This document shows positions 1 to 64,000 of a stretch of DNA of 64,000 bases, piece by piece; position 1 is the first letter of the stretch, and the number at the start of each line of letters is the position of its first letter. This DNA comes from Candidatus Obscuribacterales bacterium. GTDB taxonomy: Bacteria > Cyanobacteriota > Vampirovibrionia > Obscuribacterales > Obscuribacteraceae. The translations under genes and the position numbers were made by a program. Under the pieces are notes generated by a model. It searched no databases. It was not told the DNA's origin and worked only from the letters and a program-made list of their open reading frames with translations. The stretch covers positions 62,001 through 126,000 of the forward strand of contig JAIETF010000005.1 in the NCBI GenBank assembly GCA_019745415.1, written 5' to 3'.

Positions 1-768
1 TTCCGCAGAGAAGCCGAAATTATCAATAAACTCAATCATCCAAATGTGGTTCATATCTATTCGGCCGGCGTTTTGGAAGGCGAGTTGAAGCGTGAGGACG
101 GCACCACGATGCGGCTTGAGACCCCGAGACCCTATCTGGTTTTGGAGAGATTGCATGGGCAAGACCTTGATAATGTCCTTAAGCGTGTCGGCCGATTTGA
201 TGAAAGTGAAGGCTATCGTATCATCGCTGCTGTACTTAAGGCCCTCAGTGAGGCCCATCAACTGGGCATAATTCACAGGGACATAAAGCCAAGTAATGTC
301 ATGCTCGTTGATAAAGTTTCCTGTTTTGACAAGCATTATCCGCTTGATCAGTTTGAGCCGGTAAAGCTGCTTGATTTCGGTATAGCCAAGTGTATGCGCT
401 GTTATGACGAGAATCGCGATCGTGAATTGACCCAGCCCGGCATGGTCTTCGGCAGTCCTCTCTATATGAGTCCGGAGCAGTGTCTGGGGCGACAGCTGGA
501 TTGTCGCACCGACATTTACTCGCTTGGTTGTATGTATTTTCGAATGCTCACGGGCCGCGCACCCTTTGAAGGTGAAAGCCCCATGCATACCTTTGCCATG
601 CACATGTATGAAACACCGCCACCCATTACTGAATTGCTGGCTGCCGATGTGCCGACGCCGAACCCGCGCCTTGTGGCACTAATCAATAGTTGCTTGAGCA
701 AAAAGGCAGAAGAACGACCAGCAAGTGCTTCTGAGATGCTTGCCGAACTGCAGTCAATTTATTCATAG
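1..768 (+). CDS. Ser/Thr protein kinase, C-terminal part (5' end outside window)
   Basis: Eukaryote-like (Hanks-type) serine/threonine kinase that phosphorylates unknown protein targets. The reading frame is open from base 1, so the GTG at 46 used by the ORF track is not the true start; the ATP-binding glycine loop and catalytic lysine lie upstream of the window. Visible parts are the end of the N-lobe (FRREAEIINKLNHPNVV), the catalytic loop HRDIKPSN near residue 92 of the visible part, the DFG motif near residue 125, a SPEQ in the place of APE, and the usual C-lobe ending in RPASASEML. There is no membrane segment or sensor domain after the kinase domain, so any extra domain must be N-terminal. 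It is convergent with the next gene with a gap of only 4 nt. Family assignment is firm, the target is unknown. Confidence 0.95.
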   Translation, partial: FRREAEIINKLNHPNVVHIYSAGVLEGELKREDGTTMRLETPRPYLVLERLHGQDLDNVLKRVGRFDESEGYRIIAAVLKALSEAHQLGIIHRDIKPSNVMLVDKVSCFDKHYPLDQFEPVKLLDFGIAKCMRCYDENRDRELTQPGMVFGSPLYMSPEQCLGRQLDCRTDIYSLGCMYFRMLTGRAPFEGESPMHTFAMHMYETPPPITELLAADVPTPNPRLVALINSCLSKKAEERPASASEMLAELQSIYS

Positions 769-772
769 TCTC

Positions 773-1804
773 TTAGAATCTGGAAACGAGCTTGAGTAAA
801 CCAAGCACTTTCTGCTGCAGCGGTTTGCGGTGCGCTGAACCTGCTTTTCCCTTCATCGATTGCTCATAATTAGCGGTAAAGCTGTCGTAGCTCTCGCAGA
901 GCATCTCGTCGTTTGAATACTTTGGCTTCCAGCCAAGCTCTTTTAGGTGATTGACATCAAAAAAGAAGTCTTCGCCATAGCTTAGATAGTGCCAGGGCGC
1001 AAGCGGGCTTAGATTGAGTTTGTCGAGCATAAGCAGCGAAGTCTTAGCCAGATCTTTCGGGAGATGTCTGACTTTTGATTTTGAGCCGGCATGCTTGATT
1101 AGATTGCCTAGATTCTCATTCAAGCTGGCATAACGGTCGGTTCCGACATTGTAAAAGCCGGGTCTTTGAAGATCATTCAAAAGTAAATAGCAGTTGATCA
1201 AGTCTTGAGCATGCAAAAACTGTATACGGTTTGAGCCGTCGCCAAGTGTATAGACATTGATATCGTTTTTGATCCAGTCGAATAATACCTGGAAAATACC
1301 CAGGCGACCTTTATCAATGATGGTACGCGGTCTTATTGAAATTAAAGGCATGCCGGTCTTTTCCGAAATGCTTTTGGCTTTCAGTTCCCCATCCAGTTTG
1401 CTTTGTCCATATTCTTCGGCTGGTCGAGGGGTGACAGCCGCATCAACCGGCGACTTGGTGATGCCGTAGATGGCGCTCGAGCTCATATAGATAAAGCTAT
1501 CAACTTCGGCTCTGGCAGCTTCTTCGGCGACTATACCAGTGCCTTCCACGTTCACTTTTCTGAACATGTCTCCCGCTTTGGTTACCGGTACCAGGGCGGC
1601 AGTGTGGTGAACAACATTGACCCCCTTGACTGCTTTTGCTACATTCTCTCTGTCAAGGACATCGCAGCGTATAAACTGGGCCTGTTTGGGTCGATCTGGA
1701 TCTTCCCAAATGTCCAATATCCGCACTTCTTCGCCTCTCTCTACGAGATGCTGCGCGATTAGATTGCCAAGGAATCCGGAGCCTCCGGTAACTAAATGTC
1801 TCAT
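773..1804 (-). CDS. NAD(P)-dependent epimerase/dehydratase (extended SDR)
   Basis: Extended short-chain dehydrogenase/reductase, of the group that includes nucleotide-sugar epimerases and 3-beta-HSD-like enzymes. The Rossmann loop TGGSGFLG sits at residues 6-13 and the catalytic pair YGQSK at 132-136, after MSSSAIYG, which supplies the catalytic serine. I start at the ATG at 1804 rather than the track start at 1909: the Rossmann strand begins right there, an AAAGG Shine-Dalgarno lies 5-6 nt upstream, and the longer form would run into the divergent homoserine kinase. This gives 343 aa, a normal family length. Substrate cannot be read from the sequence; a nucleotide sugar or a polyprenoid/sterol-like ketone are both possible. 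Confidence 0.9.
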   Translation of the reverse strand: MRHLVTGGSGFLGNLIAQHLVERGEEVRILDIWEDPDRPKQAQFIRCDVLDRENVAKAVKGVNVVHHTAALVPVTKAGDMFRKVNVEGTGIVAEEAARAEVDSFIYMSSSAIYGITKSPVDAAVTPRPAEEYGQSKLDGELKAKSISEKTGMPLISIRPRTIIDKGRLGIFQVLFDWIKNDINVYTLGDGSNRIQFLHAQDLINCYLLLNDLQRPGFYNVGTDRYASLNENLGNLIKHAGSKSKVRHLPKDLAKTSLLMLDKLNLSPLAPWHYLSYGEDFFFDVNHLKELGWKPKYSNDEMLCESYDSFTANYEQSMKGKAGSAHRKPLQQKVLGLLKLVSRF

Positions 1805-1894
1805 CAGTGCCTTTCGGTTGCCAAAACTTTCGCAAGTATAGCTAATATCCTCCCAGGCAGTCTCAAGTATTACCTCTTTAGAAGACCATAGAAC

Positions 1895-2860
1895 TTGGAA
1901 CTCACACAAATCGAAGAGCTCATCAATCAGGGTCGCAAGATCACCCTGAAGTTGCCTGGCAGCACGAGTAATTTAGGACCCGGACTTGATTGTCTAGGGC
2001 TGGCGGTAAATGTATACAGCCGCATGACCTTCTTTTTGCTCGATGATAATGACCCGGAAGTTCCTCTGATTACTTTCAAGGGTGATATTGAAGTTTCTAG
2101 TTTGGCTAAAGACCGCGGCAATCTTACTTATACGATTCTCTCCAAACTCTGGCAGAGAGACCACCACCTTCTCGACAGGGTGCGAATTATGGTCGATTCG
2201 GAAATACCCCTGGGCGTAGGTCTAGGTTCTACTTCCACTGCCATAATCGGCGCCCTTTGGGCGGCAAATGTTTTGAAAGATCGTATTCCAACCGCTCCAT
2301 CGTTACTAGCCGAGGCTTGCGAATTGGAAGGGCATCCAGAGAACTTATCGGCTTGCTTATTGGGCGGTCTGGTTGTCTGTTCGCCTGCGGCAAGCGGCAA
2401 GCGCATTATTACTCAGCGTTTGAAATGGCCGGACGATTGGCGCCTTTTGGTGTACACCCCTAATTACACGCTCAATACAACAGCCACAAGAACTGTTTTG
2501 CCCAAGCAGGTGCGTTTTGATGACGCGCTCTATAACGTGCACAAAGTGGCTCAGTTGGTGGCGGCAGTGGCCCGTTCCGATGAGTCGGCTCTGCGTGAGG
2601 CGATGGATGATAGATTGCATGAACCATTTCGCGCCCAACTCGTACCCGAGCTGGCTCGCCTCAGGCGAGAATTAGTGAATGAGCCTGTTTTGGGCTGTGT
2701 ATTGTCCGGTGCGGGCTCTTCAGTGGTCACGGTGGTGCATAGGCGAAATAAAGAAGCGGTCATGGCCAAGATAAAAAATTGGATGGATGCTGAGAAGAAT
2801 CCTGGTCATTTGCTTGATTTGAGAGTTGATGATCATGGTATTCAGGAATTAGAGTTGTAG
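1895..2860 (+). CDS. thrB: homoserine kinase
   Basis: GHMP-family kinase that phosphorylates L-homoserine with ATP in the threonine branch of the aspartate pathway (cytosol). The N-terminal substrate segment PGSTSNLGPGLDCLG (residues 21-35) and the phosphate-binding loop PLGVGLGSTSTA (105-116) are typical of ThrB, as is the C-terminal VLGCVLSGAGSS glycine segment. The length of 321 aa is close to the usual 300-310. The only usable start is a TTG at 1895 with a weak ribosome binding site (AGAAGA). It is divergent from the SDR gene with about 90 nt between, so the two share a promoter region, and it lies 35 nt ahead of the MNIO gene in the same direction. No thrA or thrC is next to it. Confidence 0.88.
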   Translation: MELTQIEELINQGRKITLKLPGSTSNLGPGLDCLGLAVNVYSRMTFFLLDDNDPEVPLITFKGDIEVSSLAKDRGNLTYTILSKLWQRDHHLLDRVRIMVDSEIPLGVGLGSTSTAIIGALWAANVLKDRIPTAPSLLAEACELEGHPENLSACLLGGLVVCSPAASGKRIITQRLKWPDDWRLLVYTPNYTLNTTATRTVLPKQVRFDDALYNVHKVAQLVAAVARSDESALREAMDDRLHEPFRAQLVPELARLRRELVNEPVLGCVLSGAGSSVVTVVHRRNKEAVMAKIKNWMDAEKNPGHLLDLRVDDHGIQELEL

Positions 2861-2895
2861 ATAGAGAACCGAAAGCAAGGGCTTGAGTTGACACC

Positions 2896-4014
2896 TTGAT
2901 AAAGCTGGGCGTTTCGTTAATGCTGGAAGAAAACTTCCTTACTGCGTTCTTGCCCCTTTATACCCAAGGTTTGGTGCAATGTCTGGAATGGAGCTTCGAT
3001 ACGGGTCTGGAATCTATGCCTGGCTGGGCTTTTGCATTGTTGAACGACTATGCGGAACAAGGCGCCTTGCTTGGTCATGGCGTCAGTTATTCTCTCTTTA
3101 GCGACAATGATAGACAATTGGCTTGGTTGCGCTCTCTCGAGGAGAGTGTCGCTATTCACAATTTCGCTCTGTTCTCGGAGCATTTCGGCTTTACTCAGTC
3201 AGTTCGGTATCTAGACAATGCACCATTGCCGGTGCCTTATTCTGAGGCGTTCTTAGAGCGGGGACGGGCTAATCTAGAGAGATTGAACAAGCATGCTTGT
3301 ACCAGGGTCGGTTTGGAGAATTTAGCCTTTGCATTTTCGAGGGAAGAGGTTTTGCAGCAGGGTGCCTTTCTTGGCGCGCTCTTGCAAGACCAACCGCAGG
3401 CTTTTTTGTTGCTAGATTTGCATAATCTCTATTGCCAGGCAACAAACTTTGCCATAGATCCTTTCGACCTGCTTGCTACTTATCCTTTGGAGCGAGTGGT
3501 TGAGATTCATATGGCGGGGGGAAGAGTCGAGCCGAGAAGACCCGAAGCCAATTCTGGTCATCTGCGGCGCGATACGCATGACCGTCCCATACCGGAGGAA
3601 TTGTTCGCCCTTCTTGAATATGCCCTGGCGGCCTTGCCCAATCTTGAATATGTGATCTATGAGCGTCTAGGCAGTAGTCTTGCTGGCGAGAGCGACAAGC
3701 TTGATTTTCAGAAAGATTATCTCAGGCTCGGCGAGTTGGTGGCGAATATGGTGCCTAATTCAACACTTTCATCGGCATATTCTTCGGCTCTTTCGCAGGC
3801 TGTTTCTTCTAGGGCACAATATAAAGATGATCTGACTACGGCAAATTCTTTTCTCGAAAGATTGAGCGAGTCTCTCTCTGTCGGTGGAGGAGACACAAAG
3901 AATAAATTGAGCCGAACTTTCCATTGTTATGCTCCATACATAGAGTCGATGCAGGAAGATATGATCGGTCTAGCGGCTCGGCTCTATCAAACTTGGGGAG
4001 TGTCTAATGACTAA
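2896..4014 (+). CDS. DUF692 / MNIO family multinuclear non-haem iron enzyme
   Basis: TIM-barrel protein of the DUF692 family, now called MNIO (multinuclear non-haem iron-dependent oxidases), whose studied members (MbnB, TglH) oxidise cysteines or other residues in peptide substrates. All the family landmarks are present in order: HGVSYSL at H61, SEHFGF at 94, GLENLAF at 140, DLHNLY at 174, EIHMAGG at 203 and DTHDRPIP at 226. About 80 residues follow the barrel, a C-terminal extension not needed for the core fold. The TTG at 2896 is preferred because it keeps the first beta strand (IKLGVSL); a stop lies 10 nt upstream, and an ATG at 2920 would remove it. No peptide precursor or partner protein is adjacent, so substrate and role are unknown. 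Possibly co-transcribed with thrB. Confidence 0.85.
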   Translation: MIKLGVSLMLEENFLTAFLPLYTQGLVQCLEWSFDTGLESMPGWAFALLNDYAEQGALLGHGVSYSLFSDNDRQLAWLRSLEESVAIHNFALFSEHFGFTQSVRYLDNAPLPVPYSEAFLERGRANLERLNKHACTRVGLENLAFAFSREEVLQQGAFLGALLQDQPQAFLLLDLHNLYCQATNFAIDPFDLLATYPLERVVEIHMAGGRVEPRRPEANSGHLRRDTHDRPIPEELFALLEYALAALPNLEYVIYERLGSSLAGESDKLDFQKDYLRLGELVANMVPNSTLSSAYSSALSQAVSSRAQYKDDLTTANSFLERLSESLSVGGGDTKNKLSRTFHCYAPYIESMQEDMIGLAARLYQTWGVSND

Positions 4015-4135
4015 GGAGCGCCGGAAACTATTTGAATAGGATAGTTGTGCGCTTGGTATTCGATGCTCATATGGGTCGTAATAGAGAGAATGCTTGTGCT
4101 ATAACTCTGCAAGATAACCGGAATTGAGGAAACAA

Positions 4136-5290
4136 ATGTCATATATCGGCTTTGCTTTTCAACCTTATGTGGGTCCGTGGCAAGAGTCTGGCGGCGCTTG
4201 GGCTGCTGATGCTTGGAGCAGTTATTCGCAAGAAGTGGTACAGAGTCTTCTCGGCTCCTTGCAAGCACAAGGCATCGATATGATTTCCACCTATGGCAAC
4301 GGATACTCAGCCTATGGCGGAATAGTTTCTCAAACAGATTCTAATCAGTATATTTTGCCCGCTGCTTCCGCCCTTGGTATGACAGTCGTGGCAGGGGCTA
4401 ATCAGTGGCTTGATGCCAGTCAAACCAGCGGTTGGAATTTGGCTGTTACTAAAGGCGATATTACTTCCACACTAGAATTCGCCAGCAATCATCCGGGAGT
4501 TGTGATTGGCCTCAATATCACTAATGAGGCTATTGAATCGGGAACCAGTGCTGCCACCGAACCTCAGTTTGCCGAGAATATCTATACATTGGTGCAGTAT
4601 GCAATTTCGCAGCTGGGCGCCTACGGCTTTCAGAATACCGACCCTACCAATTCTGCCACCTATATGCCGATAAGCATTAGAGAGAGTCAGGGTATTCTTT
4701 GCGGCGTCAGTCAGTCCCAGAGTTACTCTGATACTCTTTTACAGATTCTTAAGTCGGTGAATTTGGTTTATGCCAATATCTATCCCTACGGCTTTACTTA
4801 TAATCTGGGTGCCAATCCATCACAGACTGATTTCCAAGATTACGTCAAGACTCAGCTTGGTGCTTATTATCAGGCGATCATTAGTAGTTTTGAAGCGGTA
4901 AATCTAAGCACGCCCGTATGCATTGGTGAAACTGGTTGGCCTACAAATGGAGTCAATGCCACCAACCCTGCGCTTCCAACTAGTATTGAACTAGCTCAAT
5001 GGAATTATGCCGCAGTTGTTGATTGGGCAATCAGCAACCAAATCACTACATTTGCTTTTGAGGCTTTCAATGAGCCCTTCAAGTCGGGGCTGCCTGGCTC
5101 ACCGCCCAGCCCTCCCACCTATTCAGGATCAGATCAAGCCTATTTCGGCGTCTTTCAAGCTCAGGGCCAGGTCCCTTCGGATGACTATCCATACAACCAG
5201 ACCAATAATTACAGTCTCAACGGCACAGTGCAGCAATACTGCTATTCAGGCGTTACTGCCGGTTCGCTCTTGCCCGGTGCCTCGGGCTAG
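4136..5290 (+). CDS. glycoside hydrolase family 17-like protein (beta-1,3-glucanase type)
   Basis: Resembles GH17 endo-/exo-1,3-beta-glucanases, (beta/alpha)8 enzymes best known from plants and fungi. Seen: N-terminal strand GFAFQPY, the acid/base segment ITNEAIES (E131) and the nucleophile segment GETGWPTNG (E265), which is the GH17 signature. The start is the ATG at 4136, with GAGGA 5 nt upstream; the track start (TTG 4124) is too early. The protein is 384 aa, rich in Ser/Asn/Gln/Tyr, and starts directly with the barrel: I see no signal peptide or anchor, which is odd for a polysaccharide hydrolase. It may act on an internal glucan, be exported by another route, or be a transglycosylase. 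It overlaps the convergent peroxiredoxin gene by 4 nt. Confidence 0.82.
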   Translation: MSYIGFAFQPYVGPWQESGGAWAADAWSSYSQEVVQSLLGSLQAQGIDMISTYGNGYSAYGGIVSQTDSNQYILPAASALGMTVVAGANQWLDASQTSGWNLAVTKGDITSTLEFASNHPGVVIGLNITNEAIESGTSAATEPQFAENIYTLVQYAISQLGAYGFQNTDPTNSATYMPISIRESQGILCGVSQSQSYSDTLLQILKSVNLVYANIYPYGFTYNLGANPSQTDFQDYVKTQLGAYYQAIISSFEAVNLSTPVCIGETGWPTNGVNATNPALPTSIELAQWNYAAVVDWAISNQITTFAFEAFNEPFKSGLPGSPPSPPTYSGSDQAYFGVFQAQGQVPSDDYPYNQTNNYSLNGTVQQYCYSGVTAGSLLPGASG

Positions 5291-5727
5291 AGCGCGGCGT
5301 GGTGCGCCTCTATGCATTTGATAATCTTTTCAGCGGCCGGCTTGCCTTTCTCGTAAAAACAGATGCGTCCTTGCGGATCGACCACCACTACAGTGCGGCG
5401 GTTTAGCCCTATCCATGAAGTGAAGGCTTTATACTGTTTGGCGACAGTACCGCCATTGTCATGCAAAATAGGAAAGTTTAGTCTCTTTCGAGTGCAATAC
5501 TCGCCTGATTTTGCGATCGAAGCGGTGTTGACCCCGTAGACAAAGGCTCCTAGTTTGAGGAATTCCGGGGTATTCATGCTCATTTCGGCAAGCTGAGAAT
5601 TGCAAGTTGGCGTGTCATTGGCTGGATAAAAGATGAGCACGACAAAAGACCCGAGCAGTTGAGAAAGGACGACCTTTTCTCCACTTGTGGCATCGAGGGT
5701 GAATGGCGGGGCGGTTTCGTTTAACAT
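5287..5727 (-). CDS. peroxiredoxin, AhpC/TSA (Bcp-like)
   Basis: Thioredoxin-fold thiol peroxidase of the Bcp/AhpC-TSA group that reduces peroxides in the cytosol. The peroxidatic site has the PxxxTxxC pattern in YPANDTPTCNSQ with C42. The resolving cysteine that Bcp proteins often carry five residues later is absent; the next cysteine is C78, so it is a 1-Cys or atypical 2-Cys enzyme. At 146 aa it is slightly short but complete, ending in a normal C-terminal helix. ATG start at 5727. It is convergent with the GH17-like gene, and 18 nt separate its start from the stop of the upstream gene in the same direction. Confidence 0.92.
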   Translation of the reverse strand: MLNETAPPFTLDATSGEKVVLSQLLGSFVVLIFYPANDTPTCNSQLAEMSMNTPEFLKLGAFVYGVNTASIAKSGEYCTRKRLNFPILHDNGGTVAKQYKAFTSWIGLNRRTVVVVDPQGRICFYEKGKPAAEKIIKCIEAHHAAL

Positions 5728-5745
5728 AGGCGACTATTTTAACAG

Positions 5746-6255
5746 CTAATTGGCGAAGAGTAGCTTTCGACTCTTCATTTGCGCGCCCCAGGCGTTTAGC
5801 AACATGCTTATTTTGGGGGCGGTCTCACTTTTGAAGGGTTCGGCGCCGCCGGCGCGAACGCCTATGAAGACAAATTTGTTGAAATCTTCTATGAGATAGC
5901 CGAATAAGAGACGCTCTTCAACCTCTTGGTGTTCGAGCAATTGGCTTAAGAGACTGAACAACCTTAGCCGCGGTCTGTAAAACAGATCGACAAGTTGACC
6001 TAGATCGTCACTATTTAGCTCTAGATCGTCCGATACATCTAGGTCAAGAAGGGTGGGTGGTAGCTGACCATCCGTCGGGCTCAATTCATCTCTATAGAGC
6101 TTGATAAATTCCCACGAGCGGCGAAAACGTTCTTGATCGTCGTTTTGCACCATTTGCACGTTCATTAGACGCAGTTGCTTATAGATAAAGACCAGAACTA
6201 CAGTATTGGTCAGGGCTTCCGCCCAATCGGCTAGTGATCCGGGGTCAATTGGCAT
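5746..6255 (-). CDS. conserved-looking hypothetical membrane-tethered protein, 169 aa
   Basis: I do not recognise the family with certainty. Residues about 8-25 (WAEALTNTVVLVFIYKQL) form one short hydrophobic helix near the N-terminus; the rest is soluble, acidic and helical (FRRSWEFIKLYRDELSP and following). The layout, one N-terminal helix followed by a cytosolic helical part with R-x-W-E-x-x-K, resembles DUF4760-type proteins, which are themselves uncharacterised. ATG start at 6255, no strong ribosome binding site visible. Same direction as the peroxiredoxin gene and 18 nt from it, so probably co-transcribed. Confidence 0.7.
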   Translation of the reverse strand: MPIDPGSLADWAEALTNTVVLVFIYKQLRLMNVQMVQNDDQERFRRSWEFIKLYRDELSPTDGQLPPTLLDLDVSDDLELNSDDLGQLVDLFYRPRLRLFSLLSQLLEHQEVEERLLFGYLIEDFNKFVFIGVRAGGAEPFKSETAPKISMLLNAWGAQMKSRKLLFAN

Positions 6256-6402
6256 AAAGAGGCTTTCAAAAATAAGAGTCCTGCCGTGCGAAAAGCAAAT
6301 ACTAGTTTAGCATTGCCCGGCTTTGCTATCTTCCACGCGGTCTTGGCGGGGAACTGTAATGCCTTCTTTGCTCCGTGCGCTTCAGGCATGTAAGATAAGG
6401 CT

Positions 6403-6433
6403 AAATCTAGATCTATATCTAAATCTAGATCTA
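6403..6433. repeat. short AAATCTAGATCTA direct repeat with internal palindromes
   Basis: Two perfect copies of the 13-mer AAATCTAGATCTA (6403-6415 and 6421-6433) are set 18 nt apart and joined by TATCT. Each contains the palindrome TAGATCTA. They lie in the 209-nt divergent region between the 169-aa protein and the 446-aa membrane protein, so they could be a paired operator; no promoter element can be assigned with confidence. Confidence 0.6.
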
Positions 6434-6464
6434 GTTCCTGCAGGTTGCCTTCAAGAGAAAACAG

Positions 6465-7805
6465 TTGAAAGACGAGCAGCGTGAACGTCAAGAGATAAAG
6501 AGGGCAAGCTTTGATGAAAGCGACCCTGAGTATTCTCTGCTCGTACCTGAAAAGCAAAGAGCCATAAAGGCTATAAAGCAGAAGTTGCGCATTACTCCCG
6601 CCGAGTTAGCCAGCACGTCCGAATTGTCGATAAACAAGTCCAGTTATTGGTTAAATAAGATTGCCGGAGAGACCGGCGCTAAGCTGGAAGTCGCTAACGA
6701 CGGCACCATTTTCTATCAGTTTGCACCAGGCTTTACCAATGTCTATCGCAAGCGCGGCATGCTTAAGGCGGCTCTGCTTCTCGGTGCTTTTTTGTTCAAT
6801 TTGCTTTATTGGGTGGTGCGTGTCTCATTTGGTGTGGCACTGGTGCTCTCAGTAATGATTATCGTAGTTATCTTTGTGGCATTGATAACGCTGGCAATTG
6901 CCGCCATTTTTGGTGATAGCGGCGGTGATGCCGGCGGGTTTGACCTTGGTGGTGGATTTTTTGACCTAAGCTATTTGGTGGACATCTTTGATTGGAACTA
7001 TAGTCCGTCCCATAGTCATTATTCAAATAGCCTACCTAGTGCACGTCGTGATCAATATGCCGATTATGTCGATGCTCGACCGCGTGGCAACTTCTTTCTA
7101 GAGACCTTTTCCTTTTTATTCGGCGACGGTAAACCCAATTCCAATTTACAAGAAATTCGTTGGCAGAAGATTGCTAAAGTGATCAAGGAAAACGGCGGGG
7201 TGGTTTCCGCCGAACAGCTTGCTCCATATCTTGACGGCGATATGTCTGATTCGGGCATGATTATGAATGCGCTTGCTCAGTTTAATGGTCATCCACAAGT
7301 GACCGAAAGTGGTTTCATCGTCTATGTCTTTCCTGATTTCTTAAGTGCAGTCGAGGAGCTAGTTTTGCCGCGCCCAGAGCCTTATCTTGAAGAGGCGGAA
7401 TGGCGCTTTTCTAATTTCTCGGTTGATTCTCAAACCTTTGTCTTAATTTTAGCTGTGCTCAATTTTCTCGGTAGCTGGTGGCTTTTTAAGCATATTGCCA
7501 CAATCAATCTGTTGAGTCATATAGCTGGACTTATCGATGTATTACTCACTTATTCAATAGTCTTGCTGGTTATTCCAGCTGTGAGGGCGATAGTTTTAGC
7601 AATTCTCAATAGTCGTATCGATATGCGTAACCAAAAGCGCAAAGCGGCTTTCGAGCAGGTCAATAAACCGATGGGTGAGGTATTAAAAGAACTGCACGAG
7701 GCAGGTGAGATTAGAGGACAGTTGCTGGAAGGGCTTCATTCGGATAAGCGCATTGTCTACAGCTCAGATAAGGAATTGCTGGAACAGGAGTTTGAGGAGC
7801 TATAG
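6465..7805 (+). CDS. multi-pass membrane protein with possible winged-helix-like soluble parts
   Basis: 446 aa, function not recognised. Residues 25-92 are soluble and helical and end in a strand pair (TIFYQFAPGF). A long hydrophobic stretch at about 100-152 gives two membrane helices, followed by a glycine/aspartate-rich linker. A second soluble part (about 215-300) repeats the same plan (QKIAKVIKENGGVVSAEQL ... FIVYVFPDF). Two more hydrophobic helices follow near 325-385, then a charged tail. The two soluble parts look like related winged-helix-like modules facing the cytosol; this is inference from the repeated helix-helix-strand pattern. TTG start at 6465 after AAGAGAA. Similar proteins are, to my recollection, found in cyanobacteria. 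Convergent with the macroglobulin gene, 50 nt apart, without a clear terminator. Confidence 0.75.
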   Translation: MKDEQRERQEIKRASFDESDPEYSLLVPEKQRAIKAIKQKLRITPAELASTSELSINKSSYWLNKIAGETGAKLEVANDGTIFYQFAPGFTNVYRKRGMLKAALLLGAFLFNLLYWVVRVSFGVALVLSVMIIVVIFVALITLAIAAIFGDSGGDAGGFDLGGGFFDLSYLVDIFDWNYSPSHSHYSNSLPSARRDQYADYVDARPRGNFFLETFSFLFGDGKPNSNLQEIRWQKIAKVIKENGGVVSAEQLAPYLDGDMSDSGMIMNALAQFNGHPQVTESGFIVYVFPDFLSAVEELVLPRPEPYLEEAEWRFSNFSVDSQTFVLILAVLNFLGSWWLFKHIATINLLSHIAGLIDVLLTYSIVLLVIPAVRAIVLAILNSRIDMRNQKRKAAFEQVNKPMGEVLKELHEAGEIRGQLLEGLHSDKRIVYSSDKELLEQEFEEL

Positions 7806-7855
7806 TTGCTTTCCTATTTCAGTTTCAGCAAGCTTGATTATGTGGCGAGCACCTT

Positions 7856-10800
7856 TTATTCAATAATCACAGTTTCAGTAGAGCTTCGACCAAAAATCTC
7901 ATTTTTGTACATCTCTTCAATTTTTGCAGGTGGTACTCTGTAGCGTCCTAGTGTCGTCGCCAGCATCTTGCATTCGTATTTATAATGACCAGCCCGCAGC
8001 ATAGTACCGAATGCTTCCACCCGATCGTCGCGAAGGTTTTGGTGATCGACCCAATTTGTAATTGCCTGGTCTGACTTTTCAGGACTGTTGTCAATCGTAA
8101 TTAGGTCTTTGGAGTTGCTTGCTTCAGTTCCCGCAGGTAGGGGGATGGTCAAAGCTACATGGTGCCTTTCTCCCGGTGTGGAGAATCGTACTATCGTTTT
8201 TACCCTGGCTCCGGCTTTGATGTGCCAGATTCCTTGTTCGTCTCTGCGGACATCAGCTTTGTCGTCTATTGCCTCAAAGCCGCGCTCTATCCTAAAGCCA
8301 CGGTTGAGCCCGCCTTCACTTTCTTTTGGGGTATAGTCGAGAATGATACGATAGAAGAGCTTGCCTTTGCCGGTTTTTTCCAGTTTTAGATTGATGAAGT
8401 TTTGGTCTTTGAGTTTATTCATCGGCACTCTTATTGAAGCTTGCTTGTTGGTGTTGCCGGCGAAGTTATCTTCGCTAAGCAGATTGTCATTCAACCAGAC
8501 CTGTGTCTGAAAGCGAGGCTCTTGGTTTTCGTAGCTTTTGCAATACTTCAATAAGGCTTGCAAACTGCGGCTACTCTCTTGTGAATTTGCCCATTTGCCA
8601 TTCTTTTTACATTCTTGCAGGGAGTGCACCAGTTTGGCAATTATAGGACTTTGTGGTTGATCTTCCATCAATGACTCTAAGACAACAGCTTCGCTCCTCG
8701 CTTTGCTGAAGAAGAGACAATGATCGAAATCGCTGTAATTATCTTGTAGGACATCTGCACTCGTTGAATTGACTGTGATGCGACTATTGATGAGTTTTCG
8801 CAGGAGCTCTGCTTCGCTCTTACTATTCTTGTCGCCAGCAATTACGGGGAGGAGCCATGCCGCAGCTTCGGTTGAGAGTGTAGTGGCTGTATCTTTGCTT
8901 CTCCATACTTTACCTCTGGTATCTCCTACGGGTCTTCCCATCGGCATGACTTGTGCCAAAAGCGCTTTGGCAGCTTTGCTGTCGGTATCTTTGTTTGCGT
9001 GTCTAACATTGAGAGCGTAGGACAGAAGAGCCACTCTGGATTTTTCATCATATTCGCTCTTGATTTGATTCCGCAGGTTCTTTAAATAGGTGTCAGCGAT
9101 TTCGATTGTGTAACCATTTACGGCATACTTTTGTGCTACTGCCATTTTCAGAGCGCTGATTGCTTGAATTGAGGCGAATGGGCTGCCTTGAGAAGTCTTA
9201 CCATCCCATAGACGGAAGGAACCATCAGGTTCTTGTCGGCTGCAGAGTCGCTCTATATCTCTTCTGATAATTGTTTCTATCCGCCCGTCTCCTTTTTCTT
9301 TGGGCATAAGCAATGCAGAGATTTTGTCATTCATTGAAAGCAGGACCAGTAACCGTGCAGAGATCTGCTCAGTGCAGTCGTAAGGATAGTCTCGTAGATA
9401 CTCAAAAGATCCGGCAAGTTGCTGAATCGCCGAAGCACTGGTGCTCAAGGTTAATCCGCCAAGATGGTCAAGGGCGTCATCCGGTATCACTAGCGGTTCA
9501 ACTCTTGAAAGAGTTTGCAGTTCGGCTTCATTCCCTTCTGCTAGCACTCCGTTTTTAGCAATGGTTTCGTTTTTTTGAGGCAGCAGAATCGGCAAACTGC
9601 ATTCGGTGGCATCGCAATAGGTGTCAGCTGTCATAGCACATTGCAGATGCGCGTTACCTAGAGACATTGCCTTTGCTGGAAAGCGCACTTCCACTCTGTT
9701 ATTGGCAGGAACGAAGACCTCTTTACCTGGGTCGGAAATAGCTAATTTGTCAGAACGAAGAGCGATCTCTACCTTTTGTTCTTTGTCTGATAGATTTTGA
9801 AGTACCATGGATATCTCAGCTTGGTCGCCCAAATTGAGAAAGCGCGGTGGTGATGGCTTTATTGCTATTGGTATTGTGCTTGTTAGACTATCTTCGACTG
9901 CGCCAAATTTGTCTTTAGACCCCGCCACTGCCATAATTCTGTAGCGTGCTATGCTGTCTGGCAGCTTGAATCTTACTTGGGCTTTACCGTTGGCGTCGGT
10001 CTGTATATCTGGCTTGAAGAAAGCCACAGCTGAAAAATTACGACGCAGGTTGCCCGGAGAGAAAGGAAAATTCGGAGACTCTTTTGCTTGGTCTAAAGTT
10101 TTTTCGGTAGGTCTGGCGAGAGCTCCAGAGTTGCGAACAGTAAGCCAGATACCGCGCCTTAGATTTCTTGAATGTCTGCCTTCCGTATAGTTGTAGATAT
10201 TTCCGTAGAAGGCATGAAGTGGATCTTTCAATCTGTAGTCGTTCAAGGTCAGGACTGCTTCGTCGACCACTGCCAGCGCTATCTGACCACCTTGCACCGG
10301 TTTGTTCTGGTCTTTTAGCTCTATATCTATTGTCGTTTCTTTGCCTGGTAGAGTTATTGGTTGGGTCGGCTTTGCGGTCAGGTCTAGGCGGCGCAGCGAA
10401 AGTGGCAGCAGAACGTTCAAATCGCCTTCGCAAAGGGTATCTGCATTCTTAGCCAAAAATAACTTCAGGTGAAAAGATGGAAAGCAATCTTCGGTGATTG
10501 GAATTTTGATTGTTTTTGCAGGACCCTCCATTCTCAGTGGCATGGGCGTCATTTGTCCATTGCTACTGAACAGCAGCCCGTTTGAAGGGTAGACCGATGT
10601 TTGAATTGTTATTTCGGCTACCTCTCCGGGATTGTAAAAGGGTTTGTCGGCAGTTAAGGTGCAAAGCTTTTCGGGTGCATTGAAAGTAGGCTTGGTTAAG
10701 TATGGTTTGATATCAACTATCGTAGATGCTTTTATCTTAGAGGCTTTCTGAATGCTTCCTCTTGAGAGACCCGACCATACTTCAACTTTGATTTTTTCTG

Positions 10801-13795
10801 CTTGAGCGCTTGGTTTGTAGTATATCGTTTCAGCTTTTGTCTTGATGTCTAGAGACTCATGCCTTGTTTCAGTTATGATGCCGCTTTGGTTGTATTCATT
10901 TATTGCCAACTCAACCTTTGTTGGCTGGATTGTGCCTTTTCGATCGACGGCGACTAAATTCAACGGAAGCAATTCGCCGGGCGTGAGCACCTTATTTGGT
11001 GTATTTATGCCGACATAAATGTCGCTTGGATGTGTCACCAAATTTAGTTCTTTTGACCATTCTTGCCGGTTTATATCGGTGACTGTGGCTTTGCAACAAT
11101 AGCTCATTGCTATTTTAGAAGAGTTGGCTAGGGTCTTTATGAGAAGCTTGGATTCGCCCTTTTCGCTGGTTGTGCCCTTAACGGTCTTTGTGATTGCTGT
11201 TAAGTAGTAGTCACTCTCATCTGCAGCTTCTTCTCTAAATACATAATTGTGCCATCCTTCCGGTCTGAAAAAGAGCGGACGACTTTCTACCGTCCATTGC
11301 ACCGGGCTATTTGCCACCAGACCACCGGCAAGATAACTCGCCTTGCTGGTGACTATTGTGTCTTGTCCTTCTGTGATGCTTTCACCGCTCGATGAACTTA
11401 AGTGTATATCTAGATCGTTTTTGCGAAATTCTTCAACTTTCAAGAATAATTGACCAGTGTCATATCCGTATTCGCCTTTTTTCATACTAGTGGGGGTAGT
11501 CGTGAGCAAGTAGTGTCCCAAAGGCAAATCATTCGGTAGCGAAAGCTGAAATGAGAAGCCGCCATGACTGTCTACCATGGCATCGCCTTCTATGTTTTGG
11601 TTATTGCCTGTAAGCTTGTAATGTACAGCTAAACATTTTGCTGGAACCAAGCACTTACCTTGCTTTACTTCTCGAACCCACCCTTTTACAAAGCATTTCT
11701 CACCAGGTCTGTAAACACTTCTGTCTGCAGTCAGGTACCAACTTTTCCGAACCTCGCCTTTATCTAATGCGCTTAGGCATGCTTCGGTCAAGAGGCAAGA
11801 GTCCTCTCCATTTTTGCCAATCAGAGTTTGTATAAATTCAATACGCGGAGGCATCTTGATTGTTGCTATGCCATTTTTGTCTGTGGTTGCTCCAGTTGCA
11901 GTATCACCCAAGGTTAGATAGACTCCTTCGATAGGAGCAGCATCAGATAGCCGGTTGGCGTATACAGTCAGGCAGCTCGATCCACTTGGTGTGAATGAAT
12001 CCAATGCCATATCGGTAATTTGAATCCAGGTATAGTCCACAGCTTTGGAGTCGTGCGGCGAATTGAGAAGTCTTGCTTCCACCAAGAGATGACCGTATTT
12101 GGATTTAAGGCGGTTGGCCAGGTCAAGCTTGATATCTCCGCCTTCTTTACCAACAGAGTAGACATTTTGTGAAAGAACTTTTCCGTATGGCTTTATTGCT
12201 TTGCGAAGGTTGAAATCCTGCCAATCTTTTGCTTGTACCTGGCGAACCGTTACTTTCAGCTTTGCTCCGCCCTGAGCCCAGAAGCTGGGAGTTATCGGAT
12301 TGCCTGGTTGTATAGATTGGAATTCTTTGTTTGCCTTAACTAGAGGACCCAGTTTGCCGGTCTTAATCAGCCCGATGCAGTCATGCCCAAGTTTTTGTCC
12401 AAATTTATCGGTGATGGACTCGCTGAAGGCGACGCTATATTGGCTGAATGCATCGAATTGACCTGATACGATTATTTTATTGCCGCAGAGCTGAACGTTT
12501 TGTTGCGCTAGTGGAGGTGTGACTTTCACCATATCGGCATGGAATGATGACATATCAATCGGATTTGAGAACGAGAAAACTTCACCTTCTATATTTGAGG
12601 TCCCTTCAAGGTCTTTTCTGCTTCTTGCCCTTCCCTTCAGATTAGGGTTGGTAAGGCGCAGCGGACCATAGATTCTTACTTGGTAAGTCTGTTCTGGGGC
12701 GTCTTTGCTTGTCTCTTGAAGCGGCCCCTCTGCCGAAGGAAGGTTTCGGTCAAAGCGAACTGTGGCTATGCAATCTTTTGGTAAGGGTTCAACGGGCTTA
12801 AAGGCAATCCAGTTTTTGCCATTTGCCTGAATACCTAGTTTTTCATTCTTGGACAGTCGAAGGGCGTATGACTTTGAGTTCGCCACAAGAGTAATGTGCT
12901 TGATAAGGTTTTCTGGTTCTATCTCTTGATTAAAGACCGCCCCAAGAGCAGGTTGACAGCCTTGTACTAATTCTAAAGACCCTTCTTGTGGAGATTTTTC
13001 CTGTGGAGACCTTGGCTGGGTCTGGGGATAAAATTGTCTTACTCTGACTGTGGGTGTCTCAATGCTCCACTTGATTGTTTTTGCTAGTTTGCTGCCGTCT
13101 AGCGATACTACCGAATCTGGAATTGTTACTTCATAAGAAGTGGCCTGGGGAAAGCGCTCTTTCTCTGGAATAAAGACCAGGGTTGCTGGGTCTGCCCATT
13201 GCCACTGGCCTGAAGGTTGAGGGGTGAGCTTGATGTACTTTTCGGCATCTGTTGCTGCAATTTGGCCAATAGGTACCATCGGCTTTGAGAAAGTGACGGA
13301 CAGTTGTCTAATTTGTTCTACTTTATCGCGGTGGCTTATATAGATTACTTGCAGTGGTGCCGAATCCGCAGGTTTGGCTAGGGCTTCTTCAGGTGTTTGC
13401 TTTCGTATAGCAGATGATCTTGTCGACTGCTCTTGCGATTTTGTTTTAGCGAGGGCTGGATCAGTCGTTGCTTGATCTTCCTCTCTGTTGTTCGGCAGTG
13501 GCGGCAGCTTGGCAAGAATGGCTTGAACTCGTTCGGCTGATAGCATTTTCGCTGCGTGTGCTGCTCCATCTTTGGATGGGGTTGAGCGATTGACTACAAG
13601 CTGTGAGTTCTTATCTACAGTTTCTGGGTTTAAGTAAAGCTTGAAAGGCTCACGCAGTCGCTTTAGATTGTTTCCTTGATTTTCTGCGCGCTCTGAGGTG
13701 GGTGCTTGGGCCAGCAGGGGACTGCTGGTCGAGAGAAGCAGAAAAGCTAGAAAAAGGCTTGTCAGTCTGGCAGTTTGATTTCGGCTTTTATTCAT
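7856..13795 (-). CDS. bacterial alpha-2-macroglobulin family protein
   Basis: 1979-aa secreted or lipid-side protease trap of the bacterial alpha-2-macroglobulin family (YfhM/ECAM-like). A clear signal peptide (SLFLAFLLLSTSSPLLAQA) is followed by macroglobulin-like beta domains, the bait and A2M segments (AVVDEAVLTLND; FKPDIQTDANGKAQVRFKLPDSI), and a thioester domain of alpha/alpha helices. The thioester motif is intact: PYDCTEQ with C1474, so the protein can form the Cys-Gln thioester that covalently traps attacking proteases. There is no lipobox cysteine after the signal peptide, unlike E. coli ECAM, and no pbpC partner gene nearby. ATG start at 13795 has no Shine-Dalgarno; the 48 nt before it are a 12-bp tandem repeat. 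Antisense ORFs inside are shadows. Confidence 0.95.
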   Translation of the reverse strand: MNKSRNQTARLTSLFLAFLLLSTSSPLLAQAPTSERAENQGNNLKRLREPFKLYLNPETVDKNSQLVVNRSTPSKDGAAHAAKMLSAERVQAILAKLPPLPNNREEDQATTDPALAKTKSQEQSTRSSAIRKQTPEEALAKPADSAPLQVIYISHRDKVEQIRQLSVTFSKPMVPIGQIAATDAEKYIKLTPQPSGQWQWADPATLVFIPEKERFPQATSYEVTIPDSVVSLDGSKLAKTIKWSIETPTVRVRQFYPQTQPRSPQEKSPQEGSLELVQGCQPALGAVFNQEIEPENLIKHITLVANSKSYALRLSKNEKLGIQANGKNWIAFKPVEPLPKDCIATVRFDRNLPSAEGPLQETSKDAPEQTYQVRIYGPLRLTNPNLKGRARSRKDLEGTSNIEGEVFSFSNPIDMSSFHADMVKVTPPLAQQNVQLCGNKIIVSGQFDAFSQYSVAFSESITDKFGQKLGHDCIGLIKTGKLGPLVKANKEFQSIQPGNPITPSFWAQGGAKLKVTVRQVQAKDWQDFNLRKAIKPYGKVLSQNVYSVGKEGGDIKLDLANRLKSKYGHLLVEARLLNSPHDSKAVDYTWIQITDMALDSFTPSGSSCLTVYANRLSDAAPIEGVYLTLGDTATGATTDKNGIATIKMPPRIEFIQTLIGKNGEDSCLLTEACLSALDKGEVRKSWYLTADRSVYRPGEKCFVKGWVREVKQGKCLVPAKCLAVHYKLTGNNQNIEGDAMVDSHGGFSFQLSLPNDLPLGHYLLTTTPTSMKKGEYGYDTGQLFLKVEEFRKNDLDIHLSSSSGESITEGQDTIVTSKASYLAGGLVANSPVQWTVESRPLFFRPEGWHNYVFREEAADESDYYLTAITKTVKGTTSEKGESKLLIKTLANSSKIAMSYCCKATVTDINRQEWSKELNLVTHPSDIYVGINTPNKVLTPGELLPLNLVAVDRKGTIQPTKVELAINEYNQSGIITETRHESLDIKTKAETIYYKPSAQAEKIKVEVWSGLSRGSIQKASKIKASTIVDIKPYLTKPTFNAPEKLCTLTADKPFYNPGEVAEITIQTSVYPSNGLLFSSNGQMTPMPLRMEGPAKTIKIPITEDCFPSFHLKLFLAKNADTLCEGDLNVLLPLSLRRLDLTAKPTQPITLPGKETTIDIELKDQNKPVQGGQIALAVVDEAVLTLNDYRLKDPLHAFYGNIYNYTEGRHSRNLRRGIWLTVRNSGALARPTEKTLDQAKESPNFPFSPGNLRRNFSAVAFFKPDIQTDANGKAQVRFKLPDSIARYRIMAVAGSKDKFGAVEDSLTSTIPIAIKPSPPRFLNLGDQAEISMVLQNLSDKEQKVEIALRSDKLAISDPGKEVFVPANNRVEVRFPAKAMSLGNAHLQCAMTADTYCDATECSLPILLPQKNETIAKNGVLAEGNEAELQTLSRVEPLVIPDDALDHLGGLTLSTSASAIQQLAGSFEYLRDYPYDCTEQISARLLVLLSMNDKISALLMPKEKGDGRIETIIRRDIERLCSRQEPDGSFRLWDGKTSQGSPFASIQAISALKMAVAQKYAVNGYTIEIADTYLKNLRNQIKSEYDEKSRVALLSYALNVRHANKDTDSKAAKALLAQVMPMGRPVGDTRGKVWRSKDTATTLSTEAAAWLLPVIAGDKNSKSEAELLRKLINSRITVNSTSADVLQDNYSDFDHCLFFSKARSEAVVLESLMEDQPQSPIIAKLVHSLQECKKNGKWANSQESSRSLQALLKYCKSYENQEPRFQTQVWLNDNLLSEDNFAGNTNKQASIRVPMNKLKDQNFINLKLEKTGKGKLFYRIILDYTPKESEGGLNRGFRIERGFEAIDDKADVRRDEQGIWHIKAGARVKTIVRFSTPGERHHVALTIPLPAGTEASNSKDLITIDNSPEKSDQAITNWVDHQNLRDDRVEAFGTMLRAGHYKYECKMLATTLGRYRVPPAKIEEMYKNEIFGRSSTETVIIE

Positions 13796-13843
13796 TGAAT
13801 GCTACGGTGAATGTAACGGGGAATGTATCGGAGAGTGCAACGG
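13796..13843 (-). repeat. four tandem 12-bp repeats abutting the macroglobulin start codon
   Basis: On the plus strand the four units read TGAATGCTACGG, TGAATGTAACGG, GGAATGTATCGG and AGAGTGCAACGG, directly next to the start codon complement at 13793-13795. On the gene's strand this is the whole proximal leader and it holds no Shine-Dalgarno. It may set translation efficiency or bind a regulator; the units differ at three or four positions, so it is not a recent slippage product. Confidence 0.75.
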
Positions 13844-14271
13844 GATCTCGACAGCTGTCCTACTTTTCGGTGTTTCAGAGTTGGATGAAGATGGTATCGG
13901 TCACCACAACTTTGTGTCAAGTTGGAGTGAATGTGCTCGGTTTGATGTGCTGGCTTGTCTCTCGAAGGTTAGTTTAAGCCGGCGGCAAATAACAATTTTG
14001 GTAAATGCTGGTATTTAGTGGAAGGACGTGCTAGAGTGTTCTTGAAATTGTCAGGCTGTCTTGCTCTACCTTTGAGTTCTATTGCCGAAGGTTTAGGTGC
14101 AAAGCCACTTTCCGGATATCGATTTTGTCTTCAGTACTTGTGTGCAGTCTTCATATTGCCACTCGTGATTATAAGATAGTGCCGCATCGTTGCATTGTAT
14201 ATTCATCTCTATGACTCTTTCTTCGCCCGCGTTGCGGTCGAAAACATACTTCAATTAAGGTCTACTTTTAA
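13844..14271. other. divergent intergenic region between macroglobulin and RRM genes
   Basis: 428 nt without a convincing gene. The plus-strand ORF 13702-13977 starts inside the macroglobulin gene and is rejected. The region must hold the promoters of both divergent genes and a leader for the RRM gene; bacterial RRM genes often have long cold-responsive leaders. I see no strong sigma-70 pair or hairpin I would defend. Confidence 0.5.
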
Positions 14272-14559
14272 ATGCAAAACAATAAACTATTCGTCAGAAA
14301 CCTAGCATTCAGCACTACCGATGGTGAGCTTGGTGGAATCTTCGCCGGGCATGGCGAAGTACTTTCGGCAAGAATGGCTACTGACCGCGAAACCGGCAGA
14401 TCTCGTGGGTTTGGCTTTGTTGAGATGAGCTCACAGGAAGCCGCGCAGAATGCTATCCGCACTTTGGATCAAAGTACGCATAACGGACGCACGCTCTATG
14501 TGGCGATATCAGAGCCGCGTGATCGCAAACCTGCCACTGTTTATGGTAATGGCTGGTAA
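14272..14559 (+). CDS. small RRM RNA-binding protein (cyanobacterial Rbp type)
   Basis: 95-aa single RNA-recognition-motif protein. RNP2 is LFVRNL (residues 6-11) and RNP1 is RGFGFVEM (about 44-51), both with the aromatic residues that stack on RNA bases. The short tail after the RRM (RDRKPATVYGNGW) is like the glycine-rich tails of cyanobacterial Rbp proteins but much shorter. Such proteins bind single-stranded RNA in the cytosol and are often cold-induced or involved in mRNA localisation. ATG start; the leader is AT-rich without a good Shine-Dalgarno. It ends in three successive hairpins, the last a strong bidirectional terminator. A second RRM gene lies 0.7 kb downstream on the other strand. 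Confidence 0.95.
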   Translation: MQNNKLFVRNLAFSTTDGELGGIFAGHGEVLSARMATDRETGRSRGFGFVEMSSQEAAQNAIRTLDQSTHNGRTLYVAISEPRDRKPATVYGNGW

Positions 14560-14591
14560 GCAGTAACTGCTTACTGAGCAGTTATTGCTCA
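14556..14591 (+). other. two consecutive hairpins after the RRM stop codon
   Basis: GTAAGCAG-TAA-CTGCTTAC (14556-14574, including the stop codon) is followed without a gap by TGAGCA-GTTAT-TGCTCA (14575-14591). Both are perfect inverted repeats. Neither has a T-tract, so they are more likely 3'-UTR stability or protein-binding elements than terminators. Confidence 0.7.
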
Positions 14592-14600
14592 ATAGCTTAG

Positions 14601-14638
14601 AAAAGCAGAGTGGTTCTATTTAGAACTACTCTGCTTTT
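14601..14638. terminator. bidirectional intrinsic terminator
   Basis: AAAAGCAGAGT-G-GTTCT-ATTT-AGAAC-T-ACTCTGCTTTT forms a 17-bp stem with one wobble pair and a four-base loop, flanked by A-tract and T-tract. It can end the RRM transcript on the plus strand and the convergent 156-aa gene on the minus strand, whose stop codon overlaps its right edge. Confidence 0.88.
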
Positions 14639-15107
14639 AGCTCTCTTCGTCTTCACTTTCGGTCGCAGCAACTGGGAACTTTATTGGAATGGTTACCAGT
14701 GAGATTGATTCTTCCCCTAGTGAGTATTCTACTTCTAGATAGGTGTCGTGAGCGTTTTCAAAGTCCATGCACATGCAGGTCGATTGAACCACGGCGGTAC
14801 CGTGTGTTTGGCCGACGCGCATCTCACAAGGTGTTAGGTGTTTGATTTCATAGCCATATTCAGGAAATCGAGTGATGCAGATAATATCTGAAGATAGTCG
14901 TTCAGTCGCGTCGAAACGTTCCACATGCAGGGAAAGACGTACATTCTCAAGTGAATGAGCCAAATGGCTTTGTCTGCCAATCAGTGGCGTGGGTGTAGCT
15001 GTCAGATGTTTAACGGCGATACCGTTCTGGTGAATACTTAATGGACCATATTTGGTTGGTGTATCCGGCGGCATCGGTACTATTTGTCTGCTAGGTTTCG
15101 ATTTCAT
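14637..15107 (-). CDS. hypothetical protein, 156 aa
   Basis: Family not recognised. The protein looks like a single beta-rich domain: alternating strands such as NVRLSLHVERFD, GYEIKHLTPCEMRVGQ and YLEVEYSLGEESISLVTIPIKF, with three cysteines clustered at QSTCMCMDF. The general pattern (charged strands and the phrase ISLVTIPIKF near the end) is reminiscent of PilZ-like barrels, but the RxxxR and D/NxSxxG motifs that would prove it are missing. ATG start at 15107. The gene lies downstream of the second RRM gene in the same direction, with 157 nt of repeat-rich spacer between. Its stop lies in the terminator hairpin. Confidence 0.6.
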   Translation of the reverse strand: MKSKPSRQIVPMPPDTPTKYGPLSIHQNGIAVKHLTATPTPLIGRQSHLAHSLENVRLSLHVERFDATERLSSDIICITRFPEYGYEIKHLTPCEMRVGQTHGTAVVQSTCMCMDFENAHDTYLEVEYSLGEESISLVTIPIKFPVAATESEDEES

Positions 15108-15130
15108 TATTCCTGTTTACCCTTCTATAC

Positions 15131-15160
15131 CTTTGTACTTCTATTCTTTGTACTTCTATT
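15131..15160. repeat. 15-bp tandem duplication CTTTGTACTTCTATT
   Basis: Two perfect copies at 15131-15145 and 15146-15160, followed by a degenerate CTTTGAACTG. It lies in the leader of the 156-aa hypothetical gene (minus strand), a site where slippage could change promoter or leader spacing. Confidence 0.8.
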
Positions 15161-15216
15161 CTTTGAACTGCTTGAACTTAATTGGTGAATTGGCAAAAGC
15201 TGTTCAATCTTCTTTG

Positions 15217-15235
15217 TCTCTCTCTCTCTCTCTCT
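15217..15235. repeat. (TC)n dinucleotide tract
   Basis: Nineteen bases of uninterrupted TC (GA on the minus strand) between the second RRM gene and the 156-aa gene. In the minus-strand transcript it gives a purine-rich GAGA leader that could act as an extended ribosome-binding or RNA-protein site. Tracts of this length are prone to slippage. Confidence 0.85.
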
Positions 15236-15264
15236 ACTTACGTGTTGACGTTCCTGAAGAAGAA

Positions 15265-15552
15265 TCATCTTCTTTGATACCACTTCTTTTCTTCCTTCTT
15301 TGGTTCTACTAAGCTCATGGAGAGTTTCCTGCCGTTGATGCTCTCGCCGCTTAGAGCCGATATGGCTTCCTGCGCTTCCAAAATACTGTTCATTTCCACG
15401 AAGGCAAAGCCCCTGCCTTTATCGGTTCTTGGGTCTTTGGGAATCGATAAAGACTTCAGTTTTCCTGCGGTTTTCGAGAACATCTCGCAGATTTGTTCTT
15501 CTTTGGCATCAGTTGATAGATTGCCTATTAATATTTGTGCTTCTTTACTCAT
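15265..15552 (-). CDS. small RRM RNA-binding protein, second copy
   Basis: 95-aa RRM protein. RNP2 is ILIGNL (residues 7-12), RNP1 is KGRGFAFVEM (about 45-54), and a basic tail (KKEEKKWYQRR) follows the domain in place of the glycine-rich tail. It differs substantially from the RRM protein at 14272, so this is an old paralogue, not a recent duplication. The ATG start overlaps the stop of the upstream 111-aa gene (ATGA), so translation is coupled. It probably binds single-stranded RNA; the basic tail may increase affinity. No separate promoter is needed. Confidence 0.93.
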   Translation of the reverse strand: MSKEAQILIGNLSTDAKEEQICEMFSKTAGKLKSLSIPKDPRTDKGRGFAFVEMNSILEAQEAISALSGESINGRKLSMSLVEPKKEEKKWYQRR

Positions 15553-15884
15553 CTAACAGCCTCTAGAAATCGAAGATCGTACATCCAGTCTTCACCGGTT
15601 TGGTCACTGAGAACACTAATCATGCCGGTCGACATGAAGGCCATTTTCAAGATTTCCCAGTGATCATCACTAATCTGACCGTACTGGCAGCTCAGTCCGC
15701 CTGATTCCCAAAGTATAGTCACCGACCTGCGGTCTTTTGTTTCCGACAGTACATCATAACTGCCTAGGCGAGTCACTCGTCCGTAATGCCACAGAAAGTC
15801 TCGGCCGACTCGCTCAGCTTGAGCCGTTTCCAGCGCATCAGAATCAGCACGCTGGATGCGGTCGGGGGATTTTTCATTGGACAT
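15549..15884 (-). CDS. hypothetical protein coupled to RRM protein, 111 aa
   Basis: Not recognised. A polar N-terminus of about 25 residues is followed by a compact alpha/beta domain with strands VTRLGSYDVLSE, RRSVTILWESG and a C-terminal helix; there is no signal peptide or membrane segment. The ATG at 15884 has a strong AGGAG Shine-Dalgarno (AAGGAGAAAACT before ATG). Its stop overlaps the start of the RRM gene by 4 nt, so the two proteins are made together and may work together, for example in RNA handling; that is inference from coupling only. Confidence 0.75.
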   Translation of the reverse strand: MSNEKSPDRIQRADSDALETAQAERVGRDFLWHYGRVTRLGSYDVLSETKDRRSVTILWESGGLSCQYGQISDDHWEILKMAFMSTGMISVLSDQTGEDWMYDLRFLEAVR

Positions 15885-16474
15885 AGTTTTCTCCTTATGA
15901 GTAATTGGCGGCGCATCGAAGAAAGTATTGTCTGCTACATCCGGCCTTGGCTGGAGACAATACAGAGCGCATGCGCTTTCAGTGAGTAAATTTTGTGTGA
16001 GTAGAAAAGATCGGGCGCGATCGAATGCAGCTGTCGATTAACTTGGCAGCTGACTATGAGAACTTGAACTCTGGTGCCAATGGCAGCAGCAATATTTGAC
16101 TGAACCGCTATCTCGATAACCTCACGTCGTGGTTCTTACCAGACCGAGTGCAAATAGCGGCTTACTAAGTTGTTACGCTTAACAGAAGGGCGCACATCAC
16201 AATCTTTCTATTAGCATCATAGCACTGTCGGGGACTCTTTGGTTGGCTAATATGGGCGCCCTTCTAGGCAAGGTTGGTCCCTGCACGATATGCGGCTTGA
16301 TTAATATTCGAAGCGGCGGATAAGGCTAGTCGGCGATATGTTCTGAATTGATTGATTTTTGACTTGTTAGTGATTGCGCGTGTCATGTCAGCTTCGTGTC
16401 AACTTGCCTTGCTAGATTACTAGCACAAAGTTCAAACGCGGTGCTTACCGCCTTTTCTATTAGGAGAATTTACT
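15885..16474. other. long intergenic region upstream of the first 96-aa gene
   Basis: 590 nt without a supportable protein gene. It contains a nested inverted repeat (annotated separately at 16184-16265), a small palindromic GATCG-GGCG-CGATC near 16010, and the leader of the 96-aa gene. The track ORF 15786-15989 is antisense and lacks features of a gene. No tRNA-like cloverleaf was found. Confidence 0.55.
16184..16265 (+). ncRNA. candidate structured RNA (nested inverted repeats)
   Basis: A perfect 10-bp inverted repeat AGAAGGGCGC / GCGCCCTTCT (16184-16193 with 16256-16265) encloses a second 5-bp pair TTAGC / GCTAA (16211-16215 with 16246-16250) around a 30-nt loop. The nesting and the lack of coding potential suggest a folded RNA or a leader element of the downstream 96-aa gene, about 210 nt away. 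The strand is assumed from that gene. Sequence covariation would be needed to call it real. Confidence 0.35.
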
Positions 16475-16484
16475 ATGCTGGAAA
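16452..16484 (+). promoter_or_regulatory. conserved leader/RBS block of first 96-aa gene
   Basis: The 33-mer starting CTTTTCTATTAGGAGAATTT and running through the ATG is identical in front of both paralogous genes (second copy 17270-17302). It contains AGGAG with 7 nt spacing to ATG. Sequence further upstream differs between the two copies, so this block alone has been kept, which points to selection on translation initiation. Confidence 0.85.
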
Positions 16485-16765
16485 ATCGTATGACTACAAG
16501 TGAACCTGATGGTATTCGTCGGCAAAGCGGTGATAACTTTCGCCAACTTGCTATGGCTGAGTGCTGGCCTGGTGGACCGGTAGTTTCCAACCCGGCGGAT
16601 TGCCGCGGAGCAGAAAGAGACACTTGGAGACGGACGCAGGATTCTTTGCCAGACCTTCAGCTGACCAACGGTAATGAAGTGGTTGCCGGAAAGACTCAGA
16701 GAAACAACGGCAATGGCGGTAATGACAACGAGAGAGATTCCTATCTGGATAGATTGTATTCGTAA
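16475..16765 (+). CDS. small protein of unknown family, tandem copy 1 (96 aa)
   Basis: Not recognised. The protein is hydrophilic, has no signal peptide or membrane segment, and shares about 68 of 96 residues with the copy at 17293. Most conserved are the central AECWPGGPVVS-x-PADCR segment with two cysteines and a tryptophan, SLPDL-x-LTNG, and the identical C-terminus NERDSYLDRLYS. Asn/Gly-rich sequence before the C-terminus suggests disorder there. The conserved Cys pair could bind metal or form a disulphide, and the fixed tail could be a recognition sequence; neither is shown. Strong AGGAG Shine-Dalgarno; followed by a perfect 12-bp hairpin terminator, so it is transcribed alone. The only cysteines in the protein are the two in the core segment. 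Confidence 0.85.
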   Translation: MLENRMTTSEPDGIRRQSGDNFRQLAMAECWPGGPVVSNPADCRGAERDTWRRTQDSLPDLQLTNGNEVVAGKTQRNNGNGGNDNERDSYLDRLYS

Positions 16766-17292
16766 TCTGGCTGTCGTGGCGTGAGGGGCGAAGTCTTACG
16801 TCTTGAGCTGCTTCTGGCTTGAAATCAGGCTCATTAAGTTGACTGTTGTCCGTTTGCTGAGATTCTGCTCCAATTATAGTCCTTGAATCACCTTGGAGAG
16901 TTATCCAAGGTGATTTTGACGTTGTTGCATCCGTGACTTTATTTGCGGCGCACGGGTCACTATCAAATCCGCAATCTATGCTTGGTCATCTAGTGGGAAG
17001 CTTGAAGTGTCGCCAGATAGAACTGCACACGATGAAAGCCGATTTTCGATACGGGTAGTAAAACCGTCACATTTTGGTCACAGCCTAGTCATTTGTCGGT
17101 TAGGTCGGCGAATTATAGTTCGGCTTGAAAGTGGAGCCCCGCTCCGCAGCTGACCTGGTGATTCTTTTCACCCCAAAGTTAAGTGAGTCTGATTTTCTTA
17201 TTAAGGACAAATTTTGAATGAGTCTTTATGCGAAAAGCTAGAGCGAAATTTCTAAGTCGTCCTCTTTTACTTTTCTATTAGGAGAATTTACT
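16766..17292. other. intergenic region between the two 96-aa genes
   Basis: 527 nt. It holds the terminator at 16886-16915 and, further on, the unmarked promoter of the second copy. Apart from the last 23 nt before the ATG, it is not evidently similar to the region upstream of the first copy. No protein gene is supportable here. Confidence 0.55.
16886..16915 (+). terminator. hairpin terminator after first 96-aa gene
   Basis: AATCACCTTGGA-GAGTTA-TCCAAGGTGATT is a perfect 12-bp stem with a 6-nt loop about 120 nt after the stop codon. The T-tract is short (TTTT including stem bases), so termination may be partial or factor-assisted. Confidence 0.75.
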
Positions 17293-17302
17293 ATGCTGGA
17301 AA
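17270..17302 (+). promoter_or_regulatory. conserved leader/RBS block of second 96-aa gene
   Basis: Identical 33 nt to 16452-16484, with the same AGGAG and the same spacing to ATG. Identity includes the first three codons (Met-Leu-Glu) of the protein. Confidence 0.85.
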
Positions 17303-17583
17303 GACATATGAATACAAGTGAGTCTGAAGATATTCTTCCTCAATCAGGTGATAACTTTCACATGGCTGCTCTCGCCGAGTGCTGGCCTGGTGGGCCTGTC
17401 GTTTCCAGTCCCGCAGACTGTCGCGATGTTGATAGGGATAGTTGGAAACGTACACAGGAGTCTTTGCCGGACCTTTCCTTAACCAACGGCATTGAAGTGA
17501 TTGCCGGACATACTGAGAGAAATAATGGTAGTGGAGAATTGCGCAACGAGAGAGATTCCTACCTGGATAGGCTTTATTCTTGA
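17293..17583 (+). CDS. small protein of unknown family, tandem copy 2 (96 aa)
   Basis: Paralogue of the gene at 16475, same length, about 70 % identical. It keeps both cysteines and the tryptophan of the core (AECWPGGPVVSSPADCR) and the C-terminal NERDSYLDRLYS without change, while the N-terminal 25 residues and the Asn/Gly linker have drifted. That pattern, constant core and tail with a loose linker, indicates purifying selection and hence a functional protein. It has its own leader and lies 0.5 kb after copy 1. No clear terminator follows; the next gene is convergent. Function unknown. Confidence 0.85.
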   Translation: MLERHMNTSESEDILPQSGDNFHMAALAECWPGGPVVSSPADCRDVDRDSWKRTQESLPDLSLTNGIEVIAGHTERNNGSGELRNERDSYLDRLYS

Positions 17584-17843
17584 GCTGGCTGTAGAGAGTT
17601 GGTTCTAGGTTTTGCTCTGTTCATGCTGAACTTGATTTCCTATAACTAAGCAGCTGTGTTTTCAGAATTCGACTGAGAGCCAAAGGGCTCAGGGCAACTA
17701 GGCTCTTGAATCGATCGAGAACCTGAAGAATAGTTAGGCTTAATAGAGGTCGCTAAGTTGCGTGAGAGCAGATTGACCAATGGCTCTGAATCTTCTCGTG
17801 CACTTTCCTGTGGATTGATGAGAAGCATTGCCACTGGTCAACC

Positions 17844-19442
17844 TTACGTTGGTCTGAAGAGGGCTTTCGCCACAGCCTCTTGCAGGCTTGGGTTGTCGAT
17901 AGTCAGCAGTGGCTCTAAATATGAGAACGGTATTTCGATATTGAAATAGAGGCAATTTTCAATAACGGCGATGTGCAGGTACCATGTATTACAGGGTGGC
18001 TCGGTTAGAATGGCAAGAAGCTTCTTTGAGTGTTCTTTTGCATCAAGTTCGCAGAGTCTGTTGACAGCTACACGACGTACTTCCGGCCTTTTGTCGTATA
18101 TGGCGAGACCGAGAAGCCAGTCAGCCTGACCGATTATTGAGGCATGAACGAAGTAGCTTTCTAGCGTTTCGATTGCCATAGAACTCTCGGTATTTTGATC
18201 GATTATTATGCTTAACAAGATTTGAGCGATTTGTTCATTTCGCTCCAAGTACTTGCACTGGCAGATGCTTCTTCGCCTCACTCGATGGCACTTATCTTTC
18301 AAAAGGGCTTGAATATGCTCGCTGTTCTTAAGGACCTTGCAGGTTTCGACTGCCAATTCTCTTACCCCTGGGTCTGGGCTCTCGGCCAGAAATTTCAGTA
18401 GTCTGTCTTGGTCATGGTCTTTGAATTCTCTAAAACCATCTATATTGAAGTATCTGTCGCCCTTTTCCCTCCACTTGCCATTTTCATCGCTTAGGTCCGC
18501 AATTATTTTGTCTACATCGAGTTCGTAGTTGTTTTTCTCTGGTGTGTTTGCCTCTGCTGATGGGCAATCGTTTTCTTTGGAGGTGCTCTGAGCTGATGCA
18601 CTTTGTTCTCTCTTTCTCGATATCGTTCTGACTTCGAGAAGTTGCTTTGCGGGTCTACACCAATTTTCGAAGTATTGACGCGCAGCTTCGCTTTCCCAGT
18701 AGTGATCGTGCAGGAAGAAATTGAATTCCTTCGCGACCCAACCAAAGGCATTTTCGTACTCTGCCTTTAGGCATTTGTAGGGGGGCTTCTCAGTCAGTTC
18801 CGCCAACTTCAATAGAAGTTCGTTACTAACGCAGTAGCAGAGGGTTTGGAGAGCAGCCGTTGCTGCCTCTCTGTCTGCTTCCATGGCTATCTCAAGAAGC
18901 CTCTTCTCTGCCCTAACCGGTTGTTCCCAAATGAGTGCTCTTGCTGCAATTGCTCTAAACTTGGGCTGAACTTGATCAAGCGCTTGAATAAGGAGTTCTT
19001 GAAAGTGTGGTTCGGTCCATTCTCCGAGCTTCTTCAAGGCTTCGCAGAATAGAGGGTCAAGAGGGTCTTTTGCTATTGCTACAACTAGTTCAGCTTCCTC
19101 CTTTTTAGCCATTCTCATGGCATGGCGTTTGATAGTCTCATCTCCGTCTTGCCACCACTTGGCTCTTTCCTCGGCTGTTTCTTCTGTGCAATAGTCACAA
19201 AGGGTCAGACTGGCGGCCTCTCTGACTTTAGCGGCGAGGCTGCCGTCCAAAACTATTTCAAGGAGAGGCTCGATTAATCTGTAGTCTTCAAGCGCAATGA
19301 GCGCTTTGGTAAGCTTTTCTAGAGCGTCCTCTGTTGGATCAATACTGTTGCGAAGTTCCTTAAGCAGAGGGAAAGACCAAGACCTATCTTTTGTCTCGAT
19401 AATTTCTTCCAGTGAAATTGAGTTTAGAAGTTGTTCTAACAT
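17844..19442 (-). CDS. HEAT-repeat scaffold protein, 532 aa
   Basis: All-helical solenoid protein. Repeats of about 30 residues with the HEAT-like pattern are visible throughout, for example VREAASLTL, FRAIAARALIWEQP, PGVRELAVETCKVL and PEVRRVAVNRLCELDA. A Ser/Glu-rich flexible linker (about residues 285-315) separates an N-terminal solenoid from a C-terminal one. There is no catalytic motif, signal peptide or membrane segment, so it is a cytosolic protein-binding scaffold; partners are unknown. It is rich in cysteine for a bacterial cytosolic protein. ATG start at 19442. Such proteins can also belong to phycobilin-lyase-like HEAT families in cyanobacteria, but no lyase-specific feature is evident. 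Confidence 0.85.
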   Translation of the reverse strand: MLEQLLNSISLEEIIETKDRSWSFPLLKELRNSIDPTEDALEKLTKALIALEDYRLIEPLLEIVLDGSLAAKVREAASLTLCDYCTEETAEERAKWWQDGDETIKRHAMRMAKKEEAELVVAIAKDPLDPLFCEALKKLGEWTEPHFQELLIQALDQVQPKFRAIAARALIWEQPVRAEKRLLEIAMEADREAATAALQTLCYCVSNELLLKLAELTEKPPYKCLKAEYENAFGWVAKEFNFFLHDHYWESEAARQYFENWCRPAKQLLEVRTISRKREQSASAQSTSKENDCPSAEANTPEKNNYELDVDKIIADLSDENGKWREKGDRYFNIDGFREFKDHDQDRLLKFLAESPDPGVRELAVETCKVLKNSEHIQALLKDKCHRVRRRSICQCKYLERNEQIAQILLSIIIDQNTESSMAIETLESYFVHASIIGQADWLLGLAIYDKRPEVRRVAVNRLCELDAKEHSKKLLAILTEPPCNTWYLHIAVIENCLYFNIEIPFSYLEPLLTIDNPSLQEAVAKALFRPT

Positions 19443-19859
19443 CGATGGTTTTTCCCCTACGCATAGCCAGGAGCAGCCCCTCTATCTACAATTGCGTAGT
19501 TGCTGCTGCTGAGTACAATTGACTGCCATGACTGACATTTAACAAAACGAACTGTTCTAACCGGAAGCTAGGGCGCTTTCCGAGTATTAAAGAAGTCATA
19601 GCGGCTTTTAGTGGAAATGCACAAATATTGCTAAAGGCAACCTGAGGTGTATACGAGCTCAATCACGGCTGAAACCTCCCCGCACCATATTTATCCTAGG
19701 ATAACATGCGATTCTGCCGTCTCGAAAGCCTTGAAAGAATGTCACGAACAGGACACAGATAGGGGCTTATTATCCAGCCACAAATTGCAAAGCTTGATAG
19801 AGCTGCCCAGTTTGCCCCTTCCCCGTCTGTTTCTTTTCTTTCTCTTTGGTTGAATTAGT
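19443..19859. other. divergent region between HEAT and EF-hand genes
   Basis: 417 nt. It contains a perfect 14-bp palindrome (19691-19704). The plus ORF 19647-19853 has no Shine-Dalgarno and an unlikely composition, and is rejected. Promoters of both neighbours must lie here. Confidence 0.55.
19691..19704. promoter_or_regulatory. perfect palindrome TTATCCTAGGATAA, possible operator
   Basis: Fourteen bases with complete dyad symmetry in an AT-rich setting, placed about 155 nt before the EF-hand gene and 250 nt from the HEAT gene. A palindrome without spacer of this size fits a dimeric repressor site; it is too short for a terminator. Confidence 0.45.
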
Positions 19860-20927
19860 ATGGCAAGCGATTCTTTCGATCTATCTGCAAGCCCTGAAAA
19901 ATTGGCTAAGTCTTTGCGCAACCAGTTTGACAATATTGATGCTGACGGTTACGGCTCAATTACTCATGCCGATGTGAATGCATTTGTCCAGCGCAAAGAC
20001 CTCAATAAAGAGCAAACAGCGGTCTCTGAGTTTTTGCAGAAACATGTCTATGATATTGGTGCACTTTCGGGCAACCGAAGTTTCCAAAAGAGCGACATTG
20101 ACCGCATGGAGATGCTCGCTAAGTTTGATCCTTCCACTGGTTCCAATTCGGGCAAGATTCTGGTTCGTTCGATAGCTGGCGGTGCAGCCGGAGGTGCCGC
20201 TGCTACCGCTTTGGATTCACAAGCCACCGCTTCTGATTATGCCGAAGGCACAGGGAAAGGGGCGGCTGTCGGCGCGGCAATCGGGACAGTGGCTGCCATT
20301 GTGGCTGAGACTAAGTTTCAAAACGCCGTGAAAGATAAGCAGGCTATGGCTGACTGGGGATTCTTTAACGGAACCCAGGAAGAGATAGAGCCTGGTGAGC
20401 AGTATGTTCGCCCTGGTTTGCAGAAGAGCGATATAAAGACTATTGCCGATAGGTACTTGCCTATGCTTGATTTGAACCATGATAATTCGTTGTCGAAAAT
20501 TGAATTGGCTGAGGGGCTCAAGCCTTCCGCTAAGTTCATTCCTGACGAAGTTAAACCAGAATTGAAATTTATTCGTGACAACATCGAGGGAATATCGCAT
20601 CTTTCAGAGGCGACCTTGCAAGTTGTAGACGATAAAATTGACAGGGGCCTAGCTAGCCGCAGAGACTTGGATGTACTGGGCGGCAAACTCAAGCAGGAAA
20701 AGAAAGTGACCATGACTTTGGGCGCGTCTGTTTTGGGCGCAGCCGGGTGCGCTGGTGGTGCAATTGCTGGTGGCCTTGTCGCCAATGTGCCGGGCGCCAT
20801 CGGCGGTTGTGTCGCCGGTGCTGGGCTGGCTAGCGGCGGCAAAATGGCCTGGAATGCCAGGGGCATGGATGAGAGAAATGAAAGAAGGTCGGCCATCTAT
20901 AGCAAGCTTGATTCACAGTTAGACTAG
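19860..20927 (+). CDS. EF-hand protein with glycine-zipper segments, 355 aa
   Basis: Two calcium-binding EF-hand loops are visible: DADGYGSITHAD (residues 27-38; last position Asp instead of Glu) and DLNHDNSLSKIE (near 203-214, canonical). Between and after them are Gly/Ala-rich stretches (AGGAAGGAAATAL, GKGAAVGAAIGTVAAIV and, near the end, LGAAGCAGGAIAGGLV ... GGCVAGAGLASGG) that look like glycine-zipper membrane-inserting hairpins. There is no signal peptide. The layout suggests a calcium-responsive protein that associates with or inserts into membranes. ATG start at 19860, no good ribosome binding site. Not known to me as a named family; related proteins are probably confined to this lineage. 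Confidence 0.8.
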   Translation: MASDSFDLSASPEKLAKSLRNQFDNIDADGYGSITHADVNAFVQRKDLNKEQTAVSEFLQKHVYDIGALSGNRSFQKSDIDRMEMLAKFDPSTGSNSGKILVRSIAGGAAGGAAATALDSQATASDYAEGTGKGAAVGAAIGTVAAIVAETKFQNAVKDKQAMADWGFFNGTQEEIEPGEQYVRPGLQKSDIKTIADRYLPMLDLNHDNSLSKIELAEGLKPSAKFIPDEVKPELKFIRDNIEGISHLSEATLQVVDDKIDRGLASRRDLDVLGGKLKQEKKVTMTLGASVLGAAGCAGGAIAGGLVANVPGAIGGCVAGAGLASGGKMAWNARGMDERNERRSAIYSKLDSQLD

Positions 20928-21144
20928 TCGTAGTTAGAGCAATCGCAGTATTCTCACTCTAGACTAGGTGCAGCATGCTCTGCTTTTGGCAGATAAAGAC
21001 CGGCTGTTGCAAGGCGAGGCTATCTAAGAGCCTGCCGGTCCTAAAGTTTGGGTGGTTTTCGCTGGATAATGCCATATTTCAATTGAGCCGGTAAACTAAA
21101 ATAATCGCTATAAGATTGCTTTTACAGAACTCAGGAGAGATTTG

Positions 21145-21693
21145 ATGTCTAGAAAAGAGCAGGTTTTGGCTTCGATGGCGATAGCCGCTTGTGTATTGGC
21201 TCAGCCAGCCCAAGGCGCAGATCTAGACAAACTGAAGAGCGAATTAGCTAAAGAGAAACCAGGCAGCCAGTCTGAGAGGGTTTTACTGAACGCTTTGGGG
21301 CATGAAAGCTTTAAGGCCGGTAAGAAAGAAGATGGTCGTAAATACTTCAAGCAGGTAGCCGATGGCTACAGAAAGTCTTTGCAGGCCGGCGAGAGTGTTC
21401 TAGCCGGGGCTGCCAACGCCGGCTTGGCATTTTCCCTTGAGAGTTGGGCTAATGATGAGCTGGCCTACGGCGCTGACCGTAAGAAAGCAGAAGCTTTGCT
21501 CTTAGAGGCTGGCCAATACTACGACAAGATGCCGCAGTCATCTATTCAGAGACTGAGCTTTCACAAGAGATTGCTTGAGTTTTATAAGGGCGGCAAAGAT
21601 AAAGAGAAGGCAGAGCAGCAAGCTATTGCAGTGGAAAAATTGGAAGCCCAGCGTCGCGCTGTTGATGCCTGTGTGGCTTGCGGGCGCGGTTAG
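21145..21693 (+). CDS. small secreted helical-repeat protein, 182 aa
   Basis: Begins with a signal peptide (about residues 1-25: basic RKEQ, hydrophobic AIAACVLA, cleavage after PAQGA). The mature part is all helical with TPR-like pairs: SERVLLNALGHESFKAGKKEDGRKYFKQVADGY and RKKAEALLLEAGQYYDKMP, so a short TPR/Sel1-like module for protein binding in the periplasm is likely. Two cysteines close to the end (CVAC) could form a disulphide or bind metal. The ATG at 21145 is preferred to the TTG at 21142 because AGGAGA lies 6 nt upstream of it. Followed by a strong intrinsic terminator. Confidence 0.82.
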   Translation: MSRKEQVLASMAIAACVLAQPAQGADLDKLKSELAKEKPGSQSERVLLNALGHESFKAGKKEDGRKYFKQVADGYRKSLQAGESVLAGAANAGLAFSLESWANDELAYGADRKKAEALLLEAGQYYDKMPQSSIQRLSFHKRLLEFYKGGKDKEKAEQQAIAVEKLEAQRRAVDACVACGRG

Positions 21694-21703
21694 TTAAAGT
21701 AAA

Positions 21704-21739
21704 AGAGAGGGACTTTAGTGCTCCCTCTCTTTCTTTTTT
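21704..21739 (+). terminator. intrinsic terminator
   Basis: AGAGAGGGA-CTTTAGTGC-TCCCTCTCT (9-bp perfect stem) followed by TTCTTTTTT and preceded by AAAA. It ends the transcript of the secreted protein and may also serve the convergent deoxyhypusine-synthase-like gene, whose stop is 26 nt further on. Confidence 0.9.
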
Positions 21740-21764
21740 CTTTCTTGCCGAACTGGTTTTGCAG

Positions 21765-22730
21765 CTACTGTCCCAAGATATAAGCGAACATCAAAGGCGC
21801 CACTATAGAGGCATCAGATTCGATAACGAAGCGCGGTGTATCTTCACCGAGTTTGCCCCAAGTGATTTTTTCATTGGGTACGGCGCCGCTGTACGAACCG
21901 TAAGAGGTGGTGCTGTCAGAGATCTGGCAGAAATAACCCCAGAGTTTGCAATCTTCCTGCAGGTCTTGCTGAATGAGCGGCACTACGCAAATAGGGAAGT
22001 CTCCGGCAATGCCGCCGGCTATTTGATAAAAGCCGATTGCTTCGTCTTTGCTGTTGGCTTTGTACCAGTCAATAAGCATTGCCATCTGTTCCAATCCTGA
22101 TTTGACTACCTGGAAATTGGAGATGTCTTTGCGTACGACGTGAGAAACGAAGATATTGCCAAGAGTGGAATCTTCCCAACCCGGTGTAAAGATAGGCAGA
22201 TTTTTTTCGCAGGCAGCGATCATCCATGAATCTTTGGGATCGATTTGATAGTGCTTCTTGATCTTGCCCCCGCGAATGAGCTGATACATAAACTCGTAGG
22301 GGAAGTAACGGTTGCCGGTCTTGTCGGCTTCTTGCCAAAGTTCTAAAACTTCGTGCTCGATGCGTCTGATTGCTTCGTCTTCGGGGATGCAGGTATCGGT
22401 TACCCGGTTCATGCCTCGATCATGCAGCTCTTGCTCTTCCTTAGGTGAGAGCTGTCTGTAATGCGGCACACGTTCATAGTGATTGTGGGCGACTAAGTTG
22501 AAAATGTCTTCTTCTAGGTTGGCGCCGGTGCAGCAAATGGCATGAACTTTATCTTGGCGGATCATCTCTGCCAGTGAAAGACCGAGTTCGGCGGTGCTCA
22601 TGGCGCCGGCGAGAGTCATGAACATCTTGCCGCCTTTATTCAGGTGCGCAATATAAGCTTCTGAAGCGTCCACGACAACGGCTGCGTTGAAGTGACGGTA
22701 ATGATGCTTGATGAACTCCTTGATTGCCAT
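21765..22730 (-). CDS. deoxyhypusine synthase family protein (possible homospermidine synthase)
   Basis: 321-aa NAD-dependent enzyme of the deoxyhypusine synthase (DHS) family. The signature region SYSGAVPNEKITWGKL contains the catalytic lysine (K293), equivalent to the imine-forming lysine of human DHS, and AICCTGANLEEDI and DSTTSYGS correspond to NAD and spermidine pocket segments. Bacteria lack eIF5A, the classical DHS substrate; bacterial members are either homospermidine synthases using spermidine/putrescine or uncharacterised. A polyamine role is therefore likely. ATG start at 22730 with a GGGGAG ribosome binding site. It has a long divergent promoter region with the peptidase gene and no polyamine genes nearby. 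Confidence 0.92.
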   Translation of the reverse strand: MAIKEFIKHHYRHFNAAVVVDASEAYIAHLNKGGKMFMTLAGAMSTAELGLSLAEMIRQDKVHAICCTGANLEEDIFNLVAHNHYERVPHYRQLSPKEEQELHDRGMNRVTDTCIPEDEAIRRIEHEVLELWQEADKTGNRYFPYEFMYQLIRGGKIKKHYQIDPKDSWMIAACEKNLPIFTPGWEDSTLGNIFVSHVVRKDISNFQVVKSGLEQMAMLIDWYKANSKDEAIGFYQIAGGIAGDFPICVVPLIQQDLQEDCKLWGYFCQISDSTTSYGSYSGAVPNEKITWGKLGEDTPRFVIESDASIVAPLMFAYILGQ

Positions 22731-23380
22731 TGGCTTGCTCCCCGATAAAGCGATAAAGATATAAATCTGAACAGTTTGCTATCCTATCGCTAATAGTTGT
22801 CAGGCGGATGCGAGGCTACGCGATTCTTAACCATAGAGCGGTTACATAACATTCATTGAGCGATGTTCTTCCAGGCTGCGCAAGCTCTGTCAATCAATGC
22901 AGCCATTATGAGGTTGGCTTAACAAGTCTTGTTCCGCTTCTCTCAGCTAGCTTTACCAGCCGTGATTGCAGCGCTGTTGCCCTGTCTCACCCTTGTGAAA
23001 TGGTGCGCAGTTCTGCTCCATCAAGCTCAGAATGCTTTTCCTAAGTCTTTGCTAATTTAAAACTTAGCGCGAGCGGCGCTGCAAGTCTTGCCCCATAGCT
23101 AGCCCTTTTCTTATGGTCAGTTACAAACTACTTTTCGCGTCTTGAAGGAAATCTGACAACTTAGCTTTTACTTGCCCGAATAAACACTGGGTTTAGCAAT
23201 TTCTTCTGTCACCACATCTGGTGCGACAGCTGATGTTGCAGAAAGCGATTTGTCGTCGACCGGTGGTCGTTTCTTCTAGTTAATCGCTTGCTTAGCAAGG
23301 CTGTATGCCGCTTTGCGCAGCTGGTTTAGTGGCGAAGAAAGTAGTTTCAACCAAATTAAACCCTCTCTAAGGAGAACCGA
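22731..23380. other. divergent region between DHS-like and M28 peptidase genes
   Basis: 650 nt with no supportable gene; the 62-aa track ORF 22856-23044 has no ribosome binding site and an unlikely composition. Seen: a tandem CGATAAAG (22743-22750, 22751-22758) in the DHS-like leader, and a hairpin CGACC-GGT-GGTCG followed by TTTCTTCT (23257-23277) upstream of the peptidase that resembles a weak terminator or leader attenuator. The GC-rich composition starts only with the peptidase ORF. Confidence 0.5.
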
Positions 23381-24607
23381 ATGTCCAGCATCTTCCTGAT
23401 TGGGCTGGGTGCGCTCGCGCTCCTCGCTCTCTATCTTTTCCTTCGTACCTCGCGCCGTGCCTCTGACCAGCGCGATTCTGTTCGTGACGATGATCACGCC
23501 ACCGGCGACACTGTCGGTCATGGCGATGCCCATAAGGGTCACAGCCATAGTGTGCCTGCCGGTGAAACCGAAGTGCTGGCCCCCGAGGCTGGTGACTTCG
23601 ACTCGGTGCACAAAGGCAAGGCTGCCTATCGTGGCTGCAAGTTCGACCCCGACGAAGTGCGCCGCACTCGCAATCTGGTTGGACCCAAGATCGACCTGTC
23701 CAACTTGCCGCCGGTAAACCCGGTGGTGCAGGCGGCTCTGGCTGCAGTCGATGAAAACCGCATTCGCGAGCATATGCTGCGTCTGTCGGGTGAACTGCCC
23801 CTGATGGTGGGCGGCAAGAGCATCAAGATCGCCACCCGCAGCACCCATCACGGTGACTTGCAGCACGCGCTTGCTTACATCGTCGAGCAGTACCAGGCTC
23901 TCGGCATTGCTGCCCGTCGTGTGCCCTACAAGGTGCGCGGCAAGCAGCTCGAGAACATCGAAGCCGTGATTCCGGGCAAGACCAACCCCGACAAGGTGGT
24001 GGTCATCGGCTCGCACCTCGACTCCACCGCCGGTCGTCCTTGGAGCGTGGAAGCGCAGGCTCCCGGCGCCGACGACGATGGTTCCGGCACGGTCGGTGTG
24101 CTTGAACTGGCTCGCGCCATCAAGGACATGGGTCTGCCCTACACCGTGCGCATTCTTCACTTCACCGGTGAAGAGCAGGGTCTCTGGGGCAGCTATGCCT
24201 ATTCCGACCTGGTTGCCGCAGCCAAGACCGATGTCGTGGCCATGGTGCAGGTCGACATGATCGGCTACTGCGGCAAGCCGGGCAACCGTGTCGACATCCA
24301 TGACGGTGCCGACAAGAACGGTTCGCACTCGATTGCGGTCGCCTTCTTCCGGGCGATTGCTCGCTACGGCATCAACCTCAAGCCGGTCGATACCCACAAC
24401 CATGCCGTCGATGATCGTTCGGATCACGCCGGCTTCCTCGACCACGGCTACAAGGCTGTGCTTATCTCGGAGGAGTTCACCGATGATGGCTTCAATCCGA
24501 ACTATCATCAGCTCTCCGACCGGGTGAAGAACTGCAATCTGCCCTACATGGTGGAAGTGGTGAAGGCGATCATCGCCCTCACCGTCGACCTGGCGGGCGG
24601 CAAGTAA
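23381..24607 (+). CDS. membrane-anchored M28-family zinc metallopeptidase
   Basis: 408 aa. One N-terminal membrane helix (FLIGLGALALLALYLFL) is followed by a linker rich in His/Asp/Gly (GHGDAHKGHSHS) that could bind metal, then an M28 aminopeptidase domain. The five zinc ligands are in place: His in GSHLDST, Asp in GADDDGSG, Glu pair in TGEEQG, Asp in VQVDMIGY and His in PNYHQLSD. It therefore probably releases N-terminal amino acids from peptides outside the cytosolic membrane. ATG start with AAGGAG 6 nt upstream. Codon use is strikingly GC-rich at third positions compared with all neighbours, which also creates a 499-aa antisense shadow ORF; this suggests transfer from a GC-rich donor or strong selection on codons. 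Ends in hairpins and a strong terminator. Confidence 0.95.
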   Translation: MSSIFLIGLGALALLALYLFLRTSRRASDQRDSVRDDDHATGDTVGHGDAHKGHSHSVPAGETEVLAPEAGDFDSVHKGKAAYRGCKFDPDEVRRTRNLVGPKIDLSNLPPVNPVVQAALAAVDENRIREHMLRLSGELPLMVGGKSIKIATRSTHHGDLQHALAYIVEQYQALGIAARRVPYKVRGKQLENIEAVIPGKTNPDKVVVIGSHLDSTAGRPWSVEAQAPGADDDGSGTVGVLELARAIKDMGLPYTVRILHFTGEEQGLWGSYAYSDLVAAAKTDVVAMVQVDMIGYCGKPGNRVDIHDGADKNGSHSIAVAFFRAIARYGINLKPVDTHNHAVDDRSDHAGFLDHGYKAVLISEEFTDDGFNPNYHQLSDRVKNCNLPYMVEVVKAIIALTVDLAGGK

Positions 24608-24612
24608 ACAGT

Positions 24613-24652
24613 AAAGCGCTCGCTCCGCCGGGCGCTTTGCTGGTCGAGACCA
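24613..24652 (+). other. two short hairpins after the peptidase stop
   Basis: AAAGCGC ... GCGCTTT (about 24613-24638) and CTGGTC-GA-GACCAG (24640-24652 approximately) follow each other ahead of the main terminator. They may be transcript-stabilising 3' structures. Confidence 0.5.
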
Positions 24653-24656
24653 GTAA

Positions 24657-24704
24657 GGCCGAGGGGAATCACTTTTGTGGTTCCTCTCGGTCTTCTTTTT
24701 TTTT
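24657..24704 (+). terminator. strong intrinsic terminator after the peptidase gene
   Basis: GGCCGAGGGGAATCAC-TTTT-GTGGTTCCTCTCGGTC pairs over about 16 bp with a few G-T wobbles and is followed by TTCTTTTTTTTT. The remaining bases up to 24945 hold no gene and should contain the promoter of the Mur ligase-ovoA operon. Confidence 0.9.
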
Positions 24705-24945
24705 GAGATATTATAGAATGTAGTAAGACGAATACAGATCGGCAAGGGCGCGTGGACAGAAAAAATCCCCTCCACTTTTTGACGAGGGTCTTCGGGTCTT
24801 AATTCATGTCGGTATGTACATTAACGCTGGTTAAGAAGTGTTAAGGGCGCCTTGTTCCTTAACGTCTCATTTGGGGCTGTTCACATAAGGTTTGCTTTGC
24901 CTGTCTATAGTTCCAAATAGAGACTAATGCTTAACAAAAAACCGA

Positions 24946-26556
24946 TTGAAAGACTGCCGCACTAAACTCAAGTTAGCGAGCCCGAAAGCCAGAGAAGCGC
25001 CCTTGACCCAGACTTATCGCCACGACCTTGATGAAGCCGAGCTTATTGCCTTGGGTAGTTATGCAGGAGTTACTGCGGATCCCAAGCTTTGCAAAGATGG
25101 TTTCATCTATGTAGCTGATGTCTCTGAAACGGTAGATTCAGAGCGGTACGGACTGCGTTTAGACGGAAGAGATTACATTGGTCTGGCTGTAGAAAATGGA
25201 GCTAGCCTGGTATTGACCACCAGCGAAGTGCCTGAACATCTAGAAAATAGCTTTCAACAGTTAGATAAGCATCTGGGCTCGCGGGTGAAATTGCTTAGAT
25301 GCAGTGAGCCTTTGCGCTATTTAGGACCTCTGGCGCAAAGAATTTATTGCAATAATCCACCCGCTCACATAGCCTTGGTCACCGGCACAAACGGCAAAAC
25401 CTCAACGGTCAATTTCGCCAGGCAGCTTTGGCACCTTTGCGGTCTTTCCTCTTGTTCAATCGGTAATTTGGGGGCGGTGGTAGAAGGCGGCTCTGCTGAT
25501 ACTCTTCTTTGGGAGCGAGACCCGGTTCTTTCGGTGCCTGAGACAGTCACTCTCCACAAAATTTTTGCTCGTTTGGCTGAAATGCAAGTGCAGCACGTGG
25601 CTATGGAAGCCACCAGCCATGCCTTGTTCGATCACCGTCTCGATGGGGTTAAAGCCAGCCACGGAGTGTTCACAAACTTAACCCGCGATCATCTCGATTT
25701 TCATGGCGACATGAATGAGTATTTCAGAGTGAAGATGACTCTATTTGATAGTGTGTTGGCCCCTGGTGCTATAGCAGTTTTGAATGCCGATGCCGACTGG
25801 TTTGACCCGGCTGCCGCCATCTGCCGACGCCGTGGTCATGAAATAGTTGATTTTGGGCGCCAGGGTAAAGCCTTGACTCTGCTAGAGCGAGAGAGCACTG
25901 CTGCCGGCGAAATTTTACAGTTGAGATTAGGCTCGAGTTTTGGCTCCAAGACCGTCAAGGTGCCTGTCAAACTTAGAGGACTTTTTCAGATAGAGAACAT
26001 CTTAGCGGCTTTGTCTGTGGTGCTCACTTCGGGTGTGAACGTCGATGAAGCGGTGGGTAACCTCGCGGCCTTGTCTAGTGTGGAAGGTCGCTTGGAACTG
26101 GTGGCTGAGACAGATGCAGGGGCTCAGGTCTTGGTAGATTATGCCCATACACCTGATGGGCTTGCTCGGTCGCTGCAAGCTTGCCGCGGCTTCACCGCCG
26201 GACGTTTGATCTTGGTATTCGGCTGTAATGGAGACCGTGATGCCGGTAAGCGGCCTGAGATGGGGCGAATCGCAGTGGACTTAGCCGACTCGGTGATTGT
26301 TACAGACGGTCATCCCCGCAGTGAAGATCCCGAAGCAATAAGAGGGCAGATATTAGAAGGGGCAAAAGGAGCTATTGCCGTTGCGCCTCGCACCGAAGCG
26401 ATCAGGCTGGCTCTCGAACAGGCCGAAGCCGGCGATACAGTGCTGATTGCTGGTTTTGGTCATGAAAACTTTCAAGTCCTTAAAGACAAAAGAGTTTCCT
26501 ATTCAGATAAAGCAACAGTTCAGACCATTCTTGAGAGTGAGAGGAAAAGACAATGA
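24946..26556 (+). CDS. Mur ligase family enzyme, MurE-like, coupled to ovoA
   Basis: 536-aa ATP-dependent amide ligase with the three MurE domains: an N-terminal UDP-binding-like domain (DGRDYIGLAVENGA), a central ATPase domain with P-loop GTNGKTST (147-154), EATSHAL and NLTRDHLDFHGD, the lysine normally carbamylated (FRVKMTLF), and a C-terminal domain with DYAHTPDGL. MurE adds diaminopimelate or lysine to UDP-MurNAc-L-Ala-D-Glu in the cytosol. The residue-selecting DNPR motif is changed to GHPR (about 455-458) and the N-terminal DSRK motif is not conserved, so the acceptor or amino acid may differ. Its stop overlaps the ovoA start (ATGA), so the two are co-translated, and no other cell-wall genes are nearby. 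The TTG at 24946 has no ribosome binding site; TTG at 25003 after AGAGAAG is an alternative start. Confidence 0.9.
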   Translation: MKDCRTKLKLASPKAREAPLTQTYRHDLDEAELIALGSYAGVTADPKLCKDGFIYVADVSETVDSERYGLRLDGRDYIGLAVENGASLVLTTSEVPEHLENSFQQLDKHLGSRVKLLRCSEPLRYLGPLAQRIYCNNPPAHIALVTGTNGKTSTVNFARQLWHLCGLSSCSIGNLGAVVEGGSADTLLWERDPVLSVPETVTLHKIFARLAEMQVQHVAMEATSHALFDHRLDGVKASHGVFTNLTRDHLDFHGDMNEYFRVKMTLFDSVLAPGAIAVLNADADWFDPAAAICRRRGHEIVDFGRQGKALTLLERESTAAGEILQLRLGSSFGSKTVKVPVKLRGLFQIENILAALSVVLTSGVNVDEAVGNLAALSSVEGRLELVAETDAGAQVLVDYAHTPDGLARSLQACRGFTAGRLILVFGCNGDRDAGKRPEMGRIAVDLADSVIVTDGHPRSEDPEAIRGQILEGAKGAIAVAPRTEAIRLALEQAEAGDTVLIAGFGHENFQVLKDKRVSYSDKATVQTILESERKRQ

Positions 26557-28904
26557 CGTTATCTAGAAATCCCAATCTTGGCTTGGTGCTGGAGCGATCT
26601 TCTGAGACGGAGGGCTATAGGGTCAATTGCGCGCGTCCCGAGAATAGAGAATTCTTTGAGCGAATCGATAGTTTCTTTACCGGCAAGCGGCCTGAAGAGT
26701 GCCCCGGTTACGATGGACATTTGCGCAGTTTACCGGCCCCCGACTTAGCGCAATGTGGGCGTCAAGCCGTGCAGGACTATTTCGACAACGGCTGGACACT
26801 AACTGAATTGCTATTCTCTGCCCTAAAAGATGCAGAAGGTTTTTATCGACCTCCCTATCACGGTCTCAGGCATCCACTTATTTTTTATTACGTGCATCCT
26901 GCCGTGCTCTACATTAATAAATTGCGTTTGGCCAAGCTGCTTGATGCGCCCATCGATGCTTATTTTGAAAGTCTTTTCGAGACTGGTGTCGACGAGATGA
27001 GCTGGGACGATATGAGCAAGAACGAAATCGAGTGGCCGACTTTGTTTGAAGCCTATTCATATAGAACCAAAGCGTATGCCAAGATTTCTGCTCTGATTAA
27101 CTCGCATCCCGATCTTGCCGACGGGCACCAGGCAATATCTATGGAGCACCCTCTCTGGGCTCTTTTTATGGGTTTCGAGCATGAGAGAATCCACCTTGAG
27201 ACTTCTTCGGTTTTGATGCGCGAGTTGCCTGTTGACCTGCTTGAACGTCCGGCGGGCTTTGCGCCTCTGGCTCCGCACCTAAATGCTGTTGCAGATGCGG
27301 CTGCTGCTCTTCGGTATTCTGAAGGTGACTGGCAAGAGATAGAGGCGACATCGGTTCGTCTAGGTAAGTCCAAAGAGCATCCTAGCTATGGATGGGATAA
27401 TGAGTACGGCAGGCGCAGCGTCAATCTGCGCACTTTTCAGAGCGCACGCTCTTTGATTACAAACGGTGATTTCCTTGCCTTTGTAGAAGCCGGCGGTTAT
27501 TTCGAAGATCGGCTCTGGAGCGAGACCGGTCGGCGCTGGAAGAGCTTCCGTAATGTCAAGTTCCCCACTTTCTGGGTGCCTGATGGTCCTTCCGGCTCCA
27601 ATCAGTTTAAGTTGCGAACCATTTTTGAAGTTATCGATATGCCTCTGGATTGGCCCTGCCTGGTCAATTATCACGAGGCTAAAGCGTTTTGCCGCTGGCG
27701 CTCAGAGGTCGATAATCGACATTACCGTCTGCCTTCAGAGGCCGAGCATCATGCTATGCGGCGCTACGAGAGTGGAGCGGTCGGGCGTAATTCAGAGCTT
27801 AAATTCAGCAGCGAAAGCTCTACCAGACATGCCGATAGCGAAGGGGGCATCGTTGATGTCTTTGGTAATGTCTGGCAATGGCTGGAGGACCATTTCAATC
27901 CGCTGGAAGGTGCGAAAGTTCATCGCCTCTATGATGATTTTTCGACACCTTGTTATGACGGTCAGCACCAAATGATCATGGGTGGTTCATTCATTAGCAC
28001 TGGCGATGAAGCCAGTCAGTTTGCCCGTTTTCACTTTAGACCGCATTTTTTCCAGCATGCCGGCTTTAGACTGGTTTCTGCCGAGAGTGACAACGACGGG
28101 CAAGCCTATCGCTTTGATGGCGATGGTCAGCAGTCTAATCCTTACGAAACTCTCTCTGTTTTGAACGAGTACATGACTTTGCATTATGCTGCGCCGGAGA
28201 CCCAGCTGCCGTTTCAAGGGGGACCGCAGGCTGCTCTCTCTTTCCCGCAGCGCACCGCCAATCTTTTGATTGAGTTCTGTCGCAAGTTGGATGTACCGAT
28301 GCAGCGCGCTCTCGATATCGGTTGTGCTGTTGGCGGCTCCAGTTTTGCTCTCGCTTCCGCATTTGAGAAAGTGGTAGGCGTCGACTTGAGCAAGCAGTTC
28401 GTCGACACTGCGCAGTCTCTAAAAGAGCGCCTGAAATTTCCTTATCAGGTCAAAATTGAAGGTGATATCTATGAAGAAGCTGTTGCCTCAGTCGATGCGG
28501 GTGCTGCCGCTCGCGTTGAATTTAGACAAGCTGATGCTTGCAGTTTACCGGCTGAATTCATCGACTTCGACGCTGTTCTGATTGCTAATTTGCTTTGTCG
28601 CCTACCTTCGCCGGGGGCATGTCTGGGCCGGCTTGAAGGGATGCGAGGGCTTTTGCGTTCTGGAGGCATTGTCGTGATTGTCTCGCCTTATACCTGGATG
28701 GAGAAGTTTACACCCAGAGAGGTCTGGCTTGGCGGCTACTATGATGATGATGGTAAGCCCCATTTCTCGCAAGATGGAATCAAGGCTATGCTCGGAGATG
28801 AATTTCAACTCTTGCATCGTCAAGATATGCCCTTGCTGATCAGAGAGCATCGTCGTAAGTATCAATACATAGTTAGCGATGCTCTTGTTTTTCAGAAGCG
28901 CTGA
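26553..28904 (+). CDS. ovoA: ovothiol synthase OvoA (5-histidylcysteine sulfoxide synthase + methyltransferase)
   Basis: 783-aa trifunctional-looking ovothiol enzyme. The N-terminal DinB-like/FGE-sulfatase part is the non-haem iron sulfoxide synthase that joins cysteine to C5 of histidine; the iron-binding histidines are suggested by H103/H107 (YHGLRH) and the HERIH motif (H210, H214), and FGE features are GNVWQWLEDHFNP and GGSFISTGDEAS. The C-terminal class I methyltransferase (motif I LDIGCAVGGSS, from residue 587) is the predicted N-methylase that makes ovothiol A; this fusion separates OvoA from ergothioneine EgtB. The product is a redox-active thiol histidine protecting against peroxide. 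A separate PLP sulfoxide lyase is needed and is not in this window. Translation is coupled to the Mur ligase. Confidence 0.93.
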   Translation: MTLSRNPNLGLVLERSSETEGYRVNCARPENREFFERIDSFFTGKRPEECPGYDGHLRSLPAPDLAQCGRQAVQDYFDNGWTLTELLFSALKDAEGFYRPPYHGLRHPLIFYYVHPAVLYINKLRLAKLLDAPIDAYFESLFETGVDEMSWDDMSKNEIEWPTLFEAYSYRTKAYAKISALINSHPDLADGHQAISMEHPLWALFMGFEHERIHLETSSVLMRELPVDLLERPAGFAPLAPHLNAVADAAAALRYSEGDWQEIEATSVRLGKSKEHPSYGWDNEYGRRSVNLRTFQSARSLITNGDFLAFVEAGGYFEDRLWSETGRRWKSFRNVKFPTFWVPDGPSGSNQFKLRTIFEVIDMPLDWPCLVNYHEAKAFCRWRSEVDNRHYRLPSEAEHHAMRRYESGAVGRNSELKFSSESSTRHADSEGGIVDVFGNVWQWLEDHFNPLEGAKVHRLYDDFSTPCYDGQHQMIMGGSFISTGDEASQFARFHFRPHFFQHAGFRLVSAESDNDGQAYRFDGDGQQSNPYETLSVLNEYMTLHYAAPETQLPFQGGPQAALSFPQRTANLLIEFCRKLDVPMQRALDIGCAVGGSSFALASAFEKVVGVDLSKQFVDTAQSLKERLKFPYQVKIEGDIYEEAVASVDAGAAARVEFRQADACSLPAEFIDFDAVLIANLLCRLPSPGACLGRLEGMRGLLRSGGIVVIVSPYTWMEKFTPREVWLGGYYDDDGKPHFSQDGIKAMLGDEFQLLHRQDMPLLIREHRRKYQYIVSDALVFQKR

Positions 28905-28939
28905 AAAAAGAGATTAGCCAAGCAATATTGATTAAGCTA

Positions 28940-29236
28940 TTAGGGCACTAATAACTGCTCTGCCAGTAGCATGCTGTGCAAGCCGTCTAATTTGGCTTGC
29001 ACATGTTTAAATACTGCAAAACTGCATGTCAAAAGAAACAGGCTAGGGAAGCCGCCGCAGGCCATGACGGCAATGTAGCCGGGATAACAACGTAATTTGT
29101 CCAGCCCGATGGCGCTGAACACAAAGTAGAGAAGAAAAGGTGAATACCAGACTAAAAACAGCGACAGCGAAAGCATGGCGAGATAGCGGCAGAACCAAGA
29201 GCACTCAGATCTGAATCGGGCTAATTGCATTGCCAT
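28940..29236 (-). CDS. small two-helix membrane protein
   Basis: About 98 aa with two hydrophobic helices: YLAMLSLSLFLVWYSPFLLYFVFSAI and YIAVMACGGFPSLFLLTCSFAVF. The ends are polar and basic. No family is recognised. ATG at 29236 is chosen among TTG 29242, ATG 29236 and ATG 29230; none has a strong ribosome binding site. It sits between ovoA (convergent, 35 nt away) and a divergent methyltransferase gene, and its promoter must overlap that of the latter. Could be spurious, but the hydrophobic pattern and lack of competing ORFs favour a gene. Confidence 0.5.
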   Translation of the reverse strand: MAMQLARFRSECSWFCRYLAMLSLSLFLVWYSPFLLYFVFSAIGLDKLRCYPGYIAVMACGGFPSLFLLTCSFAVFKHVQAKLDGLHSMLLAEQLLVP

Positions 29237-29309
29237 CACCAAGTCGACTGTTTAGTCTTTTAGAAATATATTGCACTGTATATAATATAGCTCAAAAAGA
29301 AAGAGAGCC

Positions 29310-30023
29310 ATGGCGATAGAATCAAGCAGCACGACAGAAAATAGCGAGAACCTGGAAGAAAGTCCTTACTACACTGGACAGGCTCGCTTTGAATTTTTGG
29401 TTGAGCGTATCTCTACCCGGGTACGCAATAAGATCTATAAGTCTTTTGCCGAGTTAGCAAAACCTGCACCCGATCTAAAAGTTCTCGATATTGGAGTCAC
29501 TTCCAATCGTAGGTCCGATTCCAATTTTTTCGAAGCTTGTTATCCTCATAAAGAGCAGATTACCGCAGTGGGCTTGGAAGATGCTTCTTTCCTCAGTGAG
29601 ATGTATCCAGGGTTAACCTATATCCAAGCTGATGCCATGCACTTGCCTTTTCCAGATCGCTCCTTTGATATAGCAACCAGCTGGGCGGTGATTGAGCATG
29701 TAGGTTCACGAGAGAGGCAGCGCCGTTTTCTCGCCGAGATGGCTAGAGTAAGTCGCCGGCTCTTTGTCACCACACCTAATCGCTGGTATCCGGTAGAGTT
29801 TCATACAGTTTTACCCTTTCTGCATTGGCTGCCGCCTGACCAGTTTCGTCAAATTTTGAAGGCTCTAAAGAAAGATTATTTCGCCGATGAAGCCAACTTG
29901 AACTTACTCTCCGAGCAGGATTTCATAGGGCTATTGCCGGATGGCATGAAGGTAACCACTGCTCATGCTCATTTGCTTGGGCCGGTATCGAATTTGGTGC
30001 TATGGGCGGAATGGACCGACTGA
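29310..30023 (+). CDS. class I SAM-dependent methyltransferase, 237 aa
   Basis: Rossmann-fold methyltransferase of the Methyltransf_11 type. SAM motif I is VLDIGVTSNRR (a slightly unusual VTS in place of GCG/T), followed by ADAMHLPFPDRSFDIATSWAVIEHV, the typical post-motif sequence, and VTTPNRWYPVEFH, common among methyltransferases near glycan biosynthesis genes. It has no transmembrane segment. ATG start at 29310, AGAGAG upstream. It precedes the convergent operon for envelope glycan/lipid genes (35.2-30.1 kb), with which it may share a pathway; the substrate is not known. Confidence 0.88.
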   Translation: MAIESSSTTENSENLEESPYYTGQARFEFLVERISTRVRNKIYKSFAELAKPAPDLKVLDIGVTSNRRSDSNFFEACYPHKEQITAVGLEDASFLSEMYPGLTYIQADAMHLPFPDRSFDIATSWAVIEHVGSRERQRRFLAEMARVSRRLFVTTPNRWYPVEFHTVLPFLHWLPPDQFRQILKALKKDYFADEANLNLLSEQDFIGLLPDGMKVTTAHAHLLGPVSNLVLWAEWTD

Positions 30024-30055
30024 CCCGACTGATTTTGATTGTCTTCCGCACTCTT

Positions 30056-31849
30056 TCAGTCGAGCTTAAGAATCATAAAGGTGCTCGGATAAGTCCATTT
30101 GGTTTCATTTGCCTGATAGGCCGGCACTAGTGCCCAGCCTTGACCGGTCTGCTTCAAGGTAAGCCAATTTTTCAAACGCTGGTCGCTTGGTCTGGGCAGT
30201 TCTTCTTCGCTTAGACAGAGCGGTACTTCCCGCAGGTAGGGTTCTTGCACCACGGCTTTCACACCAAGTTTTTTCAATCTCTCAACAATTGCTGCTTGTT
30301 CGCTTTCACCCAGCTGCCAGAATTCTTTTGGTTTGACAAAGTCAACCACTATTTTGAGTTTGGCCAGTCGAGCAAAATAATAGCGGCAACTGCCCAGCTG
30401 GGCAATTTTGTCGCCTTCTTGCAGCCCTTCTCGTTTCAGCAAGGACGCTATCGTAATCTCAACCGGCCTAAAGCCTTCCGCTCTGTTCTCGTCTCTCAAG
30501 AGAGGGCTATAACTAAAGGCAAAAATAGTCAGGCGCAGCAAGGCAAAGGTAACCAGACAAAGGCAAACAAGTCTTAATGCTCTATAGCTCTTGTCTTTGG
30601 GTAATTGCTTAAGGCTAATAAAGAAAATTGTGAAAAGTGGTACTAAATATGGTGTGTAGTATCTCTCTGAATTGACAGACATGTCGATGCCCAAAAGCAT
30701 AAAGCCGAGGCCGGCGGCGACTGGCAACCATAGAAAGGCAGTGCTGCAGGGACCGGTCAGAGGTCTTAAGGTCTTCCAGGCGATAAGCCAGAAAAGTGCT
30801 GCCGCCCATAGAAAGAGAAGAGAATACTTGACTAGGTTGGCAAGAACGCGGGGCAGATATTCATGCCATTCGATGATTGTTTCTACACCAGCGTACCAAT
30901 AATATGGGGCATACCAGGGTGAATACGTGACTGGTCTATCGTCGGCAAATTCATAGGCTTCTGGTTTTTGCAAATAAATGCGGGTAGGATGCAGAAAGCT
31001 TGGACTGCGTCCGTGGGTGATTGGCTGCTTGAGAAAAATGTTCCAGCTTTGTCCGACTTTCCAAACGTCTGAGAAAGTAAGATGCTCAGCTTTGCTTGAG
31101 ATCAGTGCAATATAAGGAGCGCAAAGAATAAAGAGAGCAGCCAAGCCGACTAGAATGACTGAACGGGCTTGTTTTACTTTTCTAGCCGACGCTAGAAGAC
31201 CTAGCAAGGTGAGCGCAGCATAAGCCAAGATTGGAGCCTTACTAAGGTAACCGACAAAACCGCTTGCGGCAAGCAAGAGGCTGGTTTTGAGCGAAAGTTG
31301 GCCCTGCCCTTCCAAGTCTTTGGCGAGACGCAAAGCAAGACCGGTAATGATAAAGGCGAAACAGGAAGAGAGCAGATCTGGGGTGCCGTACATGGTCTGC
31401 CCCAAAGTAAGGCTCGAATAGACGAAAACTGCAGTGAGACTGACCAAGGTCAATCCCCAGAATTGGGCAAGTTTAGCTTGGTCTTCTGTCTTGAATCGGC
31501 TTTCTATAAAGATTTTGACTGAGTTGAGCAAAAAGAGAAAGCAGAGACAGAGCGCTGCGAATAAACCTAGGTTGGTCATCCGAACCAAGAATATTTCGTT
31601 CTCTATATTGCCTGCTGCCGCTTTTAGAACTAGGGCGACGATAATGCCATAAAGCGGAGACCAATATGGGTTGATAAAGTTCCGCCAGTCAGCTTTCCAG
31701 AATGCCTCGCCATTATCTAAGTAAGAAATTAGGTCGGTATCCCAGAGATTGGCTAGGTTGCGCCAAACATAAGCTTCTTCTGCGGCCAGGGCCAGACCTG
31801 CCAAGGCTAAGATGGCAAAGATAAACCGATAGCCGCCGGATAACTTCAA
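30056..31849 (-). CDS. GT-C type glycosyltransferase-like membrane protein, 597 aa
   Basis: Polytopic membrane protein with about 10-12 hydrophobic helices and a soluble C-terminal part, the plan of GT-C glycosyltransferases (ArnT/PMT, GT39/GT83) that transfer sugars from polyprenyl-phosphate donors on the outer face. The first large loop holds acidic residues (WDTDLISYLDNGE) in the place where GT-C enzymes keep the catalytic Asp, followed by NPYWSPLYG. The TTG start overlaps the stop of the GT2 gene by 4 nt (TTGA), so it is translated together with it. The GT2 enzyme could make the polyprenyl-phosphate sugar and this protein use it. Distantly similar in plan to the two proteins at 60-64 kb. 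Confidence 0.8.
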   Translation of the reverse strand: MKLSGGYRFIFAILALAGLALAAEEAYVWRNLANLWDTDLISYLDNGEAFWKADWRNFINPYWSPLYGIIVALVLKAAAGNIENEIFLVRMTNLGLFAALCLCFLFLLNSVKIFIESRFKTEDQAKLAQFWGLTLVSLTAVFVYSSLTLGQTMYGTPDLLSSCFAFIITGLALRLAKDLEGQGQLSLKTSLLLAASGFVGYLSKAPILAYAALTLLGLLASARKVKQARSVILVGLAALFILCAPYIALISSKAEHLTFSDVWKVGQSWNIFLKQPITHGRSPSFLHPTRIYLQKPEAYEFADDRPVTYSPWYAPYYWYAGVETIIEWHEYLPRVLANLVKYSLLFLWAAALFWLIAWKTLRPLTGPCSTAFLWLPVAAGLGFMLLGIDMSVNSERYYTPYLVPLFTIFFISLKQLPKDKSYRALRLVCLCLVTFALLRLTIFAFSYSPLLRDENRAEGFRPVEITIASLLKREGLQEGDKIAQLGSCRYYFARLAKLKIVVDFVKPKEFWQLGESEQAAIVERLKKLGVKAVVQEPYLREVPLCLSEEELPRPSDQRLKNWLTLKQTGQGWALVPAYQANETKWTYPSTFMILKLD

Positions 31850-33018
31850 CCGGTCTCTCCCTTGCTCATCGACATGGCTGAAATGAAGAGAGAGGAAAAG
31901 AAGCAGGAGAGTCCGATGATAATCAGGGTTGAGGCAAAGGCTGCGAATTCAGGTCTTGGCAGAGGCGTCATGCCTAAGTGCAGCCATTTTAGAACGAGCA
32001 AGGCCATGATCACTGTGCCGGTGAGTGTGAGCACCATGCCTGAAATTAAACCCATCTCTAGGTTGAAGATTTTGTAGAAGCTCAAAATAAAGGGATTATT
32101 GCGATCAAAGCGGCGGCTCCAGGAGTAGGTTTTGGCATGCAGCCAGAGGCTCAAGATTTGGAAGCCGGTCACGGCCATAGTGGATGCCACCATACTTGAT
32201 ACTACACCCAAGGCTCTTCCGTCTGATTGAATCAGTCTAAACAGAACGACAAAATGCAAGAGCATGCCCATTCCGAAAAGAAACAAGCCGGGAATAAGAA
32301 AGACTTTGTTTGGGGCGTAAATGAGCATCATGCGCAGGCTGCGCCAGCCATCTTTGAATGTATTTAGCTTCGATTCGCCCAGGCGCTCACCCAAGGTGAT
32401 TGGTATTTCTTTGATACGCAGACCGGCTAGTCTGGCATTGATAGCTAACTCTAGATTGAATTCCATGCCGGGACTGACCGGTCGAATTTTTTCATAAGCT
32501 TCTCGGGTAAAGGCTCTATAGCCGCAATAGACATCGGAATAGCGGGCCCCGAAGAGTATGTTCAAAATCAGGGTGAGCATGGGATTGCCTACATAGCGAT
32601 GCAGCCAGGTGATATTTTTTTCGCCCTTGCCTAGATATCTGCTGCCTGTGACAAAGTCATATTGGCCATTTTGCAGACCTTCTAGAAATTGTGGCAACAT
32701 GGTTAAGTCATAGGTGTCGTCGGCATCGGCCATAATCAAATAGCGGCCGCGAGCATGTTCAAAGCCCTTGAGATAGGCGTTGCCGTAGCCCCTGAGTGGC
32801 TGATGACAAAGGCTGGCGCCCATTTCTGTGGCGATTTCAACCGAGCGATCGGTGGAGCCGTTGTCGGATACCACCACTTCGCCGTCAATATTGTTTTCCA
32901 CAAAAGTCTTCTTTATTTTTTCGATGCAAATGCCAAGCGCCTTTTCTTCATTGAGGCATGGCATTACCACTGATACCAATGGCGCAACGTTTTCTTCTTT
33001 TGTTTGGGCGTCGATCAT
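31846..33018 (-). CDS. GT2 glycosyltransferase with membrane tail (DPM1/ArnC-like)
   Basis: 390 aa. The N-terminal GT-A catalytic domain starts at VSVVMPCLNEEKALG, with VVSDNGSTDRS, the metal-binding MADADDTYD and the acceptor-side GSRYLGKG; four hydrophobic segments follow (about 235-380). This is the arrangement of polyprenyl-phosphate mannose/glucose synthases such as Dpm1, GtrB and ArnC. It probably charges undecaprenyl phosphate with a sugar on the cytosolic side. ATG start at 33018; 6 nt after the methyltransferase stop, 4 nt overlap with the GT-C-like gene. Middle gene of a four-gene operon. Confidence 0.9.
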   Translation of the reverse strand: MIDAQTKEENVAPLVSVVMPCLNEEKALGICIEKIKKTFVENNIDGEVVVSDNGSTDRSVEIATEMGASLCHQPLRGYGNAYLKGFEHARGRYLIMADADDTYDLTMLPQFLEGLQNGQYDFVTGSRYLGKGEKNITWLHRYVGNPMLTLILNILFGARYSDVYCGYRAFTREAYEKIRPVSPGMEFNLELAINARLAGLRIKEIPITLGERLGESKLNTFKDGWRSLRMMLIYAPNKVFLIPGLFLFGMGMLLHFVVLFRLIQSDGRALGVVSSMVASTMAVTGFQILSLWLHAKTYSWSRRFDRNNPFILSFYKIFNLEMGLISGMVLTLTGTVIMALLVLKWLHLGMTPLPRPEFAAFASTLIIIGLSCFFSSLFISAMSMSKGETG

Positions 33019-33024
33019 AGATGC

Positions 33025-34002
33025 TTATTTCGGTGGTTTTTGGAAAACAACTTGGATGTTTGAGGTGGAGAAGCCTAGTTTTGCTCTCAATATATCGAAT
33101 GCTGTAAAGACACTCAAGAGAAAGAGGTTTCTAAATGGGTCGAAAAGAGCGCCGGCGAGCTTGTCCGAGATTTTCTCCTTGACTATGTGGTGGAGAGAAT
33201 AAATCCAGAAAGTCTGGGCTGGCAGATATTTTACCGAGATAACTTGCAAGCCGGCATTCGCCCCCAGCCTGGTCAGGCTTTCTTTATTAAAGAGATACCA
33301 ATGTCTGGGAAAGTGATAACCGCCCCAGTAGCGCTTTTTGAAGAGAGTGCAGTCGAGACTATTTACATTCGGAGTCTCGACAACTAAAACTGCCTGCGGT
33401 TTCAGCAATTGGGCCAGGCTCTTCATGACCAAATCAGGGTCTTTTACATGTTCCAGCACTTGCAGAATGACAATCAAATCAAAAGGCTCTTCCTTCTCTA
33501 GTTGCAGCGCGGCATCTTCAGCGGCGCCAAGAAAGGCGTTGAAACCTCTATCTCTCAGCTTTTCTACTGTTTCGGCATTGATTTCCAGACCATAGAGATT
33601 TTGGCGACTGAGGCCAAGTTTTTCCAGAATTTCCAGATTTCTACCGTTGCCGCAACCGATGTCTAGAAAGCGAGGGTTGGCTGCTGGGCAAAACTTGAGC
33701 CAACCTTTTGACTTGTTCTTATCTAGAAAGTCTTTGACTTTTATGGCCAGTGCATTAACGCGGTTGGAATAGTTGTAAGAGTAATAGTTTTGAGGATAGA
33801 TTCTAGCCAGTTCTTCTGCACTTGGACGGGGATTGAGATAGATTGTCCGGCAAGTCTGACATTCCACCATGAAAAAGGTATCGGCGCTGGTATCGTATTC
33901 GAAGTCGAGTCCCCTGGCAACTTCAACGGCGGCACTGACTGCCGTTGCTCTGCAAACCGCACATTCGGCTGGTTCCATTTTTAAGGCTTGACCTTCGCTC
34001 AA
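33025..34002 (-). CDS. SAM methyltransferase with N-terminal zinc-ribbon-like motif
   Basis: 325 aa. Two CxxC pairs at the N-terminus (CAVCRAT ... CQTCRTIYLNPRPS) form a zinc-ribbon-like knuckle that is common in methyltransferases of polysaccharide and lipid loci. The catalytic Rossmann domain follows, with motif I FLDIGCGNGRNLE and VILQVLEHVKDP. The C-terminus has a hydrophobic stretch (ALFDPFRNLFLLSVFTAFDIL) that may tether it to the membrane. The TTG start follows the desaturase stop directly (TGATTG). Substrate unknown; a sugar or a lipid head group is likely from context. Confidence 0.9.
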   Translation of the reverse strand: MSEGQALKMEPAECAVCRATAVSAAVEVARGLDFEYDTSADTFFMVECQTCRTIYLNPRPSAEELARIYPQNYYSYNYSNRVNALAIKVKDFLDKNKSKGWLKFCPAANPRFLDIGCGNGRNLEILEKLGLSRQNLYGLEINAETVEKLRDRGFNAFLGAAEDAALQLEKEEPFDLIVILQVLEHVKDPDLVMKSLAQLLKPQAVLVVETPNVNSLDCTLFKKRYWGGYHFPRHWYLFNKESLTRLGANAGLQVISVKYLPAQTFWIYSLHHIVKEKISDKLAGALFDPFRNLFLLSVFTAFDILRAKLGFSTSNIQVVFQKPPK

Positions 34003-35211
34003 TCAGTTCCCCTTGCTCTCGTTAGCCAGAGGCAGGCTGGCAAAGAGTTTAAACAAGAAGACCAGATAGCTCTTATGGCAAGTGATTTCGGGTCGTCCTT
34101 TGAGCTTGTTGTGGACTTGTTTGCGATTATAGTAAGGCACCCGCGGAAAGAGGTGATGTTCTGCATGTAGGTGCATTGAATGTGGTGCAAAAACAATTTT
34201 TTCCGCTAGATTGGGTGTGTAAGATACCATTCTTTTAGCATCGGCGCTCTCGTCAGGCAATATCGGCACGGCATGGTCGCAGAAGGCTCTAATTTCGTCG
34301 GCAAGAAAAACGCAAAAATAAATGGGCAAGATCCAGTGAGTGAGATAAAGCCAGAGCGGTAGGTGCAGCACCAGTAGAAGCGATAGAATTGCTAGTTGCC
34401 AAATCGCTACGGCTAGACGATTTTTGATATAAGTGATGAGCGGCTTTGCTGCTTTGTTGTCACTGTTTGCATTGCCCTTGGGCTTGACTGCTTCAGCATC
34501 TAGATCGTAATTCGGTTCTTCTCTATCGCACACGCTCTCTAAGACCTGGTTTTTGTTAGTTTCCCGGGCCCTCAATCGAGCCCCAAAGGGCGAGACTTTG
34601 ATCACTGTTTTGACAAAAGTCTTGATGCCTAAGCAAAAAGCCAGCAAAGCGAGAAAACTGTTTTTGTCTGAGAGTCTATGCAAATAACGATCTGGATCAT
34701 CAGCGTGCCCCAAGCGCTTATGATGCTCAAGATGATTGCGTCTGCCGTCTTCAAAGGCCATAAACATCGGCGAGTAGATTAGCCAACGGCAGATTGTGTC
34801 ATTAGTGTTCAAGTTTTTGTGCAGGCAGCCGTGTAGACCGTCGTGACCAAGAATGAATAGTCCGTATTGTCCAAAACCGATAAGAAAGAAGGCGGCAATC
34901 ATAACCGCCGGCGCAGGCAGCGCCGCGGCTAGGTTGTTGCAGAGGCAAAGCAGAGTCAAGCCAAGGGTAATTGAAAGCCAATTGACAGCAAGGTCCAAAC
35001 CAGAGCGGCGGCTATCAATTTTCAGCCATGTCTTCAGTTCTTCCGTTCCAACCAGAGCCCTTAGACGTTTATGAATTGCGTCAATGTCTTGGTCAATATC
35101 TGGCTCGGTCTCTTGGGGACTCTTTTGCTGAACTGCCTTAATGCCTGAATTATCGGCAGCCTTTTCACTGTCGAGACAATTTTCTTGGTCTGTGAATCCT
35201 TCCAGGCTCAT
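34003..35211 (-). CDS. membrane fatty-acid desaturase family protein
   Basis: About 402 aa. The three histidine boxes that bind the di-iron centre are present: HDGLHGCLH, HLEHHKRLGH and HAEHHLFP, with two pairs of hydrophobic segments between them as in acyl-lipid desaturases/hydroxylases (DesA, CrtW/CrtR-like). It inserts a double bond or hydroxyl into an acyl chain or a carotenoid in the membrane. An acidic, Gln-rich N-terminal extension of about 60 residues is unusual, and a charged insert (EPNYDLDAEAVKPKGN) separates boxes 2 and 3. I use ATG 35211; TTG 35244 is the longer alternative. First gene of the operon, divergent from the GNAT gene. Confidence 0.88.
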   Translation of the reverse strand: MSLEGFTDQENCLDSEKAADNSGIKAVQQKSPQETEPDIDQDIDAIHKRLRALVGTEELKTWLKIDSRRSGLDLAVNWLSITLGLTLLCLCNNLAAALPAPAVMIAAFFLIGFGQYGLFILGHDGLHGCLHKNLNTNDTICRWLIYSPMFMAFEDGRRNHLEHHKRLGHADDPDRYLHRLSDKNSFLALLAFCLGIKTFVKTVIKVSPFGARLRARETNKNQVLESVCDREEPNYDLDAEAVKPKGNANSDNKAAKPLITYIKNRLAVAIWQLAILSLLLVLHLPLWLYLTHWILPIYFCVFLADEIRAFCDHAVPILPDESADAKRMVSYTPNLAEKIVFAPHSMHLHAEHHLFPRVPYYNRKQVHNKLKGRPEITCHKSYLVFLFKLFASLPLANESKGN

Positions 35212-35331
35212 ACCTGAGTTATACCTGATTTCAATAGCATTCAATTACTCGCTTTCTGCTTTCCTAAATTATATAAACAGCCTCTATACTGTTCCAGAAC
35301 TCTATATTGCGCTAGAAATGAAGGGGCCCAC

Positions 35332-35808
35332 TTGCCGACCGAAGTGACAGTTGTCAATCTCTCACAGTCTTCACCGCCGCAAATTGAAGCGGTGCAGGCG
35401 GCTGTGTTGCGCTATCTCGGCACTGCTCGTCCGCCGGATCTGCAATGGAATCCACAGCCGCTTGTGCTTGCCTTGCGCGGTGTCGGTGCCAATCTAGAAG
35501 AAGATGAGTATCTCGGTGGTCTAATCGGAGAGACTCTTTGGGGGTATTTGCACGTGCGCCTTCTCTCGGTGGACCAAGCTCTGCGCGGCCGAGGTTTGGG
35601 TCGGCGACTTATGGAGGCTGCGCATGCCGAAGCGCAACGGCGCGGCTGCCATGGGGCCTATCTTGATACTTTTAGTTTCCAGGCTCCTGATTTCTATCAA
35701 AAGTTAGGTTATGAAATTTACGGAAAACTCGATGATTTTCCCCAGGGCTACTGTCGATATTTTCTGCGCTGCAGCCTCGTCCACGGCAAAAATCAAGATT
35801 CGGAATAA
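35332..35808 (+). CDS. GNAT family N-acetyltransferase
   Basis: 158 aa, single GNAT domain using acetyl-CoA. The acetyl-CoA pyrophosphate loop is seen as ALRGRGLGRRLMEAAHAEAQRRGC (Q/RxxGxG/A type: R-G-R-G-L-G), followed by the strand AYLDTFSFQAPDFYQKLGYE that is typical of motif B. It resembles small detoxifying or antibiotic-type acetyltransferases; the substrate cannot be told. TTG start at 35332 with AAGGGG about 6 nt upstream. Divergent from the desaturase operon, and 66 nt ahead of the DUF255 gene in the same direction. Confidence 0.9.
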   Translation: MPTEVTVVNLSQSSPPQIEAVQAAVLRYLGTARPPDLQWNPQPLVLALRGVGANLEEDEYLGGLIGETLWGYLHVRLLSVDQALRGRGLGRRLMEAAHAEAQRRGCHGAYLDTFSFQAPDFYQKLGYEIYGKLDDFPQGYCRYFLRCSLVHGKNQDSE

Positions 35809-35874
35809 AGTTTTCGGTGGTTGCGTATCAATACCTATACGTTGTCGGCAAAGTCACTTGAGGGTCTGATATTA

Positions 35875-37725
35875 ATGGCTTTTTTCAAGAATTTAAGCAT
35901 TGTTCTTCTTCTTCAGTTTGGCCTTTGGCAGGCTGCTGCAGCCTCTCCAAGCCAGGCTAATCAATCAGCTTCCTTGGCTCCACAATGGCTTGCTTATGAT
36001 GACAGTGTTTTTGAGCGAGCCCGCCGGGAAAAGAAACTAGTCTTGCTTGATTTAGAGGCTGTCTGGTGTCATTGGTGTCATGTCATGGACCATGAGACAT
36101 ATGGTGATGCAGAAGTGCAGAGAACTCTCAATAATGGTTATTTGGTAGTGAAGGTGGATCAGGACAAAAATCCCCTTCTCTCTGGTAAATATGAAGACTA
36201 TGGCTGGCCGGCGACAATTATCTTCGACTCTACCGGTCGCGAACTAGTCAAGAAACGCGGCTATATACCGCCCCTGAAAATGAGAGCCATGCTGGAGGGG
36301 TTTCTCAAAGATCCAACCCCGCTTAGCGAAAACCCTGCTGAGTCGGCGGATATATCAACCAGTGAAGTCGTCGCCTCGAATAAAGAGGAGGCGGGCTATT
36401 CTCAAGCGATTTATCAAGCTTTGCTGCGCAAGCATAAAGACGGCTATGACACCAAAAATGGTGGCTGGGGCTTTGGTCAGAAATTTCTTGACTGGGATTC
36501 TGTAGAGTACTCCATGCTTATGGCTGCCAAAGAAAGTGACCAGTCTTTCGATAAAAGGGCTAAGCAAACACTTGATGCTCAGCTGAATTTGCTTGATCCG
36601 GCCTTTGGCGGTGTTTATCAGTATTCTACTCATGGCGATTGGAAGCATCCGCACTTTGAAAAGATCATGCAGATGCAGGCTGAGAATATGCGGATTTACG
36701 CCCTCGCTGCCAAAGTTTACAAGAACCCTAAATATTTAGCTGCAGCAAAATCTATTGCTGCCTACTTGCAAGATTTTTTGCAGTCTCAAGACGGCGTCTT
36801 TTATACCAGTCAAGATGCCGACTTGGTGCAAGGCAAACACAGCGCCGATTATTTTAAGCAAGATCGGGCTGGTCGACTCAAGCTCGGGCAACCCATTATC
36901 GACAAGCATGTTTATGCCAGAGAAAATGGTTGGGCAATCACGGCTCTGGCTAATTTATATGCAGCAAGTGGTGACCGCGCTTATTTGAATTTAGCTGGTC
37001 GTGCCCTTGCTGGCATAGAGAAAAGTCATAGCAGCCAAGGTGGTTTCAGTCACGAAGCTATTTCGTCAAAAAGCGCTTCGGTCAAATTCTATCTTTCCGA
37101 CAACCTGGCTATGGCGCGCGCTTATTTGGCTTTGTATGCCGCCACCGGCGGGCGAGATTACTTAACCAAAGCTTGCCGACTAGCCGACTTTATCGATTCA
37201 CACTTTCGTGCATCGGCTCATCAGGGTTATGTCAATGCTGATAACAGTGCCGAAGCTTCAAGTGTTATAAAGCCTGTGGCTTTGCTCGATGACAATGTTA
37301 TGTTAGCGCGCTTTGCCAACTTACTTTATCGTTATACAGCCGAAGCGCGCTATCAGGAAATGAATCACCGCTGCCTTTCTTATCTGGGTTCGAAAGAGGC
37401 TGTTAACAAAAGGCAGATTCTTACAGCTGGTATTTTGTTGGCTGTGGAAGAGTCTCAGTCTGAGCCTTTTCATATCACCGTGGTTGGCGCAAAGAGTGAT
37501 GGCAATGCCGCTAAGTTATTCAGCTTTGCTGGCCAGTTGCCGATTACCTATTTACGTTTGGAATGGTTTGATAAGACTGAAGGGCCTTTGCCTGGAGCAA
37601 GTTTTGAATTGCCTGAATTGGAAAGGGCGGCAGCCTTTATCTGCTCGGGCGGTACTTGCTCTAGACCGTCCTTTGACCAGGCAAGTTTGCTAAAGTCATT
37701 TGAGAAACTAAAGTCAAGCAAGTAG
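35875..37725 (+). CDS. secreted thioredoxin-domain protein with DUF255/YyaL-like (alpha/alpha)6 domain
   Basis: 616 aa. ATG 35875 is chosen because GAGGG lies about 10 nt upstream and the protein then begins with a signal peptide (FKNLSIVLLLQFGLWQAAAA). The mature N-terminal domain is thioredoxin-like with WCHWCHVM, the DUF255 signature CxxC, and a cis-Pro segment YGWPATIIFD. The remaining part is an (alpha/alpha)-toroid like YyaL/SPATA20 and N-acylglucosamine epimerase-type proteins (YTSQDADLVQGKHSADYF, GYVNADNS). Most YyaL proteins are cytosolic, so the signal peptide is noteworthy. The catalytic activity of this family is unknown; an envelope redox or carbohydrate role is possible. Confidence 0.88.
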   Translation: MAFFKNLSIVLLLQFGLWQAAAASPSQANQSASLAPQWLAYDDSVFERARREKKLVLLDLEAVWCHWCHVMDHETYGDAEVQRTLNNGYLVVKVDQDKNPLLSGKYEDYGWPATIIFDSTGRELVKKRGYIPPLKMRAMLEGFLKDPTPLSENPAESADISTSEVVASNKEEAGYSQAIYQALLRKHKDGYDTKNGGWGFGQKFLDWDSVEYSMLMAAKESDQSFDKRAKQTLDAQLNLLDPAFGGVYQYSTHGDWKHPHFEKIMQMQAENMRIYALAAKVYKNPKYLAAAKSIAAYLQDFLQSQDGVFYTSQDADLVQGKHSADYFKQDRAGRLKLGQPIIDKHVYARENGWAITALANLYAASGDRAYLNLAGRALAGIEKSHSSQGGFSHEAISSKSASVKFYLSDNLAMARAYLALYAATGGRDYLTKACRLADFIDSHFRASAHQGYVNADNSAEASSVIKPVALLDDNVMLARFANLLYRYTAEARYQEMNHRCLSYLGSKEAVNKRQILTAGILLAVEESQSEPFHITVVGAKSDGNAAKLFSFAGQLPITYLRLEWFDKTEGPLPGASFELPELERAAAFICSGGTCSRPSFDQASLLKSFEKLKSSK

Positions 37726-37755
37726 AATGGGCTAGTCGAAGCCTAAAATCTTAGA

Positions 37756-38721
37756 TTGGTCGTTTCAGTACTTTTGTCGAGAGTCGAGACTAAAGTGATT
37801 ATTTCTCTCAAGAAGAATCGGTTGGCTATTCCAGCTTTAGCAATGTCAGCTTTGTCTTTGCTGGTTTTGGCGCCAGACTCTTATATATTGAGATTGTTAC
37901 CTGCCCAGTCTGCTGAAACCAACAAAGATAATCTGAAGCGTAAGTTTGACCAAGACTATGCGCTGCTTGCCCGAGAGCTAAGGCATTTTGTGCGCGATGG
38001 CGAAATCGACTATACCAGTTGGCAGAAAGATCAAAACGGTCTGAACCGATTTTTGAAGAGCCTTGCCGAGCTCAGAAGCACTGAGTACGAGACCTTTAGC
38101 CAAAGTGAAAGGCTGGCCTTTTGGCTTAATGCTTACAATGCTTTGATTATCAAAAGTGTGCTTGATCATTATCCTATTTCAGGCAAACTGGCGCACTATC
38201 CTCCCGATAGTTTCAGGCAGATACCCGGAGATTGGGAAGCGCAGAAGTTCACAGTCATGGGTAAAGAGATCACTCTTTATGAGATTGAGCACGAGAAGAT
38301 AAGGCGCGACCTGCCCGATGCCCGCACTCATTTTGCCGTGGTCTGTGCCTCGAGAAGTTGTGCCGAGATAGTGGCCCGACCATACAAAGCCCAGACTCTC
38401 GATGAAGATCTTGATAGTGCGGCGAAGCGCTTTATCAACGATGATGAAAATCTGCTACTCGATGTACCGGGCCGGCGCTTCAAGGTGTCGAAGATCTTTT
38501 CTTGGTTTACCTTAGATTTCGCCGGTAAGTCGGGGGCTTTGAACAAATTTCCCCCACCAAGCGACCAAGAAATAATTGCCGGCTATATCATGCCCTACTT
38601 AACCGACGAGAATAGAAATAAGCTGGTTACTCTCCTCAAGAATCTTCCTGAGGTACAGTTTGACTATATGCCTTACGACTGGTCATTGAACGACGCAAAG
38701 ACAGCCAAGGCGACAAATTAG
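37756..38721 (+). CDS. DUF547 domain protein, probably exported
   Basis: DUF547 protein. Family hallmarks are seen: RLAFWLNAYNALIIKSVLDHYP, FTVMGKEITLYEIEHEKIRR, ARTHFAVVCASRSCAEI and the C-terminal FDYMPYDWSLND. N-terminal hydrophobic segment (PALAMSALSLLVLAP) acts as signal peptide or anchor, so it acts in the envelope. Several starts are possible (TTG 37756, GTG 37795); GTG 37795 would put the basic KKNR directly before the hydrophobic segment and looks more natural. The biochemical role of DUF547 is not known. Short spacing (30 nt) to the preceding DUF255 gene suggests one operon for envelope functions. Confidence 0.88.
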   Translation: MVVSVLLSRVETKVIISLKKNRLAIPALAMSALSLLVLAPDSYILRLLPAQSAETNKDNLKRKFDQDYALLARELRHFVRDGEIDYTSWQKDQNGLNRFLKSLAELRSTEYETFSQSERLAFWLNAYNALIIKSVLDHYPISGKLAHYPPDSFRQIPGDWEAQKFTVMGKEITLYEIEHEKIRRDLPDARTHFAVVCASRSCAEIVARPYKAQTLDEDLDSAAKRFINDDENLLLDVPGRRFKVSKIFSWFTLDFAGKSGALNKFPPPSDQEIIAGYIMPYLTDENRNKLVTLLKNLPEVQFDYMPYDWSLNDAKTAKATN

Positions 38722-38742
38722 ACAGAGACAAACAAGGTAAGC

Positions 38743-39159
38743 TTAAGCGCTCTTCGGTCTGATTAGTTCAGCCATACGGACGAACCCTTCCCTGGCTTTG
38801 GGATCCGATTGAGCTTGGGCCATGCGTTCCAATCTGTCGGCCACCGGGTTGCGGTCAGCCTCTCCGAAGCCCCCCTGGGGGCTGAAGCCTAGGGCGATGG
38901 CCCCTTTGATCACGTTAAACTTGCCTGGGCTGACTGGTTCTTCGTTTTCCAAAAGTCCTTTGATGGTTTGCACAAGCCCGTCTCGCAGATTAGTCGCGGC
39001 GTTGCCCCCTGACCTCTCGAAGCGCTGCTCTTCGCTGACTTCTAGGTGTAAGCGGTTGGTTTCGGGTGCTTTGGCCTCGCTATGACCAGCCAGATTTCTG
39101 CCATCGTTTTTGTCAAACATATCTAGTGTAGCCTCTGTATTTAGCCGCGCCAATGCCAC
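38743..39159 (-). CDS. hypothetical protein, 138 aa
   Basis: Not recognised. Hydrophilic, with an N-terminal half rich in Asn/Glu (likely flexible) and a C-terminal helical half (GLVQTIKGLLENEE ... VADRLERMAQAQSDPKAREGFVRMAELIR). GTG start at 39159. There is no signal peptide. The proximal sequence has AAAGGG about 12 nt upstream. The antisense ORF 38822-39085 is a shadow. Codon use and helix amphipathy support a real gene, function unknown. Confidence 0.65.
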   Translation of the reverse strand: MALARLNTEATLDMFDKNDGRNLAGHSEAKAPETNRLHLEVSEEQRFERSGGNAATNLRDGLVQTIKGLLENEEPVSPGKFNVIKGAIALGFSPQGGFGEADRNPVADRLERMAQAQSDPKAREGFVRMAELIRPKSA

Positions 39160-39223
39160 TTACTTTGTACCCTTTTCAAGCGAAGTTGAGACAAGCCTTA
39201 TTAGAATTTTAGGACTTCCGATG

Positions 39224-40435
39224 CTATTGAGTATCGCTATCTCTTTCTGACGGGGCTTCCCCTTCTTCTTTCATATCGCCCTTTAGGGCTGCCACTACAA
39301 AGTTTCCAGCAATTGCTTGACGCAGGCTGATACCTATCATAGGCGATGGGTCTGGTAAGGCATTGTTAAAGGCTCGGTCGGCATTGTTGTCGAAATGTCC
39401 AACCAGATGCAGCACTCTGCCGGCGCCGAAAGAGAAAGTAAGGGCAAGAATGCCAAGATTGCTACACTCTCGCTGCATAAGGGTGCGGCTGCGTGCTAAT
39501 ACCTGTACTTCTCTGCCGCGCAAGACTTTCACCGTTTGGCTGCGGTTTTCCAACTTCCAGTAGGCAACCCTGGGCATTCCTACGAGCAAAACCGGATCAT
39601 CATCCACAACCACAGCATCTACGACACTATTTTCAGTATAGTCGCTGTTCCATTCGACATAACCAGGAAAGGCCTTCTCAAGGCAGGAGTCTAGTGCCCA
39701 ATCGGTGGTGAGCAGATAACCGCCGTCTTGGACAAACTTGCGCACTTTCTTGAGGGCATCGGCGCCTAGATTGGCGCCGCAGTTAACCACCAGTATTTTG
39801 GTGCCGGAAAGGTCTGTATCGCCTACTTTGCTTGGCGGAATTCGGGTAAAGGGTAGTCCAAAACTGCGCAGGATATGACCGCTATCGTCCCATTGTCCCT
39901 TTATCTCGATGATTGTGGTGCGGGAGAAAGCCGCCAGGGCGCCGGTGTGATACTGTTCCAGCCAATTTTTAAATGTAGAGGGCTGGACAGCTATAGTCTG
40001 CGGTAAGTCTAAGAAGGGGGCTTGCTGTAGAAAGCGGGCGCTCATCTTGTCTAGTCCGCGGTAACTGCGGCTGGAGTTTCGGAAAGTGCTGGAGCTGATG
40101 CCGCCTGAAATTGTATTGGAGCCGGCCTTGATGGTTAGTACAGGATTGGCATTGCCTGCAGCCTGGTCCGGTGCGGATCTCCCTGCACTCTCATCGCCGC
40201 CATAGTCTCCTCTGCCTTGCGACTGGTCCACAAAATTGGGCTGGCCGCCGCCATAATTGCCGGCGTCGGAATCTTGGCTGCGTGGGCGTCTCGGTCTTTC
40301 CCTCACAACTTCTTGTTCGCCGTCGATCCAGCCATTTTCGTCTGCTTGGGCAGAGCCTACCGCAAAAGACAAGCCGAAAGTAAAAGCAAGGCTTAAGGCT
40401 ACTATGAATTTTGCTCTTTGGGCTGAATGGTACAT
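39224..40435 (-). CDS. secreted protein with a GATase/ThuA-like alpha/beta domain
   Basis: About 403 aa. Signal peptide (AKFIVALSLAFTFGLSFAVGSAQA) followed by a low-complexity Gly/Gln/Asp/Arg-rich segment, then an alpha/beta domain with the pattern GTKILVVNCGANLGADALKKVRKFVQDGGYLLTTDWAL, which is that of flavodoxin-like GATase1/ThuA/DUF4350-type folds that hold a sequence of strand, turn with Cys/Gly and helix. It then has GAGRVLHLVGHFDNNA, the typical late strand with His. There is a Cys at the nucleophile elbow (NCGAN), but catalysis is uncertain. ATG 40435 chosen, TTG 40450 is possible. Likely periplasmic. Confidence 0.75.
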   Translation of the reverse strand: MYHSAQRAKFIVALSLAFTFGLSFAVGSAQADENGWIDGEQEVVRERPRRPRSQDSDAGNYGGGQPNFVDQSQGRGDYGGDESAGRSAPDQAAGNANPVLTIKAGSNTISGGISSSTFRNSSRSYRGLDKMSARFLQQAPFLDLPQTIAVQPSTFKNWLEQYHTGALAAFSRTTIIEIKGQWDDSGHILRSFGLPFTRIPPSKVGDTDLSGTKILVVNCGANLGADALKKVRKFVQDGGYLLTTDWALDSCLEKAFPGYVEWNSDYTENSVVDAVVVDDDPVLLVGMPRVAYWKLENRSQTVKVLRGREVQVLARSRTLMQRECSNLGILALTFSFGAGRVLHLVGHFDNNADRAFNNALPDPSPMIGISLRQAIAGNFVVAALKGDMKEEGEAPSERDSDTQ

Positions 40436-40509
40436 GAGAACTGACCGCAATCGAGGGCTGAGCCTGTAGTATAAACTACCGACTTTTGCAAAAGATTATT
40501 CCCGACTAT

Positions 40510-40809
40510 TCAGGCAGACTTTTTATTGCCAGTATCGCCTTCACTGCAACTGCCGCCGTCGCCGTCTTTGCTTTCAGCTTTGCTTGCGCTACCCAGATCT
40601 TCGTCCATTTCATCCATCGCTCGTCTAATCGAGGCGAGGGCTTTGAGGTTAGGCCAAATAGATTCTTTCATTTCTTCGAAGTCGTATTCGCCGATTTCTC
40701 TTCTTTCATAGCGTTTGCATACATCTTCCCAAAGTTCGAACAAGGCCTTGGGACATAAAGTCTCCCTGGCCTTCTTTTGGAAGGTTAAGAGGTCGAAAGC
40801 TTCTATGAT
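40510..40809 (-). CDS. small acidic protein with a probable ATC (non-AUG) start
   Basis: 99 aa if started at ATC 40809 (or one codon later at ATA 40806). The ORF track starts at TTG 40743, inside a helix, but the frame upstream reads as clear coding sequence: IEAFDLLTFQKKARETLCPKA then LFELWEDVCKRYERREIGEYDF. No ATG, GTG or TTG exists in frame between the preceding stop and 40743, whereas GAGG (40819-40816) stands 6 nt before ATC. The body is helical; the tail is Asp/Ser/Gly-rich (DGDGGSCSEGD). No family recognised and no membrane segment. Alternative explanations are a sequence error or a frameshift from ATG 40854 or so. Confidence 0.6.
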   Translation of the reverse strand: MIEAFDLLTFQKKARETLCPKALFELWEDVCKRYERREIGEYDFEEMKESIWPNLKALASIRRAMDEMDEDLGSASKAESKDGDGGSCSEGDTGNKKSA

Positions 40810-41030
40810 CGTAAACCTCAGAAAATGACAACGCCTATTTCTAGAGTGCCCATTTCCCAGCTATCTGTCAAGTTATTCTTTAGATTTGCAGAATCGCTAT
40901 CGCAACCAGGGGTGGTGACAGAGGTGGTGTAGTAGGTCGCCCGCATGGCTTGTGTATATCTCTTAAAGCCCCGACGGACTCAAGGTAAACCTTGAGCCCG
41001 CCCCTTTTGTCTGGAAAAGCTGTTCGAAAA

Positions 41031-41306
41031 CTATTCGAAATGCAAGTTGCCTTGATAGACATCTTTAACTGGGACTGTTTCATAAAGAGCCCTGTCCACA
41101 AGTCCGTTCAAATAGCGGCTTATTTTTGCCGCCACTTGTTTGAGATTTGGTTTCTGGGTCTTAATTTCGTGCACCAGTCTGGCAAAACTGAGATGGCGTC
41201 TCTTTTGCGAGTCTGCCAAGGTTATTTCGTTCAGGTCTTTCAGATTAAGTCTCTGCAGTCCTCTCATATCCTCTACAGCTGCCATCTTGTTGCCTCGCCT
41301 ACGCAT
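41031..41306 (-). CDS. hypothetical basic helical protein; 5' end unclear
   Basis: 91 aa from ATG 41306. The sequence is helical and basic (LQRLNLKDLNEITL, LSFARLVHEIKTQK, VAAKISRYLNGLVDRAL), a composition that could bind nucleic acid; no family is recognised. The frame continues upstream as plausible protein (KKLTTLDYYQAIENE) without a normal start codon in frame. An ATG at about 41356 is out of frame by one base, and the two frames meet at a run of six A (CCACAAAAAACTC); with five A the protein would begin MPQKLTTLDYY. Either the run is slippery, or there is an assembly error, or the short form from 41306 is the gene. The plus-strand ORF 40992-41360 is antisense and rejected. Confidence 0.55.
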   Translation of the reverse strand: MRRRGNKMAAVEDMRGLQRLNLKDLNEITLADSQKRRHLSFARLVHEIKTQKPNLKQVAAKISRYLNGLVDRALYETVPVKDVYQGNLHFE

Positions 41307-41386
41307 TTCGTTTTCGATGGCTTGATAGTAATCGAGAGTTGTGAGTTTTTTGTGGCATAAAATTGCCGCAGAAAAAAATTTTGAAA

Positions 41387-41836
41387 CTACTTATTTTTTC
41401 TGATAGCATCCACTGCTATATCAAAAGGAGGAAGCATACGGAGAGCATCTCCAGCTTGATTGGCTCTTCTTCTTGCTTCTTCGGAAGAAATCGGTTCATC
41501 TTTTTGCGGTTTTTTATCTTGCCCTTTTGCCGCCTGTTCAGCCGGCGTGTCATAGACATCTTTATCTTTATTGAAGCCGTTTTTGACCTTGTCGGTCCAA
41601 GATTTGAATTCCACCTTGATGTCTTTGGGATTGCCTCTCTCGTCGAGGTCTATCGAAACTTTAGGAAGTTTGGGATCGTTAGCTTGTGAATCGGCCAAGT
41701 CTTTCATTCTTTGCATATGAATACGGCGGTCAATGGGGTCCATGCCGTTGATTTCGTCGCTCAGGTTTTCACCCTTGCGTGCTTTATCTAAAAGATGCGC
41801 CGGTCTTTCTTCTCTGCCGACCTGTTTATCAGTCAT
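41387..41836 (-). CDS. hypothetical hydrophilic protein, 149 aa
   Basis: Unrecognised, strongly charged protein, rich in Lys/Asp/Glu. Segments: KARKGENLSDEINGMD, PKVSIDLDERGNPKDIKVEFKSW (two strands) and a C-terminal helix SSEEARRRANQAGDALR ending AVDAIRKNK. ATG 41836 is chosen over the track start at 41857 because GGGAAG lies about 6 nt upstream. It is divergent from the 1430-aa repeat protein and has a similar polar, helix-breaking style, so it may belong to the same lineage-specific group. No signal peptide. Confidence 0.7.
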   Translation of the reverse strand: MTDKQVGREERPAHLLDKARKGENLSDEINGMDPIDRRIHMQRMKDLADSQANDPKLPKVSIDLDERGNPKDIKVEFKSWTDKVKNGFNKDKDVYDTPAEQAAKGQDKKPQKDEPISSEEARRRANQAGDALRMLPPFDIAVDAIRKNK

Positions 41837-42034
41837 GGTTCTTCCCCGTGTTGCCAATGCTTCCAGCGTGGCCTGCTCTGACCATCCGCTAATTACTTAT
41901 ACCCATATATGGGATTGAATCTTCGGCTTTTCGGGAACTATTAACTGTGGTGGTTTCCCCATTGAAAGGTAGCAGTGGGGGGCCTACTCTAAATATAGGT
42001 AAGTGCGTCTATTACCCTGTGCTCAGGCGGCAGA

Positions 42035-45000
42035 ATGGCAGAATCGCGGGATCACATAACAGATAAAGGCAAGAAGCTTGACGAGGGCAATTATGTCCTT
42101 GATGACCCTTTGGCAATTGCCGCCAGGCAAATAGCCGAAAGAGATAAAGCGAACCAGAGCAAGTCCTTACTCGATAGGACAGTCGAGTTCTTTTATGATG
42201 CTGAGAAGCCTAAGCTAGATGCCCTCAAGCAGGTCGGCTTAAAGGCTTACGACGCTAATCAGCGTGGCGATAAAGCAGCTTTCGAAGCCCTTAAGCCGGA
42301 ACTGAAGAAGGCGCTAGAGGATGATAAGAAGGCTGCCACACATCAGACTGAAGTAAATTTTTATGCCGGCAGTTTCGCCAAAGCGGTTCCTCTTTTTGCC
42401 GGCAGCCGCAGCAAGATGCTTTTGGCTGCCTCGGTGGGAGTGAACGCCCTCGACCAAGTGAAAAGCAACGACGATGCCGGTTCAGCTGCTCTTCACGCCG
42501 CTATGGGTGGACTGAAGGGCTTTGCACTTAAGAAGACTTTTGATCATCTGGCGCCGAAGACTTTCTTTGGCGCAGGCAAGACTGCAACAGCCTCTCTCGA
42601 ATACGGCAATGTCGCCACCAAGGGCTTAGCTCTCGGTGGATTGTCCAGGCTTTATGAGACCGGCCTTTCTTCTTCTACCTACATAGACAAAGAGACCGGT
42701 CAGGTTTCGCTTGCCAAAGGGGTGAAGGAAACTTTCGCCACTACTCTCAATCCTGGGGCTATGGCTCTTGATGCGGCGCTATTTATGGGTGCCCATGGGG
42801 CCTTTAAACAAGTAGCTAAAGCTGGCGAGAGGGCCGTGGAGAGTTCACCTACTCTAAGTGCGCTTGCTTCATCCAAGGTCGGCACCTTCCTTAAGGAAGG
42901 ACAGGTCTTAAGCAATACCGGTATGGGTGCTACATTTGGCTTGGCAACCGGATCTTCGCAGGAACTGATTAGGCAGTATAAGAGCGGCGAAGCTATCGAT
43001 CCCTATGAAATTATGCGTCGAGGTGCACTGCAGGCGATTACCGATGGACTGGCCGGCACAACCGGGTCTTCCATGGTTCATGGCGGTAAGCTCTTGCAAA
43101 GTCGCTTGAGCGAAGGGCAGCCGACCATTCCGGCTCGCGCTTTTGCCGGTGATGAGGCGCCTTTGGTTGATAAAGCCTCTGATAAGCCCGCTGATGCACC
43201 TAAAGATAATGCCGCTGCAGCCGCAGAGCCAGGGGCAGTCAAAGACGGCGATGCCGCCCTCCGCAGTTCTGATGGTCAAACTCGCCCTGCCGATGCCGAA
43301 ACCAGAACTTCTGATGGTCGAACTCGCCCTGCCGATGCCGAAGCCAGACCGGCCGATGCCGAAACCAGACCGGCCGATGCCGAAACCAGACCGGCCGATG
43401 CCGAAACCAGACCGGCTGATGCTGAAACCAGACCGGCCGATGCCGAAGCCAGACCGGCCGATGCCGAAACTAGACCGGCCGATGCCGAAACCAGACCGGC
43501 CGATGCCGAGACCAGACCGGCTGATGCTGAGACCAGACCGGTTGATGCCGAGAACTTAAGAGAGGCGGCAAAGCCAGCTGATGTGCAGACTTCAATGGAA
43601 GTCAGTCTCGATCTTGGTACTTTACCGAAACTTTCTTCCCAAGAAGTAGCCGCCCGCGGTCTCGATAGAGAAGGTTTATCTCCGGCGATTGAAGGTTTGG
43701 GCGATTTAGCTCAAGCCAGAACTGCCAAGTTTGTGGAAGTAAACGAGCCGGCTAAGTATGCCAGGAAGGCTAGTTATGAGATGACCGAGGCTCAGCGCCC
43801 GGTTTTTGAAGAAGGCATCAAATTGATTCAGGGTGTCTTTAATGCTCATTCCAATCCCAAAGACGTGGTGCGCTTCCTTGAATATGGCGCAGGGCGTGGG
43901 CAAGAAGTAAAAGCTCAATTTGAGCAGATGGCAAAAGACTATAAAGACCTGGGTAATGTTCAGGTTCAGAAGCTAATAGAAGTAGCTATGAAAGCTACAC
44001 CTGAGTCGGTTGCCGTAGCTGAAAGGGGGTTCGACCTGGCTGACCGCGCCTCTCGACCCGGTGTGGAAACTTTCGGACAAGAGTATCGCGACTTAGTGGA
44101 ATTCGCCTGGGGCGCCGGTCGCGATGCCCAGGGTACGGTGCGCATTACTTCTGAGCTTTTAGGTCACCCTGGCATGAATCGTCTCTTAGGCGAAGTCTAT
44201 GCTGGTTCGAATGGTCTCACCCGGGAGGTGGCCGATAGGCGCCCGGTTGATTGGGGCGATACACCGCCTGCTGCTCGCGACTTGCTCAGGCAGATCATCG
44301 GACACCGCCCGCGCAATGCCGATGAGCACATAATTCTAAAAGAAGGCATTCATATATGGGCCGATAGATTCCCTCAGCATGTTGGTGTTTTGCATCAGTT
44401 CGCTCGTGTCTCCGCCAATGGCGATATTGCCGCCATGATTGACTCACGCCTCGGCACAGACTATTTCTCTCGTTTCCGCGATAGTCATATCACAGAGCTG
44501 CCCGACGCTCCGGATGCCGCCCGAGCTGCTGGTCCCGAGCCGGTGGCTGAAGGTGACAATGTGCAGCCCAAGCCGGTTGAGACCAAGGAAGCTGAAGGTC
44601 CCGCCGTGGTACACGAACCCGGTAAGGTGACAGTTTATCCTGAACGGCTCTATGCCGACTTTGAGGGAGCAAGCGGAGCTGCTAAGCAAGCGCGAGCCCA
44701 TTTGCTTTCCGACCACATAGGCTCTATGTCTGATGCCCAGTTCATCAATTGGCTCAAGTATCTGCACAGCCCTGTCGAGAGACCCGGCGCTCCTGCCGGT
44801 TTGTCCAATCTGAACGCTATGGGTATGAGTCGCTCGGCTGTTTTGAGTAGACCGGAAGTGGTGGCTTTAGTTACAGATCCGGCTTCTGCCCCTGTAGATG
44901 TGGCTACTATACGCAACTTCCTTGCCGCTCCAGCCAAGTCTCAGTCTGGTTCTATGCCGGTTGAATTGTCCGACTATCTTGGCTATCGCCTAGAAGCTTC

Positions 45001-46327
45001 CATGCAGAAACAGATAGCCGAGAATGCCCTTCAGGGTAATGCTGATGCTCCTGTAGACGGTGGACGAGTCTTACGAGAGGCTTTACCGCAGTGGTACCTG
45101 AGGCAGTTGCGTGATACTTATAGCACTAGAAATGCCGAAGGTGGTTACGATTATCCGGCCGACTTCAATCCTAATTTGATGAGATGGTTGGAATATGGTC
45201 GCCAACTCGACAGGCAGAATCCTAAGTACCGGGAATCTGAACCTCGCACCAGCTCGGTGGCTGATCGCTTCACTGCTTTAGATCAAGCCTTGGCTCTGCG
45301 CACACCTGAGAACGCTGCTCTGGTTGACCGACTTTTGCAACTGGGCGCTGCCGACCAGTTTGCCCTCAAGAATATGTTGGCTAAGCTTGACCCAGCTACC
45401 AATGCTCCCGAGCATGCTGAACTCTTGGGCATACTGGCAGCGCGGGCGCAAAATATGGGCGACTTGAAAGTTGTGACCGAAGCGGTGAACTCGGCTAAGA
45501 AAGCCGATCAAGATGCTTTCAAAGCTCGTAAAGACGGACGTGATACCAAGCAGGCGGAAAGTCAAAGAGAAGCCAATGAAGCTCTCGCTCTCAGCACGCT
45601 CTCTCGCGTTGTTCAACCTGGTACACCGGAGTATGCGAGGGCTCAACAGATTATCACCGATGTAGTCTCTGGCCGCATCAGAGATCCTCGGCCCGATGAT
45701 CAAAATAGAGGTGGTGGTAGAGGCGGTCCAGGCGGACCTCGCTTCGGCGGCTCTGACAGACCCGGCTCGGGCAGACCTGGCTCAGACAGATCCGGTTCAG
45801 ACAGATCCGGTTCAGATAGACAGGGCGGTCAAAGATTCGATCGCGGCCAGCAACGAGTAGTTACTGATCGCAGCGCCGCAGAGCCGTCGGCTGAATCGGC
45901 TGCACCGAAGTCCGTAACCTTCAATGATGCTCTTCCTGTCGAACCTGCTCAAGTGAGAGCAGTGGATGCTCCAGCTGATCAACAACAAAGACAGCCAGTT
46001 CAAGAGGCACCACCAGCTGATCAACAACAAAGACAGCCAGTTCAAGAGGCACCACCAGCTGATCAACAACAGAGACAGCCAGTTCAAGAGGCACCACCAG
46101 CTGATCAACAACAAAGACAGCCTGGTCAAGATATAGATACCGAACAACCTTCGCGGGTAGATCGCTTTAGGCAGCGCTATGAGAAGAAGAGAGGCGATGA
46201 CTCGGACGGTGACGGTGATGGTGATGGTGGCGGGCGCAAGAAAGATTCGCCGCGACGTGCCGCTCGCCAAGAAAGACGCTTCGGCAGCTTCGAAGAACTG
46301 GCCAATAATTGGAACCGCGATCGATAA
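42035..46327 (+). CDS. large repeat-rich lineage-specific protein, 1430 aa
   Basis: Function not recognised. N-terminal 360 residues: polar start, then Ala/Gly-rich helical region (FAKAVPLFAGSRSKMLLAASVGVNAL, ALGGLSRLYETGLSSS, AALFMGAHGAFKQVAKAGE) that looks like membrane-active or tightly packed helices. Then 13 heptads of type TRPADAE (415-505), a globular middle part of about 700 residues of helices, an RGG/SGSDR-type basic low-complexity stretch (GGGRGGPGGPRFGG ... SDRSGSDR), four 14-residue repeats (PADQQQRQPVQEAP) and an Arg-rich end. No signal peptide. The plan, globular parts joined by long disordered linkers, resembles large adhesion, scaffold or effector proteins. ATG start with AGGCGG upstream. 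Confidence 0.85.
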   Translation: MAESRDHITDKGKKLDEGNYVLDDPLAIAARQIAERDKANQSKSLLDRTVEFFYDAEKPKLDALKQVGLKAYDANQRGDKAAFEALKPELKKALEDDKKAATHQTEVNFYAGSFAKAVPLFAGSRSKMLLAASVGVNALDQVKSNDDAGSAALHAAMGGLKGFALKKTFDHLAPKTFFGAGKTATASLEYGNVATKGLALGGLSRLYETGLSSSTYIDKETGQVSLAKGVKETFATTLNPGAMALDAALFMGAHGAFKQVAKAGERAVESSPTLSALASSKVGTFLKEGQVLSNTGMGATFGLATGSSQELIRQYKSGEAIDPYEIMRRGALQAITDGLAGTTGSSMVHGGKLLQSRLSEGQPTIPARAFAGDEAPLVDKASDKPADAPKDNAAAAAEPGAVKDGDAALRSSDGQTRPADAETRTSDGRTRPADAEARPADAETRPADAETRPADAETRPADAETRPADAEARPADAETRPADAETRPADAETRPADAETRPVDAENLREAAKPADVQTSMEVSLDLGTLPKLSSQEVAARGLDREGLSPAIEGLGDLAQARTAKFVEVNEPAKYARKASYEMTEAQRPVFEEGIKLIQGVFNAHSNPKDVVRFLEYGAGRGQEVKAQFEQMAKDYKDLGNVQVQKLIEVAMKATPESVAVAERGFDLADRASRPGVETFGQEYRDLVEFAWGAGRDAQGTVRITSELLGHPGMNRLLGEVYAGSNGLTREVADRRPVDWGDTPPAARDLLRQIIGHRPRNADEHIILKEGIHIWADRFPQHVGVLHQFARVSANGDIAAMIDSRLGTDYFSRFRDSHITELPDAPDAARAAGPEPVAEGDNVQPKPVETKEAEGPAVVHEPGKVTVYPERLYADFEGASGAAKQARAHLLSDHIGSMSDAQFINWLKYLHSPVERPGAPAGLSNLNAMGMSRSAVLSRPEVVALVTDPASAPVDVATIRNFLAAPAKSQSGSMPVELSDYLGYRLEASMQKQIAENALQGNADAPVDGGRVLREALPQWYLRQLRDTYSTRNAEGGYDYPADFNPNLMRWLEYGRQLDRQNPKYRESEPRTSSVADRFTALDQALALRTPENAALVDRLLQLGAADQFALKNMLAKLDPATNAPEHAELLGILAARAQNMGDLKVVTEAVNSAKKADQDAFKARKDGRDTKQAESQREANEALALSTLSRVVQPGTPEYARAQQIITDVVSGRIRDPRPDDQNRGGGRGGPGGPRFGGSDRPGSGRPGSDRSGSDRSGSDRQGGQRFDRGQQRVVTDRSAAEPSAESAAPKSVTFNDALPVEPAQVRAVDAPADQQQRQPVQEAPPADQQQRQPVQEAPPADQQQRQPVQEAPPADQQQRQPGQDIDTEQPSRVDRFRQRYEKKRGDDSDGDGDGDGGGRKKDSPRRAARQERRFGSFEELANNWNRDR
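43280..43552 (+). repeat. 13 tandem 21-bp units coding for TRPADAE heptads
   Basis: Thirteen in-frame 21-mers with consensus ACCAGACCGGCCGATGCCGA A. Variants are ARPADAE (twice), TRTSDGR and TRPVDAE. Synonymous differences (GCC/GCT, GAA/GAG) show that copies are not all recent. Copy number is likely to vary between strains. Confidence 0.92.
45971..46130 (+). repeat. four 42-bp units coding for PADQQQRQPVQEAP
   Basis: Units begin at 45971, 46013, 46055 and 46097; the last is incomplete and ends in QPGQD. They are almost identical at DNA level (one synonymous change, CAAAGA/CAGAGA), so they amplified recently, more recently than the heptads at 43280. Confidence 0.92.
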
Positions 46328-46371
46328 GAAATAAGAGCTGGAGATAAGTGAAAAGTCGGGGCTTTTTGCTT

Positions 46372-46914
46372 CTAGCTTTGCAATGCCTGATGGTAGGCAT
46401 CAAATGTGAATTGGTCAAAGAGAACAAAATAAACTTCTGCAATTGAACTGCTGCCTTTTCGACAATATTCCTTCACCTCATTGATGGCAATTTGTGCAGC
46501 CTGCGCTAAAGGATAGCCATAGGCGCCTGTCGATATAGAGGGAAAGGAGATGCTCTTCAAATCAAACTCTTCCGCCAGCGCAAGACTGTTGCGATAAGCC
46601 GCTGCCAAGGTCTCGGCTTCATTGCTGGTACCGCCGCGCCAAATCGGTCCGACAGTATGAATGACATAGGCGGCTTTGAGATTGCCCCCTGCCGTGATCA
46701 CCGCCTGACCGGGCGAACAGCCGCCCTGTCTGGCTTTGATTTCTTTGCATTGGCGAAGAATTTCGGGACCGCCTGCTTTGTGTATGGCTCCGTCAACACC
46801 ACCCCCGCCCAGAAGTGACGAGTTGGCGGCGTTGACTATCGCGTCCACTTCTTCTCTAGTTATATCGCCCCTCTTGAGGACAATCTTGCGTCCATTCAGC
46901 TCTAGGCTCGCCAC
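46372..46914 (-). CDS. macrodomain protein (ADP-ribose hydrolase, YmdB-like)
   Basis: 180-aa single macrodomain. It has the ADP-ribose-binding loops IVNAANSSLLGGGGVDGAIHKAGG and FPSISTGAYGYPL, of the MacroD/YmdB class, with the catalytic Asn-Asp-type residues (NAAN, GGGGVDG) conserved. It removes ADP-ribose from acidic residues of proteins or deacetylates O-acetyl-ADP-ribose in the cytosol. GTG start at 46914 with GAGGAG upstream. In line with the macrodomain family average of 170-180 aa. Convergent with the repeat protein; 25 nt downstream of the 411-aa gene, so possibly an operon. Confidence 0.95.
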   Translation of the reverse strand: MASLELNGRKIVLKRGDITREEVDAIVNAANSSLLGGGGVDGAIHKAGGPEILRQCKEIKARQGGCSPGQAVITAGGNLKAAYVIHTVGPIWRGGTSNEAETLAAAYRNSLALAEEFDLKSISFPSISTGAYGYPLAQAAQIAINEVKEYCRKGSSSIAEVYFVLFDQFTFDAYHQALQS

Positions 46915-46939
46915 TACTTCTCCTCGTTGCTCAAGCGTT

Positions 46940-48175
46940 TCAAAGCTTATCGGGTGGCACTAGTTTTTGATCGATAATCTGTCCTGAGGCATTGAGCGTA
47001 TAGTCAATTACCTGATCGCCGATTATCATTCTTTTGCCTGTAGGAATGCAGGGTGTATTGAGGTTGTGGTATTGGTACCTTGTTTCACTGACCAACACAC
47101 CATGGAGATCTAGCTCTTTGACGACGATTGGTCTGGCTTGAATGCTTTGATTTGATTTGAGGTTTTCGGTGAAAGTGATAGTGCAACTGCCGTCTGCTCT
47201 TTTGGATTCTATGCGGGTGCTGCTTGAGTCGGGTAGCATAGTGGTAATGGTTTTGACACCAGACATGGTGTCAATGCGCATGGTCTGTATGCAGTTGGGT
47301 GCTTCGAAAGCTTCATTGTCAATCTGAAATACTGGAGAGGGGCTGACTATTTCATGCACCGGTTTGCTAATTTCGGGCTTGATTATTTCAGGCTTGTTTT
47401 CGTTTGGTATGAACTGGACACTCAAGTTTTCAGGCATTTGCAGGGGCAGGGCTCGTTGCTCTTGGTTTTGCAAGAAGCGCAGGGCGCCGGTCCCGGTGTT
47501 CATTTGGGAATTGACTATTTGCGAATTGACTTCGGGTGGCTGCGGGCTCGGTCGATTGAGCGAAATCGGTTCGCTTCCAGTGTTTCGAATTTGGGCCAAG
47601 GGTGCCGATGTTTCGGTCGGTGCTGGAATCGGCGGCTTGATTTCTTGGGTGCGGTTTTTCTGGGCTAAATTGGCTTCAGTGATATCTCTAAAATTGCTTT
47701 CCGCTTTGGCCAAAGGTTCGATCAAATTTGGTTTGGCAAGTTCTTCGTTGCCGCTGCTTTTGCCTGGTTGTAAGCCTTTTAGAACAGAGTTGAGAGAGCG
47801 CTTCTGCGGCTTTGTTTCGTTTGGAGCTTGCGCCTGCGGCGATGGCCCTGCCGAGGCGTTTTCTTGTGCTTTCGCCAGCGTTTGCTGGGGCATTATTGGC
47901 GTTGTCGGCATAACCGGTTGAACTTCGCTTTCTGGCTGATTGTTTCTGGCTCGGTGTCCCTGTCCCCAGCCTTCTCTTTTTAGTTCGGTTTCGTTTGCAG
48001 GGTTGGTCGCTTCAGTGTTTGCCGGGCTCATCGACCAAATTTTTGCCGCTAACTGATCTGGGCTTGGTTGCTGGCTTTTGTTTATTTGAGTTTGCAGAAA
48101 ACGACGGACCCCGCTTTCATCAGGCTGGTCGTTGTTTTGTCCCTGTGATTGAGGTAATTCAGGGGGCTGCCCCAT
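46940..48175 (-). CDS. Pro/Gln-rich protein with C-terminal beta domain, 411 aa
   Basis: Unrecognised. The first 290 residues are low complexity (Pro, Gln, Asn, Ser, Ala; many repeats such as PSPDQL, QAPNETKPQ) and probably disordered. The last 120 residues form a beta-rich unit of repeated strands (TMSGVKTITTMLPDSSSTRIES, GSCTITFTENL, YQYHNLNTPCIPTGKRMIIGDQVIDYTLNASGQI). This looks like an RHS/YD-like or a simple strand-turn-strand repeat. No signal peptide. ATG start at 48175, weak ribosome site. Just downstream of the PATAN protein, so possibly co-transcribed. Confidence 0.75.
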   Translation of the reverse strand: MGQPPELPQSQGQNNDQPDESGVRRFLQTQINKSQQPSPDQLAAKIWSMSPANTEATNPANETELKREGWGQGHRARNNQPESEVQPVMPTTPIMPQQTLAKAQENASAGPSPQAQAPNETKPQKRSLNSVLKGLQPGKSSGNEELAKPNLIEPLAKAESNFRDITEANLAQKNRTQEIKPPIPAPTETSAPLAQIRNTGSEPISLNRPSPQPPEVNSQIVNSQMNTGTGALRFLQNQEQRALPLQMPENLSVQFIPNENKPEIIKPEISKPVHEIVSPSPVFQIDNEAFEAPNCIQTMRIDTMSGVKTITTMLPDSSSTRIESKRADGSCTITFTENLKSNQSIQARPIVVKELDLHGVLVSETRYQYHNLNTPCIPTGKRMIIGDQVIDYTLNASGQIIDQKLVPPDKL

Positions 48176-48196
48176 TGTTCATACTCACATAGAAAG

Positions 48197-49807
48197 TTAG
48201 CTGCCCATTATTTCTCTTGCCAGGACCACCCTTTGTGTTTGTTTGGAACTATCGCGGGCGGCTCTGGCTGCATTCAAAAGTTTATCCAGTTCTTGACCGT
48301 CTTCCGGCACGCCTGCCACGCCAAAAGCAAACACCAGACCACGCGGATCCATTTCAGCTGATAGCGGTGCTTCTTTCAATACGTCAACGATACGATTAGA
48401 AAGAGCGGCTGCTGCTTTAGCGTTTGAATTGGGCAAGATCAGAGCGAAGTCGAAAGTTTCATAGTGACCCAATAAGTCAATTGGTCTTTTTACAAGGCTG
48501 ATTCGTTGCATGGCTCGCTTCACCGCCAAAATCTGCAACGCTTCTACCTGTCCGCCGGCCTGTCTTCTATGACCGAGGCTGAAAACCACCAAAGAAAATG
48601 GGAAGTTGAAATATTCATAGCGCAGATATTCCTGCTCTAAGAAATAAAGAAAAGCCGGATAGGTGAGGATGCCGGTTTCTTGCCTGACTAGATGCTTTGT
48701 CACGCTCTGCAGGGTGGCTTCATCAATGCCAAGGCTGCGCAAATTACCAGAGCGTGCCTGCTGATCTGTCACTTGCACCAAACCGCAGCTGATCAGGTTG
48801 AATAGAATCGGCACATACTCTGCCTTCTTCATTGGTTTTTTGCGCAGAATATCGTAGAAAGTGCTGCGTCCGTCGATTAGTTCAAAGAACTCCATTTGAG
48901 GCTTAACCGCAATCGGAGCCCCTTTTTGCAATTTAGAAGCAAACTCAGACTCTGATATCACCGACATGCGCTTGACCAAAATCGACTCCATTTTGAGGTT
49001 AGCCGACTCTAGATATTTGCTTTGATCGAGCAGGGTGACGCCTTCCATGAGCATGGCATCTAGTCTGCGTTTTACTGTTTGGTGTGGTGTCGTTTCGTCG
49101 GGCCAGAAGCGAAATTCGCCCGTGGTCCAAGTGATAAGCTCGATGACGGCATCATCACCGCCCACATCTTTGAGCTCGGCATGCATTGGGGTGCCGTCTA
49201 CAAAATAGACTTTAGCTGTTTCGTTCTTGTCTTTGACATCTAGTCTGCCGGTCATTTTCGACATAGTGATCGATTGCAAGAGGTTGGGGGCTTGCATCTT
49301 GGTAAGATCGCCTTCCAGTGTCGCTTTCAGACCTGGGCGCGGTGAGTCGAAGATAACGGCGTTTTCTGAATTGGTGACGATGGGCATTTCAGCGGAAGTG
49401 TTGCCAACCGGTTTGAGGTTGGACATTGAATCAGTGCCCATGAAAGAGTCGGCCACACTGTCTGCCAGCGGGTCGCAGCCGCAGCCGCTCAAGACTATGT
49501 TGGCAACTAGACTGACATCGCTTTCTGCATGCTGAAAGATAACTTGGTGCCCCTGATTGGTCATCTGCGATAAGGTCCAAACAGGCAGTCCGATTTCTTG
49601 TTCGAACTTTACGGTCAAGAGATATTCTTGAGAGCCTTCAGTTACTGAAAAAGGCTGTTCGACGAGACGACCCGGCACTTTACAAGCCTCTTGGTGCAAG
49701 AAGTGAATGTCGTTGTAAGAGGGCAGTATTGAAACTTTAGGCAAGCGGATGCCGCGCGGAATTGGCGCGTTTCCCTTACCTGCTTGAGAATTCCTTGATG
49801 AAAACAT
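48197..49807 (-). CDS. DUF4388/PATAN protein with degenerate GGDEF domain
   Basis: About 536 aa. Domain order: an N-terminal unknown domain (1-150) with several strands, a DUF4388/PATAN domain (about 160-260: LEGDLTKMQAPNLLQSITMSKMTGRLDVKD, VYFVDGTPMHAELKDVGGDDAVIELITWTTGEFRF), a linker helix region, and a C-terminal GGDEF-like fold (about 390-520) in which the GGDEF loop is replaced by GHYETFDFALILP. So no diguanylate cyclase activity is expected; it may bind a nucleotide or another protein. PATAN proteins in cyanobacteria act with response regulators in phototaxis and type IV pilus motility. ATG 49807 or TTG 49813 is the start. Confidence 0.87.
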   Translation of the reverse strand: MFSSRNSQAGKGNAPIPRGIRLPKVSILPSYNDIHFLHQEACKVPGRLVEQPFSVTEGSQEYLLTVKFEQEIGLPVWTLSQMTNQGHQVIFQHAESDVSLVANIVLSGCGCDPLADSVADSFMGTDSMSNLKPVGNTSAEMPIVTNSENAVIFDSPRPGLKATLEGDLTKMQAPNLLQSITMSKMTGRLDVKDKNETAKVYFVDGTPMHAELKDVGGDDAVIELITWTTGEFRFWPDETTPHQTVKRRLDAMLMEGVTLLDQSKYLESANLKMESILVKRMSVISESEFASKLQKGAPIAVKPQMEFFELIDGRSTFYDILRKKPMKKAEYVPILFNLISCGLVQVTDQQARSGNLRSLGIDEATLQSVTKHLVRQETGILTYPAFLYFLEQEYLRYEYFNFPFSLVVFSLGHRRQAGGQVEALQILAVKRAMQRISLVKRPIDLLGHYETFDFALILPNSNAKAAAALSNRIVDVLKEAPLSAEMDPRGLVFAFGVAGVPEDGQELDKLLNAARAARDSSKQTQRVVLAREIMGS

Positions 49808-49882
49808 TTCCAACGCTTAAATAGTGATTACTATCAGTTTGCCACATATAGAGAACTATGAAACAAAATAAGAGGTAGAAAA

Positions 49883-49915
49883 GAAGCACTCGCCTTGTGA
49901 AGAGGCGAGTGCTTC
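49883..49915 (-). terminator. intrinsic terminator of glutamate dehydrogenase gene
   Basis: On the gene's strand GAAGCACTCGCCT-CTTCACA-AGGCGAGTGCTTC is a perfect 13-bp stem followed by TTTTC. It lies 36-68 nt after the gdhA stop and is the only strong terminator between the two genes. Confidence 0.9.
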
Positions 49916-49950
49916 GGTCGAACTATTTTCTCTTGACTGCTTTGTCGATC

Positions 49951-51234
49951 TTACGGATAAAGACCGCGCAGTCTCTTGGCTTCGGCGATTCTTGAAACAC
50001 CGATGCGAAGAGCGGCCATTCTCGGTCTCAGTTTGCTCTTCGTAGAGAGTTCCAGAACTTGATCGCAGGCTCTGCCCATGATCTGTTCGAGGCGCTGATT
50101 GACTTCGTCTTCACTCCAGAAGAGATGCATCATGCCTTGTACCCATTCGAAATAGCTGACAGTGACGCCGCCGGCGTTAGCGAGAATGTCCGGTACCACG
50201 ATAATGCCTTTATCGTGCAAAATGCTGTCGGCTTCAGGCGTGGTTGGACCGTTTGCGCCTTCAACGATGATTTTGCAATTGAGCTTGTCGGCATTGCTTT
50301 CGGTTATCTGGCCACCGAGAGCGGCAGGCACCAAGACATCGCAGGGCAAGGTGAGCAAGTCTTTGTTGGCGATTTCTTGTGAATCTTGGAAGCCTTGTAC
50401 TTTGCCCATTTCCGAGACATAAGCCATGAGGCGCGGAATATCGAGCCCGTCTGGATTGTAGATGCCGCCGTAGACATCGGAGACGGCTACTATTTTGTAA
50501 CCGGCTTGGTGCAAAAGTTTTGCTGTGACGGCGCCTACGTTGCCGAAGCCTTGTACTACCACTTTGGGAGCATCGCTCTTGATGTTGTAGTGATTGACGG
50601 CGCGGCGCACGCAGTAGGCGACACCACGTCCGGTGGCCTCGGTTCTACCGAAAGAACCTCCGATGGAAACAGGCTTGCCGGTGACCACTGAAGGAACGGT
50701 GTGACCGACGTTGATGCTGTATGTATCCATGATCCAGGCCATTGTCTGTTCATTGGTATACATGTCGGGGGCGGGAATATCTTTGTCGGGTCCGAGCAAG
50801 TTGATGATTTCAGATGTATAGCGTCTGGTCAGGCGCTCGGTTTCACCGCTGGTCAGTTTCCAGGGCTCTACTCTGATGCCGCCTTTGGCGCCGCCGTAGG
50901 GTAGACCCATAAGGGCGCATTTCCAGGTCATCAACATGGCGAGGCAGGAGACCTCGCCCAGGTTTACTTCTGGATGGAAACGAATACCGCCTTTGGCCGG
51001 TCCGAGAGTGACGTCATGATGCACTCTGTAGCCGGTGAAGGTTTTAACCGAACCGTCATCCATGCGCACCGGTACGGTGACGATGAGGGCTCTTTTGGGA
51101 TATCTGAGACGTTCGTGCAACTCTCTATCGAGGCCCATCTCCTCTGCGATTTCGTCGAGCTGACGCTGGGCGCCGAGAAAGTGCTCTGTCTCACATTCCA
51201 TAGTCGGTTTATCTGCCGACGTGACCGCTACCAT
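49951..51234 (-). CDS. gdhA: glutamate dehydrogenase
   Basis: 427-aa Glu/Leu/Phe/Val dehydrogenase that interconverts glutamate and 2-oxoglutarate plus ammonia with NAD(P). The dimerisation and substrate domain has KGGIRFHP, the catalytic lysine segment LPYGGAKGGI and DIPAPDMYTN; the Rossmann domain has VVQGFGNVGA. The length fits the hexameric small-subunit type with about 420 residues. ATG start at 51234 with a GGAGGAG site. A hairpin with a T-tract in the leader (51281-51301) suggests control by attenuation. It links nitrogen and carbon metabolism and stands alone, followed by a strong terminator. Confidence 0.95.
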   Translation of the reverse strand: MVAVTSADKPTMECETEHFLGAQRQLDEIAEEMGLDRELHERLRYPKRALIVTVPVRMDDGSVKTFTGYRVHHDVTLGPAKGGIRFHPEVNLGEVSCLAMLMTWKCALMGLPYGGAKGGIRVEPWKLTSGETERLTRRYTSEIINLLGPDKDIPAPDMYTNEQTMAWIMDTYSINVGHTVPSVVTGKPVSIGGSFGRTEATGRGVAYCVRRAVNHYNIKSDAPKVVVQGFGNVGAVTAKLLHQAGYKIVAVSDVYGGIYNPDGLDIPRLMAYVSEMGKVQGFQDSQEIANKDLLTLPCDVLVPAALGGQITESNADKLNCKIIVEGANGPTTPEADSILHDKGIIVVPDILANAGGVTVSYFEWVQGMMHLFWSEDEVNQRLEQIMGRACDQVLELSTKSKLRPRMAALRIGVSRIAEAKRLRGLYP

Positions 51235-51553
51235 AGAGATCTCCTCCAGAAATAAAACTGTTTTTCGGGCGTCTCTTTAAAAAGGCAAAAATCTTGCCTT
51301 TCAAAGACGTTGCAATATGTTAACGCTTATATGCAGCCGATATGGCCACAGTTACCTCTCGGCAAGCACTTAAATTTTTCTCAGAGCAGTCCCTGTTTGG
51401 CTTTGTGGTTCATGAGCCTGTCATGATTCGACCCTTTTTCAATGTCTAGAAACGTAAGTTAAAAGATTATCGGGTAAGAAATCTGGTAGCTTTGACTGCG
51501 GTCAATTTTTATCGGTTACTAATTTAATACCGGGTCTGGTATCAACCCTACTT
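51235..51553. other. divergent region between gdhA and the Ca2+/H+ antiporter
   Basis: 319 nt holding the gdhA leader with its terminator-like hairpin (51281-51301) and promoters for both genes. The rest is AT-rich, without a gene. No clear sigma-70 pair can be claimed. Confidence 0.55.
51281..51301 (-). promoter_or_regulatory. possible transcription attenuator in gdhA leader
   Basis: Read on the minus strand, AAAGGCAA-GATTT-TTGCCTTT is a perfect 8-bp hairpin followed immediately by TTAAAGAG; the run of T after the stem is short. It ends about 47 nt before the gdhA ATG and its ribosome site. It fits an intrinsic terminator inside a leader. An alternative anti-terminator structure could not be identified by eye. 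Confidence 0.45.
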
Positions 51554-52642
51554 ATGAAGATTACTTTAGAGCACGCCCTAAACCTCCTTCTCGTATTTTT
51601 GCCGGTGCCAATCATTGGCAGCGCCCTGCACTGGTCGCCGGTGGTCGTATTCCTAAGCGCCTGTATTGCGATTGTGCCCCTTGCCGGTCTGATGGGCAAA
51701 GCCACCGAGTACCTGGCCGATCGCATTGGTTCAGGCTGGGGGGCTCTTTTGAATGCTACATTCGGCAACGCTTGTGAACTGATTATTGCCTTGGCTGCCT
51801 TGCGCGCTGGACTTATCGATGTTGTGGAAGCCTCTATTACCGGTTCAATAATCGGCAATATCTTGCTGGTTCTAGGCGGGTCAATGTTGGTTGGCGGTTT
51901 GCGTTATCAAACCCAATATTTCAATCGTACCGCCGCTACTACTTCAGCTACATTATTAGCTCTGGCGGCAATCAGCTTGACCGTTCCGGCCGTCTTTCAG
52001 TTGGCCAATGCCCATGGCGGCAAGATTGCCCAGCACAGCAACTATGACCTGGCTCTGGCCATTGCCGCCATTCAGCTTGTTACTTATGTGCTCAGTTTGA
52101 TTTTCAGCCTTAAGACCCACAAGCAGCTTTATTTTAGTAATGATGGTGAGGAAAAGGACGCGGCCTTAGGAACGGCAGGCTGGGGAGTGGGCAAATCAAG
52201 CGCTGTGCTTTTGATTGCCACAGTTGCCGTGGCTGTACTTTCTGAGTATCTTGTCCATGCCGTAGAGCAGTCTGCCGATGCGCTCGGGCTCAGCCACATC
52301 TTTATCGGTGTAATTCTTGTCGCTATTGTCGGTAATGCGGCTGAGCACAGCACTGCCATCTTAATGGCGCACAAAAATAAGATGGACCTGTCGATCAATA
52401 TAGCCCTGGGTTCAGGCAGTCAGATTGCTCTTTTTGTGGCTCCGGTGATTGTTTTTGTCGGTTATTTCACTGGCCATCCTATGGACCTTTGCTTTTCAGA
52501 AGTAGAAATATTGTCTATAGTAGTCTCGGTGATTATTCTCTCTTTCGTAGCCACCGATGGAGAATGCAACTGGCTTGAGGGAGTTCAGCTTCTGGCTGTC
52601 TACTGCATTTTGGGTGCGGCCTTCTTCTTTGCCGCCCATTAA
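51554..52642 (+). CDS. calcium/proton antiporter, CaCA family (Vcx1/ChaA-like)
   Basis: 362-aa inner-membrane exchanger with 10-11 hydrophobic helices. The two inverted alpha-repeats with ion-binding acidic residues are ALLNATFGNACELIIAL (residues about 65-81) and VAIVGNAAEHSTAIL, the latter followed by NIALGSGSQIALF. These are the CAX signatures (GNxxE). It pumps Ca2+ out in exchange for protons. ATG start at 51554; no acidic loop as long as in yeast Vcx1 is present (only EEKDAALG). Runs ahead of mutM with a 33-nt gap. Confidence 0.95.
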   Translation: MKITLEHALNLLLVFLPVPIIGSALHWSPVVVFLSACIAIVPLAGLMGKATEYLADRIGSGWGALLNATFGNACELIIALAALRAGLIDVVEASITGSIIGNILLVLGGSMLVGGLRYQTQYFNRTAATTSATLLALAAISLTVPAVFQLANAHGGKIAQHSNYDLALAIAAIQLVTYVLSLIFSLKTHKQLYFSNDGEEKDAALGTAGWGVGKSSAVLLIATVAVAVLSEYLVHAVEQSADALGLSHIFIGVILVAIVGNAAEHSTAILMAHKNKMDLSINIALGSGSQIALFVAPVIVFVGYFTGHPMDLCFSEVEILSIVVSVIILSFVATDGECNWLEGVQLLAVYCILGAAFFFAAH

Positions 52643-52675
52643 CCCATTAAATAGGTCTTCAAATAGGTCTTTCTC

Positions 52676-53542
52676 ATGCCTGAATTGCCTGAAGTAGAAA
52701 CCGTAGTGCGCGGCTTGAATGCCGCTATAGGCGGCGACCATATTGTCTCGGTGAAAGTTCTGAGGGAAGATTCCGTCGCCTTTCCCGATGTCGCGCTTTT
52801 TTGTCGGTCGCTTGGGCAAAAGAAGTTTTTGCAGGCCTGGAGACGAGGCAAATATATAGTGATTGAATTGGAAGGCGGCTCTTCTTTGATTTGTCATCTA
52901 CGTATGTCGGGCCGCCTCATAGTGAAAGGGAGCACTGGCCGAAAGCGGGCTGAACGGGGGCGCTTTCTGCGTGTGCTTTTTCAGCTGGGCAGCGGCAGAG
53001 AATTGCATTTTGAAGACATGAGGGTTTTCGGCAGGCTCTGGTTCAAGCCCGACCACTTGACACTGGAGGAAGTAGTGCCTTCAATCGCTGAATTGGGAGT
53101 GGAGCCGCTTGCTCAAGACAACTTTGGCGGCGGTCTTTCTGGAAAACTATTGCAAGAGTTATTTGACGGCAAAAGTCAGGCAGTGAAGTCGGCGCTCTTA
53201 GACCAGCGCTTGGTGGCTGGTGTAGGCAATATCTATGCCGACGAGGCCCTTTTCTTGAGCGGCGTGCACCCGCAACGAAAAGCCGGTTCCCTCAAGAAGA
53301 AAGAGTATGAGAAATTAGCCGAGAATGTCAGAGCTGTCTTGACTATGGGTATCGAATCGGGCGGTTCTACTTTGAGAGACTATGTCAATGCCGAAGGTGT
53401 GAACGGCAATTACCAAAATCAGGCTTATGTTTATGGTCGCACCGGCTCCCCCTGTCTGCATTGCCAAAGTGCAATCGCTAGGGTAAAGATTGCCGGGCGG
53501 TCCAGCCATTTCTGCCCTCGTTGCCAGAAAGCGCAGAATTAG
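52676..53542 (+). CDS. mutM: formamidopyrimidine-DNA glycosylase (Fpg/MutM)
   Basis: 288-aa bifunctional base-excision repair enzyme. It starts with the catalytic Pro2 and Glu3 (MPELPEVETV), has the lysine of the RRGKYIVIEL strand, the helix-two-turn-helix segment LLDQRLVAGVGNIYADEAL and the C-terminal zinc finger with CLHC ... CPRC. It cuts out 8-oxoguanine and nicks the backbone. The ATG at 52676 fixes Pro2 next to the initiator methionine. Full length, no anomalies. Located 33 nt after the antiporter gene. Confidence 0.97.
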   Translation: MPELPEVETVVRGLNAAIGGDHIVSVKVLREDSVAFPDVALFCRSLGQKKFLQAWRRGKYIVIELEGGSSLICHLRMSGRLIVKGSTGRKRAERGRFLRVLFQLGSGRELHFEDMRVFGRLWFKPDHLTLEEVVPSIAELGVEPLAQDNFGGGLSGKLLQELFDGKSQAVKSALLDQRLVAGVGNIYADEALFLSGVHPQRKAGSLKKKEYEKLAENVRAVLTMGIESGGSTLRDYVNAEGVNGNYQNQAYVYGRTGSPCLHCQSAIARVKIAGRSSHFCPRCQKAQN

Positions 53543-53581
53543 TCTTCTGCCGCAGGTCTTCTTCAGCAGCTCTTTTCAGCA

Positions 53582-54370
53582 TCAGCTCTTTAGAGTAGCG
53601 ACAATGCGCACACCCACCGGCGCTATGGCACCGCTTTCAGCCAGGGCTGCTTCCCAATGAGCAAGCTTGGCTGCTTCAATGCCACCGTCGGTAGTGTCGG
53701 GCAATAGATCGCAGAGATATCGGAATAGATAGGGAACTCTTGCTTCCATTTCCACCACATAGTCATCGTCCAACACGCTTTTAATATGTTCGAAAGGGGC
53801 GATGTGGTGCTTCTCTTCATGGTGGCGCCGCCAAACTTCCAAAGCTTGACGCACATAGTCTTCAGGGCTATCGGCGTCGAAGAGGGAAAGCCCGCCGCGG
53901 GAAGAACATAACCACGCATGCCGATCATTTATCTGGTAGCGGTCGTATAGCAGGGCAGCCAAAGGAAAGAGCCAAGCACAGGTCCTTTCGTCGACACGTT
54001 CATAGGAAAAATCTTCGATGATGATTTTCCCTTTCTCTTTCAAAAGAGATCTAGCTCTGGCGCTGGTTTGACGTAAGGGGACAAGATGATGCATGACTCT
54101 ACTAAAGAGAAGGGCATCAAATTTTTCTTCTTTTAGCTCGCTTGTCTCGAGAAAGTCGCCTTCGATAAACTTGAGACCTTTTACTTCGTTTCCCAATTTA
54201 CGGTCAAGAGCGGTGACCTGAAACCCTTTCTGGTAGAGGTTCTTGGCGATTTGTCCGCTGCCTGCGCCCACATCTAATATTGCCGCCTTGGGCTTCAGGT
54301 GCTGGGCGGCAAAGTCACTGGTTGACTGTTGTTGAAATTCAAAAGGTGTAAGTTTCAGGCTTTCAATCAT
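53582..54370 (-). CDS. class I SAM-dependent methyltransferase, 262 aa
   Basis: Methyltransferase domain with motif I ILDVGAGSGQIAKNL, the acidic ribose-binding residue in VTALDRKLG, and KFDALLFSRVMHHLVP. The C-terminal 100 residues are helical and may cap the active site (RQALEVWRRHHEEKH). There is no membrane segment. The ATG at 54370 overlaps the stop of the upstream LPG-synthase-like gene by 4 nt, so the two are translated together, suggesting a membrane-lipid or glycan substrate. Substrate unknown. Confidence 0.88.
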   Translation of the reverse strand: MIESLKLTPFEFQQQSTSDFAAQHLKPKAAILDVGAGSGQIAKNLYQKGFQVTALDRKLGNEVKGLKFIEGDFLETSELKEEKFDALLFSRVMHHLVPLRQTSARARSLLKEKGKIIIEDFSYERVDERTCAWLFPLAALLYDRYQINDRHAWLCSSRGGLSLFDADSPEDYVRQALEVWRRHHEEKHHIAPFEHIKSVLDDDYVVEMEARVPYLFRYLCDLLPDTTDGGIEAAKLAHWEAALAESGAIAPVGVRIVATLKS

Positions 54371-55425
54371 TTTTTACTCGACTTCCTAAACAGAAATAGC
54401 AAAGCGGCAGTGATGCAGTTAGTCAAAACGAAGGTGAGCACGTGCAAAATGGTTGCATAGGCTAGAGCTTGTGCTTTAGAGACCTGGGGGGCAACCAGTT
54501 CCATCGATTGGCAGACTAGATAGTGAAAAGAACCGGCATTGCCGGGCGTGGGGATGAGAACTCCCACTGAACCTATAGTGAAAATAATCAGCGTATCTAT
54601 CGGTCCGATAATTTTCTCTAAATGAAATGCCGGCAGCATAAAGTAAAAGTTGCACCAGTAAAGTGCCCAGATCACAAAGCTGAGGGTGGCTATGAGCGGA
54701 TAGCCTAATGGGTCTTTGAGAGCGCGGGTGCCCGAATCGAACTGATCGGCCATTTCGCTTAGTTTCTCGAGAATATGTTTAGGCAGTTTGCCTGCAAGAA
54801 AGTTTTGTTTGAGGAGGACGCGCAAAATCGAACCGGCGTATGGCAGAAGCAGGAGTCCGATAATTGTCGCGATAAGCAAACCGATGCCTCCCTTGAGCAG
54901 CGCTGGGAAAGATTCTAGGAAGCTTTGAGGTAGAAAAATCAGACAGGTACCAAGCAGGAAGACAAGCAGCGCCATGTCGAGCATGCGGTCGACCAATAAG
55001 GTGGAAAGAACGCCGGGCCAGGCTAGTTTTTCATCTTTGCAGATGGCGAGAAGACGAGCCACCTCGCCGCCGCGCGGAATGGCAACATTTATGGCATAGC
55101 CTAAGATAACTGCATAAAATGAATTAAGAAGGCTAATCTGCCTGCCGGCAAAAGGTTTGAGCAAGATTGTCCAGCGGTAGGCTCTTAGAAGATGGCTTGT
55201 CAGGGCCGTGACTATAACGATAGCCAGGGGCCAGGGATTGATTGCTTGGGTGTAGCGCCATATTTCAGCCGGGTCGACTTTATTGAAAGCAAAGTAAAGC
55301 AATACCGCTGAAATGGCGAAAGAGGCCAGTTGCTTGAGAATATTGCTTTTGCCGGAAGGTTTGGAAGGTTTGGAAGATTCGGTATTTTCGGCTGCAGTGG
55401 AGGACGGTGTCTCTTCTAGATTCAA
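54367..55425 (-). CDS. lysylphosphatidylglycerol synthase-like integral membrane protein (UPF0104)
   Basis: 352 aa with about eight hydrophobic segments. It matches the LPG_synthase_TM family (the flippase domain of MprF and AglD-like proteins): ALTSHLLRAYRWTILLKPF near the N-terminus, NSFYAVILGYAINVAIPRGGEVARLLAICKDE, and the C-terminal GVLIPTPGNAGSFHYL. The soluble lysyl-transferase domain of MprF is missing, as in most UPF0104 proteins, so it is probably a lipid flippase-like or polyisoprenol-linked transporter. First gene of a pair with the methyltransferase. ATG start at 55425 after a Ser/Pro-rich tail. Confidence 0.9.
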   Translation of the reverse strand: MNLEETPSSTAAENTESSKPSKPSGKSNILKQLASFAISAVLLYFAFNKVDPAEIWRYTQAINPWPLAIVIVTALTSHLLRAYRWTILLKPFAGRQISLLNSFYAVILGYAINVAIPRGGEVARLLAICKDEKLAWPGVLSTLLVDRMLDMALLVFLLGTCLIFLPQSFLESFPALLKGGIGLLIATIIGLLLLPYAGSILRVLLKQNFLAGKLPKHILEKLSEMADQFDSGTRALKDPLGYPLIATLSFVIWALYWCNFYFMLPAFHLEKIIGPIDTLIIFTIGSVGVLIPTPGNAGSFHYLVCQSMELVAPQVSKAQALAYATILHVLTFVLTNCITAALLFLFRKSSKK

Positions 55426-55589
55426 GTTTGATTAGTCTTTAGGCGGGGAACTAACCATTAAGGTTACTATGCAGGGCGGGTCCACGCTTGATCATTCGCA
55501 AAATATTTTGAGTGAGCGTTAAATGGGGAACAATTTGAGGGTAGATAGAATTAGCCCGACGGTTTTGTCAAGAGTGTTGCGGGTTTACA

Positions 55590-57308
55590 ATGTGGAAGCC
55601 CTTGTTCGGTGGTGAAATGGAAGCCAGGAAAACTAAAGTACTTCTGATAGAGGATGGCAAGGAGGTTGCTCCTGACCTTAAGGATGTCATTCAGACAATG
55701 GCGAACGAATTCACCATGGAGGTTACCGACCATCTGGCCGGTGGGCTCAAGGTTTTGTCGGAAGGAAATATTGATGTTGTAGTTTTGGACGTGTCGCGTT
55801 CGGGTGAGAGCGGCGATAGCCTGGCCGGCTTTTTGAAATTGAAAGAGAAAGACGCCAGTGTTCCTGTTGTCATGTTAGGGTCGGCCAAGCAAGATAAGAT
55901 GGCCAGCGAGGCAGTCAAACAAGGCGTCAAAGATTTTCTTGTCAAAGAAGAACTGGACGGTCGTCTGTTTTTGCAGTCTATTCGCTATGCCTCAACTTTG
56001 AAGAGATTGGAAGATGAGCTGAAAGCTTTGCGTGAAAAGCTTGTGCTCACCGAGAAGCAGCTGGAGATGATAGCCAATGTCGATGCCTCCACCCAGGCTC
56101 TCAGTCGTGCCGGTCTCGAGAACGCCTTGGAAGCCGAATATGTGAGAGCGCAGCGCGGCGGTTGGAATCTTGTCGCCATGCTTATCGACTGCGACGATTT
56201 TGATCGCATCAACAGGCAGTTTGGTCATGCCGTCGGTGATGTTGTGCTCAGGCAAATTACAGAGAGAATTAGAGAAACAGTTCGCCCCACCGATCATCTG
56301 GCTCGCATGGGTGGTGACGAATTTTTGCTTATCTTGCCCGATACCCGTATTGCCGAGGGCATGATGGTTGCTGAGAAAATAAGGCTTTCGGTGGGCGAGT
56401 CGCCATTGCGTCTCGCTTCTGAAACAGTGCGGGTCACCTCTAGTATTGGTGTTCTAGCTTTGCCCTATGAGTTTTGTTCAATTGAAGAAGTTCTCTCTTT
56501 AGCTCGGCTGGCTGTGCGGGAGGCCAAACTGCTCGGTAAGAATAGAGTATCCAGCGGTGAGAAGAATCCTGGTCAGGCTCCATCTCTCAGCCCCGACAAA
56601 CAAGCTCTAGATGAATTGACTGAAAAATTGCGCAAAGGCGATTGTTTCAGAGCAGTCTCTATGCCTATTTTTCACTTGGCCGACGAGAAAGTTGTCGGTT
56701 ATGAAATCTTGAGCCGTGGTCCAGCCGGAGCCTTTGAGATGCCCGACGATCTCTTCAGGGTCTCAGTGGAACATAACTTGCTAACAATTGTCGATTTGCG
56801 CTGCCTCAAGACTTGTCTGGCTGCTTGTACAGACAGCAAGTTCGACCAGAAGGCGCGTTTCCACGTCAACCTCTTCCCATCCACCATCATGGATACACCA
56901 ATTGAGCGGCTGCTTACTCTTTTCCCTCTCGAGAAACATGAAGGAACCTTCTGTATTGAGATAAGCGAACAACAGTTCATTGGCGATCCGGCTTATTTGC
57001 GGGAGCATGTTCAGGCCCTTAAAGAGCGAGGGCTCTTGGTGGCAATCGATGACGTTGGTTTCGGCAGAAGCTCACTTGAGAGTTTGATTATTCTTGAGCC
57101 AGATATCGTCAAGATCGACCGCAAATATGTCTCGGGCATTTCGGCCGACCCTGCCAAGGCCAGACTATTGAAGCGTTTGGTCAAAGTCGTAAACAGTATC
57201 GGTGCCGACTTGGTGGCCGAGGGTATCGAGTGTCGAGAAGAGCTTGATCTGCTTGTCGAAATGGGTGTTCCTTTTGGTCAAGGTTGGTATTGGGGCAAGC
57301 CGTCTTAG
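55590..57308 (+). CDS. response regulator with GGDEF and EAL domains (c-di-GMP turnover)
   Basis: 572 aa. Domain order: receiver (about 14-130) with the phospho-acceptor Asp in VVVLDVSRSGES and K in GVKDFLVKEEL; a coiled-coil linker (RLEDELKALREKL); a GGDEF domain with intact MGGDEFLLIL at 240-249 (active diguanylate cyclase expected); and an EAL domain with EIL instead of EAL (VGYEILSR), but keeping ISEQQF, DDVGFGRSS, IVKIDRK and AEGIE, so phosphodiesterase activity is plausible. A cytosolic two-way switch for c-di-GMP. ATG 55590 or ATG 55617 is the start; the latter is preceded by GGTGG. It is followed by the kinase-LRR gene after 49 nt. Confidence 0.93.
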   Translation: MWKPLFGGEMEARKTKVLLIEDGKEVAPDLKDVIQTMANEFTMEVTDHLAGGLKVLSEGNIDVVVLDVSRSGESGDSLAGFLKLKEKDASVPVVMLGSAKQDKMASEAVKQGVKDFLVKEELDGRLFLQSIRYASTLKRLEDELKALREKLVLTEKQLEMIANVDASTQALSRAGLENALEAEYVRAQRGGWNLVAMLIDCDDFDRINRQFGHAVGDVVLRQITERIRETVRPTDHLARMGGDEFLLILPDTRIAEGMMVAEKIRLSVGESPLRLASETVRVTSSIGVLALPYEFCSIEEVLSLARLAVREAKLLGKNRVSSGEKNPGQAPSLSPDKQALDELTEKLRKGDCFRAVSMPIFHLADEKVVGYEILSRGPAGAFEMPDDLFRVSVEHNLLTIVDLRCLKTCLAACTDSKFDQKARFHVNLFPSTIMDTPIERLLTLFPLEKHEGTFCIEISEQQFIGDPAYLREHVQALKERGLLVAIDDVGFGRSSLESLIILEPDIVKIDRKYVSGISADPAKARLLKRLVKVVNSIGADLVAEGIECREELDLLVEMGVPFGQGWYWGKPS

Positions 57309-57357
57309 TTGCTTGAGAGGCTTGACTTAGATATCAGGCAGACCGAGAGAGGTCGAA

Positions 57358-59352
57358 ATAGATTTTGCCAAAGACAGTGTAATAGATGGTTCTTACCGCA
57401 TAGAGTCTCTGTTGGGTCGCGGTGGAGCCGGTGATGTCTATGCTGTCACCGAAATAGCGAGCGGTCGACGCTTGGCTTTGAAAGTCTTAAACGACAAAGC
57501 TTCTCTTGTCGAAAAGAAGCGATTGCGCTTTATCAGAGAAGCTCTATTAGTGGGAAGGTTAGACCATCCTGGCGTAATCAAGATCGTTCATTGCGGTGTG
57601 CATGATGGAGCTACTCTCTATTATGTAATGTCGCTCATGGAAGGTGAGACCCTCGATAATCGCTTGGCTCGGCAGAGTCCCTTACCTCTGGCTTTGGCCA
57701 TAGATGTGGCTTTGTCGATTTTGGAAGCGCTCGCTTATGCTCACAGTAAGGGGGTAATTCATCGCGATATAAAGCCTGGCAATATTTTCTTGGTTGGGCA
57801 GGAAGACGGTCAAATCACAGCCTGTCTGCTTGATTTTGGTCTAGCGCGCACCACTGTCTCTGAAGGGGGTGAAAGCCTCGGTTTGACCGGCTCTCGTGAC
57901 GTAATTGGCACACCGGTGTATATCAGTCCCGAGCAAAGTCTTGGCCGCACTCTAGATGCCCGCTCCGATCTTTATTCTTTTGGCATTACTTTCTTTGAGA
58001 TGCTCACCGGGGCGCCACCATTTCTAGGGGATAATTTAATGGAAACCCTGGTCTTGCATCAAGAAGCGCCTATTCCCCGTCTTGCTCAATTTAATAGCGA
58101 GAGCAGATTCGATCCATTTTTAGAGGATTTTGTCTGCCGGCTGCTAGCTAAGAAAGCCGACGAACGCTATCAGTCAGCCGCTGAGGCCCTGGTTGACCTG
58201 GTCGCCTATCGGCGCAAGCTAAGAGGCGAAACATCGCCTTATGATAGCGATGCCGAAAGAGATATGGTCAGGGTTTTTTCTCGGTTGTCTTTGGTTTTGG
58301 GAGTGCTGGCCCTGCTTGGCAGTCTTTCGATACTCTTGATCTTTGGTTTGGACAAGAAAGCAGGTAAAAGTGCTGGCCGTCTGGAGACCGGTGCGTCTCT
58401 CGCCAGCAAAAGTCTTACCCCCAGTTTGGCCGACGAGGAAGCTCATAGAAGGCAGCTTAAGCAGGCGGCTCTGGCTGTAAGACCGGCAAGTTATGCGCGA
58501 CCGGCTTTGACCGGCAAGGGGGGCGGACGGGTTTATTTGCTGCCTGAGAAAATGCCTTATTCGCCGCTGTTTGTGCATGACGCTAACCTTAATGTCGAGC
58601 GCCCCCTTGCTTCTTTTAACGGTCGTTATCTGCGTGTTGGTCCGGCTGAGCATCTGGCTGTGGCTGTCAAAGCCGATCTGCTTGCCGTACCGCAATTTCT
58701 TTTAGGGTTTGATAGTGACGTACTCGATAGTCTGCATTTTCCAAAAGGGGCGCAAAATCTAGAGAGCTTTCTTCAGACCGCTTCTTATTTTAAGGGGCTA
58801 AAAAAGCTGGACCTGCAACATACCGAGGCTGACGACGGTTTGCTTTCCATTGTCGACGCTTTTACCGAGTTGCAATATCTCAATGTCCGGCACACAAAGA
58901 TTAGTGCCGAGGCTTTGAGCGGCCTGAAACGTCTATCTAAGTTGCAGACTTTGGAGTTGGCAAAGATGCAAGGCGATATCGGCTTGCTTTTGAATAAGCT
59001 TCAGCCTGGAGTAATGCAAATGCTAAGTCTGGAGGAAATGCCCCTCGATGATGCCTCTTTAGCAATGGTCGGTCGACTTAAAGGGCTGTTTTCTTTGAAG
59101 CTGATAAACTGTGGTATCGCAGGCCGCGACTTGCATGAGTTGAAGCCGCTTGCCCCGGGTCTTTTTATGCTCGACTTAAGCGGCGACCGTATCGATCCGT
59201 CCGTCTTGTCTTTTTTAGACCAGTGCAAAAATCTGAAAGATCTTAAAATCGATGTTTCACTCTGGAACGAGGCGCAGGTAGCAGAATTGAAGCAGTCTAT
59301 GGTTAATTGTCCGTCGCTCAGGCTGGTTGGGAAAGCCGGTCTCTCAAATTGA
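57358..59352 (+). CDS. Ser/Thr kinase with membrane helix and leucine-rich repeats; probable ATA start
   Basis: 664 aa if started at ATA 57358. Kinase domain: glycine loop LLGRGGAGDVY, Lys in RLALKVLN, HRDIKPGN, DFGLA, SPEQS. One membrane helix follows (LVLGVLALLGSLSILLIFGL), then an outside part of about 300 residues with leucine-rich repeats (GLKKLDLQHTEADDGLLSI, LQYLNVRHTKISAEAL, GLFSLKLINCG). The receptor-like plan suggests sensing outside and signalling inside. The track start TTG 57412 cuts the first strand: the frame upstream reads DFAKDSVIDGSYRIESLLGRG but has no ATG/GTG/TTG; the SD-like GAGAGAGG stands 5 nt before ATA GAT TTT. The next upstream stop is TAG at 57328. It may be co-transcribed with the GGDEF-EAL gene. 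Confidence 0.9.
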   Translation: MDFAKDSVIDGSYRIESLLGRGGAGDVYAVTEIASGRRLALKVLNDKASLVEKKRLRFIREALLVGRLDHPGVIKIVHCGVHDGATLYYVMSLMEGETLDNRLARQSPLPLALAIDVALSILEALAYAHSKGVIHRDIKPGNIFLVGQEDGQITACLLDFGLARTTVSEGGESLGLTGSRDVIGTPVYISPEQSLGRTLDARSDLYSFGITFFEMLTGAPPFLGDNLMETLVLHQEAPIPRLAQFNSESRFDPFLEDFVCRLLAKKADERYQSAAEALVDLVAYRRKLRGETSPYDSDAERDMVRVFSRLSLVLGVLALLGSLSILLIFGLDKKAGKSAGRLETGASLASKSLTPSLADEEAHRRQLKQAALAVRPASYARPALTGKGGGRVYLLPEKMPYSPLFVHDANLNVERPLASFNGRYLRVGPAEHLAVAVKADLLAVPQFLLGFDSDVLDSLHFPKGAQNLESFLQTASYFKGLKKLDLQHTEADDGLLSIVDAFTELQYLNVRHTKISAEALSGLKRLSKLQTLELAKMQGDIGLLLNKLQPGVMQMLSLEEMPLDDASLAMVGRLKGLFSLKLINCGIAGRDLHELKPLAPGLFMLDLSGDRIDPSVLSFLDQCKNLKDLKIDVSLWNEAQVAELKQSMVNCPSLRLVGKAGLSN

Positions 59353-59362
59353 CTCGGCCAAT

Positions 59363-59402
59363 AGTCAATAACGATCAGTCAATAACGATCAGTCAAACAA
59401 CG
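59363..59402. repeat. tandem AGTCAATAACGATC repeat, two and a half copies
   Basis: Two perfect 14-bp copies (59363-59376, 59377-59390) and a partial third (AGTCAAACAACG). It covers the short space between the convergent kinase and queuosine genes and enters the 3' end of the latter. Possible slippage site or remnant of a terminator-like element. Confidence 0.75.
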
Positions 59403-60398
59403 GTGGTATGGGCGGGTTTTGTCATTGGCATCCTTTTGAGACTTTAACCAAAGCAAGTTATCCACTTCAGACGACTTCAATCTAGTGCCGGTCAAAAGCC
59501 TGGTCAAAGCTTCTTTCAGCTTCTCCACCGCTACTAGGGTGGCGCATCTAATTGCTATTTCTTCCGGGCTGTCTTGTGCGAGCACTGTTTTTGCATCTAT
59601 CAAGGCAGTTAGATCTTTGCTGTAGTTGAAGACTCCCCAGTCTCTCAAAACCTGCGGTAGTTTATAGTCGGCAAAGGCAGTCAATTCTTCCATCTGCTCC
59701 AGTCCCTCCAGCTTCTTCAGGCGCATCATATAATCGATGTCGCTGACCAGCAGCTGGGCTCGTTTGAGAAAATCAATACTTATTGTTTCTCCCGAGGTGA
59801 GAACGGTACTGCTCTTGTCTTGATAGCCTTGCAAGCGCTCCTTTATTTTATAGGCTTTACTAAGGGCTTTCTCGGTTATTAAAAGTTCGCTACCAAAGCC
59901 ATCGGTAAGAGCTTGCATTAGTTCCATAAAGTTGGCGAAACGTTTATCCATAAGCTCTAGTGAGTTTTGCCCGCTCAAGGCCAATGCCAAATCAGACGGC
60001 TTGGCTCCTGGTTTTTGGTAAAGCTCCTTGAGGCGGTCGATATTTTCTCGCAAGCTATGTAAGAGCGCCAGGCTGCCATTGTAAGTGGTGCCATAGCTGG
60101 CATAGGTCCAACGCGGTTCGGTCCAATAGCAAAAACCGAGAGTATGGAAAATCGCCAAGAATTCCACCGCTTCATAGAGACTTTTGCGAGTTATGTATTG
60201 CTGCACTTGGGCGGGAGCTGCCGATAGCCAATGTAGTGCTCTTACCGGCGGCAGGCTGTAAGTTTCGGCTAGTTCGAAAGAAAGATAGCGAAGAGCCGTC
60301 TCGTCCAATTCGACATGCTTCTGCTGGTTAAAATATAATCGAGCTGGTCCGAGGATCGGGTGGTCGTCTGTCAAACCGGAACCTCCCGGGCTGGGCAC
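59379..60398 (-). CDS. queuosine 5'-phosphate N-glycosylase/hydrolase-like (QNG1/DUF2419)
   Basis: 339 aa. Matches the DUF2419/QNG1 family, which releases queuine from queuosine nucleotide(s) for salvage into tRNA. Hallmarks: EAVEFLAIFHTLGFCYWTE (family: FxxxxNAINFCFW), the PRWTYASYGTTYNGSLALLHSL segment, FADYKLPQVLRDWGVFNYS (family: DYRVPQVL) with EEIAIRCATLVAVEKL, and a C-terminal YHR near the end (PYHRCLTDRY). The acceptor in the FCYW region and DYKLPQ are the most diagnostic. GTG start at 60398 is the track start; a shorter start is possible. Its 3' end overlaps a 14-bp repeat. No queuosine synthesis genes are near. Confidence 0.85.
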   Translation of the reverse strand: MPSPGGSGLTDDHPILGPARLYFNQQKHVELDETALRYLSFELAETYSLPPVRALHWLSAAPAQVQQYITRKSLYEAVEFLAIFHTLGFCYWTEPRWTYASYGTTYNGSLALLHSLRENIDRLKELYQKPGAKPSDLALALSGQNSLELMDKRFANFMELMQALTDGFGSELLITEKALSKAYKIKERLQGYQDKSSTVLTSGETISIDFLKRAQLLVSDIDYMMRLKKLEGLEQMEELTAFADYKLPQVLRDWGVFNYSKDLTALIDAKTVLAQDSPEEIAIRCATLVAVEKLKEALTRLLTGTRLKSSEVDNLLWLKSQKDANDKTRPYHRCLTDRY

Positions 60399-60576
60399 AT
60401 ATCTGGGAACATATAAAGTATAGTTCAGTAAGATTGTTTTGTACTGCAGCGAGGTCTCAAAATTTATGCAAGTGCAAAAGATCTGCAGGACTAAATTACT
60501 GCAGGACTATAATACTTAAGGACTAAAGACAATCGGCAGAAAAGAAGATGAGCCGGACCATAAGATAGAGGCGCAG

Positions 60577-62175
60577 ATTGATCTTGATGCTGTTTCTCTG
60601 GGGCTTTTGCTTGTGGTTGCTTTGGCTTTGACCGTCTACAAGTTGACTTTCATATTTCTGCATCCGTTGGCAGTTTCGCCCGACCAGGCGCTCTATCTTG
60701 AGACCGGAAAGCTGATTTTGCAGGGAGAGATTCCTTATCTCGATTTCTTTGATTTCAATCTGCCCCTGATAATGTATCTAAGCGTAATACCGGTGGTGGT
60801 GGCAAAGCTGCCTGGTCTCGACTCTTTGCCTTTGCCTTTGGTTTTCAACCTAAGCATCGAATTGTTCTTCCTGGGCTCGTTTGCAGTTCTGCTGCGCTTA
60901 ATGCGGCAGAGCAAGGGCGACATCCCTGCTTCTTTCAGCTTCCCCTTCCTTCTTGTCTATGCCTGTTTCAATCAATCCCTCACTTCCGATTTCGGTCAGC
61001 GTGAGCATCTCTTCTTGCTTGCTTTCGTTCCCTGGCTGCTCTATCGAACAGTTTCGACAGCCACTGCCAATCAAACTTTTGGTCGACGGCTTGGAACGGG
61101 CTTGGCCTTCCTTGCGTCCCTCGGTCTGGCCCTTAAGCCGCAGTTTCTCATCTTTGCCTTGTTCTTGGAAGGAACGATTTATCTATGGAGAAAGGGCCGG
61201 TTATTCGATTCGGATTTGAAGTCTCTAGGACTCTTTTACCTGGCAATCAATATCAGCAGTTTTCTTTTGCCTTTTGAGGCCTGGCGCATCTATTTTCAGC
61301 AGGCTTTGCCTCTTTATTTCTATGGCTCAAGTTGGAGTGCCAAGTCTTTCATGCACTGTCTATGCGGCTTTGATTATTTCTACTATCCGATATTGCTTTT
61401 ATTTGCCGCTCTGCTTCTTTATCTAACCGGAGCCTGGCAGAGCTTGCCTCTGCTGCTTAGGCGCTTGGGTTTTGCTAATATTCTTATGGCTCTGGTGGGC
61501 TTACTTCACTATCTAGCCGGTGGTCAAGCCTGGACTTACCGTATTTTGCCTTTGCAACTCTTTGGCTTGCTTGCATTGTTTTGTCTCCTCTATGCCTTGC
61601 TTGATTCTCTTTGGTCGAGATATTGTCCCATTGAGAAGTTGCGGACCTTGATACCAGGGGCAGTGTGTCTCCTGGCTTTGTATCTGACCGGCTTTAAGAC
61701 CGTACAAGAAATTTTGGCTGTGCAGTCGGCGCCCTTGTTCAAGGCTGATGGTTGTGTTTTCGCTAATAGTCCGCTCAGTGATCTTGATTCATCTTTTCTC
61801 TCTATTTCTTCAAACAGTGCTGCCGGGCAGAGTGTATTGACTATTTCCAGCGGTATAAGACCTGCCTATCCGGCTCAGTTGCAAGCCAATCGCCAGCCGG
61901 GTAGTCGCTATCTCTATTTCCCGCTCATGATGCTTCTACAAGCTTCGCACTCTAGAAAAGATGAGGGCTGGCGAAAACATTTTCAGCGCATGGAAGAGCG
62001 AATGATTAGCGAGCTCGGTAATGACATTGTGGCAAGGAAGCCCACCTTGATTTACTTGCAGCTGGAGCCTATCGGGGCTGAGCTTTCGCGTTTCGGCTTT
62101 ATCGAGAAGTATTTGCATGGATACAGTTTGTTAGGTTATTGCGAAGGCAGTGCTGTTTATAAATTGCAGCAGTAG
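60577..62175 (+). CDS. GT-C-like polytopic membrane protein, probable ATT start
   Basis: 532 aa if started at ATT 60577. About 10-12 hydrophobic helices and a soluble C-terminal part, the layout of polyprenyl-phosphate-dependent GT-C transferases; the first outside loop carries ILQGEIPYLDFFDFNLP, where acidic residues correspond to the catalytic region. The track start TTG 60607 begins mid-helix: upstream the frame reads clearly coding (DLDAVSLGLLLVV), but no ATG/GTG/TTG occurs down to the stop TAA at 60517. GAGG (568-571) is 5 nt before ATT GAT CTT. ATC 60532, after AAGGA with 9 nt, is the longer alternative. Next gene starts right after its stop and is a paralogue. Confidence 0.85.
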   Translation: MDLDAVSLGLLLVVALALTVYKLTFIFLHPLAVSPDQALYLETGKLILQGEIPYLDFFDFNLPLIMYLSVIPVVVAKLPGLDSLPLPLVFNLSIELFFLGSFAVLLRLMRQSKGDIPASFSFPFLLVYACFNQSLTSDFGQREHLFLLAFVPWLLYRTVSTATANQTFGRRLGTGLAFLASLGLALKPQFLIFALFLEGTIYLWRKGRLFDSDLKSLGLFYLAINISSFLLPFEAWRIYFQQALPLYFYGSSWSAKSFMHCLCGFDYFYYPILLLFAALLLYLTGAWQSLPLLLRRLGFANILMALVGLLHYLAGGQAWTYRILPLQLFGLLALFCLLYALLDSLWSRYCPIEKLRTLIPGAVCLLALYLTGFKTVQEILAVQSAPLFKADGCVFANSPLSDLDSSFLSISSNSAAGQSVLTISSGIRPAYPAQLQANRQPGSRYLYFPLMMLLQASHSRKDEGWRKHFQRMEERMISELGNDIVARKPTLIYLQLEPIGAELSRFGFIEKYLHGYSLLGYCEGSAVYKLQQ

Positions 62176-64000
62176 ATGATACTATTGACATACTTTGGGG
62201 GATTGGTAGTGCAGGAAGGTTCTCAGGAGAAACAGCAGTCTGGAGGCGGATCTTGGATAGCTTCTCTGCTTGCTTCTTGGGTCGCTTCCGGGCTCGCTTC
62301 TTGGGCTGCCTATGTGGCGCTGGTTCTTCCTGCTTTTCTTTTCATTGCTTCTGACTATTTGCGCCGCCGCGGCGATTTGTCTAGTCTGGTGGCGCAGAGA
62401 CTCTTTATTAATGGCTTGGTCTGTCAAGACCAGGTGCCCTATATCGACTTTATCGATCTCAGCCAACCTATCATCTATGAACTCTTCAAGTTCCCCCCCT
62501 TTTTGCATGGGCTCTTGCTTTCATTTGGTTTGGCTTGTCGTCTTGAAGAAGTAGTAAAGTCTCTTTTTCTTGTGCTCACCTTGCTCTCTTCCCTGGCTTC
62601 TTTTTGCTTTGCTCGTTATGCCTTGAAGCGCCTGGCTGAAAGAACTACGGGCGGTGAATCTGCGCTGCTCTCGGGTGGGGAAGCCGGTTCTAATTCGCAG
62701 CCTCTGGCTCTAGCTCGCGAGATCGAGATCGCGGCATTGCCTTTTGCCCTCGCCCCGGTGCTACTTGCCTACATGGCTCGTTTTCAGATTGGTGAAGTGC
62801 AATATTTGATGGGCTTGGCTGCCATTCCTTGGCTGTTAATGCGCTATTTGGCTTATCGTGGTATCGAGTTTTCGGTCTGGCTCTCATTGCTTTGCGGGGC
62901 GGTCATGGGGGTGGCCTTTTCACTCGAGTATCCCTATGTTTTAGTACCGCTTGTGCTTGAACTATTTATGGCCACTAGTTTTTGGCAGTTCAAGCCGATC
63001 CTCTCTTACAATCTTCTTGGTTTTGCCCTATCGGCTATGGTGGTGTTCCTGCGTTTGCGCAAGTGGCCTGAAGCCATGCAAAAGGCCTACTTCGAGTGGA
63101 TCATTCCTCTTCGGCAACTGCAATTCGGCGAACTGGATGAGATGATTCAGGGGCAGGGTTCTTCGCCCGATCTCTCTTACGTGTTTTACTTTTTCGTTGC
63201 CGTATGCGTTCTGTATATTTTCATCGACCGTCGGCTTCCAATTTTGCGACCCGCCGTTGCTACCGGCGTTATAGGGCTATTCTTTTTTATTTTAGAGAAG
63301 CAGGGTTTCACTCGCGATATCGTTTTGGCGATGTCCGGGCTTATCTTGGCTGCTTTGCTTAGCCTGGCTTATATAAGTCGCAGTTTCTCTAAGGCGGAAA
63401 GCTCATTCAGGCGCTTTGTCACGGTCGGGCTCAGTGCCGCCGTCGTTTTGTATGCCGGCTATTTCGCCTTCAGCATCGAGCATGACTATAGCGAGGGAAT
63501 CAATCCCCATCCGAAAGAAAAGAGCGCATTGCCGGACGTCAATTTGTTTGTGCAGCAGCACTCGCAGTGGCAGCATCCGGTTGCCATGTTTTGTGATTAT
63601 CCTGATTCTACTTTTCCGCTGCTCCTAAATTTAGAGCGCAGCTCCGGCACTATGCTCGTGAATAGTCGTCCGGTAAGGCTTTTGATGAAGCTGGAGCGAC
63701 TTTGTGTTTTAGATGAGCGCTGGAAGCGTCTCAAGAACCTGATAGTCGGCAATCTTGAGGCTGAGTTCTCCAGTGCTCGTGCCGATTTGGTTTTAGTGCA
63801 CGGCTGTTATCTGAAGGAGTTTATGGAAGCGAACGGCCTGCTCAAACTATTGCAAGAGAACTATAGCGAAGGCGGCTTTTGTTTGTTTCAGAGTGATAAC
63901 CGTCAACCTCGGGAGTTTCTTGGCTATTATTTCGGCTTTGACTCTTTCCTGCGCAGAAACACAAGCTTGCAGGCGCCACCGCCTAGGCAGAGTCGTACCG
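62176..64000 (+). CDS. GT-C-like polytopic membrane protein, incomplete at window end
   Basis: Open frame of 608 codons to the window edge, missing from the ORF track because it has no stop here. It parallels the preceding gene: cytosolic polar N-terminus, first helix ALVLPAFLFIASD, then LFINGLVCQDQVPYIDFIDLSQPIIYELF, which aligns with the GEIPYLDFFDFNLP region, followed by many helices and a soluble part near the end (LLMKLERLCVLDERWKRLKNLI). So the two are tandem paralogues and probably act in the same envelope glycan pathway. ATG 62176 directly follows the upstream stop TAG; GTG 62209 with GGGGGA 6 nt upstream is a stronger alternative start. The C-terminus lies outside. Confidence 0.88.
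   Translation, partial: MILLTYFGGLVVQEGSQEKQQSGGGSWIASLLASWVASGLASWAAYVALVLPAFLFIASDYLRRRGDLSSLVAQRLFINGLVCQDQVPYIDFIDLSQPIIYELFKFPPFLHGLLLSFGLACRLEEVVKSLFLVLTLLSSLASFCFARYALKRLAERTTGGESALLSGGEAGSNSQPLALAREIEIAALPFALAPVLLAYMARFQIGEVQYLMGLAAIPWLLMRYLAYRGIEFSVWLSLLCGAVMGVAFSLEYPYVLVPLVLELFMATSFWQFKPILSYNLLGFALSAMVVFLRLRKWPEAMQKAYFEWIIPLRQLQFGELDEMIQGQGSSPDLSYVFYFFVAVCVLYIFIDRRLPILRPAVATGVIGLFFFILEKQGFTRDIVLAMSGLILAALLSLAYISRSFSKAESSFRRFVTVGLSAAVVLYAGYFAFSIEHDYSEGINPHPKEKSALPDVNLFVQQHSQWQHPVAMFCDYPDSTFPLLLNLERSSGTMLVNSRPVRLLMKLERLCVLDERWKRLKNLIVGNLEAEFSSARADLVLVHGCYLKEFMEANGLLKLLQENYSEGGFCLFQSDNRQPREFLGYYFGFDSFLRRNTSLQAPPPRQSRT

Follow-up and report, generated by a model that had tools for sequence, protein, structure and literature searches.

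A kinase gene of Obscuribacteraceae that is probably translated from an AUA codon behind a strong Shine-Dalgarno sequence

The window, by which we mean the whole 64,000-nucleotide stretch of contig JAIETF010000005.1 that was analyzed, contains a gene predicted to encode a serine/threonine protein kinase followed by a transmembrane segment, which we read from the sequence, and leucine-rich repeats. Just upstream and in the same orientation is a gene predicted to encode a response regulator with GGDEF and EAL domains. This gene precedes the kinase gene in both relatives as well (G001 and the sister species, G002), and the two genes are probably one operon. The features of the locus are:

55590-57308, + strand: response regulator-GGDEF-EAL gene, 50 nt before the ATA at 57358
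57328-57330, + strand: TAG stop in the kinase frame, kept in the sister species
57331-57333, + strand: ATA in both species, a possible alternative start with a weaker Shine-Dalgarno sequence (SD; -5.8 kcal/mol); the second-best start site
57341-57354, + strand: possible small hairpin, GACC-GAGAGA-GGTC, whose loop would hold the SD; all three folds contain it
57345-57353, + strand: SD GAGAGAGGT, pairing core GAGGT, unchanged in the sister; -8.2 kcal/mol when paired with the 16S 3' end
57358-57360, + strand: ATA (in the sister ATC), the proposed start codon, with the SD 5 nt upstream; no ATG, GTG or TTG in either species
57358-59352, + strand: Ser/Thr protein kinase-transmembrane segment-leucine-rich-repeat protein, 664 aa
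57412-57414, + strand: TTG chosen by start-codon rules and rejected here; CTT in the sister, SD -2.4 kcal/mol, β1 cut off just before the glycine loop

Read directly, the kinase frame is open from the TAG at 57328-57330 to a stop at 59350-59352. The codons after the TAG are ATA TCA GGC AGA CCG AGA GAG GTC GAA ATA GAT TTT GCC AAA GAC AGT and continue GTA ATA GAT GGT TCT TAC CGC ATA GAG TCT CTG TTG, where the last is the TTG at 57412 and the first ATG, GTG or TTG in the frame. The initial annotation had described this lack of a usual start codon, and it had quoted the upstream translation (DFAKDSVIDGSYRIESLL) correctly. When the protein is begun at ATA 57358, positions 1-254 of the Pkinase profile match residues 13-274; when it is begun at TTG 57412, the profile matches from position 7 only. 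The N-lobe is complete, with a GRGGAG glycine loop and the lysine of LALK, and the HRDIKPGN and DFG motifs are intact, as in Hanks-type Ser/Thr kinases. At the C-terminus there is a weak match to LRR_14 that is under the curated cut-off. The kinase expansion in this genome is very large, with 131 first-look candidates found with this one kinase query; the same query gave more than 300 in some family members.

We searched sixty relatives for an orthologue of the kinase gene. The scan of named genomes matched only the sister species, Candidatus Obscuribacter phosphatis EBPR_351 (G002, contig C3), and no relative was found in the viral sequence collection. The sister orthologue is syntenic and 89% identical and reads TAG-ATA-GCA-GGC-AGA-CCG-AGA-GAG-GTC-GAA-ATC-GAT-TTT-GCC. 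Its in-frame TAG, SD and spacer are the same as in the window, and the aligned start codon differs in the third base, C in place of A. The codon aligned with TTG 57412 is CTT, and the first ATG, GTG or TTG in the sister lies beyond the glycine loop, so that a start there would lose the loop. The initial annotation had proposed an alignment of orthologues as a check on its reading of ATA as the start. Run here, the alignment has ATC and not ATG at this codon, with SD and spacer unchanged and no usable canonical start, which supports that reading. It also makes a sequencing error and a start at TTG 57412 both unlikely. An error in the sequence or assembly that hides a true ATG might be expected of a fragmented draft genome in 118 contigs, but an independent second assembly reads ATC at this position and likewise lacks a canonical start, making this explanation extremely improbable. 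The change from ATA to ATC is equally expected of an internal isoleucine codon and thus is itself no proof of initiation.

The AUH codon (AUA, AUU or AUC) at the proposed start is kept between the sister species and not in the more distant G001. The G001 homologue, which is 46% identical and has the same EAL gene upstream, contains TTG and ATG codons further upstream. Including G001, ten of ten homologues from the genus and family (nine from the family) have ATG, GTG or TTG candidates upstream of the kinase domain. The missing start is therefore specific to the window and its sister, and an AUH start without a canonical one is an arrangement common to these two species only.

Comparison of the kinase genes of the window and G002 showed 59, 35 and 224 substitutions at codon positions 1, 2 and 3. 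Over the whole gene dN is 0.064 and dS is 0.75 (dN/dS of about 0.09), and over the first 30 codons from the ATH codon they are 0.030 and 0.33. Substitutions in the kinase frame are mostly synonymous from near this codon on. The frame is under purifying selection, which is strong over the whole gene. This bears on the idea that the kinase gene is decaying or has lost its 5' end and is either untranslated or begun at TTG 57412. That TTG is the first canonical codon of the frame, but it is CTT in the sister, has a poor SD and removes β1 of the kinase fold. The strong selection over the whole gene and the intact K, HRD and DFG motifs also speak against decay, and we consider it quite improbable.

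The SD, GAGAGAGG(T) at 57345-57353, ends 5 nt from ATA 57358 when counted from its last G. To calculate pairing energies we used the anti-SD GGATCACCTCCTTT, the 16S 3' end of G002, taken for the genus. The initial annotation had called this SD excellent, and at -8.2 kcal/mol it outranks the SDs of 86% of 237 genes whose starts are conserved. An SD of this energy at usable spacing precedes the AUH codon in both species. The annotated span of 57345-57414 holds for its SD part; its end at TTG 57412 falls with the rejection of that start. In the window, 2.7% of all ATH codons are preceded by an equally good SD; for random positions the figure is 2.6%. The other in-frame ATH codons, at 57331, 57382 and 57400, have SDs of -5.8, -1.1 and -3.3 kcal/mol. 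With four such codons, the chance that one of them has an SD this good is roughly 10%, so the SD alone is only moderate evidence and conservation carries the case for ATA 57358.

The small hairpin could present the SD in its loop, which is unproven and suggested by folding. The stability of the full leader is about that of shuffled sequences (z of -0.04 and -0.80), and only a short stretch of 41 nt is more stable than its shuffles (z of -3.4). The hairpin is predicted in the sister too, where its sequence is the same and so offers no covariation.

Initiation could also occur at another conserved near-cognate codon, the ATA at 57331 directly after the TAG, which would add nine residues. This codon is ATA in both species and has an AGAGG stretch upstream that gives -5.8 kcal/mol in both, but this SD is weaker than that of ATA 57358 and the two species differ by 2 nt in its spacing. 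From 57331 to 57358 there is one non-synonymous and no synonymous change. A start at 57331 would also leave the much better SD without purpose inside the coding region. Thus, we regard ATA 57331 as an unlikely start.

The genus uses +1 recoding, with a CTT TGA C site in prfB, making a frameshift into the kinase frame worth testing. There is a second gene in this genome that appears to use such a shift:

contig C1 of this genome (G000), 61130-61840, - strand, outside the window: short release-factor-1-like paralogue with GGQ and without domain 1

A leader ORF with its own SD and ATG (MSKNCKHKVAGSLHQSGHL*) ends at CTT TAG C, and the body of the paralogue continues in the +1 frame. The paralogue and its CTT-TAG-C are kept in five genomes from three genera (G000, G002, G003, G012 and G029). 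Its best family match is to prfA (168 bits, and 123 to prfB), and the genomes also have an ordinary prfA and a prfB that has the classic CTT TGA C. In a 2025 survey of 8,164 genomes, TAG never occurred in the prfB site, and programmed frameshifting was not seen in prfA (PMC12421855). From these comparisons, the paralogue looks like a case of prfB-style autoregulation at the RF1-specific UAG.

The kinase gene resembles genes with the +1 programmed frameshift of prfB (PMC12421855) in that its main frame has no canonical start, and the prfB shift is present in this genome. Unlike prfB, the kinase lacks both the CTT-stop-C site and a conserved leader ORF. We examined every ATG, GTG and TTG in the preceding 300 nt with a frame reaching the kinase start, in both species. 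The only qualifying out-of-frame start in the window is TTG 57309, which opens a frame overlapping the kinase start. Its homologue in the sister, however, meets a stop after a 2-nt indel, so a frameshift shared by the two species is unlikely. Sister TTGs with frames that reach the overlap are at other positions and mostly have weak SDs, the best being -6.3 kcal/mol at -82, inside the upstream EAL gene. Downstream of about 57376 substitutions alter amino acids in the neighboring frame and are synonymous in the kinase frame, as read by eye. No CTT-stop-C slippery motif was seen before the kinase, and a leader of the prfB type (a conserved out-of-frame ORF with its own SD and start and CTT-stop-C) was not found in the two species. 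Although programmed +1 shifting operates in the genus, it is very unlikely that the kinase is reached from a canonical start in another frame in the way of prfB and the release-factor paralogue.

We examined how common AUH starts are by comparing about 0.85 Mb of each genome (contigs C6, C1, C2 and C3 of G000 against the sister). This covered about 500 orthologous ORF pairs (118, 125, 47, 109 and 110; on C1 a few pairs enter twice). Intergenic DNA is itself 85-90% identical, so that many ORFs were flagged by simple BLASTP extension, and the screen relied on synonymous substitutions instead. The kinase was the only clear case in these pairs of synonymous-type conservation upstream of every canonical start together with an SD before an AUH codon. 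There is one further candidate:

60577-60579, + strand: possible second AUH start, ATT, of a membrane protein ORF at 60520-62175; SD of -5.8 kcal/mol here and -7.8 in the sister

This ATT is conserved in the sister with an SD (GAGG/GAGGAG) and is 10 codons upstream of the usual TTG at 60607. It is plausible as a second AUH start and is a weaker case than the kinase, with TTG 60607 remaining an alternative. A third gene without an apparent start, the release-factor ORF on contig C1, initially resembled an AUH case but is a +1 frameshift gene. Thus, the initial suggestion that AUH initiation is used more than once in this genome holds only weakly: the kinase is the single clear case, and ATT 60577 is a plausible second. 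We also checked infC of this genome, as the usual AUH gene, and found a TTG behind an SD. Among 237 genes on contigs C1 and C6 there are 165 ATG, 47 TTG and 25 GTG starts, an approximate share since choosing the best SD favors good SDs; TTG appears frequent.

In both species the kinase gene lacks a canonical start, the SD is conserved and the frame is under purifying selection. We therefore favor, with a probability of roughly 0.78, near-cognate initiation driven by the SD at AUA 57358 (at AUC in the sister), with low kinase output. In this mechanism, ordinary 30S initiation would take place, with the strong SD GAGAGAGGU pairing with the 16S tail and setting AUA in the P site. The fMet-tRNA (anticodon CAU) would pair with A and U, and the third-base mismatch would be tolerated. 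Work on IF3 has shown that the first two bases need Watson-Crick pairing and that non-Watson-Crick pairs at the third base are tolerated with low yield (PMC10158994). The protein would begin (M)DFAKDSVIDGSYRIESLLGRGGAGDVY, with a predicted N-terminal peptide of (M)DFAKDSVIDGSYR and presumably fMet as its first residue. Low kinase output would be an expected consequence of the AUA or AUC start, which may also depend on IF3.

The initial annotation had considered AUA initiation extremely rare in bacteria outside some organelles. It is not confined to organelles, since AUA starts of infC, ccpN and citZ in S. aureus have been mapped by retapamulin ribosome profiling, cvfC1 of the same species has an AUU start and the ccpN AUA start is also present in B. 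subtilis (PMC13009471). Output from native AUA and AUU starts in S. aureus that have strong, extended SDs is about 10-30% of that from AUG (PMC13009471). Like these genes, the kinase has a near-cognate AUH codon kept across species, a strong and close SD and no canonical alternative. Unlike them, its AUH codon differs between sisters (AUA/AUC), its product is a kinase-leucine-rich-repeat protein of Obscuribacteraceae, and its start is predicted from sequence where those of S. aureus are known from profiling. E. coli infC and pcnB begin with AUU (Binns and Masters 2002, cited in PMC13009471). The kinase and this pair have in common an AUH start codon, which limits expression in E. coli and would do so here; the kinase differs in using AUA/AUC rather than AUU and in not being a translation or RNA-decay gene.

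With AUA and AUU starts already on record for S. aureus, the kinase start adds to a known phenomenon. Its new aspects are the gene, the lineage and a conserved start that is AUA in one species and AUC in the other. Tentatively, AUA and AUC may be interchangeable native start codons at this one gene in Obscuribacter. On this view the third base has changed since the split (dS of about 0.75) but has not become G, consistent with selection against AUG that keeps the kinase low, possibly tuned by the IF3 level and the SD-presenting hairpin. A near-cognate start that differs between sister species offers a natural experiment on whether selection keeps non-AUG starts. For annotation, gene finders limited to ATG, GTG and TTG would truncate the kinase at the glycine loop in the window and would lose the loop entirely in the sister. 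The rough frequency of AUH starts is one clear case per about 500 genes. The papers found here describe AUA/AUC initiation in E. coli and Firmicutes, and the kinase gene would extend it to a non-photosynthetic lineage that is sister to the cyanobacteria.
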